57,370 nucleotides of DNA from Bacteroidota bacterium (GTDB taxonomy: Bacteria; Bacteroidota; Bacteroidia; Chitinophagales; Saprospiraceae), in NCBI GenBank assembly GCA_016124585.1, contig WGNL01000040.1, positions 1-57,370 on the forward strand. Direction: 5' to 3'. A program made the position numbers and the translations under genes. The notes under the pieces were generated by a model. That model did no database searches. It was not told the origin of the DNA and saw nothing but the letters and a program-made list of their open reading frames with translations. Of the stretch, positions 1-57,370 are shown in pieces (the stretch's first letter is position 1; each line of letters starts with the position of its first letter).

Positions 1-2
1 AA

Positions 3-116
3 CGATTCAGGATATTGTCCGATAGGTTGAGAATGCACGACATAAATCAATACCATGAAATAATCGGGCTTTGTGCTGGCCTTTGGAACCACAGCCTAAT
101 TTGTCCAAATGATTGA
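3..116 (+). pseudogene. C-terminal fragment of a DDE transposase (cut by window edge)
   Basis: The third frame is open from the first bases and stops with TGA at 114-116, giving 37 residues. The pattern (FRILSDRLR, then a short helix with GLCAGLWNHSL) resembles the last helix of IS4/IS5-type DDE transposases, where an F-R-I-L...R...A-x-L-x-N tail is common. The call rests on this tail only; no catalytic residue is inside the window, and the family is not certain. It may be the end of an intact element lying to the left. Confidence 0.4.
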
Positions 117-367
117 TTATCATGTCAAAACAACTCTAATACTAATAATTTACATCGAATCAATAGTAACAAAACAGCTACGAGCGAATAGTATTTTTCG
201 AAGAGTTTAATTCAAGAGGGTATAAACAGGTTCAACGGTTCTATCAGGTTTTAGCAGGCTTATGCTTGGCTGAGCGGGCTAGGTCATTTGTACCTTTTAT
301 TCTTTTCCAAAAACTGCCATGAAGCGGTTTTGTGGCAGCATATTTATTACCATTTAATATTAACGTC
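117..367. other. Intergenic stretch, probable IS end plus leader of next gene
   Basis: No convincing coding frame was found on either strand. The stretch after the transposase stop is AT-rich and would contain the right end of that element if it is an insertion sequence, but no matching inverted repeat can be defined because the other end is outside the window. No clear promoter box was recognised before the gene at 368. Confidence 0.3.
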
Positions 368-1357
368 ATGAAACGGAATTGGATTTATTTCTCCAACACC
401 TTCGAAATCAACACCAGAAAAGCTTATGCCAAGATGCTAAAGATTGGCAATGACCATGATTCTCGGCTGAACGGTGACACGGACGACCCCGATATTTTGG
501 CCTTATGGAATTATTTAAACCCTTTGTTGTTAGTTTACCGAACTTTATTTTCGGCTTGGCAGAGCAGCCTCTACCATCGTATCAGCAGGACCCTTATTTT
601 AACGGATACCTTCAAATTATTGGGAAAACCTTGGATTCGGGATTGGGAACTTAAAGTGTATAATATATTTTCGGAAGACTCACCACAGGATAAAGCATTA
701 TTTCCAAAGAAAAGAGCGCCATTCCAGACTGCTAGTTATGAGGAGCGCATTATAGCCGTCAAGACCTTGGGGCAGAGTATGGCTACTTACCCTGAATTGG
801 CCACCGTTAAAGCGGATGTGGACGCCAAATATGATATATTGGTAGCGGTACGGGATGAGCAAAAGCAGGCCATGCAAATGGAAGGCAAACATTTGGACGC
901 ATTGGAAGCACAGCGTATCGTATTGGCCAAGGCGCTGTATAGAAACTTGGGTTCGTTGATGGTCAAATTTTATGAAGAACCCACGCAAGGGGAGCGCTTT
1001 TTTGACCTTAGCCTCATTCGCCGCTCCAAGACGGATAGCGACAGCACCATGAACTATTCCGGTCAATTGAATGCGGATGCCAGCACGGTTGTGGCCATTT
1101 CGAAGAAGTTTGAACTCAGCATTGGCGCCAGTTTTGTCTTTGCCAACAGTGACGGCGGTGGTGAGCTACACTGCTTTTTTGCAGCTTCTGCCTCCGCTAC
1201 CGACAGCGCCAACAAGGCCATCATATTGCCCGGCGAGACCGTGGAAGTTACAGCAGGAGAAATGGGCTGGAGCGACTCGGATAATTTGTTCATTGTAAGG
1301 AACGTGGGGACGGTGACAGCGGAATTTGAATTAACGGGAACTGAAGCGATTGGATAA
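368..1357 (+). CDS. Conserved hypothetical protein, about 329 aa
   Basis: I do not recognise this family. The frame is open from a GTG at 332, but the ATG at 368 (MKRNWIYFSN) is the more natural start and is used here. No signal peptide or membrane segment is visible. The first two thirds look helical and rich in charged residues, with a likely coiled stretch around DEQKQAMQMEGKHLDALEAQ. The last 100 residues look like a small beta-sandwich (repeated short hydrophobic strands with Gly/Asp turns, ending EFELTGTEAIG). An N-terminal helical part with a beta C-terminal part would fit a cytoplasmic binding protein, but that is guesswork. It stands alone, with a hairpin directly behind it. Confidence 0.6.
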   Translation: MKRNWIYFSNTFEINTRKAYAKMLKIGNDHDSRLNGDTDDPDILALWNYLNPLLLVYRTLFSAWQSSLYHRISRTLILTDTFKLLGKPWIRDWELKVYNIFSEDSPQDKALFPKKRAPFQTASYEERIIAVKTLGQSMATYPELATVKADVDAKYDILVAVRDEQKQAMQMEGKHLDALEAQRIVLAKALYRNLGSLMVKFYEEPTQGERFFDLSLIRRSKTDSDSTMNYSGQLNADASTVVAISKKFELSIGASFVFANSDGGGELHCFFAASASATDSANKAIILPGETVEVTAGEMGWSDSDNLFIVRNVGTVTAEFELTGTEAIG

Positions 1358-1366
1358 AGTGCATTA

Positions 1367-1407
1367 GATAATGTCGGTGTGAAGGGTAGGAGCATACCGA
1401 CATTATC
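1367..1407. terminator. Hairpin between convergent genes
   Basis: A perfect 12-bp inverted repeat (GATAATGTCGGT at 1367-1378 and its complement at 1396-1407) with a 17-nt loop sits between the + gene ending at 1357 and the - gene ending at 1444. There is no strong T-run, so it is a probable bidirectional terminator, not a textbook one. Confidence 0.5.
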
Positions 1408-1443
1408 CATTCATGTATTAATAATGGAAATTAAGATACAGTA

Positions 1444-2820
1444 TTACCTTATTAGACTAACGTCACCTTTTTCAATAATAGAGCGACGTTTGCCCGCTTC
1501 TATAATATCATAAGTCAAATACCAAACATAAGTATCAATGGGCGCCCTGCGTCCGTGCAGGTTGCCATCCCACGGTGCCAATGCAGCGGGCGATGACCAT
1601 ACACGGCCACCCCAACGGTTATATACTTCAAAATGTAGTATTTCATACGTATAGTCGCAGTCCAAATATGGCTGCAGCAAATCATTGATGCCATCATCGT
1701 TTGGTGTAAAAATATTGGGTACATATACACGGCAACGGCAGTCTTCTGCTTCTGCTTTTTGTTTGAACTGAAATTCACCGCATATATTCTTGATTGTGGC
1801 CTCATATACGCCTGAGCTTTCGATCTTTAATTGCTTTGTAGTAGCACCATTTGACCAAAGATATTCTCCTTCAATACCTGGTGACAGCAGTATATTGTCA
1901 CCTTGGCAAAAAGTGGTGTCTGGCGGATTAAAGCCATTCATATCCAGGTTTATGATGGTTACTTTTTCCGTAAACGTGCAGCCATCAATCGTGGCATTTA
2001 CGATATAAGTGCCTGTATCTACTGCCTGATAGACCTGGGTGGTGTCACCTGTATTCCATTTAATAGTAGCATCATAAAAACTGGCATTAAGGCTAACAGG
2101 CTGCCCATTGCACATCAACACCGTATCTGGGAAAGGGTCAAACGGTGCAATCAATAAATTATCTACAAATAGATAGTTCGCTTGTTGTGAAAGGGGGAAA
2201 ACCGTGTCATTGGAGACCAGGATTGTTTCATCATTGTTCTTGAAATTGCCAATCTGAATAACAGACTCGTTCCCTTTTGCCCGAAAACAGCCACTGATTT
2301 TTGTCCATCCGGATGTATCATATAATACGCCATTTTGGTTTTCTGCCACAATATTAAAATTGTCATTTGGGCCAGTTCCCTTGACTCCCATCCCAATTCC
2401 ATCACTGAAGGTTTGTGCCAAGCTTGGGCAGTCATCGTCTGTGGCCACATAAAATCTGGCGTAGTATTGCCGACCAGGCTTTAAGGTGTCAAGTAGTCTG
2501 GTAAATAGCATTTCCCTAGTGAAATAACACCACATACCCATGTAGCCATTGCCATCCTGTGCTGGAAGATAGTTGCAGCTTCTATTGGAAGGGACTGAGT
2601 AGGTCAGGGAAGTTGCGCAAGAATTATAGAGGTCGGGGGATAGTGAACTTTGCCAAGGGCTTGCCAATGAAACTTGTCCTTCATCGGTTGGGCATGCTTT
2701 TAATACCTCAAAACTTGGATTGGGAACGAGGTTTTGTGAGTTGGCTTGAATGTAAAACACCAATGCACTTATCAAGCAGCACCATTTTATTATGTATTTT
2801 ATCTGAAAGACATTCTTCAT
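1444..2820 (-). CDS. Secreted protein with gliding-motility-associated C-terminal (T9SS type B) domain
   Basis: 458 residues. An N-terminal signal peptide (hydrophobic KWCCLISALVFYIQANSQ) is followed by a beta-rich domain starting NLVPNPSFEV, as in carbohydrate-binding-like or galactose-binding-like modules of secreted Bacteroidota proteins. Two short Ig/PKD-like segments follow with the pattern C-x-G-x...W-x-T/N-G-x-T-T. The last ~85 residues are a gliding-motility-associated C-terminal domain: YVPNIFTPNDDGINDLL, then YEILHFEVYNRWGGRVW, WDGN and a final strand. That domain is the type B signal for export through T9SS and surface attachment. A promoter with good -33 and -7 boxes lies just upstream. 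The role is probably cell-surface adhesion or glycan binding; the ligand is unknown. Confidence 0.85.
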   Translation of the reverse strand: MKNVFQIKYIIKWCCLISALVFYIQANSQNLVPNPSFEVLKACPTDEGQVSLASPWQSSLSPDLYNSCATSLTYSVPSNRSCNYLPAQDGNGYMGMWCYFTREMLFTRLLDTLKPGRQYYARFYVATDDDCPSLAQTFSDGIGMGVKGTGPNDNFNIVAENQNGVLYDTSGWTKISGCFRAKGNESVIQIGNFKNNDETILVSNDTVFPLSQQANYLFVDNLLIAPFDPFPDTVLMCNGQPVSLNASFYDATIKWNTGDTTQVYQAVDTGTYIVNATIDGCTFTEKVTIINLDMNGFNPPDTTFCQGDNILLSPGIEGEYLWSNGATTKQLKIESSGVYEATIKNICGEFQFKQKAEAEDCRCRVYVPNIFTPNDDGINDLLQPYLDCDYTYEILHFEVYNRWGGRVWSSPAALAPWDGNLHGRRAPIDTYVWYLTYDIIEAGKRRSIIEKGDVSLIR

Positions 2821-2854
2821 TTAAAATGGGTGAAATTCAATACATGTATTCTTG

Positions 2855-2884
2855 CAAAATTAGCATTTCATCTGTTTTGTACAA
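2855..2884 (-). promoter_or_regulatory. Bacteroidota-type promoter for the gene at 1444-2820
   Basis: On the minus strand the -7 box TAATTTTG (2862-2855) matches TAnnTTTG fully, and a -33 TTG (2884-2882) lies 19 bp upstream. The start codon is about 35 nt downstream. Confidence 0.6.
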
Positions 2885-2909
2885 GTTTTTTGGAGCCGAG
2901 CTACCTTTG
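2875..2909 (+). promoter_or_regulatory. Possible divergent promoter without an obvious gene
   Basis: TTTTG at 2875-2879 and TACCTTTG at 2902-2909 are 22 bp apart and match the -33/-7 pattern on the + strand. A transcript starting near 2916 would run only to the hairpin at 2979-3013. No gene is seen, only a seven-codon ORF starting at 2925. Confidence 0.3.
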
Positions 2910-2978
2910 TTAATAGACTATTACGATGAAAACTGATATAAGGCCATCATAGCACTAGCAATATTTTACAATTTAAAA

Positions 2979-3013
2979 AAAGCAGTTTCAACTAGCCTAG
3001 TTGAAACTGCTTT
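2979..3013 (-). terminator. Strong intrinsic terminator
   Basis: A perfect 16-bp stem (2979-2994 with 2998-3013) and a GCC loop. Read on the minus strand the hairpin is followed by a run of T (A-run at 2975-2981 on +), so it terminates the gene at 3060-3722. Confidence 0.85.
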
Positions 3014-3059
3014 AATGAATTTATTTCAATGATATATCAGTTGGTGGGTATTAATTTCT

Positions 3060-3722
3060 TTATTGGACTTGGTAATTGGCAAAATCAAGCTCATTGTATT
3101 TCGATTTTTTAAACAAGCCATTGTCGTCCATTAAGTAAACAGTTTTGTCAATTTTTACTTTTTTGCCATTGTCACGGGTAGTTCTTTTTACTTGTACGAC
3201 ATCCAATCGGGTATCCCCGTTCACATCCTGAATCCAGCTATCCACTTGTACGCAATGATTGCGTGTGCAGTCATACGTGGCAAGCGTTTGCCTTTTGTCC
3301 ATTTTACCATTGTTCCAACCATACAGGGCAATTTCGCCCCCCGAAACATCGGATGGCAAACGGATGATGTAGAGCTCTTCCCCATTTCCCCGAATGCTGA
3401 ACAGGGCACGGGGTTCTTCGTTACGTATGAAACTTTGTTTGGCCAAGTCGCCTGTCAATAAATTGGAAAAGCCTGAGTCAATGGGTTTGCCTTCAAAAAA
3501 TTCAGAAGGTTTATCTTGTTTTGCCAGTGGGTAAACATGCAGGTTACCTACGTTTTTGCTCTCAAATAATTTGATGAATTCTGCTTGGTCCATACTGATG
3601 TTTTTGTAGGAGACTGGAGCCGGATAAGGTTCTGCACCTACTTGTTTTTTTGTGGGAGTATTTTGAGCCTCAGCATTGATTTGAAGCATTAACATCAACA
3701 GTATCAAATTAAATAATTTCAT
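3060..3722 (-). CDS. Secreted hypothetical protein with an EF/VCBS-like Asp loop
   Basis: 220 residues with a clear signal peptide (MKLFNLILLMLMLQINAEAQ). The mature part is not a family I recognise. A loop DVNGDTRLDVV near residue 165 has the D-x-N-G-D-x-x-x-D spacing of calcium loops found in VCBS/FG-GAP repeats, but only one copy is present. Two Cys occur in CTRNHC, close enough for a disulphide in the periplasm or outside. No T9SS tail is present, so a periplasmic location is likely. It is a single-gene unit ended by the terminator at 2979-3013. Confidence 0.65.
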   Translation of the reverse strand: MKLFNLILLMLMLQINAEAQNTPTKKQVGAEPYPAPVSYKNISMDQAEFIKLFESKNVGNLHVYPLAKQDKPSEFFEGKPIDSGFSNLLTGDLAKQSFIRNEEPRALFSIRGNGEELYIIRLPSDVSGGEIALYGWNNGKMDKRQTLATYDCTRNHCVQVDSWIQDVNGDTRLDVVQVKRTTRDNGKKVKIDKTVYLMDDNGLFKKSKYNELDFANYQVQ

Positions 3723-3985
3723 TTTATGGTGGTTTTAAATCTTTGAATTTATGGTAAAACGGGCTGATTTAAGGATATGTTCAATGTAATAGGTCACGGA
3801 TTATTTTCGGAAAATTTGTAGTTCGAGCGAGGCAATTTTGTTGGAATAGGGGAGAATATTTCCGCAGCTAATAGAAATGATTGTGGAGGAATTCACATAT
3901 TTAACCGATGATATTGCACGTTCAATGAGTTTTGTCATTCTCACTGCTTTTTTATCCAAAAAAGCAGTTGATTTGAATTTTGCAC

Positions 3986-3993
3986 TAACTTTG
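3986..3993 (+). promoter_or_regulatory. -7 box immediately before the copper cluster
   Basis: TAACTTTG is a full match to TAnnTTTG and ends 8 nt before the ATG at 4002, which would give an almost leaderless mRNA. A TTG at 3968-3970 is only 15 bp upstream, shorter than usual, so the -33 assignment is weak. Confidence 0.4.
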
Positions 3994-4001
3994 CTCCGTA
4001 A

Positions 4002-4382
4002 ATGAGAAAAAGCATATCCATAGTATTAATTGTCTTGATTGCCGCCTTGTCGGCAAAAGATTTGTTAATGTGGGCAAGTTTCAAACTGAACCAAGATTTC
4101 ATCGCCAATGTGCTTTGTGAAAACAGGTTTAATGCTGAAGTAATGTGCAACGGTAAATGTTATTTTACCAAAAAAATAAAGGAAGGAAACGAAGAAAATA
4201 ATACGAAAACGCCTTTTCATAAAGCAACCGAACAGCGGGAAGTCGCTGATATTCAAGACATATTCTTTTTGAATTTAAAGCCAAATGTAGAAGCATACAT
4301 CTTGGCATATTTTGCCGAACCTACCTTTACCAGCCAGTCCATCTTGGACGATATATTCCAACCACCGCAAGACTGCTGCTAA
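4002..4382 (+). CDS. Small secreted or membrane-anchored Cys-containing protein
   Basis: 126 residues. The N-terminus MRKSISIVLIVLIAALSAKDLLMWASF is a signal peptide or single membrane anchor. The conserved-looking core is LCENRFNAEVMCNGKCYFTKKI with three Cys (C-x9-C-x3-C), and the protein ends in CC. I do not know a named family, but the Cys pattern, the extracytoplasmic location and the place at the head of the MbnP/MbnH cluster suggest metal binding or delivery, most likely copper. It is separated from the barrel gene by 115 bp and is read in the same direction. Its role is inferred from context alone. Confidence 0.65.
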   Translation: MRKSISIVLIVLIAALSAKDLLMWASFKLNQDFIANVLCENRFNAEVMCNGKCYFTKKIKEGNEENNTKTPFHKATEQREVADIQDIFFLNLKPNVEAYILAYFAEPTFTSQSILDDIFQPPQDCC

Positions 4383-4497
4383 TCTTCTTTATTATTTGAT
4401 TTAATACTGGTTACTGTGCTTTGACAGTGGCATATACATGTGTTGTACTATGCCATATCAATCACTAATCACCAGTCACCATTATAAGAATTAAATC

Positions 4498-5400
4498 ATG
4501 GCAAAATGCATCACCGCATTGGCCATGTTCCTGTTGGTTTTTACTGGAAATGCAAAAGCCTGTGACGCTTGTGGATGCAGCGTAAACGGCGTCGGTGTTG
4601 GGCTCATGGCGACCTATCGCCAGAACTATATTGGGTTCCAATACCAATACTTGCCTTTTCGGTCAACACTGGAACATGGTCAAGGCTCCAAGGATTATTT
4701 TCATTCTTTTGAATTGGCCATTAGGTACAGCGTGTTGCAGCGGCTGAACTTGCAACTCTATCAGCCCTACCACTTGAATATCAGGCATTCGCAGGATGGT
4801 AATGCCCAGCTTTCTGGCTTGGGCGACACCCGGTTTTTGGCCAATTATACCCTTTTCAACCAAACCATTTTTTCTGGAAAAATGCGGCTGTACGTAGAAG
4901 CAGGGGCAGGTGTTAAGGCACCAACTGGCCACTTCAACCCAGACCTGCACGATCAACGCAACCTGCCCGAAAACTTCAATCCTGGCAATGGCAGTTGGGC
5001 AGGGCTGGCGCAGGCCAATATCGTGCTGAACCGTGACAATGGCGGCCTGTTGCTCACGGCAAACTACCAACACAGCCGCCCAGCCAGCAACGGCTATCGT
5101 TTTGGCCACCAGTGGTCGGGGCAGGCGTTGGTTTTCAATCAATTCCAGTTTAAAGGCAAACCTTCGCTGGCACCCTTCACGGGTGTCTCTGTGGAAAAGA
5201 CATTTCAGGACATGGAGGCAGATGGCAAATACGCCGCTTCAACGGGTGGCCATGCCATGTACTTGGCCTTCGGAACCAATCTAAGATACGAGGACTGGCT
5301 TTTGGGAATCTCCTATGCTGAACCGATTTCGCAGCACATATCCAATGCAGAAGTCGAGGCAAAAGGCAGGTTGACAGTTCAGTTTTCACATATTTTTTAA
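4498..5400 (+). CDS. Outer-membrane beta-barrel protein with N-terminal CxxCxC motif
   Basis: 300 residues. A signal peptide (ITALAMFLLVFTGNAKA) is followed directly by CDACGC, a compact Cys motif able to bind a soft metal. The rest alternates amphipathic strands and Gly/Asn turns and ends in Phe (VQFSHIF), typical of an outer-membrane barrel of about 10-12 strands. Similar barrels annotated as transporter-like occur beside MbnP-type proteins in Bacteroidota. It lies 21 bp before the MbnP-like gene and is almost certainly co-transcribed. It could be a pore or a surface receptor for the metal handled by the next two products. The substrate is not shown by the sequence. Confidence 0.75.
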   Translation: MAKCITALAMFLLVFTGNAKACDACGCSVNGVGVGLMATYRQNYIGFQYQYLPFRSTLEHGQGSKDYFHSFELAIRYSVLQRLNLQLYQPYHLNIRHSQDGNAQLSGLGDTRFLANYTLFNQTIFSGKMRLYVEAGAGVKAPTGHFNPDLHDQRNLPENFNPGNGSWAGLAQANIVLNRDNGGLLLTANYQHSRPASNGYRFGHQWSGQALVFNQFQFKGKPSLAPFTGVSVEKTFQDMEADGKYAASTGGHAMYLAFGTNLRYEDWLLGISYAEPISQHISNAEVEAKGRLTVQFSHIF

Positions 5401-5421
5401 CTGTTAAATTTCATTTCAATC

Positions 5422-6264
5422 ATGAAGAAAATTTTGTTTTTAAGCACCCTGTTTTTGAGCATCGCATTGCTCAGTGCTTGTAAGAAAGACGACGACAGCA
5501 AGGAGACTTTTGGCACCTTGGCGCTTGAGTTTGATAATGTTGTCGGCGACAAAGACCTGAACATGGTGGAGAGCACCAGCAGCGATTTCAAGTACAAAAA
5601 TGGCCTTGACCAGGATTTCAATGTATCGCTTTTGGGCTATTACATCACCCAAATCAAACTCGAAGGCCCGAACGGCGAGACTTTCGCCGATCCGGTGACC
5701 ACTGGTGCCAATGCCACTGACGTGAAAGGGATTTACCAGATTTTGGAAAGCGATATAAACTCTCAAGTGGTGAATCTGAGCAATGTGCCTTCCGGCAAGT
5801 ACAACAAAGTGACTTTCACGCTCGGCATCCCTGCCGAAATTGTGCAGGAAGGTGCCACGGGCGGTGTGCTCGACCCCGCTGAAGGCGCTTGGCTCTGGAA
5901 CTGGGATGCTGGCTATATCGGGATGGCCTTCGAGGGCCGCAGCCCAGCCTCGCCCGTGGCCGAAACACAATGGAACCCAGAGAATTCCGTACAAATCCAT
6001 ATCGGCGGCTGGAAGGACATCCAGGACAATCCGAATATGGTCAACAACGTGAAAACCATCACGCTTGATTTTGGCACCAATGTGAATGTTGGTGAAAAAT
6101 ACAACCCAAGTGCCCATATAAATATGGATTTACTGGAAGTCATCGCTGGCCACCATGCCACGGCTGATTTCACTGTCACAAATCAGGTGCATAACCCAGC
6201 GGGTGGCCATGATTTCGCAGAAAACCTACATGCTGCTTTTGAGGTGGACCACGTTCATCAATAA
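5422..6264 (+). CDS. MbnP-like copper-binding lipoprotein
   Basis: 280 residues. Lipobox LLSAC with C20, then an acidic linker. The core matches the MbnP family: SLLGYYITQIKL, NVPSGKYNKVTFTLGIP, then AWLWNWDAGYIGMAFEG with W157, W159 and W161, and a Gly-Trp-rich middle. In characterised MbnP a Trp is oxidised to kynurenine by the partner MbnH and then helps bind copper; the Trp cluster here is the candidate site. His residues are abundant towards the end (H244, H245, H257, H263, H270, H277, H279). The MbnH-like gene follows after a hairpin. The family call is firm; copper as ligand follows from the family, and which Trp is modified is unknown. Confidence 0.85.
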   Translation: MKKILFLSTLFLSIALLSACKKDDDSKETFGTLALEFDNVVGDKDLNMVESTSSDFKYKNGLDQDFNVSLLGYYITQIKLEGPNGETFADPVTTGANATDVKGIYQILESDINSQVVNLSNVPSGKYNKVTFTLGIPAEIVQEGATGGVLDPAEGAWLWNWDAGYIGMAFEGRSPASPVAETQWNPENSVQIHIGGWKDIQDNPNMVNNVKTITLDFGTNVNVGEKYNPSAHINMDLLEVIAGHHATADFTVTNQVHNPAGGHDFAENLHAAFEVDHVHQ

Positions 6265-6302
6265 CCGGATGCAGTAATAAGAAAATTTTATAACAGGATT
6301 CG

Positions 6303-6332
6303 GTGGCCTTCGGCTGGTTTTTAGGAGGCCAC
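6303..6332 (+). terminator. Hairpin with T-run between the mbnP- and mbnH-like genes
   Basis: GTGGCC (6303-6308) pairs with GGCCAC (6327-6332) and is followed by TTTTTCTTTTT. It could be a partial terminator that lowers expression of the diheme enzyme relative to its substrate protein. Confidence 0.45.
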
Positions 6333-6348
6333 ACTTTTTCTTTTTGCT

Positions 6349-7365
6349 ATGAAAAAAATAATTTGGGCATTCATGATTCTAGTATTTGCAGTCATTGGGT
6401 GCAAAAAAGATGAGACTAAGAAAGAGGACAAATATGCATTTGTAGTCCCGGCGAATTTCCCAGCTCCCGTTTATACTTTCGAGAACAACCCCGTCACGGA
6501 GGCGGGGTTCAAGTTGGGTAAAAAGCTGTTCTTCGACCCCATCCTTTCGGTGGACAACACGGTTTCGTGCAACAACTGCCACAACCAATCCTTGGCTTTC
6601 GCCGATCTGTCGCTACACCCTTTCAGCAAGGGCGTGGAAGAGCGACAGGGCATCCGCAATGCGCCGCAATTGGTCAACCTCGCCTTTATGAAGGAGTTTT
6701 TCTGGGATGGCGGCGTCACGCACTTGGATTTTGTGCCACTGAATGCCATCGAAAGCGAGTTCGAAATGGACGAAGAAATCGGCCATGTCATTGAGAAGCT
6801 GAACGCAGACCCTGAATATCCTGCCCTTTTTGAGCAGGCATTTGGAAGTTCGAAAGTCACCACACCACTCATGCTGCATGCGCTGGCTCAGTTTACCACG
6901 ATGATGGTTTCCAACAATTCACCCTACGACAAGTATCTGCGTGGCGAAGCTGCACTGAGCGAACATGAACTGGAAGGGCTTCATTTGTTTGAGCAAAAAT
7001 GCCAGTCCTGCCATGCAGGCATCCTTTTCACCGATGAGAGCTACCGCAACAATGGCATCGATACTGCCTTTACTGACCTCGGTCGGGCAAGAATCACCGC
7101 TTTTGATGGCGACATCGGGAAATTCCGTGTGCCCAGCCTCCGCAATGTTGCCATAACTCCGCCGTATATGCACAATGCCAAATTTGCAAGCTTGGAAGCT
7201 GTGCTTGACCATTATATCAATGGGATTAAGCCTTCGCCGTCCCTAGATGCTAGCTTAAAAAATGGCATTCCAATGACTCCATCCGAGAAAACTGCTATTA
7301 TTTCCTTTTTAAAAACGTTGACCGATAAGGATTTCACGCAAGACGAGCGTTTTTTTAGAGAATAA
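6349..7365 (+). CDS. MbnH/MauG-like diheme cytochrome c peroxidase family lipoprotein
   Basis: 338 residues. Lipobox VIGC with C18. Two heme c sites: CNNCH (74-78) and CQSCH (217-221). The usual family blocks are present: LGKKLFFDPILS before heme 1, RNAPQLVNLAFMKEFFWDGG after it, and FRVPSLRNVAITPPYMHNAKFASLEAVLDHY near the end. Length and layout fit the cytochrome c peroxidase/MauG superfamily. Its position after an MbnP-like gene points to the MbnH branch, which oxidises a Trp of MbnP to kynurenine, rather than a plain hydrogen-peroxide scavenger. By-eye reading cannot settle which residue is the distal ligand of the second heme, the feature that separates MauG/MbnH from peroxidases. Confidence 0.85.
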   Translation: MKKIIWAFMILVFAVIGCKKDETKKEDKYAFVVPANFPAPVYTFENNPVTEAGFKLGKKLFFDPILSVDNTVSCNNCHNQSLAFADLSLHPFSKGVEERQGIRNAPQLVNLAFMKEFFWDGGVTHLDFVPLNAIESEFEMDEEIGHVIEKLNADPEYPALFEQAFGSSKVTTPLMLHALAQFTTMMVSNNSPYDKYLRGEAALSEHELEGLHLFEQKCQSCHAGILFTDESYRNNGIDTAFTDLGRARITAFDGDIGKFRVPSLRNVAITPPYMHNAKFASLEAVLDHYINGIKPSPSLDASLKNGIPMTPSEKTAIISFLKTLTDKDFTQDERFFRE

Positions 7366-7738
7366 CTGCTCCAAAAAAGCAAATTACATAACTCCTGTTG
7401 CTCCAAGTCTTTCTAGTTTTTAAAATTAGCATGCCATAATATCTTAATAATGCCATAGATTTATCAAGTGTTCTACGAAGCAGTTTTTGAGATAAGCTGC
7501 TAATATCCTCATGCTGTCGAACAGAGCCGCTTCCAATTGAAAAACGTACTCCTCCTTCCGACCCTTGTGTCCTTAGCTCGTTGCATCTCATCTGAATTCA
7601 GCCATCTCCCGTCCATTCAATTTGGTTTTTAATAAAGCATTTAATAGGTTTGCCTCCATCGCAAAACCGAGCGCAATAATTACATTAAAGTAAGCAGTAC
7701 TTTGCATTTTTTTTAATTAAACAATAAAATACCCAAGT
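7366..7738. other. Intergenic region without a supported gene
   Basis: A 373-bp gap. An open frame of 78 codons on the minus strand (7355-7591) has no recognisable product. AGTACTTTGCATTTTT at 7698-7713 resembles a -7 region (TACTTTG, one base short) for the next gene. Nothing else is apparent. Confidence 0.4.
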
Positions 7739-8947
7739 TTGACTTTAAACACTAAATTTATCCAATCCTCATTTTTCTTTTTGTTGTTAGGAATCTTAAT
7801 AAGTTGCAACAACATAATAACAGTTCCGAAATCTCCTTATCCGATTAGCAACGATGATTTTACAACCAAAACAATTGCGGGTGGATTTACCATTCCGTAT
7901 GGCATAGCCATTGTCAACGACAATGAATATTTTATCACAGATAGAATTGGAAAATTATTTCACTTTAAAGACAGCATATTAAATGAAATAGGCGGGATAC
8001 CGGAGGTAGCGACTTTTGGTACGCCAGGATTAGCAGCCATTATGCACGGTGGATTAATGGATTTAAGCCTTCACCCGAATTATAAAAATAATGCCTGGAT
8101 ATACATGGCCTATTTACCCTTAGATGGCTATGCAAAGGTTTCCAGGTTCAAGGTAGCTGATAACAAAGCCATTGAGTTCGAAGATATTTTTAAAACAAGG
8201 GGCCAATGTTATTTTGGAAATGGCATGCGAATAGTATGGGAAGATAGTACGCATTTTTTCCTGAATATTGGCTGTTCAAATTTTTCCACTGCTGCGAACC
8301 CTGTAATGTTTGCACAAGATTTTAATGTGGATGCTGGCAAAATCCACCGATTAAATGAAGATGGCAGCGTCCCAACGGATAATCCAATCTTGGAGAGTAT
8401 GGATGCTCCAAGTTCTATATGGAGTTATGGACATCGGGATGTACAGGGGCTTTATTATGAAGCATCTACAAAGACCTTATTTGGCGTGGAACATGGCCCA
8501 AAAGGAGGGGATGAATTCAATATCATCGAAAAGGGAAAGAATTATGGTTGGCCTCTTTTTTCTTATGGAATCAATTATTATGGGGAGGTTGTATCGCTCA
8601 TCTCCAAAGATTCAGCAGCCACCTTTACGGTTTTGCCAGAACATTATTGGACTGTACCAACCAATGACGGCGGGCAAGCCATTGCTCCCGCCTGTTTATT
8701 AAAGGTCGATGGCAGCAATATTCCAGCTTGGAACGGCCATTTTTTATTAGGTTCACTGGCATTTAGAAGATTAATGCTTTACAATCGTGAGACGGATGAA
8801 ACGTATGGATTGAACATTGAAGGACGAGTAAGAACCGTCAAGCAATTGCCCGGTGGAGATATCATTGCCCTGATTGAGCGTAACGACCTTCGTAAATCAA
8901 ATGGTAAGATTGTCAGGATAGTAAATAGCAATAAAAGCAATTATTGA
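7739..8947 (+). CDS. PQQ-dependent sugar (aldose) dehydrogenase-like lipoprotein
   Basis: 402 residues. The start is a TTG at 7739; no better ATG precedes the signal peptide, whose lipobox GILISC ends at C23. The mature protein is a six-bladed propeller of the glucose/sorbosone dehydrogenase family: GLMDLSLHPNY, GNGMRIVWEDSTHFFLNIGC, then IWSYGHRDVQGLYYEASTK, VEHGPKGGDEFNIIEKGKNYGWP and AWNGHFLLGSL. The H-R-D...Q-G and E-H-G-P-x-G-G-D-E blocks are the PQQ and calcium neighbourhood in this family. The enzyme would oxidise aldoses in the periplasm using PQQ taken from the medium; no PQQ genes are in the window. It begins a lower-GC block that runs to about 11.9 kb. Confidence 0.85.
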   Translation: MTLNTKFIQSSFFFLLLGILISCNNIITVPKSPYPISNDDFTTKTIAGGFTIPYGIAIVNDNEYFITDRIGKLFHFKDSILNEIGGIPEVATFGTPGLAAIMHGGLMDLSLHPNYKNNAWIYMAYLPLDGYAKVSRFKVADNKAIEFEDIFKTRGQCYFGNGMRIVWEDSTHFFLNIGCSNFSTAANPVMFAQDFNVDAGKIHRLNEDGSVPTDNPILESMDAPSSIWSYGHRDVQGLYYEASTKTLFGVEHGPKGGDEFNIIEKGKNYGWPLFSYGINYYGEVVSLISKDSAATFTVLPEHYWTVPTNDGGQAIAPACLLKVDGSNIPAWNGHFLLGSLAFRRLMLYNRETDETYGLNIEGRVRTVKQLPGGDIIALIERNDLRKSNGKIVRIVNSNKSNY

Positions 8948-8998
8948 CAATATATCCCTCTGACTTTTTCTGCCATTAAGAATTAATTCAAATAAGTA

Positions 8999-9979
8999 AT
9001 GTCAAAAATGAAAGCTGCAATCCGCAGAAATTACTGTTCACCGGATCAGATTAAAGTTGAATCTGTCGAAAAGCCCACTCCAAAAGAAGATGAGGTCTTA
9101 ATTAAGGTTTATGCCTGCACGGTCAATAGGACGGATTGTGCAAACCTAACGGCCAAGCCATTTATTATGAGATTTGTTTTGGGGTTCTTTAAACCAAGAA
9201 AAATAATTTTAGGAACCGACTTCGCTGGCCAAATCATCTCAAAAGGGAAAGGTGTAAAGTCATTTGAAATCGGTGATAAAGTATTTGGCTTTTTTGATAC
9301 AGGCGTTGAGTCTCAAGCTGAGTATTTAACAGTGTCTGAAGAAGATATATTTTCCATTCCTGAAAAGATAGATTATAAACAAGCAGCTGCAAGCTTAGAA
9401 GGTGCTCATTATGCTTATACTTTTATCCATAAAGTAAAAATCGAGAAAGGGCAAAGTATTCTTATCAATGGGGCAACTGGTGGGATTGGTTCTGCACTAA
9501 TACAATTTGTAAGACAATATGATGTCAAAATTACAGCTACCTGCAATACTAAAAATATTGAATTGATAAAATCTTTAGGTGCGGATAAAATTTATGATTA
9601 CACAAAAGAGGATTTTACTAAAGGTGATGACAGATACGATTTTGTGTTTGATACGGTAGGCAAAAGCACTTTTGGTAAATGTAAACCTTTGCTAAAAGAT
9701 GGAGGCGTTTACATTTCTTCTGAATTAGGCCCTTTTGCACAAAATGTTTTTTATCCTTTGATGAATTCGTTTTCAAATAAAAAAGTGATTTTCCCAGTAC
9801 CATACAGCAGACAGAAAACAATACCTTATATCAGTAATTTTTTGGAGCAAGGGAAGTTCAAGCCCGTGATTGATAGGGAATTTACTTTAGATGATATTTC
9901 CAAAGCTTATGGATACGTAATTAAAGGAGAAAAAACTGGAAACGTTTTAGTTAATGTAGCGACTATTGAGCCCCCTTAA
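8999..9979 (+). CDS. Zinc-independent MDR oxidoreductase (quinone reductase-like)
   Basis: 326 residues of the medium-chain dehydrogenase/reductase superfamily. The N-terminal catalytic domain has ILGTDFAGQIISKGKGVKSFEIGDKVFG. The Rossmann part begins with the motif INGATGGIGSALIQFVRQY and shows FVFDTVGKSTF. The usual Cys/His set of the zinc alcohol dehydrogenases is missing, so a quinone-oxidoreductase or enone-reductase activity with NADPH is more likely than alcohol oxidation. It lies 51 bp after the sugar dehydrogenase. Substrate unknown. Confidence 0.85.
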   Translation: MSKMKAAIRRNYCSPDQIKVESVEKPTPKEDEVLIKVYACTVNRTDCANLTAKPFIMRFVLGFFKPRKIILGTDFAGQIISKGKGVKSFEIGDKVFGFFDTGVESQAEYLTVSEEDIFSIPEKIDYKQAAASLEGAHYAYTFIHKVKIEKGQSILINGATGGIGSALIQFVRQYDVKITATCNTKNIELIKSLGADKIYDYTKEDFTKGDDRYDFVFDTVGKSTFGKCKPLLKDGGVYISSELGPFAQNVFYPLMNSFSNKKVIFPVPYSRQKTIPYISNFLEQGKFKPVIDREFTLDDISKAYGYVIKGEKTGNVLVNVATIEPP

Positions 9980-10071
9980 CAGCGCTAAGATTTAGGAGTT
10001 GTTAAAAAAAGAAGCTAAAATTATCATTTTTTCTTTTGAGTTGCAGTAGGTGGATAAATAGCTGTTTAGTT

Positions 10072-10079
10072 TACCTTTG
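10072..10079 (+). promoter_or_regulatory. -7 box before the metallo-beta-lactamase gene
   Basis: TACCTTTG is a full match to TAnnTTTG, 49 nt before the ATG at 10129. No good -33 TTG is at the expected distance. Confidence 0.4.
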
Positions 10080-10128
10080 CGTCTAAATCCTATGTAGCCT
10101 CAATGATTGAGACAATGACTCAAAGAAA

Positions 10129-10863
10129 ATGAAAAAATTAAAACTGACGATATTTTTCTCAATGGTTTTTGCATGCGTTTTTGGTCAAAACGCTACACCA
10201 AAACTTGTAATAACACCACTGAAAGGTGATTTTTATATTTACACCACTTACAATAACTATAAGGGAACTCTATTCCCTTCTAATGGGATGTATTTGATTA
10301 CCGATGCAGGTGCTGTTATTATCGACTCGCCTTGGGACACAACCCAATTTCAACCCTTGCTTGATAGTATTAAAGCAAGGCATGGAAAAGATGCCATCAT
10401 GTGCTTGGCCACGCATTCACATGAGGATAGAACGGCTGCGCTTGAATATTATCAATCAAAAGGAATCAAAACCTATACAACCAAACAAACGGACGAAATA
10501 AGTAAGCAGCGTAATGAAAAAAGGGCGGCTTATATCATAGAGAACGATATGGTCTTTTCTGTTGGGCAATACAAATTTCAAACTTATTATGGTGGCTCTG
10601 GGCATACACCCGATAATATAGTTGTCTGGTTTGAAAATGAAAAGGTGTTGTATGGTGGATGTCTGGTAAAAAGCACGGAAGCAGAAACACTTGGTAATTT
10701 AGCGGATGCGGATACGGCAGCGTGGCCTAAAAGCATAAAACAGATTCAAAAGAAATTTAAAAGCCCAAAATATATCATACCCGGACATCAGTCTTGGAAG
10801 AGTCGAAAATCATTAAAACATACACTTTCTTTGATTAAACGTTATCAAAAACAGGAAAAATAA
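10129..10863 (+). CDS. Subclass B1 metallo-beta-lactamase
   Basis: 244 residues with a signal peptide ending FGQ at 20. All zinc ligands of subclass B1 are in place: H96-x-H98-x-D100 in ATHSHEDRTAAL, H159 in GSGHTPDNIVVW, C178 in YGGCLVKS and H220 in IPGHQSW. K181 and N190 fall at the places of the substrate-binding Lys224 and Asn233 of standard numbering. Length and motifs resemble the chromosomal BlaB-type enzymes of Flavobacteriia. It should be a periplasmic enzyme that opens beta-lactam rings, including carbapenems, though activity has not been shown. The next gene starts within 10 bp, suggesting co-transcription. Confidence 0.9.
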   Translation: MKKLKLTIFFSMVFACVFGQNATPKLVITPLKGDFYIYTTYNNYKGTLFPSNGMYLITDAGAVIIDSPWDTTQFQPLLDSIKARHGKDAIMCLATHSHEDRTAALEYYQSKGIKTYTTKQTDEISKQRNEKRAAYIIENDMVFSVGQYKFQTYYGGSGHTPDNIVVWFENEKVLYGGCLVKSTEAETLGNLADADTAAWPKSIKQIQKKFKSPKYIIPGHQSWKSRKSLKHTLSLIKRYQKQEK

Positions 10864-10872
10864 TTTGTGCAA

Positions 10873-11346
10873 ATGAAAAAATACACATTCATAATAACGA
10901 TAATTGCAACATCATTTTGCTTTGGATTTGCATGCAAGGCAATTATGACAAAACAATTAAACGAGCAAACAAAAATGAAAAAAGTAACAGGCATCGGTGG
11001 AGTCTTTTTTAAGTGCAAAGACCCGAAGAAAATGAGGGAATGGTATAATACACATTTAGGGATTGAGTCTTCGGAATATGGCGCTAATTTCGAATGGCGG
11101 GATGCGGAAAACCCTGACAAAGAAGGTTCGACGGCTTGGAATCCTTTCCCAGAGACGACAAAATATTTTGAACCTTCGACCAAGGATTTCATGATAAACT
11201 ACCGGGTGGAAAACTTAGAAGCTTTGGTTGAGGAACTGAGAGCTGCTGGTGTGACCGTAGTGGATAATATTGAGACCTACGACTACGGGAAATTTGTGCA
11301 TATTCTTGACATGGAGGGAAACAAAATAGAGCTTTGGGAACCTTAA
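10873..11346 (+). CDS. VOC (glyoxalase/bleomycin resistance) family protein
   Basis: Starts at ATG 10873 (a GTG at 10867 is also possible); 157 residues. The N-terminus MKKYTFIITIIATSFCFGFAC looks like a signal or lipoprotein peptide, unusual for VOC proteins. An internal ATG at 10975 (MKKVTGIGG) would give the standard cytoplasmic form. The VOC fold shows as GIGGVFFKCKDPKKMREWYNTHLGIE and, at the end, YGKFVHILDMEGNKIELWEP with the usual Glu near the terminus. Members bind metals and act on small electrophiles or sequester antibiotics. It directly follows the beta-lactamase; function unknown. Confidence 0.75.
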   Translation: MKKYTFIITIIATSFCFGFACKAIMTKQLNEQTKMKKVTGIGGVFFKCKDPKKMREWYNTHLGIESSEYGANFEWRDAENPDKEGSTAWNPFPETTKYFEPSTKDFMINYRVENLEALVEELRAAGVTVVDNIETYDYGKFVHILDMEGNKIELWEP

Positions 11347-11403
11347 TCAAGTCGGGCTGCAATTTCAAGTTACATATCAACTACCATTAAAAAAACAAAA
11401 AAA

Positions 11404-11871
11404 ATGGATGTCAGAATTCAGAAAATAAGAAAATTCAGGGAGTTCCTATTGAAACAAATCGAAGGACTTTCTGCTGAACAATTAAATAAAATTCCTGAAG
11501 GGTACAGCAATAATATTATCTGGAATATAGGCCATTTGATTTGTTCGCAGCAAAGCTTGTGTTATTTCAGGTCTGGTCTAACTATAAAGGTGGATGATAA
11601 ATATTATTCGCCTTACAAGACCTTTACAAAACCTGACGGATTCATTGATGAACAGGAGATAGCAATTATTAAAAATTTATTGCTAACTACCATCGATGAT
11701 TGGCAGCTTGATTATGCCAATAATATTTTTAATAACTATTCTGCATCTGAAGGAATACTAAAGGTATATGGTGTGGAACTATCTACGATAGAGGATGCTA
11801 TTGAGTTTTTGTTATATCATGAAGGTTTTCATAGCGGTTATATTATTTCATTGATTCATCTTGTAAAGTAG
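11404..11871 (+). CDS. DinB-like family protein
   Basis: 155 residues, a four-helix DinB/YfiT-type protein. The three metal-binding His of the fold are H44 (WNIGHLI), H139 (LLYHEGF) and H143 (GFHSGYI). Such proteins are often thiol transferases using bacillithiol, mycothiol or glutathione, or are uncharacterised. It is read in the same direction as the lactamase and VOC genes with a 57-bp gap. Substrate unknown. Confidence 0.8.
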   Translation: MDVRIQKIRKFREFLLKQIEGLSAEQLNKIPEGYSNNIIWNIGHLICSQQSLCYFRSGLTIKVDDKYYSPYKTFTKPDGFIDEQEIAIIKNLLLTTIDDWQLDYANNIFNNYSASEGILKVYGVELSTIEDAIEFLLYHEGFHSGYIISLIHLVK

Positions 11872-12133
11872 AATAAGTACAGCCTAGATTTTTGTTTTTT
11901 TAAGAAAAAAAACAAGAAACAATAATCCATACCTTATCAATTTGATATTCCATTATTGCGTTATTTTCAGCTATGTAAATTATGACAGCTTAAGTACGGT
12001 TTATTATCTTAAACTTGATTGAACCTTCACTTTACTACCCTGTTCCATTGTTGATAGAAAAACAGATTGAACAAATAGCTCGCCCTGTAAAGCAACTATT
12101 GCGTTCATTCTTTCAAATCATCAAGCAAATTCA

Positions 12134-13309
12134 ATGGTAGTTCAACAATACGATGTAGTGGTGATTGGTTCAGGTCCTGCGGGTGCTACGACGGCAAGGA
12201 TAGCTGCGGAAAACGGTTTGAAAGTATTGCTTTGCGACAAGCGCCAGGAATTAGGAGCACCTATTCAGTGCAGTGGTGCGGTAAGCAGGCATGGTTTAGA
12301 GTCAGCGGGAGTCGAGCCTTCTGACGAATATATTTTGGAGCCAATCTATGGTTTTGGAATTTATGATTCGAATGGTGATTCAACGACTATTGACTATCGC
12401 CAAATTAAACCAGACGAATATGGTGAGGGAGAAAACCGGAAGCCTCTGGGTTATGTCGTTGACCGCCGCCGTTTTGATAGGTATTTGATGACGATGGCGG
12501 AAAGAGCTGGAGTAGAAGTTTGGTTGAAAACAGAAGGCATTGGTTATCAACCAATTGAGGATGGAACTTGTGAAATTCAACTTCGTCGGTTCAATGAAAA
12601 ATTAACTGTAAAAGCCAAGGTTTTAGTCGGTGCAGATGGGCTGCAATCGCAAGTCGGAAAATGGGCAGGGTTGCGAACGCATATAAAATTGACCGAATTG
12701 GCCAGTTGTCTTCAGTTCATAGTTGATAAGGTGGAAACAGCTGGATTGTTGGAAATCGTGACAGGTCATGAATGGGCGCCGGGCGGCTACGCATGGGTAT
12801 TCCCAAAGGGAAATGGATACGCAGAAATCGGACTCGGCGTAATTCGAACCATGACCAAACTGAATGCCCAAGAACAGCTTGACCATTTTATCAAGCAGTC
12901 TTTTTTCAAAGAAAGATTCAGCAATTGTCGCATCTTGGAAGTGCAGGGTGGGGGAGTGCCATTGGCTGCGCCACTTAAAACACAATATGCTGACAACCTG
13001 ATATTGGTGGGGGATTCAGCCCGTCATGTGAATCCAATTACTGGCGGTGGAATCCATACAGCATTGAGTAGCGGCGTCATTGCTGGTAATTTTCTGGGTG
13101 AATTATTGAAAACCCATAAAATCCCGAACAGGAAAAACCTCAAAACATACCAAGACCTATGGCTGGAAGATATGGGCAATAAAATGTGGCAATTATATGA
13201 GGTAAAAAAAGAGATTTTCAATACTTCAGATATAGCTGTCAGAGATAAAATGCTTTATAATACCATGTCTGAATATTTCAGTCCTAATTCTGAGTATAAG
13301 AAAATATAG
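12134..13309 (+). CDS. Geranylgeranyl reductase-family flavoprotein
   Basis: 391 residues. An FAD-binding Rossmann start (VVVIGSGPAGATTARIA), GAPIQCSGAV with the family's C46, GYVVDRRRFDRYL, the substrate motif Y-x-W-x-F-P (219-224) followed by G-x-G (233-235), and the second FAD motif GDSARHVNPITGGGIHTA (from 293) are all present. That set is typical of geranylgeranyl reductases (ChlP and archaeal lipid reductases), which saturate the prenyl chain of geranylgeranyl diphosphate or of a prenylated lipid. It is the first gene of an operon with a ferredoxin, a tocopherol-type methyltransferase and a homogentisate-type prenyltransferase, so a phytyl or partly reduced chain for a prenylquinol is the likely product. 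Ferredoxin is the likely electron donor. Confidence 0.85.
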   Translation: MVVQQYDVVVIGSGPAGATTARIAAENGLKVLLCDKRQELGAPIQCSGAVSRHGLESAGVEPSDEYILEPIYGFGIYDSNGDSTTIDYRQIKPDEYGEGENRKPLGYVVDRRRFDRYLMTMAERAGVEVWLKTEGIGYQPIEDGTCEIQLRRFNEKLTVKAKVLVGADGLQSQVGKWAGLRTHIKLTELASCLQFIVDKVETAGLLEIVTGHEWAPGGYAWVFPKGNGYAEIGLGVIRTMTKLNAQEQLDHFIKQSFFKERFSNCRILEVQGGGVPLAAPLKTQYADNLILVGDSARHVNPITGGGIHTALSSGVIAGNFLGELLKTHKIPNRKNLKTYQDLWLEDMGNKMWQLYEVKKEIFNTSDIAVRDKMLYNTMSEYFSPNSEYKKI

Positions 13310-13310
13310 T

Positions 13311-13383
13311 GATTGAAGGATTGAATGGGTGAAGGATTGAATAATTTATATGGTAGTCCTTACATTCATTCAATCCTTCAATC
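13311..13383. repeat. Intergenic inverted repeat with GATTGAAG units
   Basis: A perfect 17-bp inverted repeat (13311-13327 with 13367-13383) made of GGATTGAA-like words, placed between the reductase and ferredoxin genes. A second, shorter pair (TGAAGGATTGAA and its complement) is nested. It ends 15 nt before the ferredoxin start and could form a hairpin in the operon mRNA. Confidence 0.6.
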
Positions 13384-13397
13384 CTTCAATCATTACC

Positions 13398-13664
13398 ATG
13401 AAGCAACCCGTCATATTTCAAATCGGTTGGAATGCCTGCATCAAATGCGGGGCATGTGTGGCCGTATGCCCGCAGGAAGCGGGTTTTATCAGTGATTTCG
13501 ATACGATTGCTGTTGGAAAACCATGCGATATAGCCTGTATGGTCTGTGAGGATATTTGCCCGGTTTCCACTATCACCCATGAATTGGTGGAGGCGGGTAT
13601 GAATGGCAGGGGAACGCCCTATTTTACATTTAATGGAAATGGCAAAAAACTCGTGGAGGTATGA
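13398..13664 (+). CDS. Ferredoxin with two [4Fe-4S] motifs
   Basis: Starts at ATG 13398 (MKQPVIFQIG); the frame is open further upstream but that part lies in the intergenic repeat. 88 residues. The first cluster motif is C14-x2-C17-x2-C20-x3-C24-P; the second is C43-x3-C47-x2-C50-x3-C54-P. Such small ferredoxins pass electrons to reductases. A neighbouring ferredoxin is required by the Methanosarcina geranylgeranyl reductase, so this one is the probable donor for the reductase upstream. Its stop overlaps the methyltransferase start (ATGA at 13661), indicating translational coupling. Confidence 0.85.
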   Translation: MKQPVIFQIGWNACIKCGACVAVCPQEAGFISDFDTIAVGKPCDIACMVCEDICPVSTITHELVEAGMNGRGTPYFTFNGNGKKLVEV

Positions 13665-14497
13665 CTTTGAACGAGAAAATCAGGCATTTCTATGACACTT
13701 CCACGAACCTTTGGCTTGACACTTGGGGTGAACACATGCACCACGGATATTATGGAGCGAATGGCTTGGAAAAAAAGGACCACCAACAGGCTCAGACTGA
13801 CCTAGTGAATGAGCTTTTGAGTTGGGGAAATGTATTGCAAGCTAATCAAGTTTTGGATGCGGGTTGTGGTGTCGGCGGTAGTGCAAGGCATTTAGCTAAA
13901 CGATTGGGGGCAAATGTTAAAGGCTTGACGCTCAGTCCTGTACAAGCAGCCGAAGCAAAGATATTGAATAAAAAAGCAGGACTAAGTGACGAAGTAGAAG
14001 TCATCGTCAAGGATATGCTCACACTCACACCTGCTGATGGCGCATTTGATTTGGTTTGGTCAATGGAAAGCGGTGAGCATATTCCAGATAAAGTGCGGAT
14101 GTTGCAAGCTTTTTATGACGTCTTGAAACCCGGCGGTAAACTCTTGATGGCTACTTGGTGCATCCGGGATGAACCTCCAGCTTTAAACATTGAAGAGAAA
14201 AAACTGCTGAAAAAAATAGGCGAATTATACCATATCCCACCAATGATTTCCATCGAAAAATACCAAGGGTTGGCGCAAGAGGCTGGGTTTTCTGAGGTGA
14301 AAACAGGTGATTGGACAAAGGCAGTCTCACCTTTTTGGAAAGCAGTGTTGCTATCCGCCATGCGTTTCTCCAGTATAATTGGATTACTAAAAGCTGGATG
14401 GCCAGCCATCCGAGGGGCTTGGGCATTGCAGTATATGATGAAGGGATATCAATCGGGCGTGCTAAAATTTGGCGTACTACAAGCAAAAAAAGCATGA
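13661..14497 (+). CDS. SAM methyltransferase resembling gamma-tocopherol / MPBQ methyltransferase
   Basis: 278 residues. The start FYDTSTNLW (10-18) and GEHMHHGYY (23-31) closely follows the N-terminal signature of plant and cyanobacterial gamma-tocopherol methyltransferases. SAM motif I is VLDAGCGVGGSARHLA (64-79), followed by GLTLSPVQAAEA and WSMESGEHIPDK, again tocopherol-methyltransferase-like. In that family the enzyme methylates the aromatic ring of a prenylated benzoquinol or tocopherol. Its neighbours (prenyltransferase, reductase) fit the same substrate class. Which ring position is methylated, and whether the substrate is cyclised, cannot be told. It overlaps the next gene by 4 bp (ATGA at 14494). 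Confidence 0.85.
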   Translation: MTLNEKIRHFYDTSTNLWLDTWGEHMHHGYYGANGLEKKDHQQAQTDLVNELLSWGNVLQANQVLDAGCGVGGSARHLAKRLGANVKGLTLSPVQAAEAKILNKKAGLSDEVEVIVKDMLTLTPADGAFDLVWSMESGEHIPDKVRMLQAFYDVLKPGGKLLMATWCIRDEPPALNIEEKKLLKKIGELYHIPPMISIEKYQGLAQEAGFSEVKTGDWTKAVSPFWKAVLLSAMRFSSIIGLLKAGWPAIRGAWALQYMMKGYQSGVLKFGVLQAKKA

Positions 14498-15384
14498 ATT
14501 TCATTGTCAATTTTATACGATTTTCTCGGCTGCACACAGTCATAGGCACCACCTTGAGTATTATTGCTTTGTATTGTCTAGCGCAATCTTATGCAGTTTT
14601 GAATATACAACATTTTAGCCTGCTTTTACTGACAATTATATGTTGTCTAGGTTCCAATATCTATATCGTCGGACTGAATCAAATCACTGATGTTGAAATA
14701 GACCGCATCAACAAACCTTATCTGCCATTGGCTTCTGGCGCTTTTTCGATGCGGCTCGGATATATCATCATCACAGTATCTGTACTGATTTCATTGATAT
14801 TGGCTCTGTTTTTTGGGAAATACTTATTGCTGACCGTTTTGTTGAGTTTGGCATTGGGTACGGCATATTCACTACCGCCATTTCGATTAAAGCGCTTCTA
14901 TTTTTGGGCTGCCTTTTGCATCATTGCTGTGCGTGGATTGATAGTGAACTTGTTGCTATTTCTGCATTTTCATCATACTATCAACAATAGACAGGATATT
15001 CCTGTAAACGTATGGCTTCTGACTGCCGTTATCTTTGTTTACAGTGTCGTAATTGCATGGTTTAAAGATATTCCCGACATGGAAGGCGACCAGCAATTCA
15101 AGATTAACACACTTACTTTACGGTTAGGCGCTAAGACGGTTTTCTTTATTGGAAACGGCATGATTGGCTTGATTTATATATGCCTCATATTGCTTCCTTT
15201 TTTCACTGCGCTGCACATCAATCAAGTATTCTTCTCAACTGCGCATTTAATTATGTTGCTATTATTGGGCGTCGCAGTCTACCGTACTAATTTGACCGAA
15301 AAGAAATCAATAGCCATCTTTTATCAGTTCTTCTGGCTTTTGTTTTTTATGGAATATGCCACTTTTGCTATTGCAGCTTATTGA
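14494..15384 (+). CDS. UbiA-family prenyltransferase, homogentisate phytyltransferase-like
   Basis: The ATG at 14494 overlaps the methyltransferase stop and gives 296 residues, the usual UbiA size; the longer frame from 14311 is an overlap artefact. About eight or nine membrane helices are visible. The first Asp motif is N62-QIT-D66-VEI-D70 followed by RINKPYLPLASG, a hallmark of homogentisate phytyl/geranylgeranyl transferases (VTE2 type). The second is KD192-IP-D195-MEG-D199. UbiA enzymes for menaquinone, heme O or chlorophyll have different words here. The reaction would join a prenyl diphosphate to homogentisate with loss of CO2. Tail preference (phytyl, geranylgeranyl, solanesyl) is unknown. 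No tocopherol cyclase is in the window. Confidence 0.85.
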   Translation: MNFIVNFIRFSRLHTVIGTTLSIIALYCLAQSYAVLNIQHFSLLLLTIICCLGSNIYIVGLNQITDVEIDRINKPYLPLASGAFSMRLGYIIITVSVLISLILALFFGKYLLLTVLLSLALGTAYSLPPFRLKRFYFWAAFCIIAVRGLIVNLLLFLHFHHTINNRQDIPVNVWLLTAVIFVYSVVIAWFKDIPDMEGDQQFKINTLTLRLGAKTVFFIGNGMIGLIYICLILLPFFTALHINQVFFSTAHLIMLLLLGVAVYRTNLTEKKSIAIFYQFFWLLFFMEYATFAIAAY

Positions 15385-15449
15385 TTTTTTGCTCCTGATT
15401 CTTTGATATTTAGGCATATTTGCCGCCGTCAAAATCAAATTCCTATCCA

Positions 15450-16286
15450 ATGTTGAAAAAGCTAGTCATCATTTTTCTTCTCGGTTTGTCACTTGAAAAT
15501 ACCCAAGGACAATCCCAAAGCACCCCAAACGCTTTGTCAAATAACCCATTCACAATCGGTGAAATTACGACCATCCATTCCCAAGTCCTCAACGAAGACA
15601 GAACCCTGAACATCTACCTGCCACCCAGTTACCATCCAGACTCACTTCGTAAATTCCCAGTTATCTACCTCTTGGATGGAAGCGCCGATGAGGATTTCAT
15701 TCACACAGTCGGCTTGGTGCAGTATGGTAATTTTCCTTGGATAAACCTACTTCCAGAAAGCATTGTAGTTGGCATAGCCAACGTTGACAGACGCCGGGAT
15801 TTCACCTTTCCTACCACTATTCAGGAAGACAAAACCCGAAACCCAACCTCCGGGAGTTCAACCAATTTCATCCAATTTTTAGAGAAAGAATTACTGCCCT
15901 TCATGGGACAGAACTACCTAGTTAACGACACTACTACACTTATCGGACAATCACTTGGAGGCTTGATTGCTACGGAAATTTTATTCAAAAAGCCGGACAT
16001 GTTCCATAATTATGTCATCATCAGCCCAAGCCTTTGGTGGGACAAAGAATCTTTGCTGGCGCAAATGCCGAGTTTTAAATCAGCCAATAAATCCATCTAC
16101 GTAGGAGTCGGCAAAAAAGAGCCAGTGCCTATGGAAAGGGATGCAAAAAACCTTTATCAGAAAATAAAGTCACAAAAAGTTCAGGGCTTCTATATTTATT
16201 ACAACTTGTTCAAAGAACAAGGTCATGCTGATATAATGCACTTGGCCTTATATGATGCTTTTACCAAAATTTTTATGAAAAAATAA
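15450..16286 (+). CDS. Alpha/beta-hydrolase, putative esterase (Fes/IroE-like)
   Basis: Starts at ATG 15450 (MLKKLVIIFLL), giving 278 residues with a signal peptide ending near GQSQS. Motifs: RTLNIYLPPSYHPDS, FPVIYLLDG, the nucleophile elbow GQSLGG, SPSLWWDKE, and a late His in EQGHADIMH. These match the putative esterase family that includes enterochelin and feruloyl esterases, acting on esters in the periplasm. It lies 65 bp after the prenyltransferase and may or may not belong to the same unit; a near -7 box (CATATTTG at 15415-15422) suggests its own promoter. Confidence 0.8.
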   Translation: MLKKLVIIFLLGLSLENTQGQSQSTPNALSNNPFTIGEITTIHSQVLNEDRTLNIYLPPSYHPDSLRKFPVIYLLDGSADEDFIHTVGLVQYGNFPWINLLPESIVVGIANVDRRRDFTFPTTIQEDKTRNPTSGSSTNFIQFLEKELLPFMGQNYLVNDTTTLIGQSLGGLIATEILFKKPDMFHNYVIISPSLWWDKESLLAQMPSFKSANKSIYVGVGKKEPVPMERDAKNLYQKIKSQKVQGFYIYYNLFKEQGHADIMHLALYDAFTKIFMKK

Positions 16287-16320
16287 TGGCCAGATGACGT
16301 CAAATCATCCAGCCATTATT
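16282..16320. terminator. Bidirectional terminator between convergent genes
   Basis: AATAATGGC..GATGA (16282-16297) pairs with TCATC..GCCATTATT (16305-16320) with one 2-nt mismatch and a 7-nt loop. A-rich and T-rich flanks serve both the esterase (+) and the multicopper oxidase (-). Confidence 0.7.
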
Positions 16321-16339
16321 TGAATTATTTAGTCGAGAA

Positions 16340-19300
16340 TTAAATTCGACCAATTATCAATTGTTTGGCGACTGCTCGTTTTCCGGGTACATTGACCCAA
16401 ACGATATAATGGCCTTCGTGCAATTCCCTGACATCCATTTGATAGTATTTACTGGATACTTCGTCAATGTCAATTCGTTTCATCAGCACGCCTAGATTAT
16501 TGAAGACTTGAATATTCACGCCCTCTATTCCTACCGCTTTTTCAAGATTGATATTCACGAAATTATTGGCAGGGTTCGGGAATAAAGCATAGTCCTCTAA
16601 ATCATCGTAATGCAATTTAGCCATTTCAGAATAAGCCACTGAACCATTGGATAAATGCAGTTTTATACGATAAAAATTATCGCCGACCGCTGGCTCAAAA
16701 TCATAATTGCTGTAAAGCTCAGCCGCTGTACCACCTTTAGAGGCAATGGTTCCAAATGATTGGAAGCTCAGGCCATCCAGACTGCGCTCCAATTCATATT
16801 CATTGACCAAATTCCCAGCATTATGTATCCAAGTGATTTCAGCATGTTCCAAGTATTTGTTCGGATAAATCTTGAACACTTCCCCAGCAACGCCCGTCAA
16901 AGCGGTTGGAACATTCACGGTCTGATTGACTTCGCAAAGCTGCTGGTAACTTGCGTCGTAATATTTTACATAAACATAAAAACTGCCTCCGCCTACACTA
17001 ACAGTTCGAGTGGCGCCACCACAATCCCCGAAGCAATTGAGTACTGGTTGCCAATTGCTCGTAAATACTTGAAGGGAGGTGACAGGTGCGCCATCCAAAC
17101 CTGAGACATTGATAGCCCCGGGTGAAGTTGAAATATGAACATTGGCGCAGTCAGGAGTTCCGTTTCCACCACCACCGCCGCCAGCGGGCATCACCTCAAA
17201 AGGCCGCATCATGTCGTGGTCTTCATGTGATAAGATGTGGCAGTGCCAAACAAATTTACCAGGCAAATCAAATCTCACCTTGTAACGGGCCACATGCCCC
17301 GGCGGAACGATGTACGTGTCCTTCCAGCCCATCTCGTTCGGTTCTGGCGCAATCGGTGCGCCCAACATTTGGATGTTCGTCAACTGGCTGGTAATCGGGT
17401 CAAGGTCGCCAGTGAATTCCTGCCGATTGACCAATTGGAATTCTTGCTGGTGGACGTGGATGGGGTGCGCATCGCCCGTATTGTTGTAAATCTCCCAAAT
17501 CTCCGTTTCATTGATGACGGGGTTTTCACTGGTCGGATCCATCCACCGTAGCGCCCCCGCTTGGGCAGTGCCAAGGCTTGGCTGCAATCGGCCAAAATCA
17601 TCTTCACCTTCCAGCAACAGCAATTGACGGGTATTCGTCTCCTGGCCAAGGTATTGGATAGGCTGGCGCAAACTGTTTGGAATCGTGAAGGAAGCCGTTG
17701 CGTTCGTGCCCACATTGAACTTCATGATTTGCCCAGTAGTGGCAGGGTCGGCAGGCATTTGTGCCGCAGCCAATCCCATGAATGGCTCATCTGGCCCAAA
17801 GTTCTCAAGAGTCACCGATTGGCCTGCCATCGTTGAAAAGTCAATCACGATGTCGGCCCGTTCGCCTGGTGCCAAAACGAGTTGGTTCAGCGTTACTGGG
17901 CTGTTCAGGAAGCCACCCTCCGTTCCGATTTGCTGGAAATTGGCATTGTTTGACAATTTGAAAATATAAAAACGGGAGTCGGAAGCATTCAGCACCCGGA
18001 AGCGGTACTTCGTCGGCTGCACATCCAGTTTAGGCCAAACCATACCGTTTACAAGGATATAATTTCCAAAAAACTCAGGGAAAATAGTAGGCTCGATGGC
18101 TGGATTGGTGGGGAAATCCGCTGCCTCGGGGTCGCTCAACAGCGCCGGGAAATACATCGAACCATCTGCCGAGAACTGCTTGTCCTGCACGATTAGCTCA
18201 CGCTCGTAATTGCCTGTCGGCAGGTTCATGGAAAGCTCGTTGTTGTCACGCAGCAGGTACATGCCAGCAAGGCCAGCATACACGTTCAGGCGTGTGATGC
18301 CGAGTGCATGATCGTGGTACCAAAGCGTGCCTGCCTCTTGGTCGTTGCTGTAATGGTAGGTTTGCTTCTTGAATTCAGCACCCGTTTCCGCCCAATTTTG
18401 CGTGAACCATGCTTCTGGATAGCCATCGCTCGCCGATTCAACATGACCGCCGTGCAAGTGAACTACTGTCGCCACGCCGTTAGTCGGGTGCGCCATATGG
18501 ATGGTGTGGTCAACGGGCAGCAAATGGTGGTGCGCTGTGCCAAGGTTGTTGATCCATTTCACATCCACGGGTATGTCTTTTTTGGTAACAAAAGTAGGTC
18601 CGAGGTACATTTTGTTGCCGTTGTAGCTGTAGCCCCAAGTGGTCGTATTTACCGGATTGCCGTTGGTATCAAACAGGCCGAGATACTGGCTGCTCTCCTC
18701 CATTCCGATATTGTAGGTGCCACCGTTCATGGCATTGATGCGTGGTGGAGAAGGCAAGTTGTTCACGAATTTCGGGTGTTGGTCAGCTGGAACCACGGAA
18801 GCAGTCGGAGCGCCACCGACCGTCACGTTCAGGTTTTTCTCGCAAATCAGCGCATAGCCTGCCGTGTAAAATTTAGCGTAAACGATGTAATCACCTGCCG
18901 GGGCACTCACCGTTTGCGAAGCACCACAATTTGCGAAGCAGGAATAAACGGGCTGCCAAGTCGAGGTGAAAACTTGCAGTGAACTGATTGGCGCACCATC
19001 CAAACCTGTGACGCTGATGCCAACAGCCGTGGGCGTGATGTTGATATTCGCACAATCAGGTGAGCCGCCTCCACCGCAGTCAACGGTCAAACTGATGATA
19101 TTGGATTCCATGTAAGTGCCACAACCTGCCCGGCGGGTGCAGCGCAAATAGCAGGTGTTGTCACTAACGGTACCGGGGTTGTAAGTCAATCCGGTTTGAC
19201 CTGGAACCAACGACCAATGCGGGTCTAGCCCAGCGATAATGGCATCCGCATTCGTCGTTGGGGCGCTGCAGGAAGTGGTGCTTTTTAGCCAAATGGTTTC

Positions 19301-21247
19301 CAAACTGCCAGTGCCGCCGCTAGGCGAGGTGCAGTTGGTGATGTTCGGTGCAGCCGTGTTGCAAACCGTAGTTGTTGCTGCGCAATTGGCACCGAAGCCA
19401 ATCGTTCCGCCACTGGTCACGTTGTCGCAGGTGCTGATGGGCGTGCCCGCACAGGAACAGCCATCGGCTTGAATGACATCGTTCGAAGTGTTCGGATTAG
19501 CATCGTTGCAAGGTGTTCCCGGTGCAGCTGGCAGGGCAGCGTTGTTCGGTTGGCAATCTTGAAAGTCGCACACACCGTCGCCGTCCGTATCGCCGCCTTG
19601 GCTGGCGCAAGGTGAACCTCCCGTCACGGTGACGTTGAGCTGTTTCTCACAAATTAAGGCGTAGCCAGCAGTATAGTATTTGGCGTAAACTTGGTAGCTG
19701 CCAGCGGGAACGTTCACGGTTTGCGAAGCGCCACAGTTTGCGAAGCAGGAGTAAATCTGCTGCCAGGTGCTGCTGAAAACCTGAAGCGAGCTGACCGGAG
19801 AACCATCCAAGCCTGTAACGGTGATGCTGCCATTTCCAACCGTGATGTTGATGTCAGTATCGCAGTTCGGGCCATTGTTGACTGGGGTTCCAGCACAGGT
19901 GCAGCCATCGGCTTGAATGATGTCGTTAGTGGTGTTGGCATTGCCGTCGTTGCAGGCAGTGCCGGGGGGTGCGGGAATGGCGGGGTTGTTCGGCTGACAG
20001 TCCTGGTTATTGCAAACCCCGTCACCGTCGGAGTCGCCACCTTGATTGGCACAGGCCGAACAGGCCACCGTTTTTACCACATAAACATTGTTGATGCTCC
20101 ATTCGATGGCGTTGTTGGTGAGGTAGCTCTCCGTGCGTACCGGAAAGGAGGTCATGCCCCCAGTCAAATAATTGCTGACGTCATAGGTGTCAATATCCAG
20201 GTTTGGTGCCGTGCTGCCGTTCAGGGTATTGTCCCCGATGAAATTATCGTTGATGTAAAACTTTTCCCCTTTGTAATTGTCGCCCTCCCAAGTCACGTTG
20301 GTCATTTGCACCTGCGGCGAGCATGAGCTTGGGATATTGAGTTGGTCGAGGGTGTTGCAAACGATGCCAGCAGGCCAGTAGGCCCGGAAGCCGTCGTACA
20401 CGTTGATGCTAGCTTGTGGCACATTGTTGTTTTGATAAACGACGACCAAAGCCCAGCCACCGTAGGCACTGTAACCTTGGCAGTATTGACCGCTTTTGTT
20501 CCAAGTCAGGTTATTCACGGCGAAGGTGCCATTGCCGCTCACGAGGTTCGTCACGTTTGCGAAAGCACCGAAAAACGTCATGTTCCAAGTCGCATCCTGT
20601 AGTGGGATGCTAAACGTGCGTTGGGCATTCACGGTCGTACCATTAAGGGTCACAGTATTGTCGGCACTGCCACTGCCCGACCAATAGAGGTAGGCCGCTG
20701 CCACCGTGGAGCCGCTTGGCATGTTCAGCGAAGCAGAGGTGTTGTTCACCTCGTTGGGGCAGAGCTCGTTGGTACTCTCCGTATTTCCGATGATTTTGTA
20801 GTCGTATTTTCCACTGAAAGTCTGGTACTTCGTGATGGGAGTTCCGCCCGATGCATTGTTGTTGCCGCAGGCACCACATCCGCCGGAGTTGAAGTCGTCG
20901 TTTTGGGAGAATGACCAGTTGCAGGTGTAACCGCCTAGCCAAGTTCCATCTGTTTTGCGGTAAACCCACTCTTCGCCCCAAGCTGTGGAGGTGGTCCAAT
21001 TAGCACCACCGTTGATGGTCGTTTTGTAGGATTCGCCGAACCATGAGTTTTTATAAACCTTGATGGACTGGCAGCCTGTGTTGTTGATGGTAAGCGAAGT
21101 GGCGTTTGCGGTTACACTCAGTAAAAGTGTCATTAAAATAAAAAGTGCAACCCGATATTTTTGCCAAAAACCAAGTAGGTTTTGCTGGCCACCGGAAGCT
21201 GCATTTTCATTTTTCCGCAAAGCGTGAAATGTAGCGTTGAAGTTCAT
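16340..21247 (-). CDS. Giant secreted multicopper oxidase with DUF3344-like, metal-binding and T9SS domains
   Basis: ATG at 21247 (1635 residues) is preferred over a GTG at 21280. Order: long signal peptide to about residue 50; small beta domain (TINNTGCQSIKVYKN); DUF3344-like domain (~140-400; VAAAYLYWSGSG, GYSAYGGWALVVVYQN); two MopE-like loops with DGDGVC and DCQPNN near 405 and 555; two copies of a ~85-residue beta domain (TGLDGSPVSSLQVF...CFANCG); multicopper oxidase (~850-1360) with ligands in H930-L-H932, W976-YHDH, H1261-PIH-V-H1266 and W1334-HCHILSH; a third copy of the beta domain; a type A T9SS tail (LFPNPANNFVNI). All type 1, 2 and 3 copper sites look intact, closest to bilirubin-oxidase/CotA-like laccases. 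It should act on the cell surface or outside, oxidising phenols or metals. Ends at a shared terminator. Confidence 0.9.
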   Translation of the reverse strand: MNFNATFHALRKNENAASGGQQNLLGFWQKYRVALFILMTLLLSVTANATSLTINNTGCQSIKVYKNSWFGESYKTTINGGANWTTSTAWGEEWVYRKTDGTWLGGYTCNWSFSQNDDFNSGGCGACGNNNASGGTPITKYQTFSGKYDYKIIGNTESTNELCPNEVNNTSASLNMPSGSTVAAAYLYWSGSGSADNTVTLNGTTVNAQRTFSIPLQDATWNMTFFGAFANVTNLVSGNGTFAVNNLTWNKSGQYCQGYSAYGGWALVVVYQNNNVPQASINVYDGFRAYWPAGIVCNTLDQLNIPSSCSPQVQMTNVTWEGDNYKGEKFYINDNFIGDNTLNGSTAPNLDIDTYDVSNYLTGGMTSFPVRTESYLTNNAIEWSINNVYVVKTVACSACANQGGDSDGDGVCNNQDCQPNNPAIPAPPGTACNDGNANTTNDIIQADGCTCAGTPVNNGPNCDTDINITVGNGSITVTGLDGSPVSSLQVFSSTWQQIYSCFANCGASQTVNVPAGSYQVYAKYYTAGYALICEKQLNVTVTGGSPCASQGGDTDGDGVCDFQDCQPNNAALPAAPGTPCNDANPNTSNDVIQADGCSCAGTPISTCDNVTSGGTIGFGANCAATTTVCNTAAPNITNCTSPSGGTGSLETIWLKSTTSCSAPTTNADAIIAGLDPHWSLVPGQTGLTYNPGTVSDNTCYLRCTRRAGCGTYMESNIISLTVDCGGGGSPDCANINITPTAVGISVTGLDGAPISSLQVFTSTWQPVYSCFANCGASQTVSAPAGDYIVYAKFYTAGYALICEKNLNVTVGGAPTASVVPADQHPKFVNNLPSPPRINAMNGGTYNIGMEESSQYLGLFDTNGNPVNTTTWGYSYNGNKMYLGPTFVTKKDIPVDVKWINNLGTAHHHLLPVDHTIHMAHPTNGVATVVHLHGGHVESASDGYPEAWFTQNWAETGAEFKKQTYHYSNDQEAGTLWYHDHALGITRLNVYAGLAGMYLLRDNNELSMNLPTGNYERELIVQDKQFSADGSMYFPALLSDPEAADFPTNPAIEPTIFPEFFGNYILVNGMVWPKLDVQPTKYRFRVLNASDSRFYIFKLSNNANFQQIGTEGGFLNSPVTLNQLVLAPGERADIVIDFSTMAGQSVTLENFGPDEPFMGLAAAQMPADPATTGQIMKFNVGTNATASFTIPNSLRQPIQYLGQETNTRQLLLLEGEDDFGRLQPSLGTAQAGALRWMDPTSENPVINETEIWEIYNNTGDAHPIHVHQQEFQLVNRQEFTGDLDPITSQLTNIQMLGAPIAPEPNEMGWKDTYIVPPGHVARYKVRFDLPGKFVWHCHILSHEDHDMMRPFEVMPAGGGGGGNGTPDCANVHISTSPGAINVSGLDGAPVTSLQVFTSNWQPVLNCFGDCGGATRTVSVGGGSFYVYVKYYDASYQQLCEVNQTVNVPTALTGVAGEVFKIYPNKYLEHAEITWIHNAGNLVNEYELERSLDGLSFQSFGTIASKGGTAAELYSNYDFEPAVGDNFYRIKLHLSNGSVAYSEMAKLHYDDLEDYALFPNPANNFVNINLEKAVGIEGVNIQVFNNLGVLMKRIDIDEVSSKYYQMDVRELHEGHYIVWVNVPGKRAVAKQLIIGRI

Positions 21248-21507
21248 AGTCAAATGAGTTTTGGTATTAATAATTCGCACTTGGCTTTACTATCACAAAT
21301 ACAGATAGCGCAAAGCCAAGCATGTAAAACATGCAGTAGTGACAGGGAAAAAATACCGTGATGTTAGGTCAAGACAAGGTTGTACGGGTGGCGGAAGGCC
21401 ATCGATGGTTTCAAGTAGTTAGGACTTCAACGTGAGTTTGGATTCGAATGGAATGTGAGCAAAGGTAAAAACTGGCAGGTTTTATGAGGCATTCTTCACA
21501 AAAAAAT
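21248..21507 (-). promoter_or_regulatory. Upstream region of the multicopper oxidase with a -7 box
   Basis: On the minus strand a full -7 box TACCTTTG lies at 21467-21460, some 210 nt before the ATG, so the leader would be long. A small hairpin (GCATGT/ACATGC, 21320-21334) lies in it. No good -33 box was found. No gene is seen here. Confidence 0.35.
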
Positions 21508-21540
21508 GAGTCCACCACGACCAATTGGCGTGGTGGACTC
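21508..21540 (-). terminator. Intrinsic terminator of the gene at 21578-24904
   Basis: A perfect 12-bp stem (GAGTCCACCACG at 21508-21519 with 21529-21540), loop ACCAATTGG. On the minus strand it is followed by a T-run (A-run at 21500-21506). Confidence 0.85.
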
Positions 21541-21577
21541 ATATAAAGTCACCTATTTTTTGAATGTTAATGAAATA

Positions 21578-24500
21578 TCATCGAAGAATGACCTTTCCGG
21601 AATAAATGCTCATACCATCATTTTTAATCGAATAAAAATAGATGCCCGACGCCATACCCATCCGTTCGAAGCGGAATTGGTTGCCACTGACCGGCTGGTT
21701 CAGCACCAGTTTTCCGAGCTGGTCTTGCAATTGAAAACTCGAATTTTCACCCAAATAAATTGGCAACGTGAAGGTCACTGATTCCGATGCAGGATTCGGG
21801 AATACCTTCAACGGGGGTAACGAATTAGTCTCACTCGCATCGCTGACCACTTCCAAGAAATCCATTCCAACCGTGTGGAAGACGGTATTCGTAATCACTG
21901 GCTCATTGAAATCGAAGTAAATGGCGGCGCTGTTCTCGATGACTGAACTTAGTGGTACATCCTCTCTTTGTGAAATGCGATAGGTTACAAAACCATTCGA
22001 AGCTGGTTCATTGATGGTGCTGTCCGGCAACTGGATATTTGGAAAGCTGAATTTCAAAATGCCCGTTCCGTAAACCTCGAAATTGTAAGGATGACTGGAA
22101 GCCCCCGGCCTGATGCTGGTCAAATCAAGGAACTGCGAAATTGTGTCCCGGATGACCACATTGAAAGCTGTGTCGGTCCCCGTATTTTGAAATCGGATGA
22201 TGTACTCGATGTCCTTGTTGGGTTCGATGAAATGTTCCATGTCCACCCCAGTCGGGTAGGCGTACTTGCCGTTCGGGTCACATCCCCCGATGTTTTCGGT
22301 GCAGTCGATATCAACGTAGGGTTCAGGGTCGCCGAGTGGGAAGAGGTTGACCATGCCTGTGCTGATGCCACCGTTCTGGTTCGTTCCACAACCCTCTACG
22401 GCGAGGACTGGATAGCTGGGCGCTGGGTGAAATGGTTCTTGAGTCACTTCCAAACGCCAGGTTGCGCCGTTGGCTGGCACGTTAAATTCGTAGGATTGAG
22501 CCACGTCCAGCGTAATGCTTGGCGGCGGTGCCTGCATGTACATCACAATGTCCTCAATGACTACATATTCGAGCGGGAGCGTCATGGGCGCTGTACCCAC
22601 ATTTGTAATGGTGAAATGCAGTGAATCGTCGCAAACAGCTTGCAGTGCCAGACTTGCGCCAGACCAAAGCGGATTGGGCGCCACGCAGGCTGAATCTGGG
22701 TAAATATGCGCTTCCGTGCAGTGGGTTTGACCCAAAACTGCATTGCAACTCACTGTCATGCTCGTCCAAAAACCGCCACATTCCCCCACTTCCAAATCGC
22801 CTACCTCAAATCGGTAGGTGTTGTTGCCTAAATACGTGTAAGGAATTGAAGCCAAATCCAGCGTCAGGAAAGCATCGAAATTGAGCACCACGTAAGCATC
22901 AGTAGCAGTTGCCGTGCCTTCGTTGCAATAATTGACGAAGTAATAGTTTGCCCCAAAACAGCGCCGCAACTGTGGCGTGGCAATATCAACGGTTAGCGAA
23001 GGGCAAGATGGAATTTCATAAGCTAGAAAATCCACGATTGCGGTATCGTTAGCGTTTGGAAGGGAAACATTGACATCGTTCAAGCAAATGTCCCAATTCC
23101 CATTGGGCGGTGTTAACGTAACGGTGTAATTTCCAGGATCGACTTGGATGTGGTAGTAGCCATTGGCATCGGTGGTTCCATAAAATACCTGGTTTCCGTT
23201 GTCCGCCTGAACGAACCAGCCCGCCAAAGCAGGTTCTCCATTGTCAAATGAACAATTAGGCGTAGTATCCCAATTCACGTTGCCTTCGATAAAAGAACAT
23301 TGACCAGAAAAATCTACTGTGACATACAACGAATCCACAAATGAGCACCCGTAACCGTCTTGCACTGTGACCGAGTACCATCCAGTACTGGTAACGAAAA
23401 TAGGTGAAACAACATCACCTGTGCTCCAATTCATTAAGTAAGTATTGATAGGCGCATTACTTGTAAGGTCAGCAAAGACTTTCATCCCATTGCAACCAAT
23501 ATTTTCAACCGTAAAATTGATGTCCAAAGTGTCCAAGGTCACAGACAAATCAACGGTGTCGAAGGCTTGACAATTGATAGCATCTGAAACCCAAACCTGA
23601 TATTCAGTCGGCCCAGAGATAGGCGGTGCTTTAATCAAAAGTGTGTTGAGTGCATTGTCGAACTGGTACAACAGATTGCCATTTTCCGCCACAAAAATGG
23701 TAAAGGGGGGATTGCTGGTAAAAGTCGTGACAATTATTGTGACACTATCCCCTTCGCAAACAACTGGCGTTGCAGAGGCATTGAGAAAAATGGGTCCAGG
23801 ATTCACAGCTGTGTCATAAAATGCTTGACAGCCAGTTGTAGTATCCGTCACAGCGAGAAGATAAGTGCCTACTTGGTCAACAGTAGGGAAGGGCACAGGC
23901 GCAATACTTGTGGATGGAGGGCATCCTGCGCAAGTCCATTCGTAAGTGAATTGTGTTCCCATGCTAGTATTTGGCCCGCCCAATTGAGCCGTGCCATCCA
24001 AGCAGGATAAGGTCTGTTGAGGACCTGCATCAGCAATGGGTGGTGTGCCCATGACCACTACATCCACACAAGCTGTATCCGCACAGCCATTTTTGGGGTT
24101 GGTAATGACGACACAATACTCAGCATCGCCAGTCCCGTAGATGCTACCACCATTGTCTTGGACGATTTCTCCACCGACAGTGTACCAGTCATAGGTCAGC
24201 GGAATATGATTGACCACTGGGTAACCTTCTATCCTGAACGTATCTTCACAAAGCGTCGGATTGGCGAGATAAGCACCAGCTTCCGGTATGAATGGGTCAT
24301 CCACGACTCCAAAACTATAACTTTCATTACATCCTTCCTGTGATGTAATCTCCACTAGATATGTTCCCACTTCTGGCAAAATTGGCTCAGCCAAGGTGCT
24401 GGTAAAACCGTTTGGGCCAGTCCACAGATAAGAATAACCAGGCGCTTGACTGCCATAGGTGACTTGCCATCCTGGCTGGCCACAAGTGATTCCTTCAATA

Positions 24501-24904
24501 GTAAAATCATTCTTTGGCATTTCATGGAAAACAATCGTCCCCATATCAATCACCGAAAGACATGGGTCATTTTCGTCCACAATCCATGAGCCACCGTTGT
24601 TGGGGTTGCCCATGATGAGCGAGATGTGATAAACTGAATCTGCAAAGAGGCTTGAACCAAAATCAATACCTGGGAAAGTGATGGCGGCTGCCACATTCTG
24701 ATTCCATTGGGTGCCAAGATGCACGGTGTAAAAGAAAACATCGTTGCCATCGTTGACCATGTCATTGGGATTGTCCCAAACCACGGTCAAGTTTTCGCAG
24801 TACTCCAGGTCAAGATTTGGTGATGTTCCAGCAAATGTGGTGCATTGCGCAGCCAATTCATTGAAAAAGAAAAAAGCTATGATGGAGGCTATGATGATTC
24901 GCAT
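21578..24904 (-). CDS. Large secreted surface protein, DUF7619-like end and T9SS type A tail
   Basis: 1108 residues. Signal peptide MRIIIASIIAFFFFNELAAQ. Several Ig/PKD-like domains follow (YSYLWTGPNGFTST, TYEWTCAGCPPS, YLMNWSTGDVV). Next is an SdrD-B-like segment (WDTTPNCSFDNGEPALAGW...DANGYYHIQVDPGNY). Then comes a DUF7619-like region: RFQNTGTDTAFNVVIRDT, IRPGASSHPYNFEV, AAIYFDFNEPVITNTVFHTVG. The C-terminus is a type A T9SS signal (KVFPNPASESVTFTLP...GIYFYSIKNDG). The usual FDPNDK word that opens DUF7619 is changed to CDPNGK. It is a clear paralogue of the product of 26665-30564, with the same architecture over the last ~600 residues. Likely an adhesin or surface-layer structural protein. 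The divergent neighbour encodes a helical-repeat protein. Confidence 0.85.
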   Translation of the reverse strand: MRIIIASIIAFFFFNELAAQCTTFAGTSPNLDLEYCENLTVVWDNPNDMVNDGNDVFFYTVHLGTQWNQNVAAAITFPGIDFGSSLFADSVYHISLIMGNPNNGGSWIVDENDPCLSVIDMGTIVFHEMPKNDFTIEGITCGQPGWQVTYGSQAPGYSYLWTGPNGFTSTLAEPILPEVGTYLVEITSQEGCNESYSFGVVDDPFIPEAGAYLANPTLCEDTFRIEGYPVVNHIPLTYDWYTVGGEIVQDNGGSIYGTGDAEYCVVITNPKNGCADTACVDVVVMGTPPIADAGPQQTLSCLDGTAQLGGPNTSMGTQFTYEWTCAGCPPSTSIAPVPFPTVDQVGTYLLAVTDTTTGCQAFYDTAVNPGPIFLNASATPVVCEGDSVTIIVTTFTSNPPFTIFVAENGNLLYQFDNALNTLLIKAPPISGPTEYQVWVSDAINCQAFDTVDLSVTLDTLDINFTVENIGCNGMKVFADLTSNAPINTYLMNWSTGDVVSPIFVTSTGWYSVTVQDGYGCSFVDSLYVTVDFSGQCSFIEGNVNWDTTPNCSFDNGEPALAGWFVQADNGNQVFYGTTDANGYYHIQVDPGNYTVTLTPPNGNWDICLNDVNVSLPNANDTAIVDFLAYEIPSCPSLTVDIATPQLRRCFGANYYFVNYCNEGTATATDAYVVLNFDAFLTLDLASIPYTYLGNNTYRFEVGDLEVGECGGFWTSMTVSCNAVLGQTHCTEAHIYPDSACVAPNPLWSGASLALQAVCDDSLHFTITNVGTAPMTLPLEYVVIEDIVMYMQAPPPSITLDVAQSYEFNVPANGATWRLEVTQEPFHPAPSYPVLAVEGCGTNQNGGISTGMVNLFPLGDPEPYVDIDCTENIGGCDPNGKYAYPTGVDMEHFIEPNKDIEYIIRFQNTGTDTAFNVVIRDTISQFLDLTSIRPGASSHPYNFEVYGTGILKFSFPNIQLPDSTINEPASNGFVTYRISQREDVPLSSVIENSAAIYFDFNEPVITNTVFHTVGMDFLEVVSDASETNSLPPLKVFPNPASESVTFTLPIYLGENSSFQLQDQLGKLVLNQPVSGNQFRFERMGMASGIYFYSIKNDGMSIYSGKVILR

Positions 24905-24955
24905 ATCGTTCAGATTTAATTGTTAAAGGTGTTGAGGATTATTTCTTTCACGATA

Positions 24956-24990
24956 CAAACATCCGACCTCGCTTGCACTGGAACAAAATC
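24956..24990 (-). promoter_or_regulatory. Promoter of the gene at 21578-24904
   Basis: Read on the minus strand: a TTTTG -33 region (GATTTTG, 24990-24984), 20 bp spacer, and GATGTTTG (24963-24956). The same layout with the same 20-bp spacer stands before the paralogue at 26665-30564, which supports it. Confidence 0.5.
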
Positions 24991-25084
24991 AAAAATGCTG
25001 GATTGTATTCCTGAATTAATTATTTTTAGGTTTTATTTTGCTTAAAATAAAGAAACTTAAACCTGTAATTGTATTTCACAAAAA

Positions 25085-26512
25085 TTGGAAAACACATTTT
25101 TCAACGAAGTTTTTTCTTGCCTAAATAATGCGGAATGTAAATTATTGGCAAAATACGTGGCCTCGCCCTACTTCACAGGCCGCTCCTACCTCTTGCCTTT
25201 GTTGGAGTATTTCATTGAAACAAGGCAACAGGGCGGCGAGCTTTCGCAGGAAATTGCTTGGAAAAAAATGTACCCCAACGAGGCGTTTGACGACCAGCGG
25301 TGGCGGCTGGCGTTGTCTAATTTGTTGAAGCTGACGGAGGGTTTTTTGTCCTCCCAAGAAATGGCAGAGGAATCGGGGCTGCATCGGCAGTACTTGGCGC
25401 AGGCACTCCGTAAAAAAGGTTTGTCGAAGCATTATCTCCGTAACCTTCAAGCTTGGCGAACGGAATTGGAGCAACACCCGCAGCGCTCGGCTGATTTTTA
25501 CGAAAAACAATACCGCCAAGAGTGGGAGCATTACCGCTTTCTTTCTACCGATAACCAGCCAGAACGCCTGAATTTGCAGGAAATGTCGGATGCAATGGAC
25601 GCCGTTTATTTTGCCCGAAAATTGCGTCACGCCTGTTTTTCGCTTTCGCATCAGGCCATTTTCAAAGCAGAATACCGGATTGAACTGTTGGATGAGATTT
25701 TGGTTTTGGTGAAAAATCGGCCTGCCCTTCTAGCCATTCCCGCCATCAATCTCTACTATCACTGCTACATCGCACTCACCGTTGGCGGCACTTCCGAATC
25801 TGCGGAATCGAGGGAGACCAGTTTTCAGGAGTTCAAGCAGTTACTCTTTGAATTAGGTGGGCAAATCCCCGACGACGAGCGGCGCAGCCTGACTTTGTTG
25901 GCCATCAATTTCGGCATCCGCCAATTGAACTCCAGCCGGCCTGAGTATGACCGTCCGGTGTTGGACTTGTACCAATTGGCGTTGGAAAATGGTCTTCTCC
26001 TCGAAAATGGTGCTCTCTCCCGCTTCGCCTACAACAATATCGTAGCCATTGCCCTCCGCTTAGGCGACATGGTTTGGGTGGAAAATTTCATCCATGAATT
26101 TAAGCCTGCGCTGGAACGCCAGCACCGTGAAATCACCTACTCGCTCAGCCTTGCCCGCCTTGAGTACACCCGCAAAAATTACCGGGAAGCCCTGCTGCAC
26201 CTGCAGGTGTCGGACTACCGCCATCCTGTGAACAACATTTTGGCGAAGACCCTCCAAATGAAAATCTATTTTGAAACGAACGAACTCGAAGCGCTGGAAG
26301 CCCACCTGCGCAACATGAAAACCTATATCCGCCGCCAGCGCAGTTTTGGCTACCACAAGGAGAATTTCATGAACATCATCAATTTCACGCAGGCGCTACT
26401 GGAAATTAATCCATTTGACAAAAATGAATTAGAAAACCTGCGGGCACAAATTGAAGTAACAGAACCACTGACGGAGCGGGTTTGGTTGCTGGAGATGGTA
26501 GGTGAAAAATGA
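25085..26512 (+). CDS. Helical-repeat hypothetical protein, copy 1
   Basis: 475 residues from a TTG start (25085). No signal peptide, so cytoplasmic. It is almost all alpha-helical with TPR-like pairs (ALLHLQVSDYRHPVNNILAKTLQMKIYFETNELEAL reads like paired helices). I recognise no named family. It is clearly homologous to the product of 31735-33120 along its whole length: both share AINLYYHCY/AIYLHCY, LENGxLSRFxYxNxVA, FIHEFKPALER/FIHEYKNTLER, ARLEYTR and NYIRR. Both lie next to a DUF7619/T9SS surface-protein gene. A regulatory or scaffold role linked to the surface protein is possible but unproven. Confidence 0.75.
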   Translation: MENTFFNEVFSCLNNAECKLLAKYVASPYFTGRSYLLPLLEYFIETRQQGGELSQEIAWKKMYPNEAFDDQRWRLALSNLLKLTEGFLSSQEMAEESGLHRQYLAQALRKKGLSKHYLRNLQAWRTELEQHPQRSADFYEKQYRQEWEHYRFLSTDNQPERLNLQEMSDAMDAVYFARKLRHACFSLSHQAIFKAEYRIELLDEILVLVKNRPALLAIPAINLYYHCYIALTVGGTSESAESRETSFQEFKQLLFELGGQIPDDERRSLTLLAINFGIRQLNSSRPEYDRPVLDLYQLALENGLLLENGALSRFAYNNIVAIALRLGDMVWVENFIHEFKPALERQHREITYSLSLARLEYTRKNYREALLHLQVSDYRHPVNNILAKTLQMKIYFETNELEALEAHLRNMKTYIRRQRSFGYHKENFMNIINFTQALLEINPFDKNELENLRAQIEVTEPLTERVWLLEMVGEK

Positions 26513-26531
26513 TCAATAATAAAATAAAAAA

Positions 26532-26560
26532 CCGCCACACCGGACTTTTCCGGGTGGCGG
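26532..26560 (-). terminator. Intrinsic terminator between convergent genes
   Basis: CCGCCACaCCGG (26532-26543) pairs with CCGGgTGGCGG (26550-26560), with one bulge. The A-run at 26521-26531 gives a T-run on the minus strand, so it mainly serves the gene ending at 26665. Confidence 0.75.
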
Positions 26561-26664
26561 CACTACGCTTATTTTGCTGAAACTTCAAGGTTAGTTCACA
26601 TGATTTAAGTACTGAAATTTTTGAAAATAAATCTCAATTGCCTGCACTTGAAATCATCTGCCTT

Positions 26665-29600
26665 TTACCTCAAAATCACCTTTCCTGAATAATATTTTGT
26701 TCCTTCTTTTTCTATGGCGTAGAAGTAAATACCAGGGGCCATATCCTTCCTTTCAAAGCGGAATTGGTTTCCGCTGAACTGTTCTGACCTTATCAGTTTG
26801 CCGAGTTTGTCGTGCAGAGTGAAGCTGGCATTTTCACCCAAATCAACCGGCAATGCAAAGGTCACGGCGCCGAAGGCGGGGTTCGGGAAAACCTTCGGTT
26901 GGCCGTGTCCAATGGTTTCGCTCGCATCGCTCATTATTTCGATAAAATCTTCACCGATGGTGTGGTACACGGTGTTTGTTTTCACAGGCTCATTAAAATC
27001 AAAGTAGATATTGGCTGTATTTTCAATGACCGTTTCGAGCGCAACCGCTGGCTTTTGCTTCGCAACAAACTGGACGAATCCGTGGGAGGCCGCCTCGTTG
27101 ACGTTCGAATCTGGTAGCATAATTTCTGGGAAAGTGAACCGGAGTACGTTTCCGTCCAAAACTTCAAATGAAAAGTGGTGGCTGCTAGCCCCTGGGCGGA
27201 TTGTCGCAGGGTCAAGATATTCTGAAAGTGTATCCAAAATCACCACATTGAAGGCAGTATCTGTTCCCGTGTTTTGGAACCGAACCAGGTACTCGATGTC
27301 CGTGTTGCGGGAAATGTAATGGTCGTTTCCGTAGCCCACTGGATTGGCAGATTTGTCGTTCGGGTCAAATGCGCCGATATTTTCTTGGCAGTCCACGGCG
27401 ATGAACGGGTTCGGATTTTCCGTTGGAAACAAGTTTACCAATCCGGTCATGTTGATGCCGTTGCAGCCTTCCAGCGTTACCGAAACATTCCCAGGGTAGG
27501 GATGGTCGGGGACTTGCTCGGCCTCCAAGCGCCATGTTTCCCCATTGGAGGCGATTATAGGCAATTGCAGGGTTTGGCCTGCGCCAAGGTTGAAATTCGA
27601 ACTCATGTACATCACGACATCTTCCACCACGATGAAATCAAGCGGAGCCGTCATGTTGCCCGTGCCCGAGTTTTTGATGGACAAATGCACCTCGTCATTT
27701 TCGCAATGACCTTCCACTTCAATGTTTGCACCAGACCAGCTTGGACTGACTGGGCAGAGTGTGTCAGGGAAAATATGTGCCTCCGTACAGTGTGTCTGGT
27801 TGAGTTCGGCATCGCAGTTCAGGTCAAAAAAGATGCTGAAACTGCCGCATTGGCCCGGTGCAAGGCTGTCTAACTGGAATGAGAATAGGTTGCTTCCAAG
27901 TGATGTGCCTGGTATCGTGCTACTCGTGAAATCCATGAAACTATCGAGTTTTACTTCGACATAAACATTGGGGATGGTTTGGGCGCTGTAATTGCAGTAG
28001 TTTACCCAGTAATGGTTCGGGAAGCAGCGGCGCAGGAACGGTGTTGATAGATTCACCTCCAGCAAATTGCAATCGTCATCCAGTTGGACGGGTATGTTTT
28101 GGACGGCCGGCATATTCGGGATGGTATTCACCATCCAAGTTGTCGCACAATTTTGTCCATAGTTAAATGGCACGTCGAGACTTAATTCAAGTTGTGTGTC
28201 GATGGGGCAAATACCGTTGATTTGGTAAACTCCATTGGCGGTAGAAGTGGTGGTGTAAACCCTGCCAGTTGTTTGGCCAACGGCTTTTACCTTCCAATTA
28301 GAAAGGCCAGGCTCTCCTGTTTCATAGGTGCAATTGGCAGAGGTATCTATGAAAACCTGCCCAGCAATGGCGGTGAACAACGTATCATCGTAATTGTACC
28401 TGATGATTTGTTTGTAATTGAACAAATTGTAGGTGTTGGCTGACAAGTTTTGTATTGGAAGCCCATTCTCCAATAAATAAACGGAGTCTGGTAGAACCCA
28501 TGCCACATAGGCATCGCCATCGTTGCCATCGGCATTTCGGTCGAGTCGGGGCAGGTTGGTGGGGATGGAATTTGAATTTGCTTCACACCAATTGAGAACG
28601 CCCCAAGTACGAATGATTTTGTCAGGTATCGTGTCGCAATTGAATTCCAAAAGCACGTCTTGATAATTGATGCTTAGCAAAGTGCCGTTCCCTTGCACAA
28701 CAGTCAATTCTTCTGGGTCGCCAGAGTCTCCAGGCAGGTAATCCTTCGGAATATTAATCGAAAAATCGTAGTTGACATGTATTATCTGCTGAGCTGTGGT
28801 GGAGTTCCCTGCATCGTCAATGGCCCAAAAAGTGCGGGTAAGTGTCCTGAGGTTGCCGCAGGCATTGTTGACAAATTCAGCAGCCTGTATCAACGTATCC
28901 AGACCACAGGCGTCCCAAGCGTATGCAGTTCCGAAGAATTGGTCAAGTTGTAAGTAATTCTGAGTATCAAGGTTCATGGCGGCCAGGTCATCGGAGGAAA
29001 TAGTAGTGTCGGCAGGCGGAACCAAGGCAGGTGCGGTTACATCTGGGTTGCATTTTGGCGGAATAACCGTGACATCAACCGTGCAAGAATTGGTGTTCCC
29101 TGCTTCGTCAGCTACCCACATAACTACGCCGGAATAGGTTCCCACTGCGGTGAATTCAATGCTGGTCGACGAGGGCATGGTCGGGGAAGCTGGCCCTGTT
29201 TCAATGGCAAAATTCAAGTCGCTGGGCGATGAACAATTGTCAAAGCTTCCCGCATTAACTTCAATTGCATGGAATATGGTCAAATCAGGCCCATCCAAAC
29301 TTAACTGAACCGTCTTATTTTGGTAGCAAACTGGGGTGGGTGGCACCGATTCGCCAATGCAGTTGGTTGTTATTTCAACGTTTCCCCAACAAGAATTTCC
29401 AGAAGGCAGGTGCGTGACTTGGAGCGTGTGGGTTCCAGCATCTTGGTAGGTGAAGCTCAAAAATGGCTGAGGTGTTCCAAAGAGCGCATGGCCGATGACC
29501 ATTTGGTTGAGGCAATACGGACCTCCTTCCAACATATCGGCAGGATAAAAATCCACTGGGTTTGGGGAATTTATTTCAATGGTGATATTGTCGTTGCAAG

Positions 29601-30564
29601 CCAAGTTTGTGGTACCAGTACAAGCCGTATCTACAGTTATACTCGCAATGCAAAAGTTTGCATTTCCGGCAGTGTCAATAACCCATAACGCAACGGTATC
29701 CACGCCTAGGTCCATTTCCTGGTAAGTGACCGAAGTGGTTGATGGAGGCTGATTGGAAACCGGTGCTTTTTCCAAGCGGAAATCCAACAGGTTTGAAGGG
29801 GTGCAATTGTCGTAGGAACCAGTGTTTATCTCAGTAGCCTGTACTGTGGTTCCCCCTGGCGCAACCGTCACGTTCAAGTTGGAAACACAATGTGGAGTCG
29901 GCAGAACGACATCATTGTTGCAGTCTCCAACGGCCACAACAAGTTCTCCCCAGCAAGCCGCATTTGTGTTTACATCACGGACTGTAATGACGTGGGTGCC
30001 TTCTTCCGCACTGGTCAGCGCCAGAAAAGGTGCAAATGGTTCATTCGCTTTCCTGATGGTATAATCCGAGCAGTAGTTGTTGCCTTCCAGCATGGCCCCT
30101 GGATAAAAATTGAGGGTCTCGCCGACGGGCACATTTACAATGACTTGCGAATTGCAGACAAGTGTTTGAGCAGGACCGCCCGGGCATGGAGCGTGGATGG
30201 TCAAGGTTGCCGTGCAATAATTTTCATTGCCAGCTGCATCCACCACCCACATTACGACATTGTGCTGGCCGATGTCGTCCATATCGTAAATTATGTTGCT
30301 CGAACTAGGGTGCGTACCGGAAACAGGCGTTTCTTCCAAGAAAAAACTGAGTTGCTGAGCTGATGAGCAATTGTCGTAACTGCCGTCGTCAAAGTCAGTT
30401 GCCCATATTTCGACATTATTGGCTGGTGCCATGATTTCCACGACCAAACCCAATTTACACACCGAGGTAGGCGCCTCAATATCAGGGTTGCATTGTGCGG
30501 AAACTTGGACTGCAATGCTCAGAAAAACGAGCAAAAACAGGCATTGTTGTATTAGATTTTTCAT
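26665..30564 (-). CDS. Large secreted surface protein with HYR-like repeats, DUF7619-like end and T9SS tail
   Basis: ATG at 30564 (MKNLIQQCLFLLVFLSIAVQVSAQ) gives a proper signal peptide and 1299 residues; an upstream ATG at 30600 is possible. The N-terminal half has at least four Cys-containing HYR/Ig-like repeats (PTSVCKLGLVVEI..., GSYDNCS, VVMWVVDAAGNENYC and similar), each with a D-N-C-S/T word and an AGN word. An SdrD-B-like segment (DTSANCTYETGEPGLSNWKV) and a DUF7619-like domain with the intact FDPNDK start, RFQNTGTDTAF and IYFDFNEPV follow. The type A T9SS tail is KVFPNPAFGAVTFALP...GIYFYAIEKEG. It is paralogous to 21578-24904. Role: surface adhesin or structural protein, inferred. 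Confidence 0.85.
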   Translation of the reverse strand: MKNLIQQCLFLLVFLSIAVQVSAQCNPDIEAPTSVCKLGLVVEIMAPANNVEIWATDFDDGSYDNCSSAQQLSFFLEETPVSGTHPSSSNIIYDMDDIGQHNVVMWVVDAAGNENYCTATLTIHAPCPGGPAQTLVCNSQVIVNVPVGETLNFYPGAMLEGNNYCSDYTIRKANEPFAPFLALTSAEEGTHVITVRDVNTNAACWGELVVAVGDCNNDVVLPTPHCVSNLNVTVAPGGTTVQATEINTGSYDNCTPSNLLDFRLEKAPVSNQPPSTTSVTYQEMDLGVDTVALWVIDTAGNANFCIASITVDTACTGTTNLACNDNITIEINSPNPVDFYPADMLEGGPYCLNQMVIGHALFGTPQPFLSFTYQDAGTHTLQVTHLPSGNSCWGNVEITTNCIGESVPPTPVCYQNKTVQLSLDGPDLTIFHAIEVNAGSFDNCSSPSDLNFAIETGPASPTMPSSTSIEFTAVGTYSGVVMWVADEAGNTNSCTVDVTVIPPKCNPDVTAPALVPPADTTISSDDLAAMNLDTQNYLQLDQFFGTAYAWDACGLDTLIQAAEFVNNACGNLRTLTRTFWAIDDAGNSTTAQQIIHVNYDFSINIPKDYLPGDSGDPEELTVVQGNGTLLSINYQDVLLEFNCDTIPDKIIRTWGVLNWCEANSNSIPTNLPRLDRNADGNDGDAYVAWVLPDSVYLLENGLPIQNLSANTYNLFNYKQIIRYNYDDTLFTAIAGQVFIDTSANCTYETGEPGLSNWKVKAVGQTTGRVYTTTSTANGVYQINGICPIDTQLELSLDVPFNYGQNCATTWMVNTIPNMPAVQNIPVQLDDDCNLLEVNLSTPFLRRCFPNHYWVNYCNYSAQTIPNVYVEVKLDSFMDFTSSTIPGTSLGSNLFSFQLDSLAPGQCGSFSIFFDLNCDAELNQTHCTEAHIFPDTLCPVSPSWSGANIEVEGHCENDEVHLSIKNSGTGNMTAPLDFIVVEDVVMYMSSNFNLGAGQTLQLPIIASNGETWRLEAEQVPDHPYPGNVSVTLEGCNGINMTGLVNLFPTENPNPFIAVDCQENIGAFDPNDKSANPVGYGNDHYISRNTDIEYLVRFQNTGTDTAFNVVILDTLSEYLDPATIRPGASSHHFSFEVLDGNVLRFTFPEIMLPDSNVNEAASHGFVQFVAKQKPAVALETVIENTANIYFDFNEPVKTNTVYHTIGEDFIEIMSDASETIGHGQPKVFPNPAFGAVTFALPVDLGENASFTLHDKLGKLIRSEQFSGNQFRFERKDMAPGIYFYAIEKEGTKYYSGKVILR

Positions 30565-30760
30565 TGCGTTGGGTTTCAAATAATGATAGCTATTTTTCAT
30601 AGGATTACTTTCGATTGTAAGTTGATTTATCGCCGTTTGACCGCTAAGCGGGAAGCAACCTTAGACCAACTGGGGATGATAATCGGTTATGAATGAACTT
30701 GTGAAACTGGTTGTAACACTGAAAACAACCGGTTGTCTTCGCTACATTTTTTTCACGGTA

Positions 30761-30795
30761 CAAATATGAGGCGAGCTATGCTGACAGACAAAATC
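30761..30795 (-). promoter_or_regulatory. Promoter of the gene at 26665-30564
   Basis: On the minus strand: GATTTTG (30795-30789), 20-bp spacer, CATATTTG (30768-30761). The ACGRTACAAAYAT context (read on +) is shared with the paralogue's promoter at 24956-24990. The leader is 160-190 nt. Confidence 0.5.
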
Positions 30796-31015
30796 AAAAA
30801 ATACCAATTGTAGAGCTGATTTTAAACCGATTATTTATGGATGTTAAAAATTTTAGGAATTTTATATGACATTTGTAGAATGGGCTTGACAATTTTTTTA
30901 AAAAATAAAATCAAAGAAAACGGCAAGAAAATGCAAGGTTAGGGAACCTCAAATCGGAGAATAAATCAAGTGCGGCGAATAATCAGTCAAGACTATCATT
31001 TTTCATTATCAAAAA
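30796..31015. other. AT-rich non-coding spacer
   Basis: No gene is visible. It contains a run around 30894-30911 (TTTTTTTAAAAAATAAAA) and otherwise nothing recognisable. Confidence 0.4.
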
Positions 31016-31044
31016 GCCCCGGACAGAATCGAAGCTGCCGGGGC
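31016..31044 (-). terminator. Intrinsic terminator of the lipoprotein gene
   Basis: GCCCCGG-a-CAG (31016-31026) pairs with CTG-CCGGGGC (31035-31044). The A-run at 31010-31015 gives the T-run on the minus strand. Confidence 0.8.
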
Positions 31045-31126
31045 ATTAAGAACCATAATGATTCTCAAACACCTAAAACCCTATTGTTTTAATTGAAAAT
31101 TAGCCTGCGAGGAATTTGGCTGCCCA

Positions 31127-31561
31127 TCACAGTTTTTCGAAATGCAGCTCCTCCAAATGCTCGCTGTTGTCATCCTTTAATTGGATTTTGTCAGCATCCA
31201 TGATGATGATAATCCAATCATCATCAAGGTCGGTGAGCGGTTTGCTGCCACTGCCTGAACTGATGTTGAGACGTTGCGAACTGTCGTCGTCAGTGACATT
31301 CCAAGTGCCTGAAGTGGTGCTGCCACCAACCGATTCAAAACTGCCATCGGCGTTGAATTTGAAAGTGTAGCTGGAAAAATTGCTGGTTTCATCCTTGTCC
31401 TTATCCCAGTAGTAGGTCACTTTCCAATTGCCACCGCCTTGGGTGATGACCGTAGGATTGGAGTTGTTGGATGGAGTGGCATCATCGTCATTGTGACAAG
31501 CTGCGAGTGAAAGAACAGTGAATAAAATCAAGCCGAAATTGCTAAAAATGGAAGTTTTCAT
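31127..31561 (-). CDS. Small lipoprotein, lipocalin-like
   Basis: 144 residues. Lipobox LSLAAC with C22, then an acidic Asn/Ser-rich linker. The mature part has GGGNWKVTYYWDKDKDETSNF, YTFKFNADGSFESVGG, TSGTWNVTDDDSSQRLNIS and a final IIIIMDADKIQLKDDN. This order (W-x-V-T...F-x-F-x-x-D-G...G-T-W) is the pattern of the lipocalin-like small lipoproteins common in Bacteroidota. Ligand unknown. It is a single-gene unit divergent from the helical-repeat gene at 31735. Confidence 0.75.
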   Translation of the reverse strand: MKTSIFSNFGLILFTVLSLAACHNDDDATPSNNSNPTVITQGGGNWKVTYYWDKDKDETSNFSSYTFKFNADGSFESVGGSTTSGTWNVTDDDSSQRLNISSGSGSKPLTDLDDDWIIIIMDADKIQLKDDNSEHLEELHFEKL

Positions 31562-31734
31562 AATCTTTTAATTTGGATGAAAATGATTGGAAATGCTTCA
31601 AAAATAGATGAGCAGGCCAGGGCAAAACAAGTTTAGTTGGATGAATGGGCAAGGCGTTCTGTCGAACTGGAAAATATGGATGCTGAAGCCGAATCAAGCC
31701 AAAGTATAACAGGCGTTTTTTAACATCAACCAGC

Positions 31735-33120
31735 ATGCAAAACAGCCATCTTTTCCAATTGGTCAATTCGTTTTCGAGTGTGGAGATGCGGGATGTCCGC
31801 AAATTCCTTGACTCCCCGTTTTACAACACGAGACAAGATCTGGTGCAGCTTTTTGATTTTTTGGTACAAAAAACCGAGCCGTCCAAAACGGAAGCATGGC
31901 AGCACCTCCAACCCGACCAACCATTCAATGACCAGAAGTTGCGGTTGCTGATGAGCTACCTCCACCGCCTGCTGGAACAGTATATTTCTGTGAAAGAACT
32001 GAGTGCAGACGATTATCGCAATCGCTTGCACTTGGCGATTGGCTACCGAAAGCGAGGCATGTCATCGGCTTTTGAACGTAGCCGTCTGGCTTTGGAGAAA
32101 TCCTTGGTTGAGCAGCCGATGCAGGATGCCAATTTTTACCAAACCCGCTATCAACTCCGTTGGGAACAGTACCACACTGCTACCGCCGACAACCCTTCGG
32201 AGAAGCTCCCCCTCGTTGAAATTGCCAGCGATTTCGATCAGTTTTACCTCTCCACCCGCCTCCGGTTGATTTGTTTGGCTGCTGCGCAAATGGGCGTGTA
32301 CCAAGCTGAAAGCCAGTTGGTTGTGGAAGCTGAAATCTTGTCGATGGCGCAAAAATCTGCTTGGTCAGAAGTGCCAGCGGTGGCCATTTACCTGCATTGC
32401 TACCGCATGTTGAAGTCGCCGGAGGAGGAAACGCATTTTCGGAACTTCAAAAAACTGCTGCTCGGTTCAAGCGACTTGTTCGGCTCGGAAGAACTACGTG
32501 GCCTATATCTTTTGGCCATCAACTATGCCATCAAGCGCCTCAACGAAGGTCAGAAAAGCTATTTTCGGGAAGGCTTTGACCTCTATAAATCAGGCTTGGC
32601 TACCGGACATATCCTCGAAAATGGTGTGCTTAGTCGCTTCACCTATCACAATGTCGTGGCGATGGGGCTTCAGTTGGGCGAGTTGGACTGGGTCAATTTT
32701 TTTATCCACGAATACAAAAACACGCTGGAACGCAGCTATCGTGAAAGCTCGTTCAGCTTCAACCTGGCCCGGTTGGAATACACCCGTCGCCGTTTCGATG
32801 CCGTGCTGGAATTGCTCCAAAAAGCGAACTACCGAGATCCACTGCTCAACCTTGCCGCCAAAACACTCCTGCTGAAAACTTGGTATGAACTCGGTGAGCA
32901 TGACCTGCTGCAGTCCCATCTGGATGCCATGCGGAATTACATTCGTCGGAAGCGAGTCATCGGCTACCATCGGACAAACTACCTGAACATCGTGCGTTTT
33001 GCCGATAAATTGCTGAAAATCAATTGGATGAACGAAAAGGAGGTTGAGGGGTTACGGGCAAGTTTGAAGGAGGAGGAGGTGCTAACGGAGCGGGAGTGGT
33101 TGTTGGGGCAGTTGGAGTAG
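31735..33120 (+). CDS. Helical-repeat hypothetical protein, copy 2
   Basis: 461 residues starting at ATG 31735 (MQNSHLFQLVNSFSSVEMRD). Cytoplasmic and almost entirely helical. It is homologous end to end with the product of 25085-26512 (shared words ENGVLSRFTYHNVVA, FIHEYKNTLERSYRE, ARLEYTRRRFDAVLELL, YIRRKRVIGYHRTNYLNI). The ends align best (EEVLTEREWLLGQL against TEPLTERVWLLEMV). The pair brackets the second surface-protein gene, so this chromosomal segment looks like a duplicated two-gene module. Function unknown. Confidence 0.75.
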   Translation: MQNSHLFQLVNSFSSVEMRDVRKFLDSPFYNTRQDLVQLFDFLVQKTEPSKTEAWQHLQPDQPFNDQKLRLLMSYLHRLLEQYISVKELSADDYRNRLHLAIGYRKRGMSSAFERSRLALEKSLVEQPMQDANFYQTRYQLRWEQYHTATADNPSEKLPLVEIASDFDQFYLSTRLRLICLAAAQMGVYQAESQLVVEAEILSMAQKSAWSEVPAVAIYLHCYRMLKSPEEETHFRNFKKLLLGSSDLFGSEELRGLYLLAINYAIKRLNEGQKSYFREGFDLYKSGLATGHILENGVLSRFTYHNVVAMGLQLGELDWVNFFIHEYKNTLERSYRESSFSFNLARLEYTRRRFDAVLELLQKANYRDPLLNLAAKTLLLKTWYELGEHDLLQSHLDAMRNYIRRKRVIGYHRTNYLNIVRFADKLLKINWMNEKEVEGLRASLKEEEVLTEREWLLGQLE

Positions 33121-33300
33121 CTTTGTTTCTCTGACTGTGTTCGCCGCAAAATTCGACTTTCGCCAAGCGAAACGATGATGGCACGCCGGGCAGATTTCCA
33201 AACGTAAGTCGGATTTCTTCATGTTAATTTATTCCTGAAGAGGTTGAACCTGAAAACCAGTTTCAAAGATTTATGTTTGTGAAAACAACAACTAATCGAA

Positions 33301-34074
33301 ATGCAAACAAAATCTACAAAAACGCTAATTGCCGCCAATATCTTTATGCTGGTTGTTGTGTTGGTCATGAACTACCTCGCCAATGCCTTGCCAATCGCAG
33401 GCCGAACGCCAAAGGAAGTTTCCGACATGTTCCCCACGCTGTTCACGCCAGCAGGTTTCATCTTCGCTATTTGGGGCGTGATTTATCTGCTACTGATTGG
33501 TTTTGTGGTGTACCAAGCCCGATTTTGGAACAAAGAAACGCCTGCTTTTTTCGATAAAATAGGCTGGCTATTTGTGCTGTCCTGCATCGCAAATGCAGCG
33601 TGGCTCCCAGCTTTTCATACCCTGCATATTACATTGGCATTCGGCATCATATTGATTTTGCTCGGCAGCCTTTTGGTTATTTACCTGCGTCTCGACATCG
33701 GCAAGGCCGCCGCTTTTCCTGCTGAGCGGTGGTTGGTACACCTCCCGTTCAGCGTCTATCTCGGCTGGCTCACTGTTGCCTCCATTGCCAATGCCAGCAT
33801 CCTGCTCACCCACCTCGGCTGGAACGGCGAGCCCGGTGGCCCGCAGCTTTGGACGCTGATAATGATTGGCGCTGCGGTTGCTTTGGGCGTTTGGGCGCTC
33901 TTCGCTAGACGGGATTTTGGCTACGCAGCCGTACTGGTTTGGGCGCTCTACGGCATCCATGCACAACGGGTCGCCGACGTGGCTACGGAAGATGGTATGG
34001 TGGAAATAGCGACTTTGATTGGGATTAGCCTGCTGGTCATTGTCGCCGTTTACCGTTTGATTAAATCCAATTGA
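33301..34074 (+). CDS. Tryptophan-rich sensory protein (TspO-like) membrane protein
   Basis: 257 residues with about seven membrane helices. The block MFPTLFTPAGFIFAIWGVIYLLLIGFVVYQ is characteristic of the larger TspO-like proteins seen in bacteria and plants, as is the later NAAWLPAFHTLHI and VYLGWLTVASIANA. TspO proteins bind porphyrins and respond to light or oxygen stress. The neighbourhood (lycopene cyclase, cryptochrome) fits a light role. A possible -7 box (TATGTTTG, 33272-33279) stands 22 nt upstream. The next gene follows after 6 bp. Confidence 0.8.
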   Translation: MQTKSTKTLIAANIFMLVVVLVMNYLANALPIAGRTPKEVSDMFPTLFTPAGFIFAIWGVIYLLLIGFVVYQARFWNKETPAFFDKIGWLFVLSCIANAAWLPAFHTLHITLAFGIILILLGSLLVIYLRLDIGKAAAFPAERWLVHLPFSVYLGWLTVASIANASILLTHLGWNGEPGGPQLWTLIMIGAAVALGVWALFARRDFGYAAVLVWALYGIHAQRVADVATEDGMVEIATLIGISLLVIVAVYRLIKSN

Positions 34075-34080
34075 TTGAAG

Positions 34081-34359
34081 ATGAGCCATTCATTGACTGA
34101 AACAGATATTGACCGCATCATTGGCATGGCATGGGAAGACCGTACGCCATTCGATGCCATCACCATTCAGTTTGGCCTGAAAGAACAGGAAGTCATTGAG
34201 CTGATGCGAAAGGAAATGAAGCCTTCCAGCTTTCGAATGTGGCGGCAACGGGTGCAAGGCCGTGCTACAAAGCATCTTGCGAAGCGGGATTTTGCCGAAG
34301 GAAGGCATAAATGCGACCGTCAGCGGGCTATTTCAAATAATAAAATCAGCAAGCGCTAA
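34081..34359 (+). CDS. TIGR03643 / DUF2805 family protein
   Basis: 92 residues from ATG 34081. The family signature is nearly complete: TDIDRIIGMAWEDRTPFDAI, FGLKEQEVIELMRKEMKPSSFRMWRQRV and GRATKHLAKRDF. It looks like a helix-turn-helix-type small basic protein. The function of the family is unknown; members are often encoded beside cryptochrome/photolyase genes in light-response clusters. Its stop overlaps that of the convergent gene at 34356. Confidence 0.9.
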   Translation: MSHSLTETDIDRIIGMAWEDRTPFDAITIQFGLKEQEVIELMRKEMKPSSFRMWRQRVQGRATKHLAKRDFAEGRHKCDRQRAISNNKISKR

Positions 34360-34919
34360 ACCCAAATCAGGCCTTCCTCTACCTCACCAAAACAAACTGC
34401 TTCTTTTTGTTCAAATCGCCAACCCGTCCACCAAGCCAGTGCCGCATCCACTTGATGCCAGTTTTCAGGTGGCTTCGCAAAAGGCAAGGGTAGCTTTACC
34501 GCTAATTGCTCCAAAAAAGCGGGCAGGTCTTTTTTGTAAAAAACAGTGGCTGGGAAAAGCGTCCGCACCAATTGCGCCGGATAGCTTTCGTAAAATGGAA
34601 TCGCCGGAAAAGCCGCCCGCAACTGCATCGCCCGTGCTGTCAGCCCGCCCAAAAACATGGGAGACATAGCGCCGAGCAATTGGTCGCATTGCCGGTAATG
34701 GTAGTTCTCGCCCGCCCCAACATAGACGCCTGGCAAACTCAGCGGCGCATCCAGGTACACGGCGTTGGGTCTTTGCTCCGCAATGATTTTGCGCAGCCAA
34801 GCATCGGCGTCCTGTTTTTTGGTGCTTTGCTGGAGCTGCAATTCACTGTCTTTTACTAAGCAAACCACCGTCGTACCTGCCAGCTTTGCACCGAAATCAA
34901 TGCCAAGGTAAGTCTGCAT
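34356..34919 (-). CDS. DUF429 family protein (RNase H-like fold)
   Basis: 187 residues. The start YLGIDFGAKLAGTTVV is the RNase H/actin-like first strand of DUF429 proteins. VYLDAPLSLPGVYVGAGENYHYRQCD gives the second acidic strand, then FYESYPAQLVRTLFP and VDAALAWWTGWRF with late acidic residues. Four acidic residues at the expected places suggest a nuclease, but no activity is known. It is downstream of the lycopene cyclase in the same operon, with TGATG overlap at 34917-34921. Confidence 0.8.
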   Translation of the reverse strand: MQTYLGIDFGAKLAGTTVVCLVKDSELQLQQSTKKQDADAWLRKIIAEQRPNAVYLDAPLSLPGVYVGAGENYHYRQCDQLLGAMSPMFLGGLTARAMQLRAAFPAIPFYESYPAQLVRTLFPATVFYKKDLPAFLEQLAVKLPLPFAKPPENWHQVDAALAWWTGWRFEQKEAVCFGEVEEGLIWV

Positions 34920-36079
34920 CAGCGGGTGAGTAAGTTGAAAAATGATTGTAGAAACGGCCCCTTCGGAAAACTGGAAATGATGCCCAAATCCTCCGTCAGC
35001 GTCGTTTCATTGTCCAAGAAGGCGAAGATTTTTTGGATGTCGTTCTTGGCATACATGTCATTGAAAAGGCTGGGGCCGAGTTTATTTTGCGCCTGCAAAA
35101 CGCCGAGGAAAACAGAGTCATAAAACCGGAATTTCGAAGAAAAAAGACCCGTGTTCGCTGGTCGTCCAGCCTTCAGGTTCTCGATGATTTTCTGCGAATT
35201 CCGCTCACAGTTCTTGAAGGAGTAGCCGCTCGATGGCTTCACCCAACCGCCCGCCGTTCCGATGCGGATGTGCTTCCCTACCGAGTATTTTTCAAACGGA
35301 AAATCAGTCATCGGGATGATGCCGAACTCCGTTTCCACGATTTCAAAGTCCTTGATTTTTAATATTTTATCAAAATACTGGCGCAACATTTCCTCGTAAA
35401 CTTCCGCTAGCGGCAGGGTAGGGACGAAGAGCGTAAACTCTACCAGTGCCTCCCGTGCGCTCATGGGCAACACGTAGGTAAAGCTCGTTGTGTCCCGCCA
35501 GCGCAACCGATAGTCCATCATCGTGAAGCGGGTGGGGTCGAAGCGATCGTCAGGGGTGCGCACCACCCAGCCTTTGAAGGGCTGCAAAACGTAGCGCCGA
35601 GCGCCGCTCGGCGAAGGCTGCAAAGCCAAAAACTCCTCAGGCAGCCGACTATCAAACACCCAATCCGCCGAGTATTCCCCCTGTCTCCCAACGATACGAA
35701 TCGGCTCGCCATTAGCCACCTTCACCACCTCCTCCGTCAGCCAAGTGATGTTCGGGGCAGCGGCCAGTTCCTGTTTTGCGAAGCGGTAAAAATCCAGTCC
35801 CCGCAGCATCTTGTAGCGGTAGGGCAACAAGTTGAGCGGGTGGTGTTGGTCTTTGTAGAAAAAATCGCCCTGCGCCCAGGATTGGGTGAGCAGGCTGTCG
35901 CATTTCCCCTCGCCTTTTTCCCAAAAGCACCAGGTTCGGTCGTTCTCGTCCTTGCCATCCTTTTCGAGGAGGAGGATTCGCTGCTCCGCAAAAAACGGGT
36001 CGCTGCGCATGGCCAGCGCCAACTGCAAGCCAGCGGCCCCAGCCCCGATGATGGCGATATGGTAGTGGTTTGGCGGCAT
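34919..36079 (-). CDS. crtY: Lycopene beta-cyclase (CrtY-type)
   Basis: 386 residues. FAD/NAD-binding start IAIIGAGAAGLQLALAM (GxGxxG at 12-17), then the family word NDRTWCFWE (46-54). Further: VFDSRLPEE, LQPFKGWVVRTPDDRFDP, MDYRLRWRDTTSFTYVLPMSAREALVEFTLF, FGIIPMTDFPFEK and GTAGGWVKPSSGYSFKNCER. These are the diagnostic blocks of bacterial CrtY cyclases, which form the two beta-ionone rings of beta-carotene from lycopene at the membrane. Other crt genes are not in the window. It overlaps the DUF429 gene. Divergent from the permease at 36424. Confidence 0.9.
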   Translation of the reverse strand: MPPNHYHIAIIGAGAAGLQLALAMRSDPFFAEQRILLLEKDGKDENDRTWCFWEKGEGKCDSLLTQSWAQGDFFYKDQHHPLNLLPYRYKMLRGLDFYRFAKQELAAAPNITWLTEEVVKVANGEPIRIVGRQGEYSADWVFDSRLPEEFLALQPSPSGARRYVLQPFKGWVVRTPDDRFDPTRFTMMDYRLRWRDTTSFTYVLPMSAREALVEFTLFVPTLPLAEVYEEMLRQYFDKILKIKDFEIVETEFGIIPMTDFPFEKYSVGKHIRIGTAGGWVKPSSGYSFKNCERNSQKIIENLKAGRPANTGLFSSKFRFYDSVFLGVLQAQNKLGPSLFNDMYAKNDIQKIFAFLDNETTLTEDLGIISSFPKGPFLQSFFNLLTR

Positions 36080-36423
36080 ATTCTGGGCCGAAAATAGTTT
36101 GGCCGAGGTATAAAATGTGGGAAGGGGGAAAAGGTTTTGGGAAGCTTATCACTTTGGAAATTTAATTCTACGTTTTAAACCTTTAAAGTCAAGATTGTCG
36201 CAATGGTTGTCGCCGCTTTGTCTTCGTAAAACGAAATGTCCTCGTAATACAGGCAATCGTGGTGTGGACGGGTCGCCTGCGGCAATTACAAAGCGGCGCA
36301 TAGCAAAGAAAACACAAGAAATACGTAGAATAGACGATTAGTAAAACGAAAAAAGTATACTTGCAGATAAATCAGGTCTTCTTGAAAAACATAATTCAAA
36401 CACTATTGTAAAACGAACCAAAC
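36080..36423. promoter_or_regulatory. Divergent regulatory region with inverted and direct repeats
   Basis: No gene is seen. An 11-bp inverted repeat (CGCCGCTTTGT 36211-36221 with 36288-36298) encloses a small hairpin (TTCGT/ACGAA, 36223-36235). The decamer GTAAAACGAA occurs three times in the same orientation (36226-36235, 36341-36350, 36408-36417), the last ending 6 nt before the permease ATG. TATACTTG (36356-36363) is a 7/8 match to the -7 box. The decamer may be an operator. Confidence 0.4.
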
Positions 36424-37698
36424 ATGCGTGATAAAATTGGACTTAAAGAAGCCATGTCGATTGGTATCGGCGGGATGGTTGGCGGTGGGATATTTGCCGT
36501 GCTGGGCCTTGCCGTTTCCATTGCCAAAGGAGGTACGCCAATAGCTTTTTTGTTTGCTGGAATCATCGCATTGCTGACTTCCTATAGCTATGTCAAACTC
36601 TCGTTGACCTATCCCGACCGGGGTGGCACTGTGAAATTCGTTAATGAAGGCTTCGGCAAATCGGTATTCAGTGGTGGAATCAACAACTTGCTTTGGGTTA
36701 GTTATATCATCATGCTTTCCCTATATGCCTCTGCATTTGGTTCTTATGCACCGAATTTATGGACCATTATTGATAAATCCACGGACTTTCATATTTATGC
36801 CAGTTTCGTGATAGTATTGGCGACGGCGATTAATTATTATAGTATAAAAGTAGTGGGGAAAATAGAATCCTATGCCGTTGTCATTAAGCTTTTAATTTTG
36901 CTATTATTTGTTGCTGTTGGCATTTATGGCCTGTTTGGAAATCCTAACCTCGCTCAGTTATCAGTCTCGAATTGGGAAGGCCCTGTAAAGCTTTTTACTG
37001 GCGGCATGGTGATTTTTGTAGCATACGAAGGTTTTGAACTCATTGCCAATGCGGCACCTGATATAGAAGACCCTAAAAAGAATATACCCAAAGCTTATTA
37101 TTATGCAGTCATTTTTGTCATTCTATTGTATATTATCATAGCAGCCGTGACGGTCGGTTCTTTGCCATTTAAGGAAATCAAGACGGCGGAGGATTATGTA
37201 TTGGCAGAAGCGGCTAAGCCAATGCTGGGGCAAATCGGGTTTTCGATTATCACCATTGCTGCCCTGATTTCTACTTTCTCAGCCATCAATGCCTCGCTGT
37301 ATGGCGGCAGTCGGGTGAGCTATGAAATCGCAGAAGATGACGAACTGCCGCACCAACTCACTGGCAAACTCTGGAATCAACCCATTGGCTTACTGATAAC
37401 TGCCATCGCTACTTTGTTGTTAACCAACCTGCTGCAATTGGAAAGTATCTCCACGGCTGGAAGCGTCGGATTTCTATTGGTTTTTGCGACTGTCAATTAT
37501 GTTGGGTTTAAACGCTATGATAAAATTGACGGCAACCGGATTATCCCTATTATTGGATTTCTGCTCTGCACCATCGCAACGGTGATTTTGATAAGCCAGC
37601 AATATTCCTCTAATAAAACGGGGGTTATTTTGGCTATTTCCATTGTTGCATTGTGTTTTTTGATGGAATGGGTTTATAAGAAAAAGGTGGGGGAATAG
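36424..37698 (+). CDS. APC-family amino-acid permease
   Basis: 424 residues with about 12 membrane helices. The first helix contains GIGGMVGGGIFAVLG, the unwound Gly-rich substrate site of the APC superfamily. FVAYEGFELIANAAPDIEDPKKNIPKA is the conserved helix 6 and loop, and SAINASLYGGSRVSYEIAEDDELP helix 8 and loop. It is a secondary transporter, probably an amino acid/cation symporter; substrate unknown. Directly downstream is the repeat array at 37759. Confidence 0.85.
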   Translation: MRDKIGLKEAMSIGIGGMVGGGIFAVLGLAVSIAKGGTPIAFLFAGIIALLTSYSYVKLSLTYPDRGGTVKFVNEGFGKSVFSGGINNLLWVSYIIMLSLYASAFGSYAPNLWTIIDKSTDFHIYASFVIVLATAINYYSIKVVGKIESYAVVIKLLILLLFVAVGIYGLFGNPNLAQLSVSNWEGPVKLFTGGMVIFVAYEGFELIANAAPDIEDPKKNIPKAYYYAVIFVILLYIIIAAVTVGSLPFKEIKTAEDYVLAEAAKPMLGQIGFSIITIAALISTFSAINASLYGGSRVSYEIAEDDELPHQLTGKLWNQPIGLLITAIATLLLTNLLQLESISTAGSVGFLLVFATVNYVGFKRYDKIDGNRIIPIIGFLLCTIATVILISQQYSSNKTGVILAISIVALCFLMEWVYKKKVGE

Positions 37699-37758
37699 CA
37701 CTAATGCCTTGATAGTACTTTGCATTTTTAAAACGGCAAGGAGTGGGCAGCAGGGAAA

Positions 37759-37958
37759 AGTACTGCAAGGTGGGCTTTGCAGTACTGCAAGGTGGGCTTT
37801 GTAGTACTATATGGTGGGCTTTGTAGACTGCAAGGTGGGCTTTGTAGTACTATATGGTGGGCTTAAAGTTCCTCAAGGTGGGCTTTGTAGTACTATACGG
37901 TGGGCTTTGTAGAACTGCAAGGTGGGCTTAAAGCTCCTCAAGGTGGGCTTTGAGGAAC
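37759..37958. repeat. Nine-copy phased repeat array (21/22-bp period)
   Basis: GGTGGGCTT occurs nine times at 37769, 37791, 37813, 37834, 37856, 37877, 37899, 37921 and 37942, steps of 22, 22, 21, 22, 21, 22, 22 and 21 bp, i.e. close to two helical turns. The 12-13 bp between copies fall into types: palindromic TTGCAGTACTGCAA, TTGTAGTACTATA, and AAAGTTCCTCAA. An inverted CCCACCTTG (37965-37973) closes the array and can pair with the last copy. No coding frame spans it. No cas gene is present and the units lack CRISPR spacers. Confidence 0.85.
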
Positions 37959-37973
37959 AATAACCCCACCTTG

Positions 37974-38336
37974 TTGGACTAAAATCTTGCTTTGAAATTG
38001 GGCATTAGGATTACTAAAGCTTCAAGGTTTAGTAATCCTGAAAGAAGGATGGTAAAAAAATGGCTAGCAAAAGCAGGATTTTTGCAAAAACTTGGATAAA
38101 TTCGCCCTGTTCAAATATGTATCTAGGAGAAAACCTGAAAAGCTGGATTGGCAGTTGGTTGATAAGCCAATAGCTCCAGCCTAAGCCAACAAATTAAAAC
38201 TTTAACATTTTATGCGTGATATACAGTAGTCTATTGGTGACAAAGCGGAAATACACGCAATTGTGTGTATGGACGGGATTGCGTGTATACGGAAGTTGTC
38301 ATCAATTAAAAATAAATAAAATACAAATTCAATCCA
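37974..38336. promoter_or_regulatory. Non-coding region with an 11-bp inverted repeat before the AT-rich island
   Basis: No gene is apparent. ATACACGCAAT (38251-38261) and its exact complement (38278-38288) flank a 16-nt loop, ending 48 nt before the ATG at 38337. It may be an operator or an mRNA hairpin. No convincing -33/-7 pair was found. Confidence 0.4.
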
Positions 38337-39041
38337 ATGGCAAAATCTACTTCCAATGGAATTAACTTAGAAGAAATTCACAAATCATGTGGAGAAATAT
38401 TTAGTACTGAATTATTAGAATCACCAAATGGACGTTCCTTAGCCTGTGGCATTTGGGATGCAATGATTGGCGACGATGGTTCTAATGATAATTGTATTGG
38501 AGAAAATTTTAATCAATTAATCCAAACACTAAAATCAGGCTGGTTTGAAGGATATATTCCAAATGGAGGCACAAGAATTCAATTTTATACTTACACCTAT
38601 ATCTTCTGGCTCTACCTATTTCTTGAAAGGATTGAGGTGATTTTAAATGAAATAGACCCAGAAAGGTCATATGCTCCGATAAATGATTTTTATAGAAAAT
38701 TAAATACGATGAATGAAATCAGACTTTGGGCTAACTTCATTAAGCATCCAAAAAATTTCATTTTCGTGCATTGGCCAGATTTCACATTTGTTGGGCAGGT
38801 CATTAGAAAGAATGCGAATACAAAAATTATCAATACTGCATACCTGAAAAATCACTATTCAAATGAGAAGCAAAATAAACCAGATGAATTAGATAATAAT
38901 GATGATGTTGTGGTTCAGTTCCCTAAATTGGTTGTCATCACGAAAGGCTTTTGCGATGATTTGACCAGTTTCATTAATTTCATTTGTGATAATAAAATGC
39001 TCAGAGATAAACTAAGAATCAAATCAAATAGGAAAAACTGA
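38337..39041 (+). CDS. AT-rich hypothetical protein, HEPN-like candidate
   Basis: 234 residues, no signal or membrane segment. I recognise no named family. The centre is helical (FYTYTYIFWLYLFLERIEVILNEI), followed by NEIRLWANFIKHPKNF with R129, N133 and H137. An Arg followed by an N-x-x-K-H word at the end of a long helix is common in HEPN-type RNase or nucleotide-binding domains, but the R-to-H gap (7) is a little longer than the usual 4-6. Base composition is much more AT-rich than the flanking genes, as for the next gene. It pairs with the GIY-YIG-like gene at 39126 across a large palindrome. A defence or toxin role is possible, not shown. Confidence 0.55.
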   Translation: MAKSTSNGINLEEIHKSCGEIFSTELLESPNGRSLACGIWDAMIGDDGSNDNCIGENFNQLIQTLKSGWFEGYIPNGGTRIQFYTYTYIFWLYLFLERIEVILNEIDPERSYAPINDFYRKLNTMNEIRLWANFIKHPKNFIFVHWPDFTFVGQVIRKNANTKIINTAYLKNHYSNEKQNKPDELDNNDDVVVQFPKLVVITKGFCDDLTSFINFICDNKMLRDKLRIKSNRKN

Positions 39042-39051
39042 TGACAACAAT

Positions 39052-39097
39052 GCATACCTGCCCATGCCCAGCAAAAGCTGGGCATGGGCAGGTATGC
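39052..39097. repeat. Perfect 21-bp palindrome with AAAA loop
   Basis: Positions 39052-39072 are the exact complement of 39077-39097, with a 4-nt AAAA loop. It is GC-rich within an AT-rich island, lies between two co-directional genes, and ends 28 nt before the ATG at 39126. It looks like a REP/MITE-type insertion or a strong transcript hairpin. Confidence 0.85.
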
Positions 39098-39125
39098 GGG
39101 ACGTCGGCAACCAAAAAAAATATAA

Positions 39126-40082
39126 ATGGCAAAAAGACTACCTACAGAGTTTGCGATTAACATGAATTTGGAGAAGATGATGATTCTTCAACAGGCTGAA
39201 TTAGGATTAGTGAGTCAATATGGATATTTCGATGAGTACAATCCTTGCCATCTATATTTTATTTGTAGAAGGCCAAGACTGGCTTTAAATCCTGCAAAAT
39301 TTGAAGCAACTGATGAATATATTCAGCTTGTTGTAAATGTCCATATAAAAGATGAAATTGAGGAGCGAGAATATAAGTTTGAAAACAACTTTGAAACAAG
39401 CAAAATTGAATTAAAATGTGAATATCCTTATAGCTTTTTTCAATTAACAAGTAATGGCGAAGTGCTAACGGGAGGAAAAATATCTCCATTCTTACAAAAG
39501 TTTCCAAGAATGTACACAAAAGCAGATTTTTTAGATTTGGAAGTTCTTTACATTGGTCAATCATTTGGGGTAGAAGGTGCAAGAACCGCACCCGATAGGT
39601 TGAAGAGCCATTCAACGCTACAAGGCATTTATGCAGAAGCGATTTCAAGGAATCCTGATAGTGAAATTTGGTTAGCCTTGGCTTCTTTTGCCCAGATTAA
39701 TATAACAATGATGGATGGGAGAACAAAATTTACAGATGAAGAATTAGAAATTGATAATAAGAGATGGATAGAAGTAACTAAAAAATTAAATTGGGAAGGA
39801 ATAAATGAACAACAAAAAATCAATTTTACAGAAGCTGCATTAATTAAATACTTTCAGCCAAAATACAATGTAATTTACAAAGATTCATTCCCAAATCCAG
39901 CACACAAGACATACTCTGAATGCTATGAGTTAGATATAAATGCAGTAGCAATAGAGATGCAAACATATGAGGTGGTAAATTGCTTCATGTATTCTGAGGC
40001 AGTAGAAAAAGCACCTTGGCATATGCATCATTTCTTACTCAATTCGACGGAAGAAAGGAAAAGCATATTCGAAATTATATAA
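39126..40082 (+). CDS. Protein with a divergent GIY-YIG-like nuclease domain
   Basis: 318 residues, cytoplasmic. The N-terminal ~130 residues are unrecognised. From ~137 the sequence has LEVLYIGQS with YIG at 142-144, R158 in DRLKSHS, and FTEAALIKYFQPKYN with E236 and the P-K-Y-N end at 245-248. The order YIG, Arg, Glu and Asn at these spacings is that of GIY-YIG nucleases. The usual GIY word is replaced by VLYIG-type residues, so the domain is divergent. AT-rich like its partner at 38337, suggesting both were acquired together. It may cut or nick DNA in a defence or mobile context; the target is unknown. Confidence 0.6.
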   Translation: MAKRLPTEFAINMNLEKMMILQQAELGLVSQYGYFDEYNPCHLYFICRRPRLALNPAKFEATDEYIQLVVNVHIKDEIEEREYKFENNFETSKIELKCEYPYSFFQLTSNGEVLTGGKISPFLQKFPRMYTKADFLDLEVLYIGQSFGVEGARTAPDRLKSHSTLQGIYAEAISRNPDSEIWLALASFAQINITMMDGRTKFTDEELEIDNKRWIEVTKKLNWEGINEQQKINFTEAALIKYFQPKYNVIYKDSFPNPAHKTYSECYELDINAVAIEMQTYEVVNCFMYSEAVEKAPWHMHHFLLNSTEERKSIFEII

Positions 40083-40111
40083 AGAGTTGGCAGCTACACT
40101 GCCGTTATCCT

Positions 40112-41539
40112 TCACCCCTCCCCCAACCTCCCCACCATCCCCCCAAACAAAAAGAAATGAAACGGCAGCATCGCATACCAGTACAATCGGCCCCAAAGCC
40201 CACGGGGTCGGAAGGTAGCCGTTTGTGTCAGCACCGATTCGCCATTTTTCTCTGAGATGCAGAACTCCAGCCAGGCATCGCCGGGGAGTTTCATTTCAGC
40301 GTAGAGGAGTAGGCGTTTGCCAACTCGGTCGGCCACCAGCACCCGCCAGAAGTCGAGGGAATCGCCAGCGTGTAACTGGTGCGCATGGGTACGGCCCCGT
40401 CGCAGCCCGACCCCACCGACCATTTTGTCGAGCAGCCCCCGCATTTTCCAGAGGACATTGCCGTAGTACCAGCCCTGCTGGCCGCCAAGCCGCCAGATTC
40501 GGTCGAGCACTTCATCCTCATGGCCTGTCACGATGCGGGTTTTCTCGTCCTTGAAGCAGCCGAATTTCGGCACTTCGATGTATTCCATCAGTTTCGGATT
40601 GGTGTTGAAGGAACTGAAAGCATCCTTCCAACTGCTTACGACCATGTGCTGTTCGATGCGCCGAAAGGCCAGCTCCACGGCGGTTTTGTAGGGCAAAAGC
40701 TCGATGCCCAACTCGGTAGCGAGGCTGTTCGGGCGGCAAATCACGTTGATTTTCATGCTGTCCACGAGGTTTTGCGCCAAACGGTAGGAGGTGGAAGTGA
40801 TGAAATACAGCCAGTAGGATGAGAGCTTCGGCGTCATGACCGGCACGGGGATGATGATGCGCCGTAGCCCCCGCACCTCAGCGAATTGCAGCAGCATCTG
40901 TCGGTAGCTCAGCACGTCCGGCCCGCCGATGTCGAAGTCTTGATGGTAGGTATTTTCCCGGCCCATCACCCCCGACAGAAACTGGATGACGTTGCGGATG
41001 GCGATGGGCTGGCACAGGGTGTTGAGCCATTTCGGGGCAACCATCACGGGCAGTTTTTCCACCAAATCCCGGATGATTTCAAAGGAAGCGCTGCCTGAAC
41101 CGACAATGATTCCCGCCCGCAGCACCGTGACTGGCACTTGGCCGCTTCGCAGGATTTTCTCCACTTCGAAGCGGCTGTTGAGGTGGTCGGAAAGCTCGTC
41201 CTCGTTGACGATGCCACTCAGGTAGATGATTTGGCGACATTGCGTAGCACCAACTAAACTCAGGAAGTTCTCGGCAGTTTGGGATTCCTTCTTCGCAAAG
41301 TCGCCTTTGGTGCTCATGGCGTGGATGAGGAAAAACGCCACATCAATATCATCGGGGAACACCGTCCCCGGCGCAGGGTCGAGGAAGTCCACTTCAATGA
41401 TTTTGATGTTCTCATGGGTTGGCCCATCGAAGCGCCTTTTGTTGCGGACGCAGCAGTACACCGTGTGCCCCAGTTCGAGCAGCACGGGAAGCAGTCGTTG
41501 GCCGATGTAGCCGTTGGCACCAGTGAGTAGGATTTTCAT
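40112..41539 (-). CDS. NAD(P)-dependent epimerase/SDR fused to DUF2867
   Basis: 475 residues. The N-terminal half is an atypical SDR (MKILLTGANGYIGQRLLPVL with TGANGYIG; IYLSGIVN; VLRAGIIVGSGSASFE), close to YbjT/NmrA-type NAD(P)-binding proteins. The C-terminal third is DUF2867 (DKMVGGVGLRRGR, GDSLDFWRVL, LLLYAEMKLPGDAWLEF, ATFRPRGLWGRLYWYAMLPFHFFLF). This fusion is repeatedly found near cryptochrome/photolyase genes. The substrate is unknown. Confidence 0.85.
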   Translation of the reverse strand: MKILLTGANGYIGQRLLPVLLELGHTVYCCVRNKRRFDGPTHENIKIIEVDFLDPAPGTVFPDDIDVAFFLIHAMSTKGDFAKKESQTAENFLSLVGATQCRQIIYLSGIVNEDELSDHLNSRFEVEKILRSGQVPVTVLRAGIIVGSGSASFEIIRDLVEKLPVMVAPKWLNTLCQPIAIRNVIQFLSGVMGRENTYHQDFDIGGPDVLSYRQMLLQFAEVRGLRRIIIPVPVMTPKLSSYWLYFITSTSYRLAQNLVDSMKINVICRPNSLATELGIELLPYKTAVELAFRRIEQHMVVSSWKDAFSSFNTNPKLMEYIEVPKFGCFKDEKTRIVTGHEDEVLDRIWRLGGQQGWYYGNVLWKMRGLLDKMVGGVGLRRGRTHAHQLHAGDSLDFWRVLVADRVGKRLLLYAEMKLPGDAWLEFCISEKNGESVLTQTATFRPRGLWGRLYWYAMLPFHFFLFGGMVGRLGEG

Positions 41540-41623
41540 GGGAGCTAAAACAGGGAAGGTGGGAAAATGTTAGGGTTGAAGCACGATTATGGATAACCAC
41601 TTTGGGCGCTAATTGAAAATCAA

Positions 41624-41662
41624 GGCTGTATTTCTTTTTTAACAGCTAAAAGAAATAAGGCC
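41624..41662. repeat. Short palindromic element (copy A)
   Basis: 39 nt with ends TATTTCTTTT (41629-41638) and AAAAGAAATA (41648-41657) flanked by GGC and GCC. The same ends bound the longer element at 42528-42654 on the other side of the DUF2071 gene. Confidence 0.6.
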
Positions 41663-41730
41663 GTAAAGTGTGCTAGCATTTTGTACAGTATGTTTTTGAA
41701 GCAATTTTCTTTAAAGTTAAGCATCCTACC

Positions 41731-42438
41731 TCATATCCTTTGCCTCGTCTCCACAGTTATCTCAGAGCCTTCCGCCAGCATGACCGAGGTAGGTTTCATG
41801 CCATTCAGGATGAGGAAATCCTCGCCGTAGTTCAGTGCAAAATCAGCTTTGATGTCGTAGTTTTTTACTTCGTAAACCTCCCATTTAGGGTGGGTGACTT
41901 GGTACTCGATGGTAGTATGCTCATCCTGTCGGGAATAGCCCCAGTAATGCTCGGTGATGAACTCCGCCTCGCTTCCCGGCAGCATGGGCTGGGCTTTCAT
42001 GTCCGCCTCCACTTGTATGGAATGCCATTGGCCGCCCCGTTTCCAGCTATATTCGATGGTCTGGGAATCGGGATTAGTCTGCCAGCGGTGGCGCATGGGC
42101 ATGAATTTGTAGTGCTCCTTGTAAATCGTATTGGCAACCCAAGCGATGGCCGCTTTGGGTACAAATTCGTTGATAAAAACGACGCCCCGCTTCCATTCGC
42201 CATCCTGGCAATAACGGACGTAGAAACGCAGGTTTACTTCTTCAAACTCGGTATGAAACGGAACCCAACAGTTTAGCAACCTAACTTTTTTAAAGAGGAA
42301 ACCAACGAGGCTGACATAGCAACGACCTTTCCAAATATCCAGTTCGGTGCCTTGAGGTAGGTACTTGAAAAGCAAAGAGGGCTCGACTTCGTAATTGGCA
42401 AGCGCCAATTTTCGCCACTGTGCGTTTAGGAAACTCAT
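41731..42438 (-). CDS. DUF2071 (YqjF-like) family protein
   Basis: 235 residues. MSFLNAQWRKLALANYEVEPSLLFKYLPQGTELDIWKGRCYVSLVGFLF is the typical start of DUF2071 proteins. Later blocks are WVPFHTEFEEVNLRFYV, GVVFINEFVPKAAIAWVANTIYKEHY and SRQDEHTTIEYQVTHPKWEVYEV. The function of the family is unknown; the fold is related to acetoacetate decarboxylase-like barrels. Members recur in light-inducible gene groups with photolyase homologues, as here. The gene is bracketed by the two palindromic elements. Confidence 0.85.
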   Translation of the reverse strand: MSFLNAQWRKLALANYEVEPSLLFKYLPQGTELDIWKGRCYVSLVGFLFKKVRLLNCWVPFHTEFEEVNLRFYVRYCQDGEWKRGVVFINEFVPKAAIAWVANTIYKEHYKFMPMRHRWQTNPDSQTIEYSWKRGGQWHSIQVEADMKAQPMLPGSEAEFITEHYWGYSRQDEHTTIEYQVTHPKWEVYEVKNYDIKADFALNYGEDFLILNGMKPTSVMLAEGSEITVETRQRI

Positions 42439-42527
42439 TTGATGTTATGGATTAGCGCATTGAAAATTAATAAGGAAGCCATTAACTACTCATGTTCTTT
42501 TCCTTGATGAAAAGAACCAAAAATCAA

Positions 42528-42654
42528 GACTGTATTTCTTTTTTAACGCTGTTGAACCTATCAAAACCCTAAACTAAACCAAACTCGCTGCGCTCAAACA
42601 GGGTTTAGTTTTTAACGGGTTTTGATAGGTTCAACAGCTAAAAGAAATAAGGCC
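42528..42654. repeat. Long nested palindromic element (copy B)
   Basis: 127 nt with the same ends as copy A. Inside is a perfect 20-bp inverted repeat (42550-42569 with 42617-42636), and within that a 10-bp one (AAACTAAACC 42571-42580 with 42602-42611), leaving a 21-nt loop. It can fold into one long hairpin. It resembles a miniature inverted-repeat element or a strong terminator. Confidence 0.75.
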
Positions 42655-42713
42655 ATCCAAAAAAAGCCAGCTTGATATTAAGTGGCAGTTTTAAGCACAA
42701 CTATCAATAATTT

Positions 42714-42998
42714 TCAAACGCCAACCTTTGTCACCTCTCGAATCATCTCGTAACTGAGCGGCTGCTGTTGCAAATCAGCGAAGCGGCGGATGGCGAAGTT
42801 CGGCTCGAAGGTGAATTTTTCACCACCCCGCATCGTCCAGCCCGTTTTAGGGTTTTGGATTTCGTTGAGCAGCAGCCCGATGCCGTTGGCGGACTTCACA
42901 ACGTCACGAATGCTGTACATTTTTTCCTTGATGGGCCGGTTCGGGATGTCGGCGATTTGTTCCGGTGTGAAATTGTCGTCTATGCAGATGATGTCCAT
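42714..42998 (-). CDS. Small hypothetical protein
   Basis: Starting at ATG 42998 (MDIICIDDNFTPEQIADIPNRP) it has 94 residues; the open frame upstream would overlap the photolyase gene region and lacks support. No signal or membrane segment. It looks like a small alpha/beta protein (YSIRDVVKSANGIGLLLNEIQNP, FEPNFAIRRFADL). I do not recognise a named family. It lies 53 bp downstream of the cryptochrome stop in the same direction, so it is probably in the same transcript. Confidence 0.65.
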   Translation of the reverse strand: MDIICIDDNFTPEQIADIPNRPIKEKMYSIRDVVKSANGIGLLLNEIQNPKTGWTMRGGEKFTFEPNFAIRRFADLQQQPLSYEMIREVTKVGV

Positions 42999-43051
42999 AA
43001 CTTGCCTTTTTTGCAAAAATAATAACCGAAATTGAAAGCAAAGGAATTGAA

Positions 43052-44530
43052 TCAACCTTGCGTGCTTGCCCAAGCTTCCCGGTCAGGCAGGGTATGCCGT
43101 TTCAGGATGCGACTATTTTCTTTTTTGACTGCATTGTCACTTCGCATACTCCAAAGTTTTTCTCTGGCAAAACGGTGTGCAGCCTTTATATCCACAACTG
43201 GTGTGGGGTAGTCCTTTCCAAGTGCGACACCATACAACTGCTGCTCCATAGCCGACATTTTCCACGGTTCATGAATGAAATTCTCAGGAACATTGCGCAG
43301 TTCCGGCACCCATTGTTTCACGAAAATACCTTTAGGGTCATTGTCTTGGCCTTGTTTCACAGGATTATAGATTCTGACGGTGTTGATGCCAGTAACGCCA
43401 GATTGCATCTGCCATTGGGGGTAGTGGATTCCCGGCTCAAAATCAAGGAAAAGCTTGGCGAGCCATTCGGCGCCAGGTTGCCAGGGTTGCCAAAGTAGGT
43501 GCGTCAAGCAGGAAGCCAGCATTGCCCTCATGCGGAAGTTCACCCAGCCAGTTGCTATCAGGCAACGCATGCAGGCGTCGACAAGTGGGATTCCGGTTTG
43601 ACCCTGTTTCCAGGAATCAAAAAGGATGGGGTCTGTTTTCTTCTCCAAAGCATCATAGCCACGGTTCACGTTTTCAAACTCCATGCGGTCCTCGCTTTCG
43701 AATTTTTGGATAAAATGTGCCTGCCAGCGCAACCGTGATGCAAAGGCCGCATGTTGAAACTTCCTGCCATGTGCTGCATGTGATTGAGCGGCAGCTTGCC
43801 AAACTTGCCGGACGCTCAAGCATCCCCAAGCGATGTAGGGTGAGAGTCGGCTACAGCCTCGACGGCTTTCTAGGGGTTTTGAAATGGACTTGGCATAATT
43901 CCGAATGCGGTTGTTCAAAAAGTCTTTGAGGTAAGCGTGGGCGTAGGATTCGCCTCCAGGTTGAAAATTTGGATGGAGCTTTTTTGGGGCAATATCAGGT
44001 ACTTTTAGATTTGAAACATCAGCTTGTTTCCAGTTTTCCCAGTCCACTTTCGCCAGAGGTGCTGCCATGAAATCATACCAACTTTCCCGCCAGGCTTTGC
44101 GGTTGCGTAGGCCACGTACCACACCGTTGGCGACGCTTTCCTGCCAGTTGATATTTTGTTTTTTGCAAAAATGGGTAACAGCCTTGTCACGGTCGTACGT
44201 GATTTTCAGTCCAGTTTCCTGGTAAGAATATATGGTTTGGATAGAAAAATGCGACAACAATTGAGCAAATACAGGTAGCACCTCCGACTCATACACCAGA
44301 ATTTTTACACCAAATGACAACAGTTGCCTGTTCAAATCCTCCAAGCTTTGACTGACGAATCGCCAATGTCGTTCGTCATATTGCGGTGCTGCCATCACCG
44401 AAGGTTCGAAAATATAGAGCATTAAAACAGGAAGTCCAGCTTTCTGCGCCAGCAATAAAGGCTCATGGTCACGCAGTCTCAAGTCTCGCTTGAACCAGAC
44501 AATGTTTATCGGCAACCGGGATGAATTCAT
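43052..44530 (-). CDS. Cryptochrome/deoxyribodipyrimidine photolyase family protein
   Basis: ATG 44530 gives 492 residues (MNSSRLPINIVWFKRDLRLRDHEPL); the longer frame lies over the small upstream gene. The N-terminal antenna domain is complete. The FAD domain has ESRRGCSRLSPYIAWGCLSVRQVWQA, ALEKKTDPILFDSWKQGQTGIPLVDACMR, TGWVNFRMRAMLASCLTHLL and DFEPGIHYPQWQMQSGVTGINTVRIYNPVKQG, which are the FAD- and DNA-facing blocks. It uses blue light to repair pyrimidine dimers or to signal; which one is not clear from sequence. The start follows the stop of the Lacal_2735-like gene by 1 nt. Neighbours SDR-DUF2867, DUF2071 and TIGR03643 match known light-response gene sets. Confidence 0.9.
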   Translation of the reverse strand: MNSSRLPINIVWFKRDLRLRDHEPLLLAQKAGLPVLMLYIFEPSVMAAPQYDERHWRFVSQSLEDLNRQLLSFGVKILVYESEVLPVFAQLLSHFSIQTIYSYQETGLKITYDRDKAVTHFCKKQNINWQESVANGVVRGLRNRKAWRESWYDFMAAPLAKVDWENWKQADVSNLKVPDIAPKKLHPNFQPGGESYAHAYLKDFLNNRIRNYAKSISKPLESRRGCSRLSPYIAWGCLSVRQVWQAAAQSHAAHGRKFQHAAFASRLRWQAHFIQKFESEDRMEFENVNRGYDALEKKTDPILFDSWKQGQTGIPLVDACMRCLIATGWVNFRMRAMLASCLTHLLWQPWQPGAEWLAKLFLDFEPGIHYPQWQMQSGVTGINTVRIYNPVKQGQDNDPKGIFVKQWVPELRNVPENFIHEPWKMSAMEQQLYGVALGKDYPTPVVDIKAAHRFAREKLWSMRSDNAVKKENSRILKRHTLPDREAWASTQG

Positions 44531-44531
44531 G

Positions 44532-44702
44532 TTAACTTTTGGGCAGCGCTTCCAATTTTTGCAGTACTTCTTCCGCCTGCGCCGATTTTTCAGCATAGCC
44601 CTTGATGTCGCCCTTGCGCTGCAAATCACGGGCTTCTTCAAGCAGCTTAGCATACTGTTCTCGCAATTGCTTGGCGGGGTCTTTTTTGAATAATCCGAAC
44701 AT
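44532..44702 (-). CDS. Lacal_2735 / DUF6435-like small protein
   Basis: A 56-residue protein that short-ORF filters miss: MFGLFKKDPAKQLREQY, then AKLLEEARDLQRKGDIKGYAEKSAQAEEVLQKLEALPKS read in pieces. The start MFGLFKKDP and the words LLEEA..LQRKGDIKGYA match the Lacal_2735 family of small helical proteins in Bacteroidota and gamma-proteobacteria. Function unknown. TAA at 44534-44532 is one base from the cryptochrome ATG (TAACATG), so the two are translationally coupled. Confidence 0.8.
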   Translation of the reverse strand: MFGLFKKDPAKQLREQYAKLLEEARDLQRKGDIKGYAEKSAQAEEVLQKLEALPKS

Positions 44703-44708
44703 GGTTGT

Positions 44709-44805
44709 GATTGTTGAATTGTTAGATTGTTGAATTGTTAGATTGCTAGGTTGTCATGATACGAGTAACAATAAAACAATATAGCAATAAAACAATTCAA
44801 CAATC
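44709..44805. repeat. Intergenic repeats of GATTGTTGAATTGTT
   Basis: Two direct copies (44709-44723 and 44725-44739) and one exact inverted copy (44791-44805) lie between the SDR and Lacal_2735-like genes. The 14-mer AACAATTCAACAAT is found again at 54468-54481 before thrS. Confidence 0.7.
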
Positions 44806-45505
44806 AAGCAATCTTCAGAGCCGACATCCCACCATCAATTCCAATGACTTGGCCAGTTATCCAGCCGCTTTTTTCGGTTAAAAGAAAATGGGAAAGTTCG
44901 GCGATTTCACTAGCTGTGCCGACCCGTTTCAAAGGATGTCGGGCGGCAGCGGCTTCCTTTTTTTCTTCGGAACTGAGCAGTCGGGCTGCTAACGGCGTAT
45001 CGGTCAGCGAGGGGGCGATGCAGTTCACTCGGATGCTCGGTGACCACTCGGCAGCGAGGCTTCTGGTGAGCCCTTCCACGGCGCCTTTTGCTGTCGCAAT
45101 GGAGGCATGAAACGGCATACCTTGACCAACGGCGACTGTACTGAACAGCACCACTGCGGGATTTTCGGCATTTTTCAGCGCTTTTTGCGAAGCCTGCAAC
45201 ACCTTCACTGCGCCAAGTACATTGATGTGAAAATCTTCGAGAAATGCTTCTGGTTTCAGTGAGCAGAAGGGCTTTAAGTTGATGCTGCCGGGACAGTAGG
45301 CGATGCCATCCAAACTGGCAGGCAACTCGTTTTCGCTCAACTCCTCTTCTAGTAGATTTTTGGGTAAATACGTGACACCCGGCAAATCGGATAAGCTGCC
45401 CCCAGTTCTGGAAACGACCAAAACTTGGTGTCCTTCGCCGCTCAGTTTTTTCACCAAAGCCAATCCAATGCCTGAAGAGCCGCCTGCGATAAGGTAATTT
45501 TTCAT
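44804..45505 (-). CDS. SDR-family protein lacking the catalytic Tyr
   Basis: ATG 45505 (MKNYLIAGGSSGIGLALVKKL) gives 233 residues. TGxxxGxG-type cofactor site GGSSGIG (8-14), N95 in FHINVLGAV, S122 in VLFSTVAV and K140 are present. The catalytic Tyr expected in Y-x-x-x-K is Ile (I136-A-T-A-K140). The C-terminal GWITGQVIGIDGGMS is standard. Either the enzyme works with another residue or it is a non-catalytic NAD(P)-binding protein. It is upstream of the Lacal_2735/cryptochrome pair and may share their operon or light role. Confidence 0.8.
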   Translation of the reverse strand: MKNYLIAGGSSGIGLALVKKLSGEGHQVLVVSRTGGSLSDLPGVTYLPKNLLEEELSENELPASLDGIAYCPGSINLKPFCSLKPEAFLEDFHINVLGAVKVLQASQKALKNAENPAVVLFSTVAVGQGMPFHASIATAKGAVEGLTRSLAAEWSPSIRVNCIAPSLTDTPLAARLLSSEEKKEAAAARHPLKRVGTASEIAELSHFLLTEKSGWITGQVIGIDGGMSALKIA

Positions 45506-45617
45506 GGAGCCGCTGTTTGTTTTGTGCGGCGATTCAACAGGGTTGTTCGGAAATGGTTTACGCCATTTGAGGAAAATTCTGGCACCGACTGCCAACTGTC
45601 TAACTGCTCACTCAAAA

Positions 45618-46370
45618 TCACCCCATGCCTCCCAGCACTTGCAATAAATACCCCTTTTTCCGTTGTGCTACGGGCAACTCGGCCCCGTCACTCATCACCA
45701 CCTCGCCGCCGAATCGGTTCACGTAGCTCTGCACGTGGTCTAGGTTCACGAGGTGCGATTTGTGGATCCGCTCAAAGCGGTGGCGGGCCAATGTTTCCTC
45801 CATATCTTTTAGCGTTTTAGCCAATAAAAGCTTCTTGCCATTTTCAAAAAAAACAGTGGTGTAGTTGCCTTCGGAAGCCAGCCGGACAATACTTCGCACT
45901 GCATGTAAATGGATGCCATCAGCGGTGGCGAGGGCAATGCGGTCGGGTGGGGAAGTGGCCGAGCGGTACTGCTGCATGAACTGTTGCATTTGCGTGTTGA
46001 ACGAAGTTTGCTGAGTTGCCAGTGCCTTGTCAACAGCGGCACGAAGCTCTTCAGCGTCGATGGGTTTGAGCAAATAATCGAGGGGGGCGAATTTGATAGC
46101 TTTCAGTGCGTAGTCGCTGTAAGCAGTGGTGAAGATTGTTTTAAATGACTGATAATCAACTTTTTCCAAAATGTCAAAGCCAGAGCCATCTGTCAGTTGG
46201 ATGTCCAAAAATAGCAAGTCAACATCTGCTTGTTTGCGAATCAAATCTACAGCTTCCGCCACAGAACCAGCTTCTCCAATGATGCGGATTTCAGGGCAAT
46301 GCAGGTCGAGTTCTTGGCGCAGCGTGCTGCGGGCGTTGGGTTCGTCGTCGGTAAGTATGGCTTTAATCAT
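45618..46370 (-). CDS. LytTR-family response regulator
   Basis: 250 residues. The receiver domain has D8/D9 (LTDDE), phosphoacceptor D56 (LLFLDIQLTDG), T in FTTAYSDYAL and K in YLLKPID. The C-terminal LytTR DNA-binding domain begins near 145 (DRIALATADGIHLHAV), with EGNYTTVFFENGKKLLLAKTLKDMEETL and FERIHKSHLVNLDHV. It lies 8 bp after the kinase gene, so the two form a two-component system. The controlled genes are not known; the helically phased repeats elsewhere could be looked at as LytTR targets. Confidence 0.9.
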   Translation of the reverse strand: MIKAILTDDEPNARSTLRQELDLHCPEIRIIGEAGSVAEAVDLIRKQADVDLLFLDIQLTDGSGFDILEKVDYQSFKTIFTTAYSDYALKAIKFAPLDYLLKPIDAEELRAAVDKALATQQTSFNTQMQQFMQQYRSATSPPDRIALATADGIHLHAVRSIVRLASEGNYTTVFFENGKKLLLAKTLKDMEETLARHRFERIHKSHLVNLDHVQSYVNRFGGEVVMSDGAELPVAQRKKGYLLQVLGGMG

Positions 46371-46378
46371 GTGCGAAT

Positions 46379-49342
46379 CTATTTTGAATTTAATTCCATC
46401 GGTAAATGTAAAACGACTGTAGTGCCAGCAGCCTCGCCATTTTCATTGACTAAATCCCTGACCTCTAGCGCAGGTACGTTCCCGTCTGTTTTGCGAAGCA
46501 GTCCCAGCCGTTCCTCAGTGATGGCTGTTGCCAAAGGTTTGTGTGGATCACGCAGTTTAGACATGGCCGCTGCCGCTGTCCGACCGATACCATCGTCTGT
46601 CACTGTGGCCACAATTTCATCTTCATTTTTGGTAAAATGTACCGAAACATGCCCCTTGCCCTGCTTGCTCACTATGCCGTGAATCACCGCATTTTCCACG
46701 AAGGGTTGAATGACCATCGAGGGAATCAGCGTGGTCGAAGGCAGGATATCCGGTGCTATGGTCACGCTAAAGTCCATTTTGTCAGGGTAACGGATTTGCG
46801 AAAGCTGCATGTAAATTTTCAGCAATTCGGCCTCCTGTTCAATTGGGATGAAAGCATCGGAATAGTCGAGGTTTAACCTCAACAGCCGGGCGAACTTGGC
46901 AATATAACTGTTCGCCTGTGTGATTTTGTCCTGACCGTAATAGCCCTTGATAGTGTTGAGGGCGTTGAAAATGAAATGTGGGTTCATCTGCAGCCGCAAG
47001 GCCAACATCTTTAGGTCGGCGTTTTTGGTTTGGAGTTCCAGGCGTTCGTTTTCGCTTGACATGAGCCGCTGCTGCAGTTCATAGCGGTTGCGCAGCTTTC
47101 TCTCCCGCCATTTTACCCACAAAAAAACCATCATAGCTGCTGTGGCCACCAAGCCAACAATGAACCACCATTGCATCCAGAACGGCTTCAAGATTTGAAA
47201 CGAAAACGCAGCAGCTACGGCACTTTCCACACCAGAACTGTTCACTGCCACTACCTCGAAGCGGTATCCGCTAGGGCGCAGGGAGGCGTACTCCACGGCT
47301 TCGTTGGCGGTGGTGTGCCAATCTTCGTCTAGCCCATGCAGTCGGTAGCGATAATGCAGTTTCTTGAAATCCTTGAAAGAAAGGCCCTCAAAACTGATGG
47401 TGAGTGAATTTTCAATGGCCGGAAATCGCAATTTTTCGTGGAGCGGTTGTGGCTGTCCGTTCATGGTCAAATGAGTCAGGTAAATAGGGGGCGAGGGTAG
47501 CTTCTTGGTGAAGATGGCATAAGGCACAGCCACCAAACCGTCGTCTTTTCCTAAAAAAATTTGATCGCCGATTCGCTCTACGGCGTTCAGTTTTTCTGGC
47601 CCAATGCCATGAATATTGGAATAGTCATTCAGTTGCAGCTTACCGGGTGGACCTTGCACCATCATCAAGCCGCTGGCTGTGGCTATCCAAAATTGGCCGC
47701 TGGAATCTTGGCAGAAATCCCTGCAAATCTTGGCGGGCTGGCCTTTTGAGGCAATTTCCAGGCTATAGATTACCTGCCCATTGCGCAGCGCAAAGAGCCC
47801 GTGTCCCTCCGAAAGCGCCCAGAGCAGCTTCGTTTCTTCATCGAAAATCAGGTCTCGGATTGCGTAAGGCAGCACGGCATCGCTCATTTTGTCCTGGTAA
47901 TAAAATAAGCCATTGGGTGTGGCCAGCCAAGTCTTGTCTTTTTCGTCAAAAACGATACGATCTACCCGTTGTGTACTGAGGATTTGGGGAAGATGAGGAA
48001 GGTAAAGTTTTAAAATTTCGCTTTCATGGAGGTTAGGGTTGGAAATGGCATACTTCGGCAATTCAGTTTTTGGTATCAAATACAAGCCACCCAGCGCCGA
48101 CCATAGGTTGCCTTTCCTGTCTACATTCAAATCTGTAGAACGAAGCATGTAGAATTGCTTTTCAGTACCTTTTCGGAAGAGTACACCCGCTTTACCAGAT
48201 ATGATTGTGGTACCATCGGCCATGTGCCGGATGTTGCTGATTGCCCTTTTGGTGATGTTCTTGGGGAAATCTTCAAACGTCTCCAATTTTCCGTTTTCCA
48301 GCATTCCGTAGATATTGTCAGGCATCCCAAACCAGAGCTGTCCTTTGGAGTCGGCTGCAAGGCTGTTGACTTGAACGGGGCCTTCGCTGTTTGCTTTGCG
48401 CAAATGAAGGATTTCAGGGGCTGGCGCATAAAAAACACCATTATCCAAGGTGGAAAACCAAAGCCCTCCTTCTTGGTCCTCCAAAATGGCGCTGACTTGG
48501 CTATCGGGCAAGTACACCTGTTTCAAAGCCAGGTTTTGTCGGTCAAAAAGATAAGCACCGTTCCTGCTGCCTAGCCAAAGCTGGTTCGGAGTGGGCGTGA
48601 CCGAAATAACCTCGTTCATGAATTTTGGGAAAACCAAGGTTTTAATGACACTTCGCCTCAAATCGCTGTAAATCATTAGCTGGTGGGTGTCAGTGACGTA
48701 GATGGTGTCGTTCCAATTACTGATTTTCAGGGGTTTGGCCAAAATGGGCAACCGGTCAGTTTTGGTAACTTTTCGATGAGTGTAGAATCCAAATGCCATG
48801 CTGTCTGATAAAACGCTGATGGTGTCGCCACGGGATGGCCATATCAGGGCTAATGATTCTGGCAGCGTTTCAAGGTGGGCCGAATTGTTTTGAAAGTCAA
48901 GCCTACCCAGGTTTTCTTTGGAAAGTAAGATAATGGAGCCATTTTGTTCTTCAAAAATATTGAGGATTAGGTCGCCAAGTTCAAAGCCCTTTAATAGTGG
49001 GGTATCATGTTCATCATGCATTTCACCATCCAAGTAAAAACTCGGCTTGCCGTTCAGCGTAGCGAACCAGATGCGACCTCGGCTATCCTCAAAACTGGTA
49101 AAAACCTCATTGTCGGAAAGCCCGTCGGCGGTTGTGAAATTGGTAAAATGAGCCCCATCAAAGCGGCTGACGCCAACATCTGTGCAGAACCAGATATAAC
49201 CTCGGCTGTCTTGCGATACGAAGTACACATTGTTGGAAGGTAGGCCGTCACGTACCTTGTAGTTTTTGAAATAGGGCGATTGCCCGGTGGCGCTAGCGCA
49301 GGCAATTAAAAGTATGGATATCAGAAACAAGTTTCTCCGCAT
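46379..49342 (-). CDS. Two-component-propeller sensor histidine kinase
   Basis: ATG 49342 (MRRNLFLISILLIACASATG) gives 987 residues with a signal peptide and a possible lipobox (LIAC). A periplasmic seven-bladed pair of beta-propellers follows (VRDGLPSNNVYFVSQDSRGYIWFCTDVGVSRFDG and similar blades), then a Y_Y_Y domain (YRYRLHGLDEDWHTT...LRPSGYRFEVVAVNSSGV), one membrane helix (WWFIVGLVATAAMMVFLWV), a coiled-coil and a LytS-type His kinase domain with H789 in NPHFIFNAL and GHKL motifs IQPFVENAVIHGI and DDGIGR. It senses an external signal, probably a glycan or other polymer, and phosphorylates the LytTR regulator. Family knowledge; the ligand is unknown. Confidence 0.9.
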   Translation of the reverse strand: MRRNLFLISILLIACASATGQSPYFKNYKVRDGLPSNNVYFVSQDSRGYIWFCTDVGVSRFDGAHFTNFTTADGLSDNEVFTSFEDSRGRIWFATLNGKPSFYLDGEMHDEHDTPLLKGFELGDLILNIFEEQNGSIILLSKENLGRLDFQNNSAHLETLPESLALIWPSRGDTISVLSDSMAFGFYTHRKVTKTDRLPILAKPLKISNWNDTIYVTDTHQLMIYSDLRRSVIKTLVFPKFMNEVISVTPTPNQLWLGSRNGAYLFDRQNLALKQVYLPDSQVSAILEDQEGGLWFSTLDNGVFYAPAPEILHLRKANSEGPVQVNSLAADSKGQLWFGMPDNIYGMLENGKLETFEDFPKNITKRAISNIRHMADGTTIISGKAGVLFRKGTEKQFYMLRSTDLNVDRKGNLWSALGGLYLIPKTELPKYAISNPNLHESEILKLYLPHLPQILSTQRVDRIVFDEKDKTWLATPNGLFYYQDKMSDAVLPYAIRDLIFDEETKLLWALSEGHGLFALRNGQVIYSLEIASKGQPAKICRDFCQDSSGQFWIATASGLMMVQGPPGKLQLNDYSNIHGIGPEKLNAVERIGDQIFLGKDDGLVAVPYAIFTKKLPSPPIYLTHLTMNGQPQPLHEKLRFPAIENSLTISFEGLSFKDFKKLHYRYRLHGLDEDWHTTANEAVEYASLRPSGYRFEVVAVNSSGVESAVAAAFSFQILKPFWMQWWFIVGLVATAAMMVFLWVKWRERKLRNRYELQQRLMSSENERLELQTKNADLKMLALRLQMNPHFIFNALNTIKGYYGQDKITQANSYIAKFARLLRLNLDYSDAFIPIEQEAELLKIYMQLSQIRYPDKMDFSVTIAPDILPSTTLIPSMVIQPFVENAVIHGIVSKQGKGHVSVHFTKNEDEIVATVTDDGIGRTAAAAMSKLRDPHKPLATAITEERLGLLRKTDGNVPALEVRDLVNENGEAAGTTVVLHLPMELNSK

Positions 49343-49517
49343 GAGGACAGTGCAAATAAACGGTGTTTTGGGGTAAGCGGTTGCAAATAGAATAAGCCGA
49401 ACCAAGCGTAGAATCAAGCAACAGCATCGTTTCCCTGAAAAACATGAAAATCCAATTTTATAGGCCGAATTTTGTAAAAAGAATAACTTTCAAGAATAGC
49501 GAATTAACGATAGGTGT
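49343..49517. other. Intergenic region between divergent genes
   Basis: No gene. Read + there is GAATTTTG (49468-49475), a partial -7 match, upstream of the hairpin at 49518. Together they could mark a short transcript. Confidence 0.3.
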
Positions 49518-49576
49518 GGCTTGCGGCAAAGTTTCGGCCATTGAAAGAATGGGGAAATTGGCCGCAAGCCTTTTTT
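49518..49576 (+). terminator. Orphan terminator-like hairpin upstream of the hydrolase gene
   Basis: A perfect 10-bp stem (GGCTTGCGGC 49518-49527 with 49561-49570) with a 33-nt loop that can pair partly, followed by six T. No + strand gene ends here; it lies 75 nt before the ATG at 49651. It may be an attenuator or the end of a small RNA. Confidence 0.6.
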
Positions 49577-49650
49577 ATGCAATCAATGAAAATGCTTTTG
49601 GTGAGAATTTATAGTTAGTATTGCAAGAATTTGCGTTGAAAATTGCTTGC

Positions 49651-50379
49651 ATGAAGTTAATCAGTTTTGTTCTCCAGTTGCTCTTTTTGCTGAAGGTTTA
49701 TGGCCAAAATAAACCTATCAATGTCTATATATTCCCTGGTACTGGCTCCGATGAGCGGCTTTTTTCAAAGCTGGTTTTACCTGAAAATTACACCGCAAAT
49801 TATATTCAATACTCAGTGCCGGATAAGCATGCCAAATTGAGGGAATATGCCGAATTATTATCAGAACAAATTGACACGACAAAGGCATTTGTGTTGATTG
49901 GTGTTTCGGTTGGTGGGATGATTTGCACGGAATTGACTGACCTACTTAAGCCAGAAAAAACCATTATTATTTCAAGTAGCAAATGCAGGCAGGAGCTACC
50001 TCGGCAATATCGTTTTCAAAAGTATATTCCAATAAATAAGTTGTTTGGGCCTCGGTTTATCAAGGGCATGTCTTTCGTTGCGCAAGCAGTCGTAGAACCA
50101 GACAGAAATAAGGAAAAGGCAATTTTTAAGGCTATGTTGCACGATAAGAACCCTAAGTTTTTAAAGCGTACCGTGAATATGATAATCAATTGGGATAGAA
50201 GAAAATATTCACCAAATATCATTCATATTCACGGCACGAAAGACCATACTTTGCCATTAAGGAACATCAATCCAAGCATTATCATACAAGGCGGTTCACA
50301 TATGATGACTTTGACTGAAGGTGAGAAAATTAGTGGGATTGTCCGAGATATTTTGTTGGGAATAAAAGTAAATCTTTAA
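49651..50379 (+). CDS. Secreted alpha/beta-hydrolase
   Basis: ATG 49651 (MKLISFVLQLLFLLKVYGQ) gives 242 residues with a signal peptide. The fold shows as VYIFPGTGSDERLFSKL, the nucleophile elbow GVSVGGM, a strand NIIHIHGTKDHTLPL carrying the Asp, and GGSHMM with the catalytic His. The elbow G-V-S-V-G-G matches many alpha/beta-hydrolases and lipases. Substrate unknown. It is divergent from the kinase and ends at a hairpin. Confidence 0.75.
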   Translation: MKLISFVLQLLFLLKVYGQNKPINVYIFPGTGSDERLFSKLVLPENYTANYIQYSVPDKHAKLREYAELLSEQIDTTKAFVLIGVSVGGMICTELTDLLKPEKTIIISSSKCRQELPRQYRFQKYIPINKLFGPRFIKGMSFVAQAVVEPDRNKEKAIFKAMLHDKNPKFLKRTVNMIINWDRRKYSPNIIHIHGTKDHTLPLRNINPSIIIQGGSHMMTLTEGEKISGIVRDILLGIKVNL

Positions 50380-50423
50380 AATATGGACACACGAAATTAA
50401 TTTCAAATGCGCATGTCCATATT
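50380..50423. terminator. Bidirectional terminator or cruciform
   Basis: AATATGGACA (50380-50389) pairs with TGTCCATATT (50414-50423); the loop contains the 12-nt palindrome GAAATTAATTTC. It separates two convergent genes. Confidence 0.65.
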
Positions 50424-50433
50424 ATTTACATAA

Positions 50434-51630
50434 TCATATTTTTTTCACAAAAAACGTCTTCCTGCCTTGCTCCAACAATTGCATGTTGTCAGGATTCTTG
50501 GAACGGTCAGCCTTGTCTGGTGGCACAATATTATTGTCTTTTACTGTGAAAGCATATTTATAAGCCGTTTCCTGCCCTGACTTTTCGTCTTTTAAAAGCA
50601 CCTCAACCGTATAGTTTCCATCCTTCATGTTTTCTTTAAGGAAAAATGGCCTGTTGTTAGGGCCAGTAGTAGGCGGCGGATATGAGTGAAATGTCATGTC
50701 AAATTTTTTCCAAACACAGTTTTCAGCATAGATATCGTTCCATTCGATGTTTGCCGAAGTGCCTGAACCTAGCCGATATACGCCAACCATTTTGCCATCC
50801 CTATTTAATTTTACCTGCGTTTTATAAGGTTTTCTTTTGTCCCAGCGGGCTGCATTTTCGACTTCAGTTGTCTGGTAGGTGTGGTAAAAATTAAAGATAA
50901 AATGTCCATCCGGACCAAAATCAACGTAGCCCCAGTCTTCCCAAGGCCCACTTAGATGATAAAATGCAGAAACAGGTGAATATGGGTCAGTGTTGGTGAG
51001 TTTTTCTACCTTAAATGGAAAAGTATAGAATGGCGCATCTCCTGCCCAAAATTTCAACTCATATTCGCCTTCCGCCATTTTCACGGACATCGGCATTCCT
51101 TGTTTTTCAATCAATTGCATTTGCTGGAATGGGGCGGTGGTCGCCTTTGCTCCATAATATAGCGTGCCCCGCACATTACCCGAAGCTTTTTCAATCACTT
51201 CCATGCGCAGCAGTGGGGTGGGGTTGTTGTAGCTTTCATAAGTTACGTCCTTGCCCGACTTTGTTTTCTTTGGCAAAAATGAAACTTCCATGTTATTCAG
51301 CCTGAGGTCAGCAGTGGTGGCATTGAAATACCAGCAGGATTGTGAAAGTAAGTCACTCCACAACACAGCAGGTTTAAAGCGCTCCGAATCGAAATCAAGG
51401 CTGACAGTGGAATTTTTGGCACCACCAACTTCCCCACTTGATAACGGTGAATTACTGTTTGAGACACCACTGTCTCTTGAACCAGGTTTCGCTGAAGTGG
51501 AGTTGGGTGCAGGGGTCTCAGTTTTGGCTTTGGTCTTAAGTTTGTCTTTTGCAAGTTTGCCCAAATTCTGGGCTTGCAAGCCAATAGCACCCAGTAAAAT
51601 CAGCAAGTTTAAAATGAGCTTCTTTTTCAT
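50434..51630 (-). CDS. Secreted hypothetical protein
   Basis: 398 residues with a signal peptide (KLILNLLILLGAIGLQAQ). A Lys/Thr/Pro/Ser-rich linker (residues ~25-75) is followed by a large beta-rich region with WSDLLSQSCWYFNATTADLRL, YSPVSAFYHLSGPWEDWGYVDFGPDGHFIFNFYHTYQ and a final segment (FTVKDNNIVPPDKADRSKN). No domain is recognised. No T9SS tail, so probably periplasmic or outer-membrane associated. Function unknown. Confidence 0.65.
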   Translation of the reverse strand: MKKKLILNLLILLGAIGLQAQNLGKLAKDKLKTKAKTETPAPNSTSAKPGSRDSGVSNSNSPLSSGEVGGAKNSTVSLDFDSERFKPAVLWSDLLSQSCWYFNATTADLRLNNMEVSFLPKKTKSGKDVTYESYNNPTPLLRMEVIEKASGNVRGTLYYGAKATTAPFQQMQLIEKQGMPMSVKMAEGEYELKFWAGDAPFYTFPFKVEKLTNTDPYSPVSAFYHLSGPWEDWGYVDFGPDGHFIFNFYHTYQTTEVENAARWDKRKPYKTQVKLNRDGKMVGVYRLGSGTSANIEWNDIYAENCVWKKFDMTFHSYPPPTTGPNNRPFFLKENMKDGNYTVEVLLKDEKSGQETAYKYAFTVKDNNIVPPDKADRSKNPDNMQLLEQGRKTFFVKKI

Positions 51631-51707
51631 AAAGTCAATTTTGAATTATGGTTAAATGCCAGCTTTCACACTGAATATTTAGCGTAAAATATGGCTTTGG
51701 TTTATGC

Positions 51708-53522
51708 TTATTTTTCTATTAAAAACCGCTGACTAACCAGCTTTCGGCCATCATATACTGTCAGTGAATAAAGGCCGTTCATCAATGTGCTTAAGTCTAA
51801 TTGAGTGCTTTCTGTAAGGTTGAATTGTTCTATCATCCTGCCTGTTTCATCAAAAACATATACGTTGGTTTCAGGTGAGAAATCACCATTTATTTGAACC
51901 CACCCGGAGCTGGGATTGGGGAAAATGCTGAATTCATCTTCAATGGATTCACTAGGCACAAAAACAGATTGGATATTCGATACTTCCTCCTTACCATCGA
52001 AATCAATTTGCCGAAGGCGATAATAATTCAGGCCTGGTGTGGGCTTTATATCCGAATAAGAATAAATATGTGCATTATTTGAATTGCCATATCCTTCTAC
52101 AAAGCCAAAGTCTGTCCAGTGCTTGGTATCAACACTTTTTTCTACATAAAAGCCTTGGTTCATTTGCTCGGAAGCGGTGCGCCATGCAAGGCGCACCATC
52201 CTGTTTTCATCGAGTATTGCTGAGAAATCGGTTAATTCAACGGGCAGAGCTGACATAGCATTGATTATGACCGCATTGCTAGTATAGGATATGGTCCAAT
52301 TGATACCTGAGACGGTGGGATAATTAACAGTGGAATATGTTCCAACCCTATTTGTCGCTTCTAAAACAGTATATGTTTGACCAGCAGTCGGCGTAAATCC
52401 ATTTATCAAGGATATGGACAGAGTACCCGCCAGATTAGCAGTTCCCGTCACATTGATTTTGTCGTGCTGTGTGCAAGGCGTTGTACCCCCAATTTCAATC
52501 AAAGTGACTGGCGTCGGCGAGCCGCTTATATTTGAATACCCACTGTTGAATTGGAAGCAACCCGCAGTGCTGGTATTACCCGGTAGAAAATTATTGTTGT
52601 TGTCGAATGAGTTGGAGCCGCCAAAGCTGCCCGAACCTTTCACAATGGCATTGACCGTTCCAGACCTGTTCGTGTTGAGGATGCCATCATTCGTCAGGGC
52701 GAGGTTGAAGCCGCCAATGGTCGCTCCGCCAATCCCCGCCCCGAAATTGATGGTTCCGCTGGCATTATTAATCACCGAACCGGGTATGAAACCTGTCTGA
52801 ATTCCAGCCTTGGAAGCCCCCGTTGACAGAATATTCAAGGTACCATTATTTGTGATGCTGCCAGCGGCGGTCGGGCCAAGCCCGATGCCGGTTCCAGCAA
52901 GGGAGGTGGCACCAATGTCAATCGTCCCGTTACTGGTGAATGTCATACCACCAGCTTGGAACAATACCGCTGAGGCAGTGCTGACCGTTCCGTTATCGAA
53001 AGTCATCCTACTGCCATTCTGGACGCTACACGAACTGGCCCCACTCACGAAGACCAGGCCATTGCCACTGAAATTATCAAGGTCAATCGTCCCGTCATTC
53101 TGAAGCAAGCTGCCTGTTCCCTGCAAGGCGATGCCGCCAGCGCAGTTGGCGATGCTGATGTACCCATTGTTGGTCAGGGTGGAGGAGTTCAGCGACAAAG
53201 CGTAGGTGCTGCCCGTTGTGATGCTCAGGTCGCCAAAAATGTCAATATTTAGCGTTGTTCCGGTAAGGCTGAGGCTTTTCGCTTGGTTGAAAAGACTAGT
53301 AATATTTACCGTAAAAGCCCCGATGGATACATCGTCGGTGCTGCTGGGGACGCCGTCGGGATCCCAGTTGGCGGCATCATTCCAATCCGATGTGGAGGCC
53401 CCGCCATCCCAAGTTTTCTGGGCAATTGCGAAGCTGGGAAGTATTGCGACAGCAAGGAAAAAAAGGAATTGGAGTAAACGGCTTTTGAATCCCTCTGCAA
53501 GAAGGTTACACGATTTCTGCAT
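51708..53522 (-). CDS. Secreted beta-helix-like protein with T9SS type A tail
   Basis: ATG 53522 (MQKSCNLLAEGFKSRLLQFLFFLAVAILPSFAIAQ) gives 604 residues and a signal peptide. The N-terminal part starts KTWDGGASTSDWNDAANWDPDGVPSSTDDV, typical of secreted proteins with a right-handed beta-helix, followed by short Asn/Gly-rich strands (TLTNNGYISIANC, GSITNNGTLNI, INNASGTINFG). Then SALPVELTDFSAILDENRMVRLAWRTASEQMNQGFYVEKS and a type A T9SS tail (FSIFPNPSSGWVQINGDF). It should be exported to the surface, an adhesin or matrix protein. A full -7 box (TAATTTTG, 53651-53644 on the minus strand) lies 120 nt upstream. Confidence 0.8.
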   Translation of the reverse strand: MQKSCNLLAEGFKSRLLQFLFFLAVAILPSFAIAQKTWDGGASTSDWNDAANWDPDGVPSSTDDVSIGAFTVNITSLFNQAKSLSLTGTTLNIDIFGDLSITTGSTYALSLNSSTLTNNGYISIANCAGGIALQGTGSLLQNDGTIDLDNFSGNGLVFVSGASSCSVQNGSRMTFDNGTVSTASAVLFQAGGMTFTSNGTIDIGATSLAGTGIGLGPTAAGSITNNGTLNILSTGASKAGIQTGFIPGSVINNASGTINFGAGIGGATIGGFNLALTNDGILNTNRSGTVNAIVKGSGSFGGSNSFDNNNNFLPGNTSTAGCFQFNSGYSNISGSPTPVTLIEIGGTTPCTQHDKINVTGTANLAGTLSISLINGFTPTAGQTYTVLEATNRVGTYSTVNYPTVSGINWTISYTSNAVIINAMSALPVELTDFSAILDENRMVRLAWRTASEQMNQGFYVEKSVDTKHWTDFGFVEGYGNSNNAHIYSYSDIKPTPGLNYYRLRQIDFDGKEEVSNIQSVFVPSESIEDEFSIFPNPSSGWVQINGDFSPETNVYVFDETGRMIEQFNLTESTQLDLSTLMNGLYSLTVYDGRKLVSQRFLIEK

Positions 53523-53922
53523 TTGAAAAATTGGGTTGATAATGAAAAAAATATCCAGTTGCGCAGCGCAAATCATTTGCGACGAAAGCAGGAAACTGGG
53601 TTCTATCAGCACATTGCCGTCGAATAGGGTGGGTTTTGTTGTCCAAAATTAGGGGATAGAAAAACGGTAGGCTTGGTGACGGGGGTTAACGACGGGCTTG
53701 GTTTATTGAACGATTCGGCTCGTTGATTTTGATTTCTTTCGGTAAATATGGTATATCGGCCTCATTTGCAGAGCTAGTCAAGTTCCCGTTTTCAAAACAA
53801 ATGGGATTTGTCACCTTGTCGCTTTTCAAAAAAAACTAATTTTGCCGCTCCTCGAAAAACCCGGTTGCTGGGCAGAACTTTTTGACCTGATAAACCGTAA
53901 ATTCTCAACCGAAAAATAACCT
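53523..53922. promoter_or_regulatory. Divergent promoter region
   Basis: On the plus strand TTG (53816-53818), an 18-bp spacer and TAATTTTG (53837-53844) make a good promoter for the gene at 53923. On the minus strand TAATTTTG lies at 53651-53644 for the T9SS gene, without a clear -33 box. No gene is seen in between. Confidence 0.55.
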
Positions 53923-54441
53923 ATGCGCAAAGTAATCCTCGGTCTCGCCGTCAGCCTTGATAGTTTCATCGAAGGCCCAAATGGCGAATACGATTGGTGT
54001 TTCACCGACCAGGATTACGGCCTGAACGAGTTTTTCGGAAGGATTGACGCCATTTTCATCGGGCGAAAGAGCTTCGAACTGGCGCAAGAACTGGGCGAAG
54101 CAGCCATGATGCCACCTGTAAAGCAATATGTTTTTTCCAATTCAATGACTGAAGTACCCGCTGACTGTGAAATTGTCAGCGGCGATATTGCGGAACAGGT
54201 AAAGCAAATCAAGCGTCAAGCAGGTAAGGATATTTGGCTTTGGGGCGGTGCCAGCCTCACCGCTTCGCTGATAAACGAAGGCTTAGTGGATGAACTCTGG
54301 CTTTCTGTTCACCCGATATTGCTGGGCAGTGGTAAACCACTTTTCCGAGGCATTTCCGACAGGATAAAATTGACATTATTGGAAACCAAGACTTATGAAA
54401 CGGGCTTGGTTTCTTTGAAATATTTGATTGAAAATCAATGA
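53923..54441 (+). CDS. RibD C-terminal/dihydrofolate-reductase-like protein
   Basis: 172 residues with the DHFR-like fold of RibD C-terminal-domain proteins: MRKVILGLAVSLDSFIEGPNGEYDW, AIFIGRKSFEL, KQYVFSNSM, IWLWGGASLTASLINEGLVDELWLSVHPILLGSGKPLF. These proteins bind NADPH and reduce small pterin- or pyrimidine-like substrates; most are uncharacterised. thrS begins 63 bp downstream, so both may be transcribed from the promoter at 53816. Confidence 0.85.
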   Translation: MRKVILGLAVSLDSFIEGPNGEYDWCFTDQDYGLNEFFGRIDAIFIGRKSFELAQELGEAAMMPPVKQYVFSNSMTEVPADCEIVSGDIAEQVKQIKRQAGKDIWLWGGASLTASLINEGLVDELWLSVHPILLGSGKPLFRGISDRIKLTLLETKTYETGLVSLKYLIENQ

Positions 54442-54504
54442 ATTGCGCTGTTGGGCTATGACTCACCAACAATTCAACAATTTAACAATACAGCAATCCA
54501 AAAG

Positions 54505-56424
54505 ATGATAAACATCACGTTACCCGACGGCAGCGTCCGTCAATATGAAACTGGCACTTCAGCAATGGACGTTGCGAAGTCCATCAGCGAAGGTTTGGCG
54601 AGGAACGTACTCGCCGCCAAAGTGAACGGCGAGGTCTGGGATGCCAGCCGCCCCATCAATGCTGACGCTTCGCTCCAACTCTTGACCTGGGATTCCAAAG
54701 AAGGCAAAAACACCTTCTGGCACTCATCTGCCCACCTCATGGCCGAGGCGCTCGAAGCGCTGTACCCCGGCATCAAGTTCGGCATCGGCCCGGCACTCGA
54801 CAATGGTTTTTATTACGATGTTGACCCCGGTGGTCGCCAGATTTCGAGCGAGGATTTCAAACAAATCGAGGATAAAATCATGGAGCTTGCCCGGCAGGGC
54901 AACGAGTACCGCCGCCAAGAAATCGGCAAGGAGGAAGCCATCGCTTTTTTCAAGGAAAAAGGCGACGAGTACAAGCTCGAACTGCTGGAAGAACTGGAGG
55001 ATGGCAAAATCACTTTTTACCACCAAGGCAATTTCACCGACCTCTGCCGTGGACCGCATATCCCAGACACGGGCAAAATCAAGGCGGTGAAACTGCTCAA
55101 AATCGGCGGTGCCTACTGGCGTGGCGACGATTCCCGCACGCAGTTGACCCGAATTTATGGCATCACTTTTCAAAAGCAAAAAGAACTGACCGAGTACCTT
55201 GAACTGCTCGAAGAGGCCAAGAAACGGGACCACCGCAAGCTCGGCGAGGAACTGGAACTCTTCATGTTTTCGGAGAAAGTTGGCGCTGGTCTGCCCATCT
55301 GGTTGCCGAAGGGCACGGCGCTGCGCACCCGCCTCGAAAACTTCCTCAAGGACGAGCAATTGAAGCAAGGCTACCAGCCCGTCATCACGCCGCATATCGG
55401 TAAAAAAGACCTGTACGTGACATCCGGTCACTACGAAAAGTATGGTAAGGACAGCTTCCAGCCCATCCACACGCCACGGGAGGGCGAGGAGTTTTTGCTG
55501 AAGCCGATGAACTGCCCGCACCATTGCGAGATTTTTGGCCATCGGCCAAGGAGCTACAAGGAATTGCCCGTTCGTATCGCTGAATTCGGCACGGTGTACC
55601 GCTACGAAATGAGCGGCGAGTTGCACGGCCTCACACGTGTGCGGGGCTTTACGCAAGACGATGCCCACCTTTTCTGCACACCCGACCAGGTGAAACAGGA
55701 GTTCCTTGGCGTCATCTCGTTGACGCTGATGGTGCTGAAAAAACTGGGCTTCGAGAATTACACCGCCCAGATTTCACTGCGTGACCCAGAGAACCGGGAG
55801 AAGTACATCGGCTCTGACGAAAACTGGGAAAAAGCCGAACGTGCCATCATCGAGGCGGCGGCTGAAGCTGGTTTGACGACCGTCACCGAATTGGGCGAAG
55901 CGGCTTTCTACGGCCCGAAACTCGACTTCATGGTGAAGGATGCGCTGGGCCGCTCTTGGCAACTCGGCACCATCCAAGTGGACTACAACCTGCCGGAACG
56001 CTTCGATTTGACCTATATCGGTTCCGACAACGCACCGCACCGTCCCGTGATGATTCACCGGGCACCGTTCGGTTCCATGGAACGCTTTATTGGTGTGTTG
56101 ACTGAACACTGCGCTGGCAAATTCCCGCTCTGGTTGGCTCCTGAGCAGTATCTGTTGTTGCCCATCAGCGACAAGTACCTCGACTATGCCAAGGAAGTGC
56201 AGGACACTCTGGCCCAGCACGATATCCGTGGCCGTATTGACGACCGCACGGAGAGCATTGGCCGGAAAATCCGGGATGCGGAGGTGAGCAAGGTGCCGTA
56301 CATGCTCATCGTCGGCGAGAAAGAGGAAGAGGCGAAGGCTGTTGGTGTTCGGAAGCAGGGCGAGGGCGACCTTGGGGCGAAGAGTCTTGGGGATTTTGTG
56401 GGGTGGTTTAAGGAGATGCTCTGA
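54505..56424 (+). CDS. thrS: Threonyl-tRNA synthetase
   Basis: ATG 54505 ([17 protein letters not shown]) gives 639 residues, the family's usual length; the frame is open from a TTG at 54451 but that part is intergenic repeat. Domains: TGS (1-60), the editing domain with HSSAH (H73 and H77) and DLCRGPHIP, the class II catalytic core ([12 protein letters not shown] with a zinc Cys, [50 protein letters not shown]), and the anticodon-binding domain to the end ([11 protein letters not shown]). It charges tRNA-Thr with threonine and edits Ser-tRNA-Thr. Ends at an intrinsic terminator. Confidence 0.97.
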
Positions 56425-56463
56425 GGCTGGATGCTAAGATGCTAGATATACTTGATGCTGGAT

Positions 56464-56503
56464 TGCGCCTGTTCGACTTGGGGTTGGGCAGGCGCAGTTT
56501 TTT
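56464..56503 (+). terminator. Intrinsic terminator of thrS
   Basis: TGCGCCTG (56464-56471) pairs with CAGGCGCA (56489-56496), followed by a T-run (56498-56503). Confidence 0.85.
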
Positions 56504-56511
56504 ATACGGAA

Positions 56512-57234
56512 TTATATGATTGGATAATTTTGTTTCTTTCCTGCCATACTAAAAAATCTAATTTTTGTGATTAAATCACTGGGTAGTGTGTTGAAAACTA
56601 ATTCAGCTGCTTTGTAAAGTTTAATTAAATCAAGAATCAAAACAGCAGTAACAAAACAACCGAATTGAATTTCAAGTTTAACTAGATTTTGCAAGGTGCT
56701 TAATTTTTTTGAAAGAATTACATCTTTAAATTGAAGTATTCCTAAGAACTCTGAATGTGCAATATTTGAGTTTAATTTCCAAGTAGTTTTAAAAAATTGA
56801 TTGTTTAATGGCGATATATCAATTAATTTTTCCCATTTGAATTGTCGAGCTGGCTTTTCTTTCAATAGTCGCTTTCTTTCAGGCTCTGGAAGAGAAGAAA
56901 AATAACTATTTTTTTTTATTCGCTCTTCCAAATCCTCGATAGATTGCTTCTCTTTTTCTTTTTTCAACTTATATTCAATCTTATCTGGTTCACCTAATTT
57001 TTGTCTATTATTCAAGCCGCTCATTTGGTATAGATAATATCGAAATTCACCTTCTTCATTACTTGAAGGCATAACATTCAAGTAATAAATGGTTAAGTAA
57101 TTTTCTACTATTGCCCTCATAAGTAAACGAATTGAAGGTAAATCTAAATATTTAATTGAAGTATTACCACTTTTGTTAGGTAGCTCTGTTCCATTCAACA
57201 GGTTTAAAATCGAATATGAATTCAATGAAAATTT
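56512..57234 (-). pseudogene. DUF5677/HEPN-like protein, 5' end cut by an IS1-type element
   Basis: At least 237 codons, very AT-rich. Helical: LPSIRLLMRAIVENYLTIYYLNVMP, a charged coiled-coil (IEYKLKKEKEKQSIEDLEERIKK), and TTWKLNSNIAHSEFLGILQF; the R...E-N and S-N-I-A-H words resemble DUF5677 and related HEPN-fold proteins. No ATG is available near the 5' end: the frame runs in from a TTG at 57225 and is open back to a stop (57244-57246) that is also the stop of the IS1-type transposase. The native start was most likely lost by IS insertion at about 57235-57238. Internal Met36 could allow a shorter product. Function unknown; HEPN-type proteins often act in defence or toxin systems. Confidence 0.6.
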
Positions 57235-57243
57235 GGCGGTGTA
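57235..57243. mobile_element. Probable terminus of the IS1-family element
   Basis: The sequence GGCGGTGTATC starting at 57235, a few bases beyond the transposase stop, is where the terminal inverted repeat should begin (IS1-family ends start with GG). The exact border and target duplication cannot be set because the other end is outside the window. Confidence 0.4.
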
Positions 57244-57369
57244 TCAAATGTAAGGCTGCCTTTCTAAATTATATCTCCAAAAGAAATATCGTAAAGCAGC
57301 CACATGGTTTTCCAGTTTCTTGGAGAATGAAAGCCCCTTTCGTACAAGCCTACTGACCCTGGCCCTCAC
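57244..57369 (-). CDS. IS1-family transposase, C-terminal part (cut by window edge)
   Basis: Reading the minus strand from the window end, 41 codons stay open to a TGA (57246-57244). The residues RLVRKGLSFSKKLENHVAAL followed by RYFFWRYNLE match the C-terminal end of IS1-family transposases, where L-V-R-x-T-L-S-F-S-K-x-L-E-N-H-I is conserved. The upstream catalytic part is outside the window. Confidence 0.8.
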   Translation of the reverse strand: MRARVSRLVRKGLSFSKKLENHVAALRYFFWRYNLERQPYI

Positions 57370-57370
57370 G

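What the first reader, a model, noticed from the sequence alone, without database searches (positions are those of the whole stretch)
12134..15384. Prenylquinol (tocochromanol-like) operon in a non-phototroph
Four genes in one coupled unit (ATGA overlaps at 13661 and 14494): a geranylgeranyl-reductase-type flavoprotein, a 2[4Fe-4S] ferredoxin, a methyltransferase with the GEHMHHGYY start of gamma-tocopherol methyltransferases, and a UbiA enzyme with NQITDVEID...KPYLPLASG as in homogentisate phytyltransferases. Together they contain the prenyl reduction, ring prenylation and ring methylation steps of tocopherol synthesis. No tocopherol cyclase is nearby, so the product may be an open-chain benzoquinol. 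Such a set is known mainly from plants and cyanobacteria.
Basis: partly seen in the sequence, partly recalled or inferred. Interest (0 to 1): 0.78.

Follow-up and report, generated by a model that had tools for sequence, protein, structure and literature searches.

The report
Vitamin E-type operon in Saprospiraceae bacterium
A bacterium that is not known to photosynthesise carries a gene cluster, with partner genes elsewhere in its genome, that looks able to make a vitamin E-like antioxidant, a compound known from plants, algae and cyanobacteria.

Summary
Window 12134-15384 encodes a ferredoxin-linked geranylgeranyl reductase (GGR), a 2[4Fe-4S] ferredoxin, a gamma-tocopherol-methyltransferase-type enzyme (MT) and a homogentisate phytyltransferase (HPT; 346.7 bits, curated cut-off 226). 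Both ATGA overlaps are real; GGR is not coupled to the ferredoxin gene. HPT and MT group with cyanobacterial HPT and its neighbour methyltransferase. 'No cyclase, open-chain product' needs revision: the genome has one tocopherol-cyclase-family gene on another contig and HPPD, and two Calditrichia MAGs carry the cyclase in the same-strand cluster with HPT. HPT occurs in 29 of 298 sampled genomes of the family, own included. GGR is in 20 of 29 HPT+ but 1 of 269 HPT- genomes. A second methyltransferase resembling plant VTE3 is in 23 of 29 HPT+ genomes but not in this one. Best reading: a tocochromanol pathway with archaeal-type GGR/ferredoxin supply; predicted product beta-tocopherol here, alpha-tocopherol in relatives such as Flavilitoribacter nigricans. 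Chemistry is untested. The cyclase is distant from cyanobacterial VTE1 and occurs in 102 of 269 HPT- genomes, so ring closure is the least certain step.

The parts
12134..13309 (+). geranylgeranyl-reductase-type flavoprotein (391 aa)
   Evidence: TIGR02032 225 bits, cut-off 158.8; GGR catalytic domain PF22578; GxGxxG, Cys46, RxxFD, PxxYxWxFP, LxGD (meaning of the motifs from PMC10821996 passages); closest solved chain 3oz2, digeranylgeranylglycerophospholipid reductase, E 6.6e-54
13310..13397 (+). intergenic hairpin between GGR and ferredoxin (imperfect CAATCCTT repeats facing each other)
   Evidence: -40 kcal/mol against shuffled mean -18.7, z -6.7; repeat matches
13398..13664 (+). 2[4Fe-4S] ferredoxin (88 aa), proposed electron donor to GGR
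   Evidence: Fer4 families; eight cysteines; next to GGR in 14 of 14 fetched Saprospiraceae relatives that have GGR near HPT, though not found near GGR in Calditrichia L160
13661..14497 (+). gamma-tocopherol-methyltransferase-type SAM methyltransferase (278 aa)
   Evidence: groups with the cyanobacterial HPT-neighbour methyltransferases 99/97; WGEHMHHGYY; ATGA overlap with ferredoxin
14494..15384 (+). homogentisate phytyltransferase, UbiA family (296 aa)
   Evidence: NF009525 346.7 bits, cut-off 226; one clan with cyanobacterial HPT, 100/99; ATGA overlap with MT

Best explanation
The operon is the core of a tocochromanol (vitamin E-type) pathway in a bacterium of a family not known for photosynthesis. 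HPPD (contig C24) makes homogentisate. GGR, fed electrons by the adjacent ferredoxin, saturates the C20 prenyl chain to the phytyl level. HPT condenses homogentisate with phytyl diphosphate, with loss of CO2, to give 2-methyl-6-phytyl-benzoquinol (MPBQ). The cyclase-family protein (contig C13) closes the chromanol ring and MT methylates it. The two HPT+ genomes of the window's genus lack the VTE3-like enzyme that 23 of 29 HPT+ genomes have, so the predicted end product here is beta-tocopherol (MPBQ to delta to beta), and alpha-tocopherol in relatives with that enzyme. Likely role: a membrane lipid antioxidant beside the respiratory quinone. Shown by sequence: the genes, their family placement, synteny and co-occurrence. 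Inferred: every reaction, chain length, ring closure, product and role.
For: HPT over the curated equivalog cut-off and in one clan with cyanobacterial HPT, 100/99. MT sister to the cyanobacterial HPT-neighbour methyltransferases; MT lies upstream of HPT within 7 kb in 34 of 56 cyanobacterial loci (loci). HPPD in the own genome and over cut-off in 25 of 29 HPT+ genomes. GGR in 20 of 29 HPT+ against 1 of 269 HPT- genomes. Cyclase family (E <= 0.001) in 26 of 29 HPT+ against 102 of 269 HPT-; by genus, counted by hand, 17 of 18 against 53 of 94 (p 0.0025). In the own genus 2 of 2 HPT+ genomes have cyclase and GGR, 0 of 4 HPT- have either (p 0.067). Cyclase in a same-strand cluster in Calditrichia L157 (CYC, C2, MT, HPT) and L160 (CYC, C2, MT, HPT, GGR). 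A putative phytol-kinase/phytyl-phosphate-kinase fusion in 6 of 29 HPT+ and 0 of 269 HPT- genomes, next to HPT or one gene away in three, points to a phytyl donor. Delta to beta and gamma to alpha by VTE4: PMC7999835 passages.
Against: No chemistry. The cyclase family is far from cyanobacterial VTE1 (branches 6.1 and 3.9; 21-22% identity), occurs in 102 of 269 HPT- genomes and HPT+ and HPT- rows intermix in its tree, so it may act on something else. It was found in none of the 28 fetched HPT neighbourhoods of Saprospiraceae relatives. The own cyclase departs at two sites 99% conserved among 70 rows (H230, S232). Three of 29 HPT+ genomes have no cyclase match (G529, G537, G646). Nine of 29 HPT+ genomes lack GGR; four of those nine have the kinase fusion, the other five (three of them 95-99% complete) have neither, so the donor there would be unreduced or unknown. 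Calditrichia L160 has GGR without a ferredoxin match nearby. Genomes in the co-occurrence tests are related, so p values overstate. The species could use the quinol for electron transport.
Confidence: 0.62

Rival explanations
1. One reading: the operon ends at an open-chain methyl-phytyl-benzoquinol (methylated once more by MT), used as antioxidant or electron carrier; the cyclase-family protein has an unrelated substrate.
For: The cyclase gene is unlinked in the own genome (C13) and was found in none of the 28 fetched HPT neighbourhoods of relatives; 102 of 269 HPT- genomes keep the cyclase family; it is remote from VTE1. Plastoquinone-type benzoquinones do occur in non-phototrophic Nitrospira (PMC12324825, abstract and discussion read).
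Against: Cyclase lies in the same-strand cluster with HPT in two Calditrichia MAGs; co-occurrence and own-genus contrast; 23 columns, including Y-x-E-K-x-W-G, are invariant across 22 of these cyclases and 2 cyanobacterial ones from HPT loci.
Confidence: 0.25
2. The genes serve a different phytylated or geranylgeranylated lipid: GGR-ferredoxin saturates archaeal-type ether lipids or menaquinone side chains, and UbiA/MT act on another aromatic acid.
For: GGR's nearest solved relative is an archaeal lipid reductase; the own genome also has a UbiA protein resembling geranylgeranylglycerol-phosphate transferases, below cut-off (L004).
Against: GGR is almost confined to HPT+ genomes (20 of 29 vs 1 of 269) and sits in the HPT operon; the UbiA protein is in the HPT clan and not with the L004 type; HPPD is over cut-off in 25 of 29.
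Confidence: 0.09
3. Contamination or a recent accident: cyanobacterial DNA misassembled or just transferred, without function in the host.
For: HPT is rare in the phylum: over the cut-off in 2 of 395 sampled genomes, own included.
Against: HPT is in 29 of 298 genomes of the family (18 of 112 genera) at 36-69% identity among the others, in named strains such as Flavilitoribacter nigricans DSM 23189, Phaeodactylibacter xiamenensis KD52 and Neolewinella species, on branches distinct from cyanobacteria and with GGR-Fd and C2 partners that were not seen in the 56 cyanobacterial HPT loci.
Confidence: 0.02

Closest known systems
Cyanobacterial tocopherol pathway (HPT slr1736, gamma-TMT slr0089, cyclase slr1737 in Synechocystis; gene names recalled)
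   Same: HPT 45-51% identical; MT 42-51% identical and upstream of HPT in 34 of 56 loci; a cyclase near HPT in 2 of 56 cyanobacterial loci
   Different: Here GGR is the archaeal, ferredoxin-linked type (ChlP models far below cut-off); the cyclase is remote; the second methyltransferase, where present, is C2 and not the GEHIHLGHY type seen in two cyanobacterial genomes
Plant tocopherol pathway (VTE1-VTE6)
   Different: Operon-encoded, no plastid, no chlorophyll synthase over cut-off among the four UbiA genes of the own genome; the own genome lacks the VTE3-like enzyme
Methanosarcina-type geranylgeranyl reductase with neighbouring ferredoxin
   Same: GGR with adjacent ferredoxin and the motif set (precedent in PMC10821996, passages)
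   Different: Tied here to HPT genomes; ether-lipid genes were not searched for
Methyl-plastoquinone of non-phototrophic Nitrospira
   Same: Methylated benzoquinone type in bacteria without photosynthesis (PMC12324825)
   Different: The Mpq methyltransferase model NF052510 gives only 27.7 and 30.2 bits to two C2 proteins against a cut-off of 335 and is not among the 25 shown of 37 hits of MT; HPT here groups with phytyltransferases
Tocopherol cyclase-like proteins of heterotrophic bacteria (PMC4963081)
   Same: Reported in 2016 with conserved YxEKNWG-like motif and unknown function (passages); own protein has YLEKDWG
   Different: Here the family is tied to HPT by two clusters and by co-occurrence

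Membership tests
Homogentisate phytyltransferase (VTE2/HPT) | passes curated equivalog cut-off | tested here: met
   NF009525 346.7 vs 226 bits
Homogentisate phytyltransferase (VTE2/HPT) | groups with cyanobacterial HPT, not MenA, heme o synthase, 4-hydroxybenzoate transferase or ChlG | tested here: met
   one clan 100/99, 47 rows, against 25 other UbiA rows (nine of these 25 labelled)
Homogentisate phytyltransferase (VTE2/HPT) | uses homogentisate and phytyl diphosphate | not testable with these tools
   needs enzyme assay
Gamma-tocopherol methyltransferase (VTE4, slr0089 type) | groups with cyanobacterial HPT-neighbour methyltransferases, apart from paralogues | tested here: met
   99/97 with 10 cyanobacterial rows; the 11 other rows outside
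Gamma-tocopherol methyltransferase (VTE4, slr0089 type) | methylates delta- or gamma-tocopherol | not testable with these tools
   needs enzyme assay
Ferredoxin-linked geranylgeranyl reductase | conserved Cys, PxxYxWxFP, RxxFD, LxGD and neighbouring ferredoxin | tested here: met
   motif definitions from PMC10821996
Chlorophyll-type geranylgeranyl reductase (ChlP) | passes ChlP/BchP cut-offs | tested here: not met
   TIGR02023 110.7 vs 343.3; TIGR02028 61.6 vs 505.3
Tocopherol cyclase (VTE1), own C13 gene | Pfam PF14249 over cut-off | tested here: met
   80.8 vs 26.6 bits, profile positions 128-335 of 335
Tocopherol cyclase (VTE1), own C13 gene | YxEKNWG and the neighbouring FP...W.W.QxNxF motif of photosynthetic cyclases (PMC4963081) | tested here: inconclusive
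   YLEKDWG, N to D; own protein has H and S in place of Q and N in the second motif
Tocopherol cyclase (VTE1), own C13 gene | groups inside the photosynthetic cyclases | tested here: not met
   separated from two cyanobacterial cyclases by branches of 6.1 and 3.9; only two cyanobacterial and no plant sequences at hand
Complete tocopherol pathway | HPPD, phytyl supply, HPT, cyclase-family protein and at least one methyltransferase in one genome | tested here: met
   (gene presence only; function of the cyclase not shown, GGPP synthase not searched for)
Complete tocopherol pathway | MPBQ methyltransferase (needed for gamma/alpha forms) | tested here: not met
   no C2 in own genome, best match 2.4e-6; strong in 23 of 29 HPT+ genomes

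The most novel reading that the evidence does not exclude
Vitamin E is made by heterotrophic bacteria through a mosaic, operon-encoded pathway: cyanobacterial-type HPT and methyltransferase, archaeal-type GGR with ferredoxin, a distant bacterial cyclase, a plant-like VTE3 and, in some species, a fused phytol-salvage kinase in place of or beside GGR. The plant-type VTE3, not seen in the 56 cyanobacterial HPT loci held here (whole cyanobacterial genomes were not searched for it), would then have its nearest prokaryotic kin in Saprospiraceae and Calditrichia, which makes these bacteria or their relatives candidates for the source of a plastid pathway enzyme.
Probability: 0.3. Interest if true: 0.87.

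Novelty: new variant of a known kind. Interest (0 to 1): 0.72.

Why it matters
A review read in passages states that the chromanol pathways evolved in cyanobacteria and passed to photosynthetic eukaryotes (PMC7999835). A full gene set with its own operon in Saprospiraceae and Calditrichia would extend vitamin E to bacteria that do not photosynthesise, give the heterotroph 'cyclase-like' proteins left open in 2016 (PMC4963081) a function to test, and offer a prokaryotic relative for plant VTE3. Named strains exist, so one lipid extraction would test it.

Tried and rejected
Rejected: HPT as MenA, heme o synthase or chlorophyll synthase; GGR as ChlP; MT as sarcosine/dimethylglycine or cyclopropane-type enzyme (best NCBIfam hits 81.6 and 63.8 bits, far under cut-offs 550 and 650; tree). 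The expectation that HPT+ cyclases would form their own clade failed: HPT+ and HPT- rows intermix, 14 label changes for the four groups together against 24.9 in shuffles. The cyclase fold search gave the AttH/kievitone hydratase/Diels-Alderase fold (2ich, 7a0t, 7e22; TM about 0.5), which fits a cyclase but does not tell the substrate. Solved-structure searches found nothing for C2 (E <= 1e-10) and the cyclase (E <= 1). Five ORFs around HPPD are unrelated genes, so no tyrosine-catabolism cluster was seen there; homogentisate dioxygenase, GGPP synthase, rhodopsins and reaction centres were not searched for.

Limits and rows dropped: 'HPT+' means a P0004 match at E <= 1e-30. In one search at most six first-look candidates per genome were scored, likewise six and five. 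In the HPT tree 20 of the 80 loci were chosen and two were dropped as duplicates; of 55 UbiA matches only the 30 with loci were at hand, 8 of these being HPT themselves and left out, plus 3 own paralogues. In the cyclase tree 42 of 102 HPT- genomes are represented and one duplicate locus (L007) was dropped.
Full report
OBSERVATION. Ferredoxin/MT overlap as ATGA at 13661 and MT/UbiA at 14494. GGR ends at 13309 and the ferredoxin ATG is at 13398 (13350 is possible); the gap folds into a long hairpin, z -6.7, so 'one coupled unit' is true for three genes and likely, not shown, for four.

THE PROTEINS. UbiA: NCBIfam homogentisate phytyltransferase NF009525, 346.7 bits, cut-off 226; next chlorophyll synthase 71.6, cut-off 313. 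MT: generic SAM methyltransferase in Pfam and NCBIfam, no tocopherol model among the hits shown. GGR: geranylgeranyl reductase subfamily TIGR02032 225 bits, cut-off 158.8, ChlP far below cut-off; it carries the motif set described for archaeal GGRs, nearest solved chain an archaeal-type digeranylgeranylglycerophospholipid reductase. A review states that Methanosarcina GGR needs the ferredoxin encoded at its own locus (PMC10821996, passages); this is the precedent for the GGR-ferredoxin pair.

GENOME CONTEXT. The window is contig 17 of a 6.63-Mb genome given as 100% complete. It has HPPD at C24 (457.3 bits, cut-off 277) and one tocopherol-cyclase-family gene at C13. Its other three UbiA proteins are a heme o synthase, a UbiA/MqnP-like quinone prenyltransferase and a protein nearest to PRK12872/GGGP-synthase-like models but under their cut-offs; none is a chlorophyll synthase. 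Relatives named are Saprospiraceae. That the organism does not photosynthesise is inferred from the family and the lack of a chlorophyll synthase.

DISTRIBUTION. HPT exceeds its cut-off in 2 of 395 genomes drawn from the phylum, own included, but P0004 finds relatives at E <= 1e-30 in 29 of 298 genomes of the own family, own included, 18 of 112 genera, 36-69% identity in the others. A scan of public genomes kept 80 of 518 confirmed places: Saprospiraceae including Flavilitoribacter nigricans, Phaeodactylibacter xiamenensis and Neolewinella, two Calditrichia MAGs, one MAG titled Deltaproteobacteria (labelled Myxococcota in the tree output), one MAG titled only 'bacterium', and Cyanobacteria at 45-51%.

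OPERON. In 28 relatives fetched, MT lies directly upstream of HPT in 22, and GGR-Fd-(C2)-MT-HPT in 13, of which 12 have C2. C2 is a second methyltransferase of about 302 aa. A strong C2 match (E <= 1e-61) exists in 23 of 29 HPT+ genomes; it is missing in G000 (own), G606 (same genus), G497, G537, G597 and G646. Calditrichia L157 reads CYC, C2, MT, HPT and L160 reads CYC, C2, MT, HPT, GGR, all on one strand, with gaps of about 0.8 and 1.7 kb between CYC and C2; the cyclases are 43% and 42% identical to the own one, and no ferredoxin match was seen beside L160's GGR. In cyanobacteria MT is upstream of HPT within 7 kb in 34 of 56 loci, a cyclase was found in 2 of 56, and GGR, Fd and C2 in none (56 is my count of cyanobacterial titles, some loci truncated; only these loci, not whole genomes).

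TREES. HPT: all Saprospiraceae, Calditrichia, Myxococcota and 13 cyanobacterial HPT rows form one clan, 100/99, branch 5.55, apart from 25 other UbiA rows. Five Saprospiraceae HPTs (L092-L096) fall outside the cluster of cyanobacteria plus the main group (support for that cluster 85/69), so more than one acquisition is possible; direction of transfer is not resolved, and the program warned of long branches among the non-HPT rows. MT: own plus 22 relatives 100/100, with three Calditrichia/Myxococcota rows 99/89, and with ten cyanobacterial rows 99/97. WGEHMHHGYY is exact in the own protein, all ten cyanobacterial rows and 11 of 22 other Saprospiraceae rows; the cyanobacterial paralogues L266/L267 read WGEHIHLGHY.

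CO-OCCURRENCE. HPPD over cut-off in 25 of 29 HPT+ genomes (G408 and G457 have fragments, G548 and G572 only weak matches). GGR (E <= 1e-40) in 20 of 29 HPT+ and 1 of 269 HPT- genomes, that one (G512, 89% complete) sharing the genus of an HPT+ genome (Fisher 3e-23). Cyclase family in 26 of 29 HPT+ and 102 of 269 HPT- at E <= 0.001 (Fisher 8e-8); by genus, counted by hand, 17 of 18 against 53 of 94, p 0.0025. Genomes are related, so these p values overstate. In the own genus two HPT+ genomes have cyclase and GGR and four HPT- genomes have neither (p 0.067). A match spanning both halves of a two-domain protein, C-terminal DUF92 and N-terminal half read by eye as phytol-kinase-like, occurs in 6 of 29 HPT+ and 0 of 269 HPT- genomes (one match partial at a contig end, one split in two pieces), lies next to HPT or one gene away in three, and is found in 4 of the 9 HPT+ genomes without GGR. 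DUF92-only matches in 17 other genomes were not counted. VTE5 and VTE6 phosphorylate phytol in plants (PMC7999835, passages); in Euglena longa, which lacks chlorophyll, they are thought to supply phytyl diphosphate (PMC7580956, passages).

CYCLASE CAUTION. The own cyclase and its kin form one family, 39-82% identical to it in the 21 non-cyanobacterial rows aligned beside it, with only 21-22% to two cyanobacterial cyclases from HPT loci, yet 23 columns are invariant across all 24 rows including YxEKxWG. HPT+ and HPT- rows intermix, the family is kept in 102 HPT- genomes, and the own protein has two unusual residues in the second motif. The predicted fold (pLDDT 91.7) is that of AttH, kievitone hydratase and Diels-Alderases. 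So ring closure is likely (I put it at about 0.65 given the rest) but is the weakest step.

PREDICTION. VTE4-type enzymes turn delta into beta and gamma into alpha forms (PMC7999835). Without a VTE3-like enzyme the own genus should stop at beta-tocopherol; species with C2 should make alpha-tocopherol.

LITERATURE. 'homogentisate phytyltransferase' with 'Bacteroidetes' or with 'Bacteroidota' finds no paper in the held library; 'tocopherol' with 'Saprospiraceae' finds four whose listed titles are about gut microbiota or marine carotenoids (listing only); 'tocopherol cyclase' with 'non-photosynthetic bacteria' finds two and 'tocopherol biosynthesis' with 'heterotrophic bacteria' and 'homogentisate' finds two; PMC4963081, in both lists, notes cyclase-like proteins of unknown function in heterotrophs (passages). 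HPT with 'horizontal gene transfer' gave eight, none on this by title (listing only). The library lacks most subscription journals, so prior reports cannot be excluded.

Noticed in passing
window 13310-13397; L277 807-939: A hairpin of CAATCCTT repeats between GGR and ferredoxin; the exact 13-mer CAATCCTTCAATC occurs in 5 of 341 loci, four of them copies of the own locus and the fifth the cyclase contig of the same-genus genome G606: perhaps a dispersed inverted-repeat element of the genus.
   Followed up: partly
L092, L093, L094: HPT stands next to, or one gene from, a membrane protein whose C-terminal half is DUF92 (L093 scanned), a possible fused phytol/phytyl-phosphate kinase; L093 and L094 also have a 247-aa protein between the two genes, without a Pfam match in L093.
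   Followed up: partly
L001, L002, L003, L004 (own genome): Only four UbiA-family genes were found and none shows a MenA match in the scans made; menaquinone synthesis may use the MqnP-like L002 protein.
   Followed up: no
window 16340-21280, strand -: A 1646-aa ORF that looks by eye like a secreted protein with repeated domains and a multicopper-oxidase-like region, downstream of the operon on the other strand.
   Followed up: no
L159: A MAG titled only 'bacterium' holds an HPT very close to that of Phaeodactylibacter xiamenensis (branch lengths 0.03 and 0.04).
   Followed up: no
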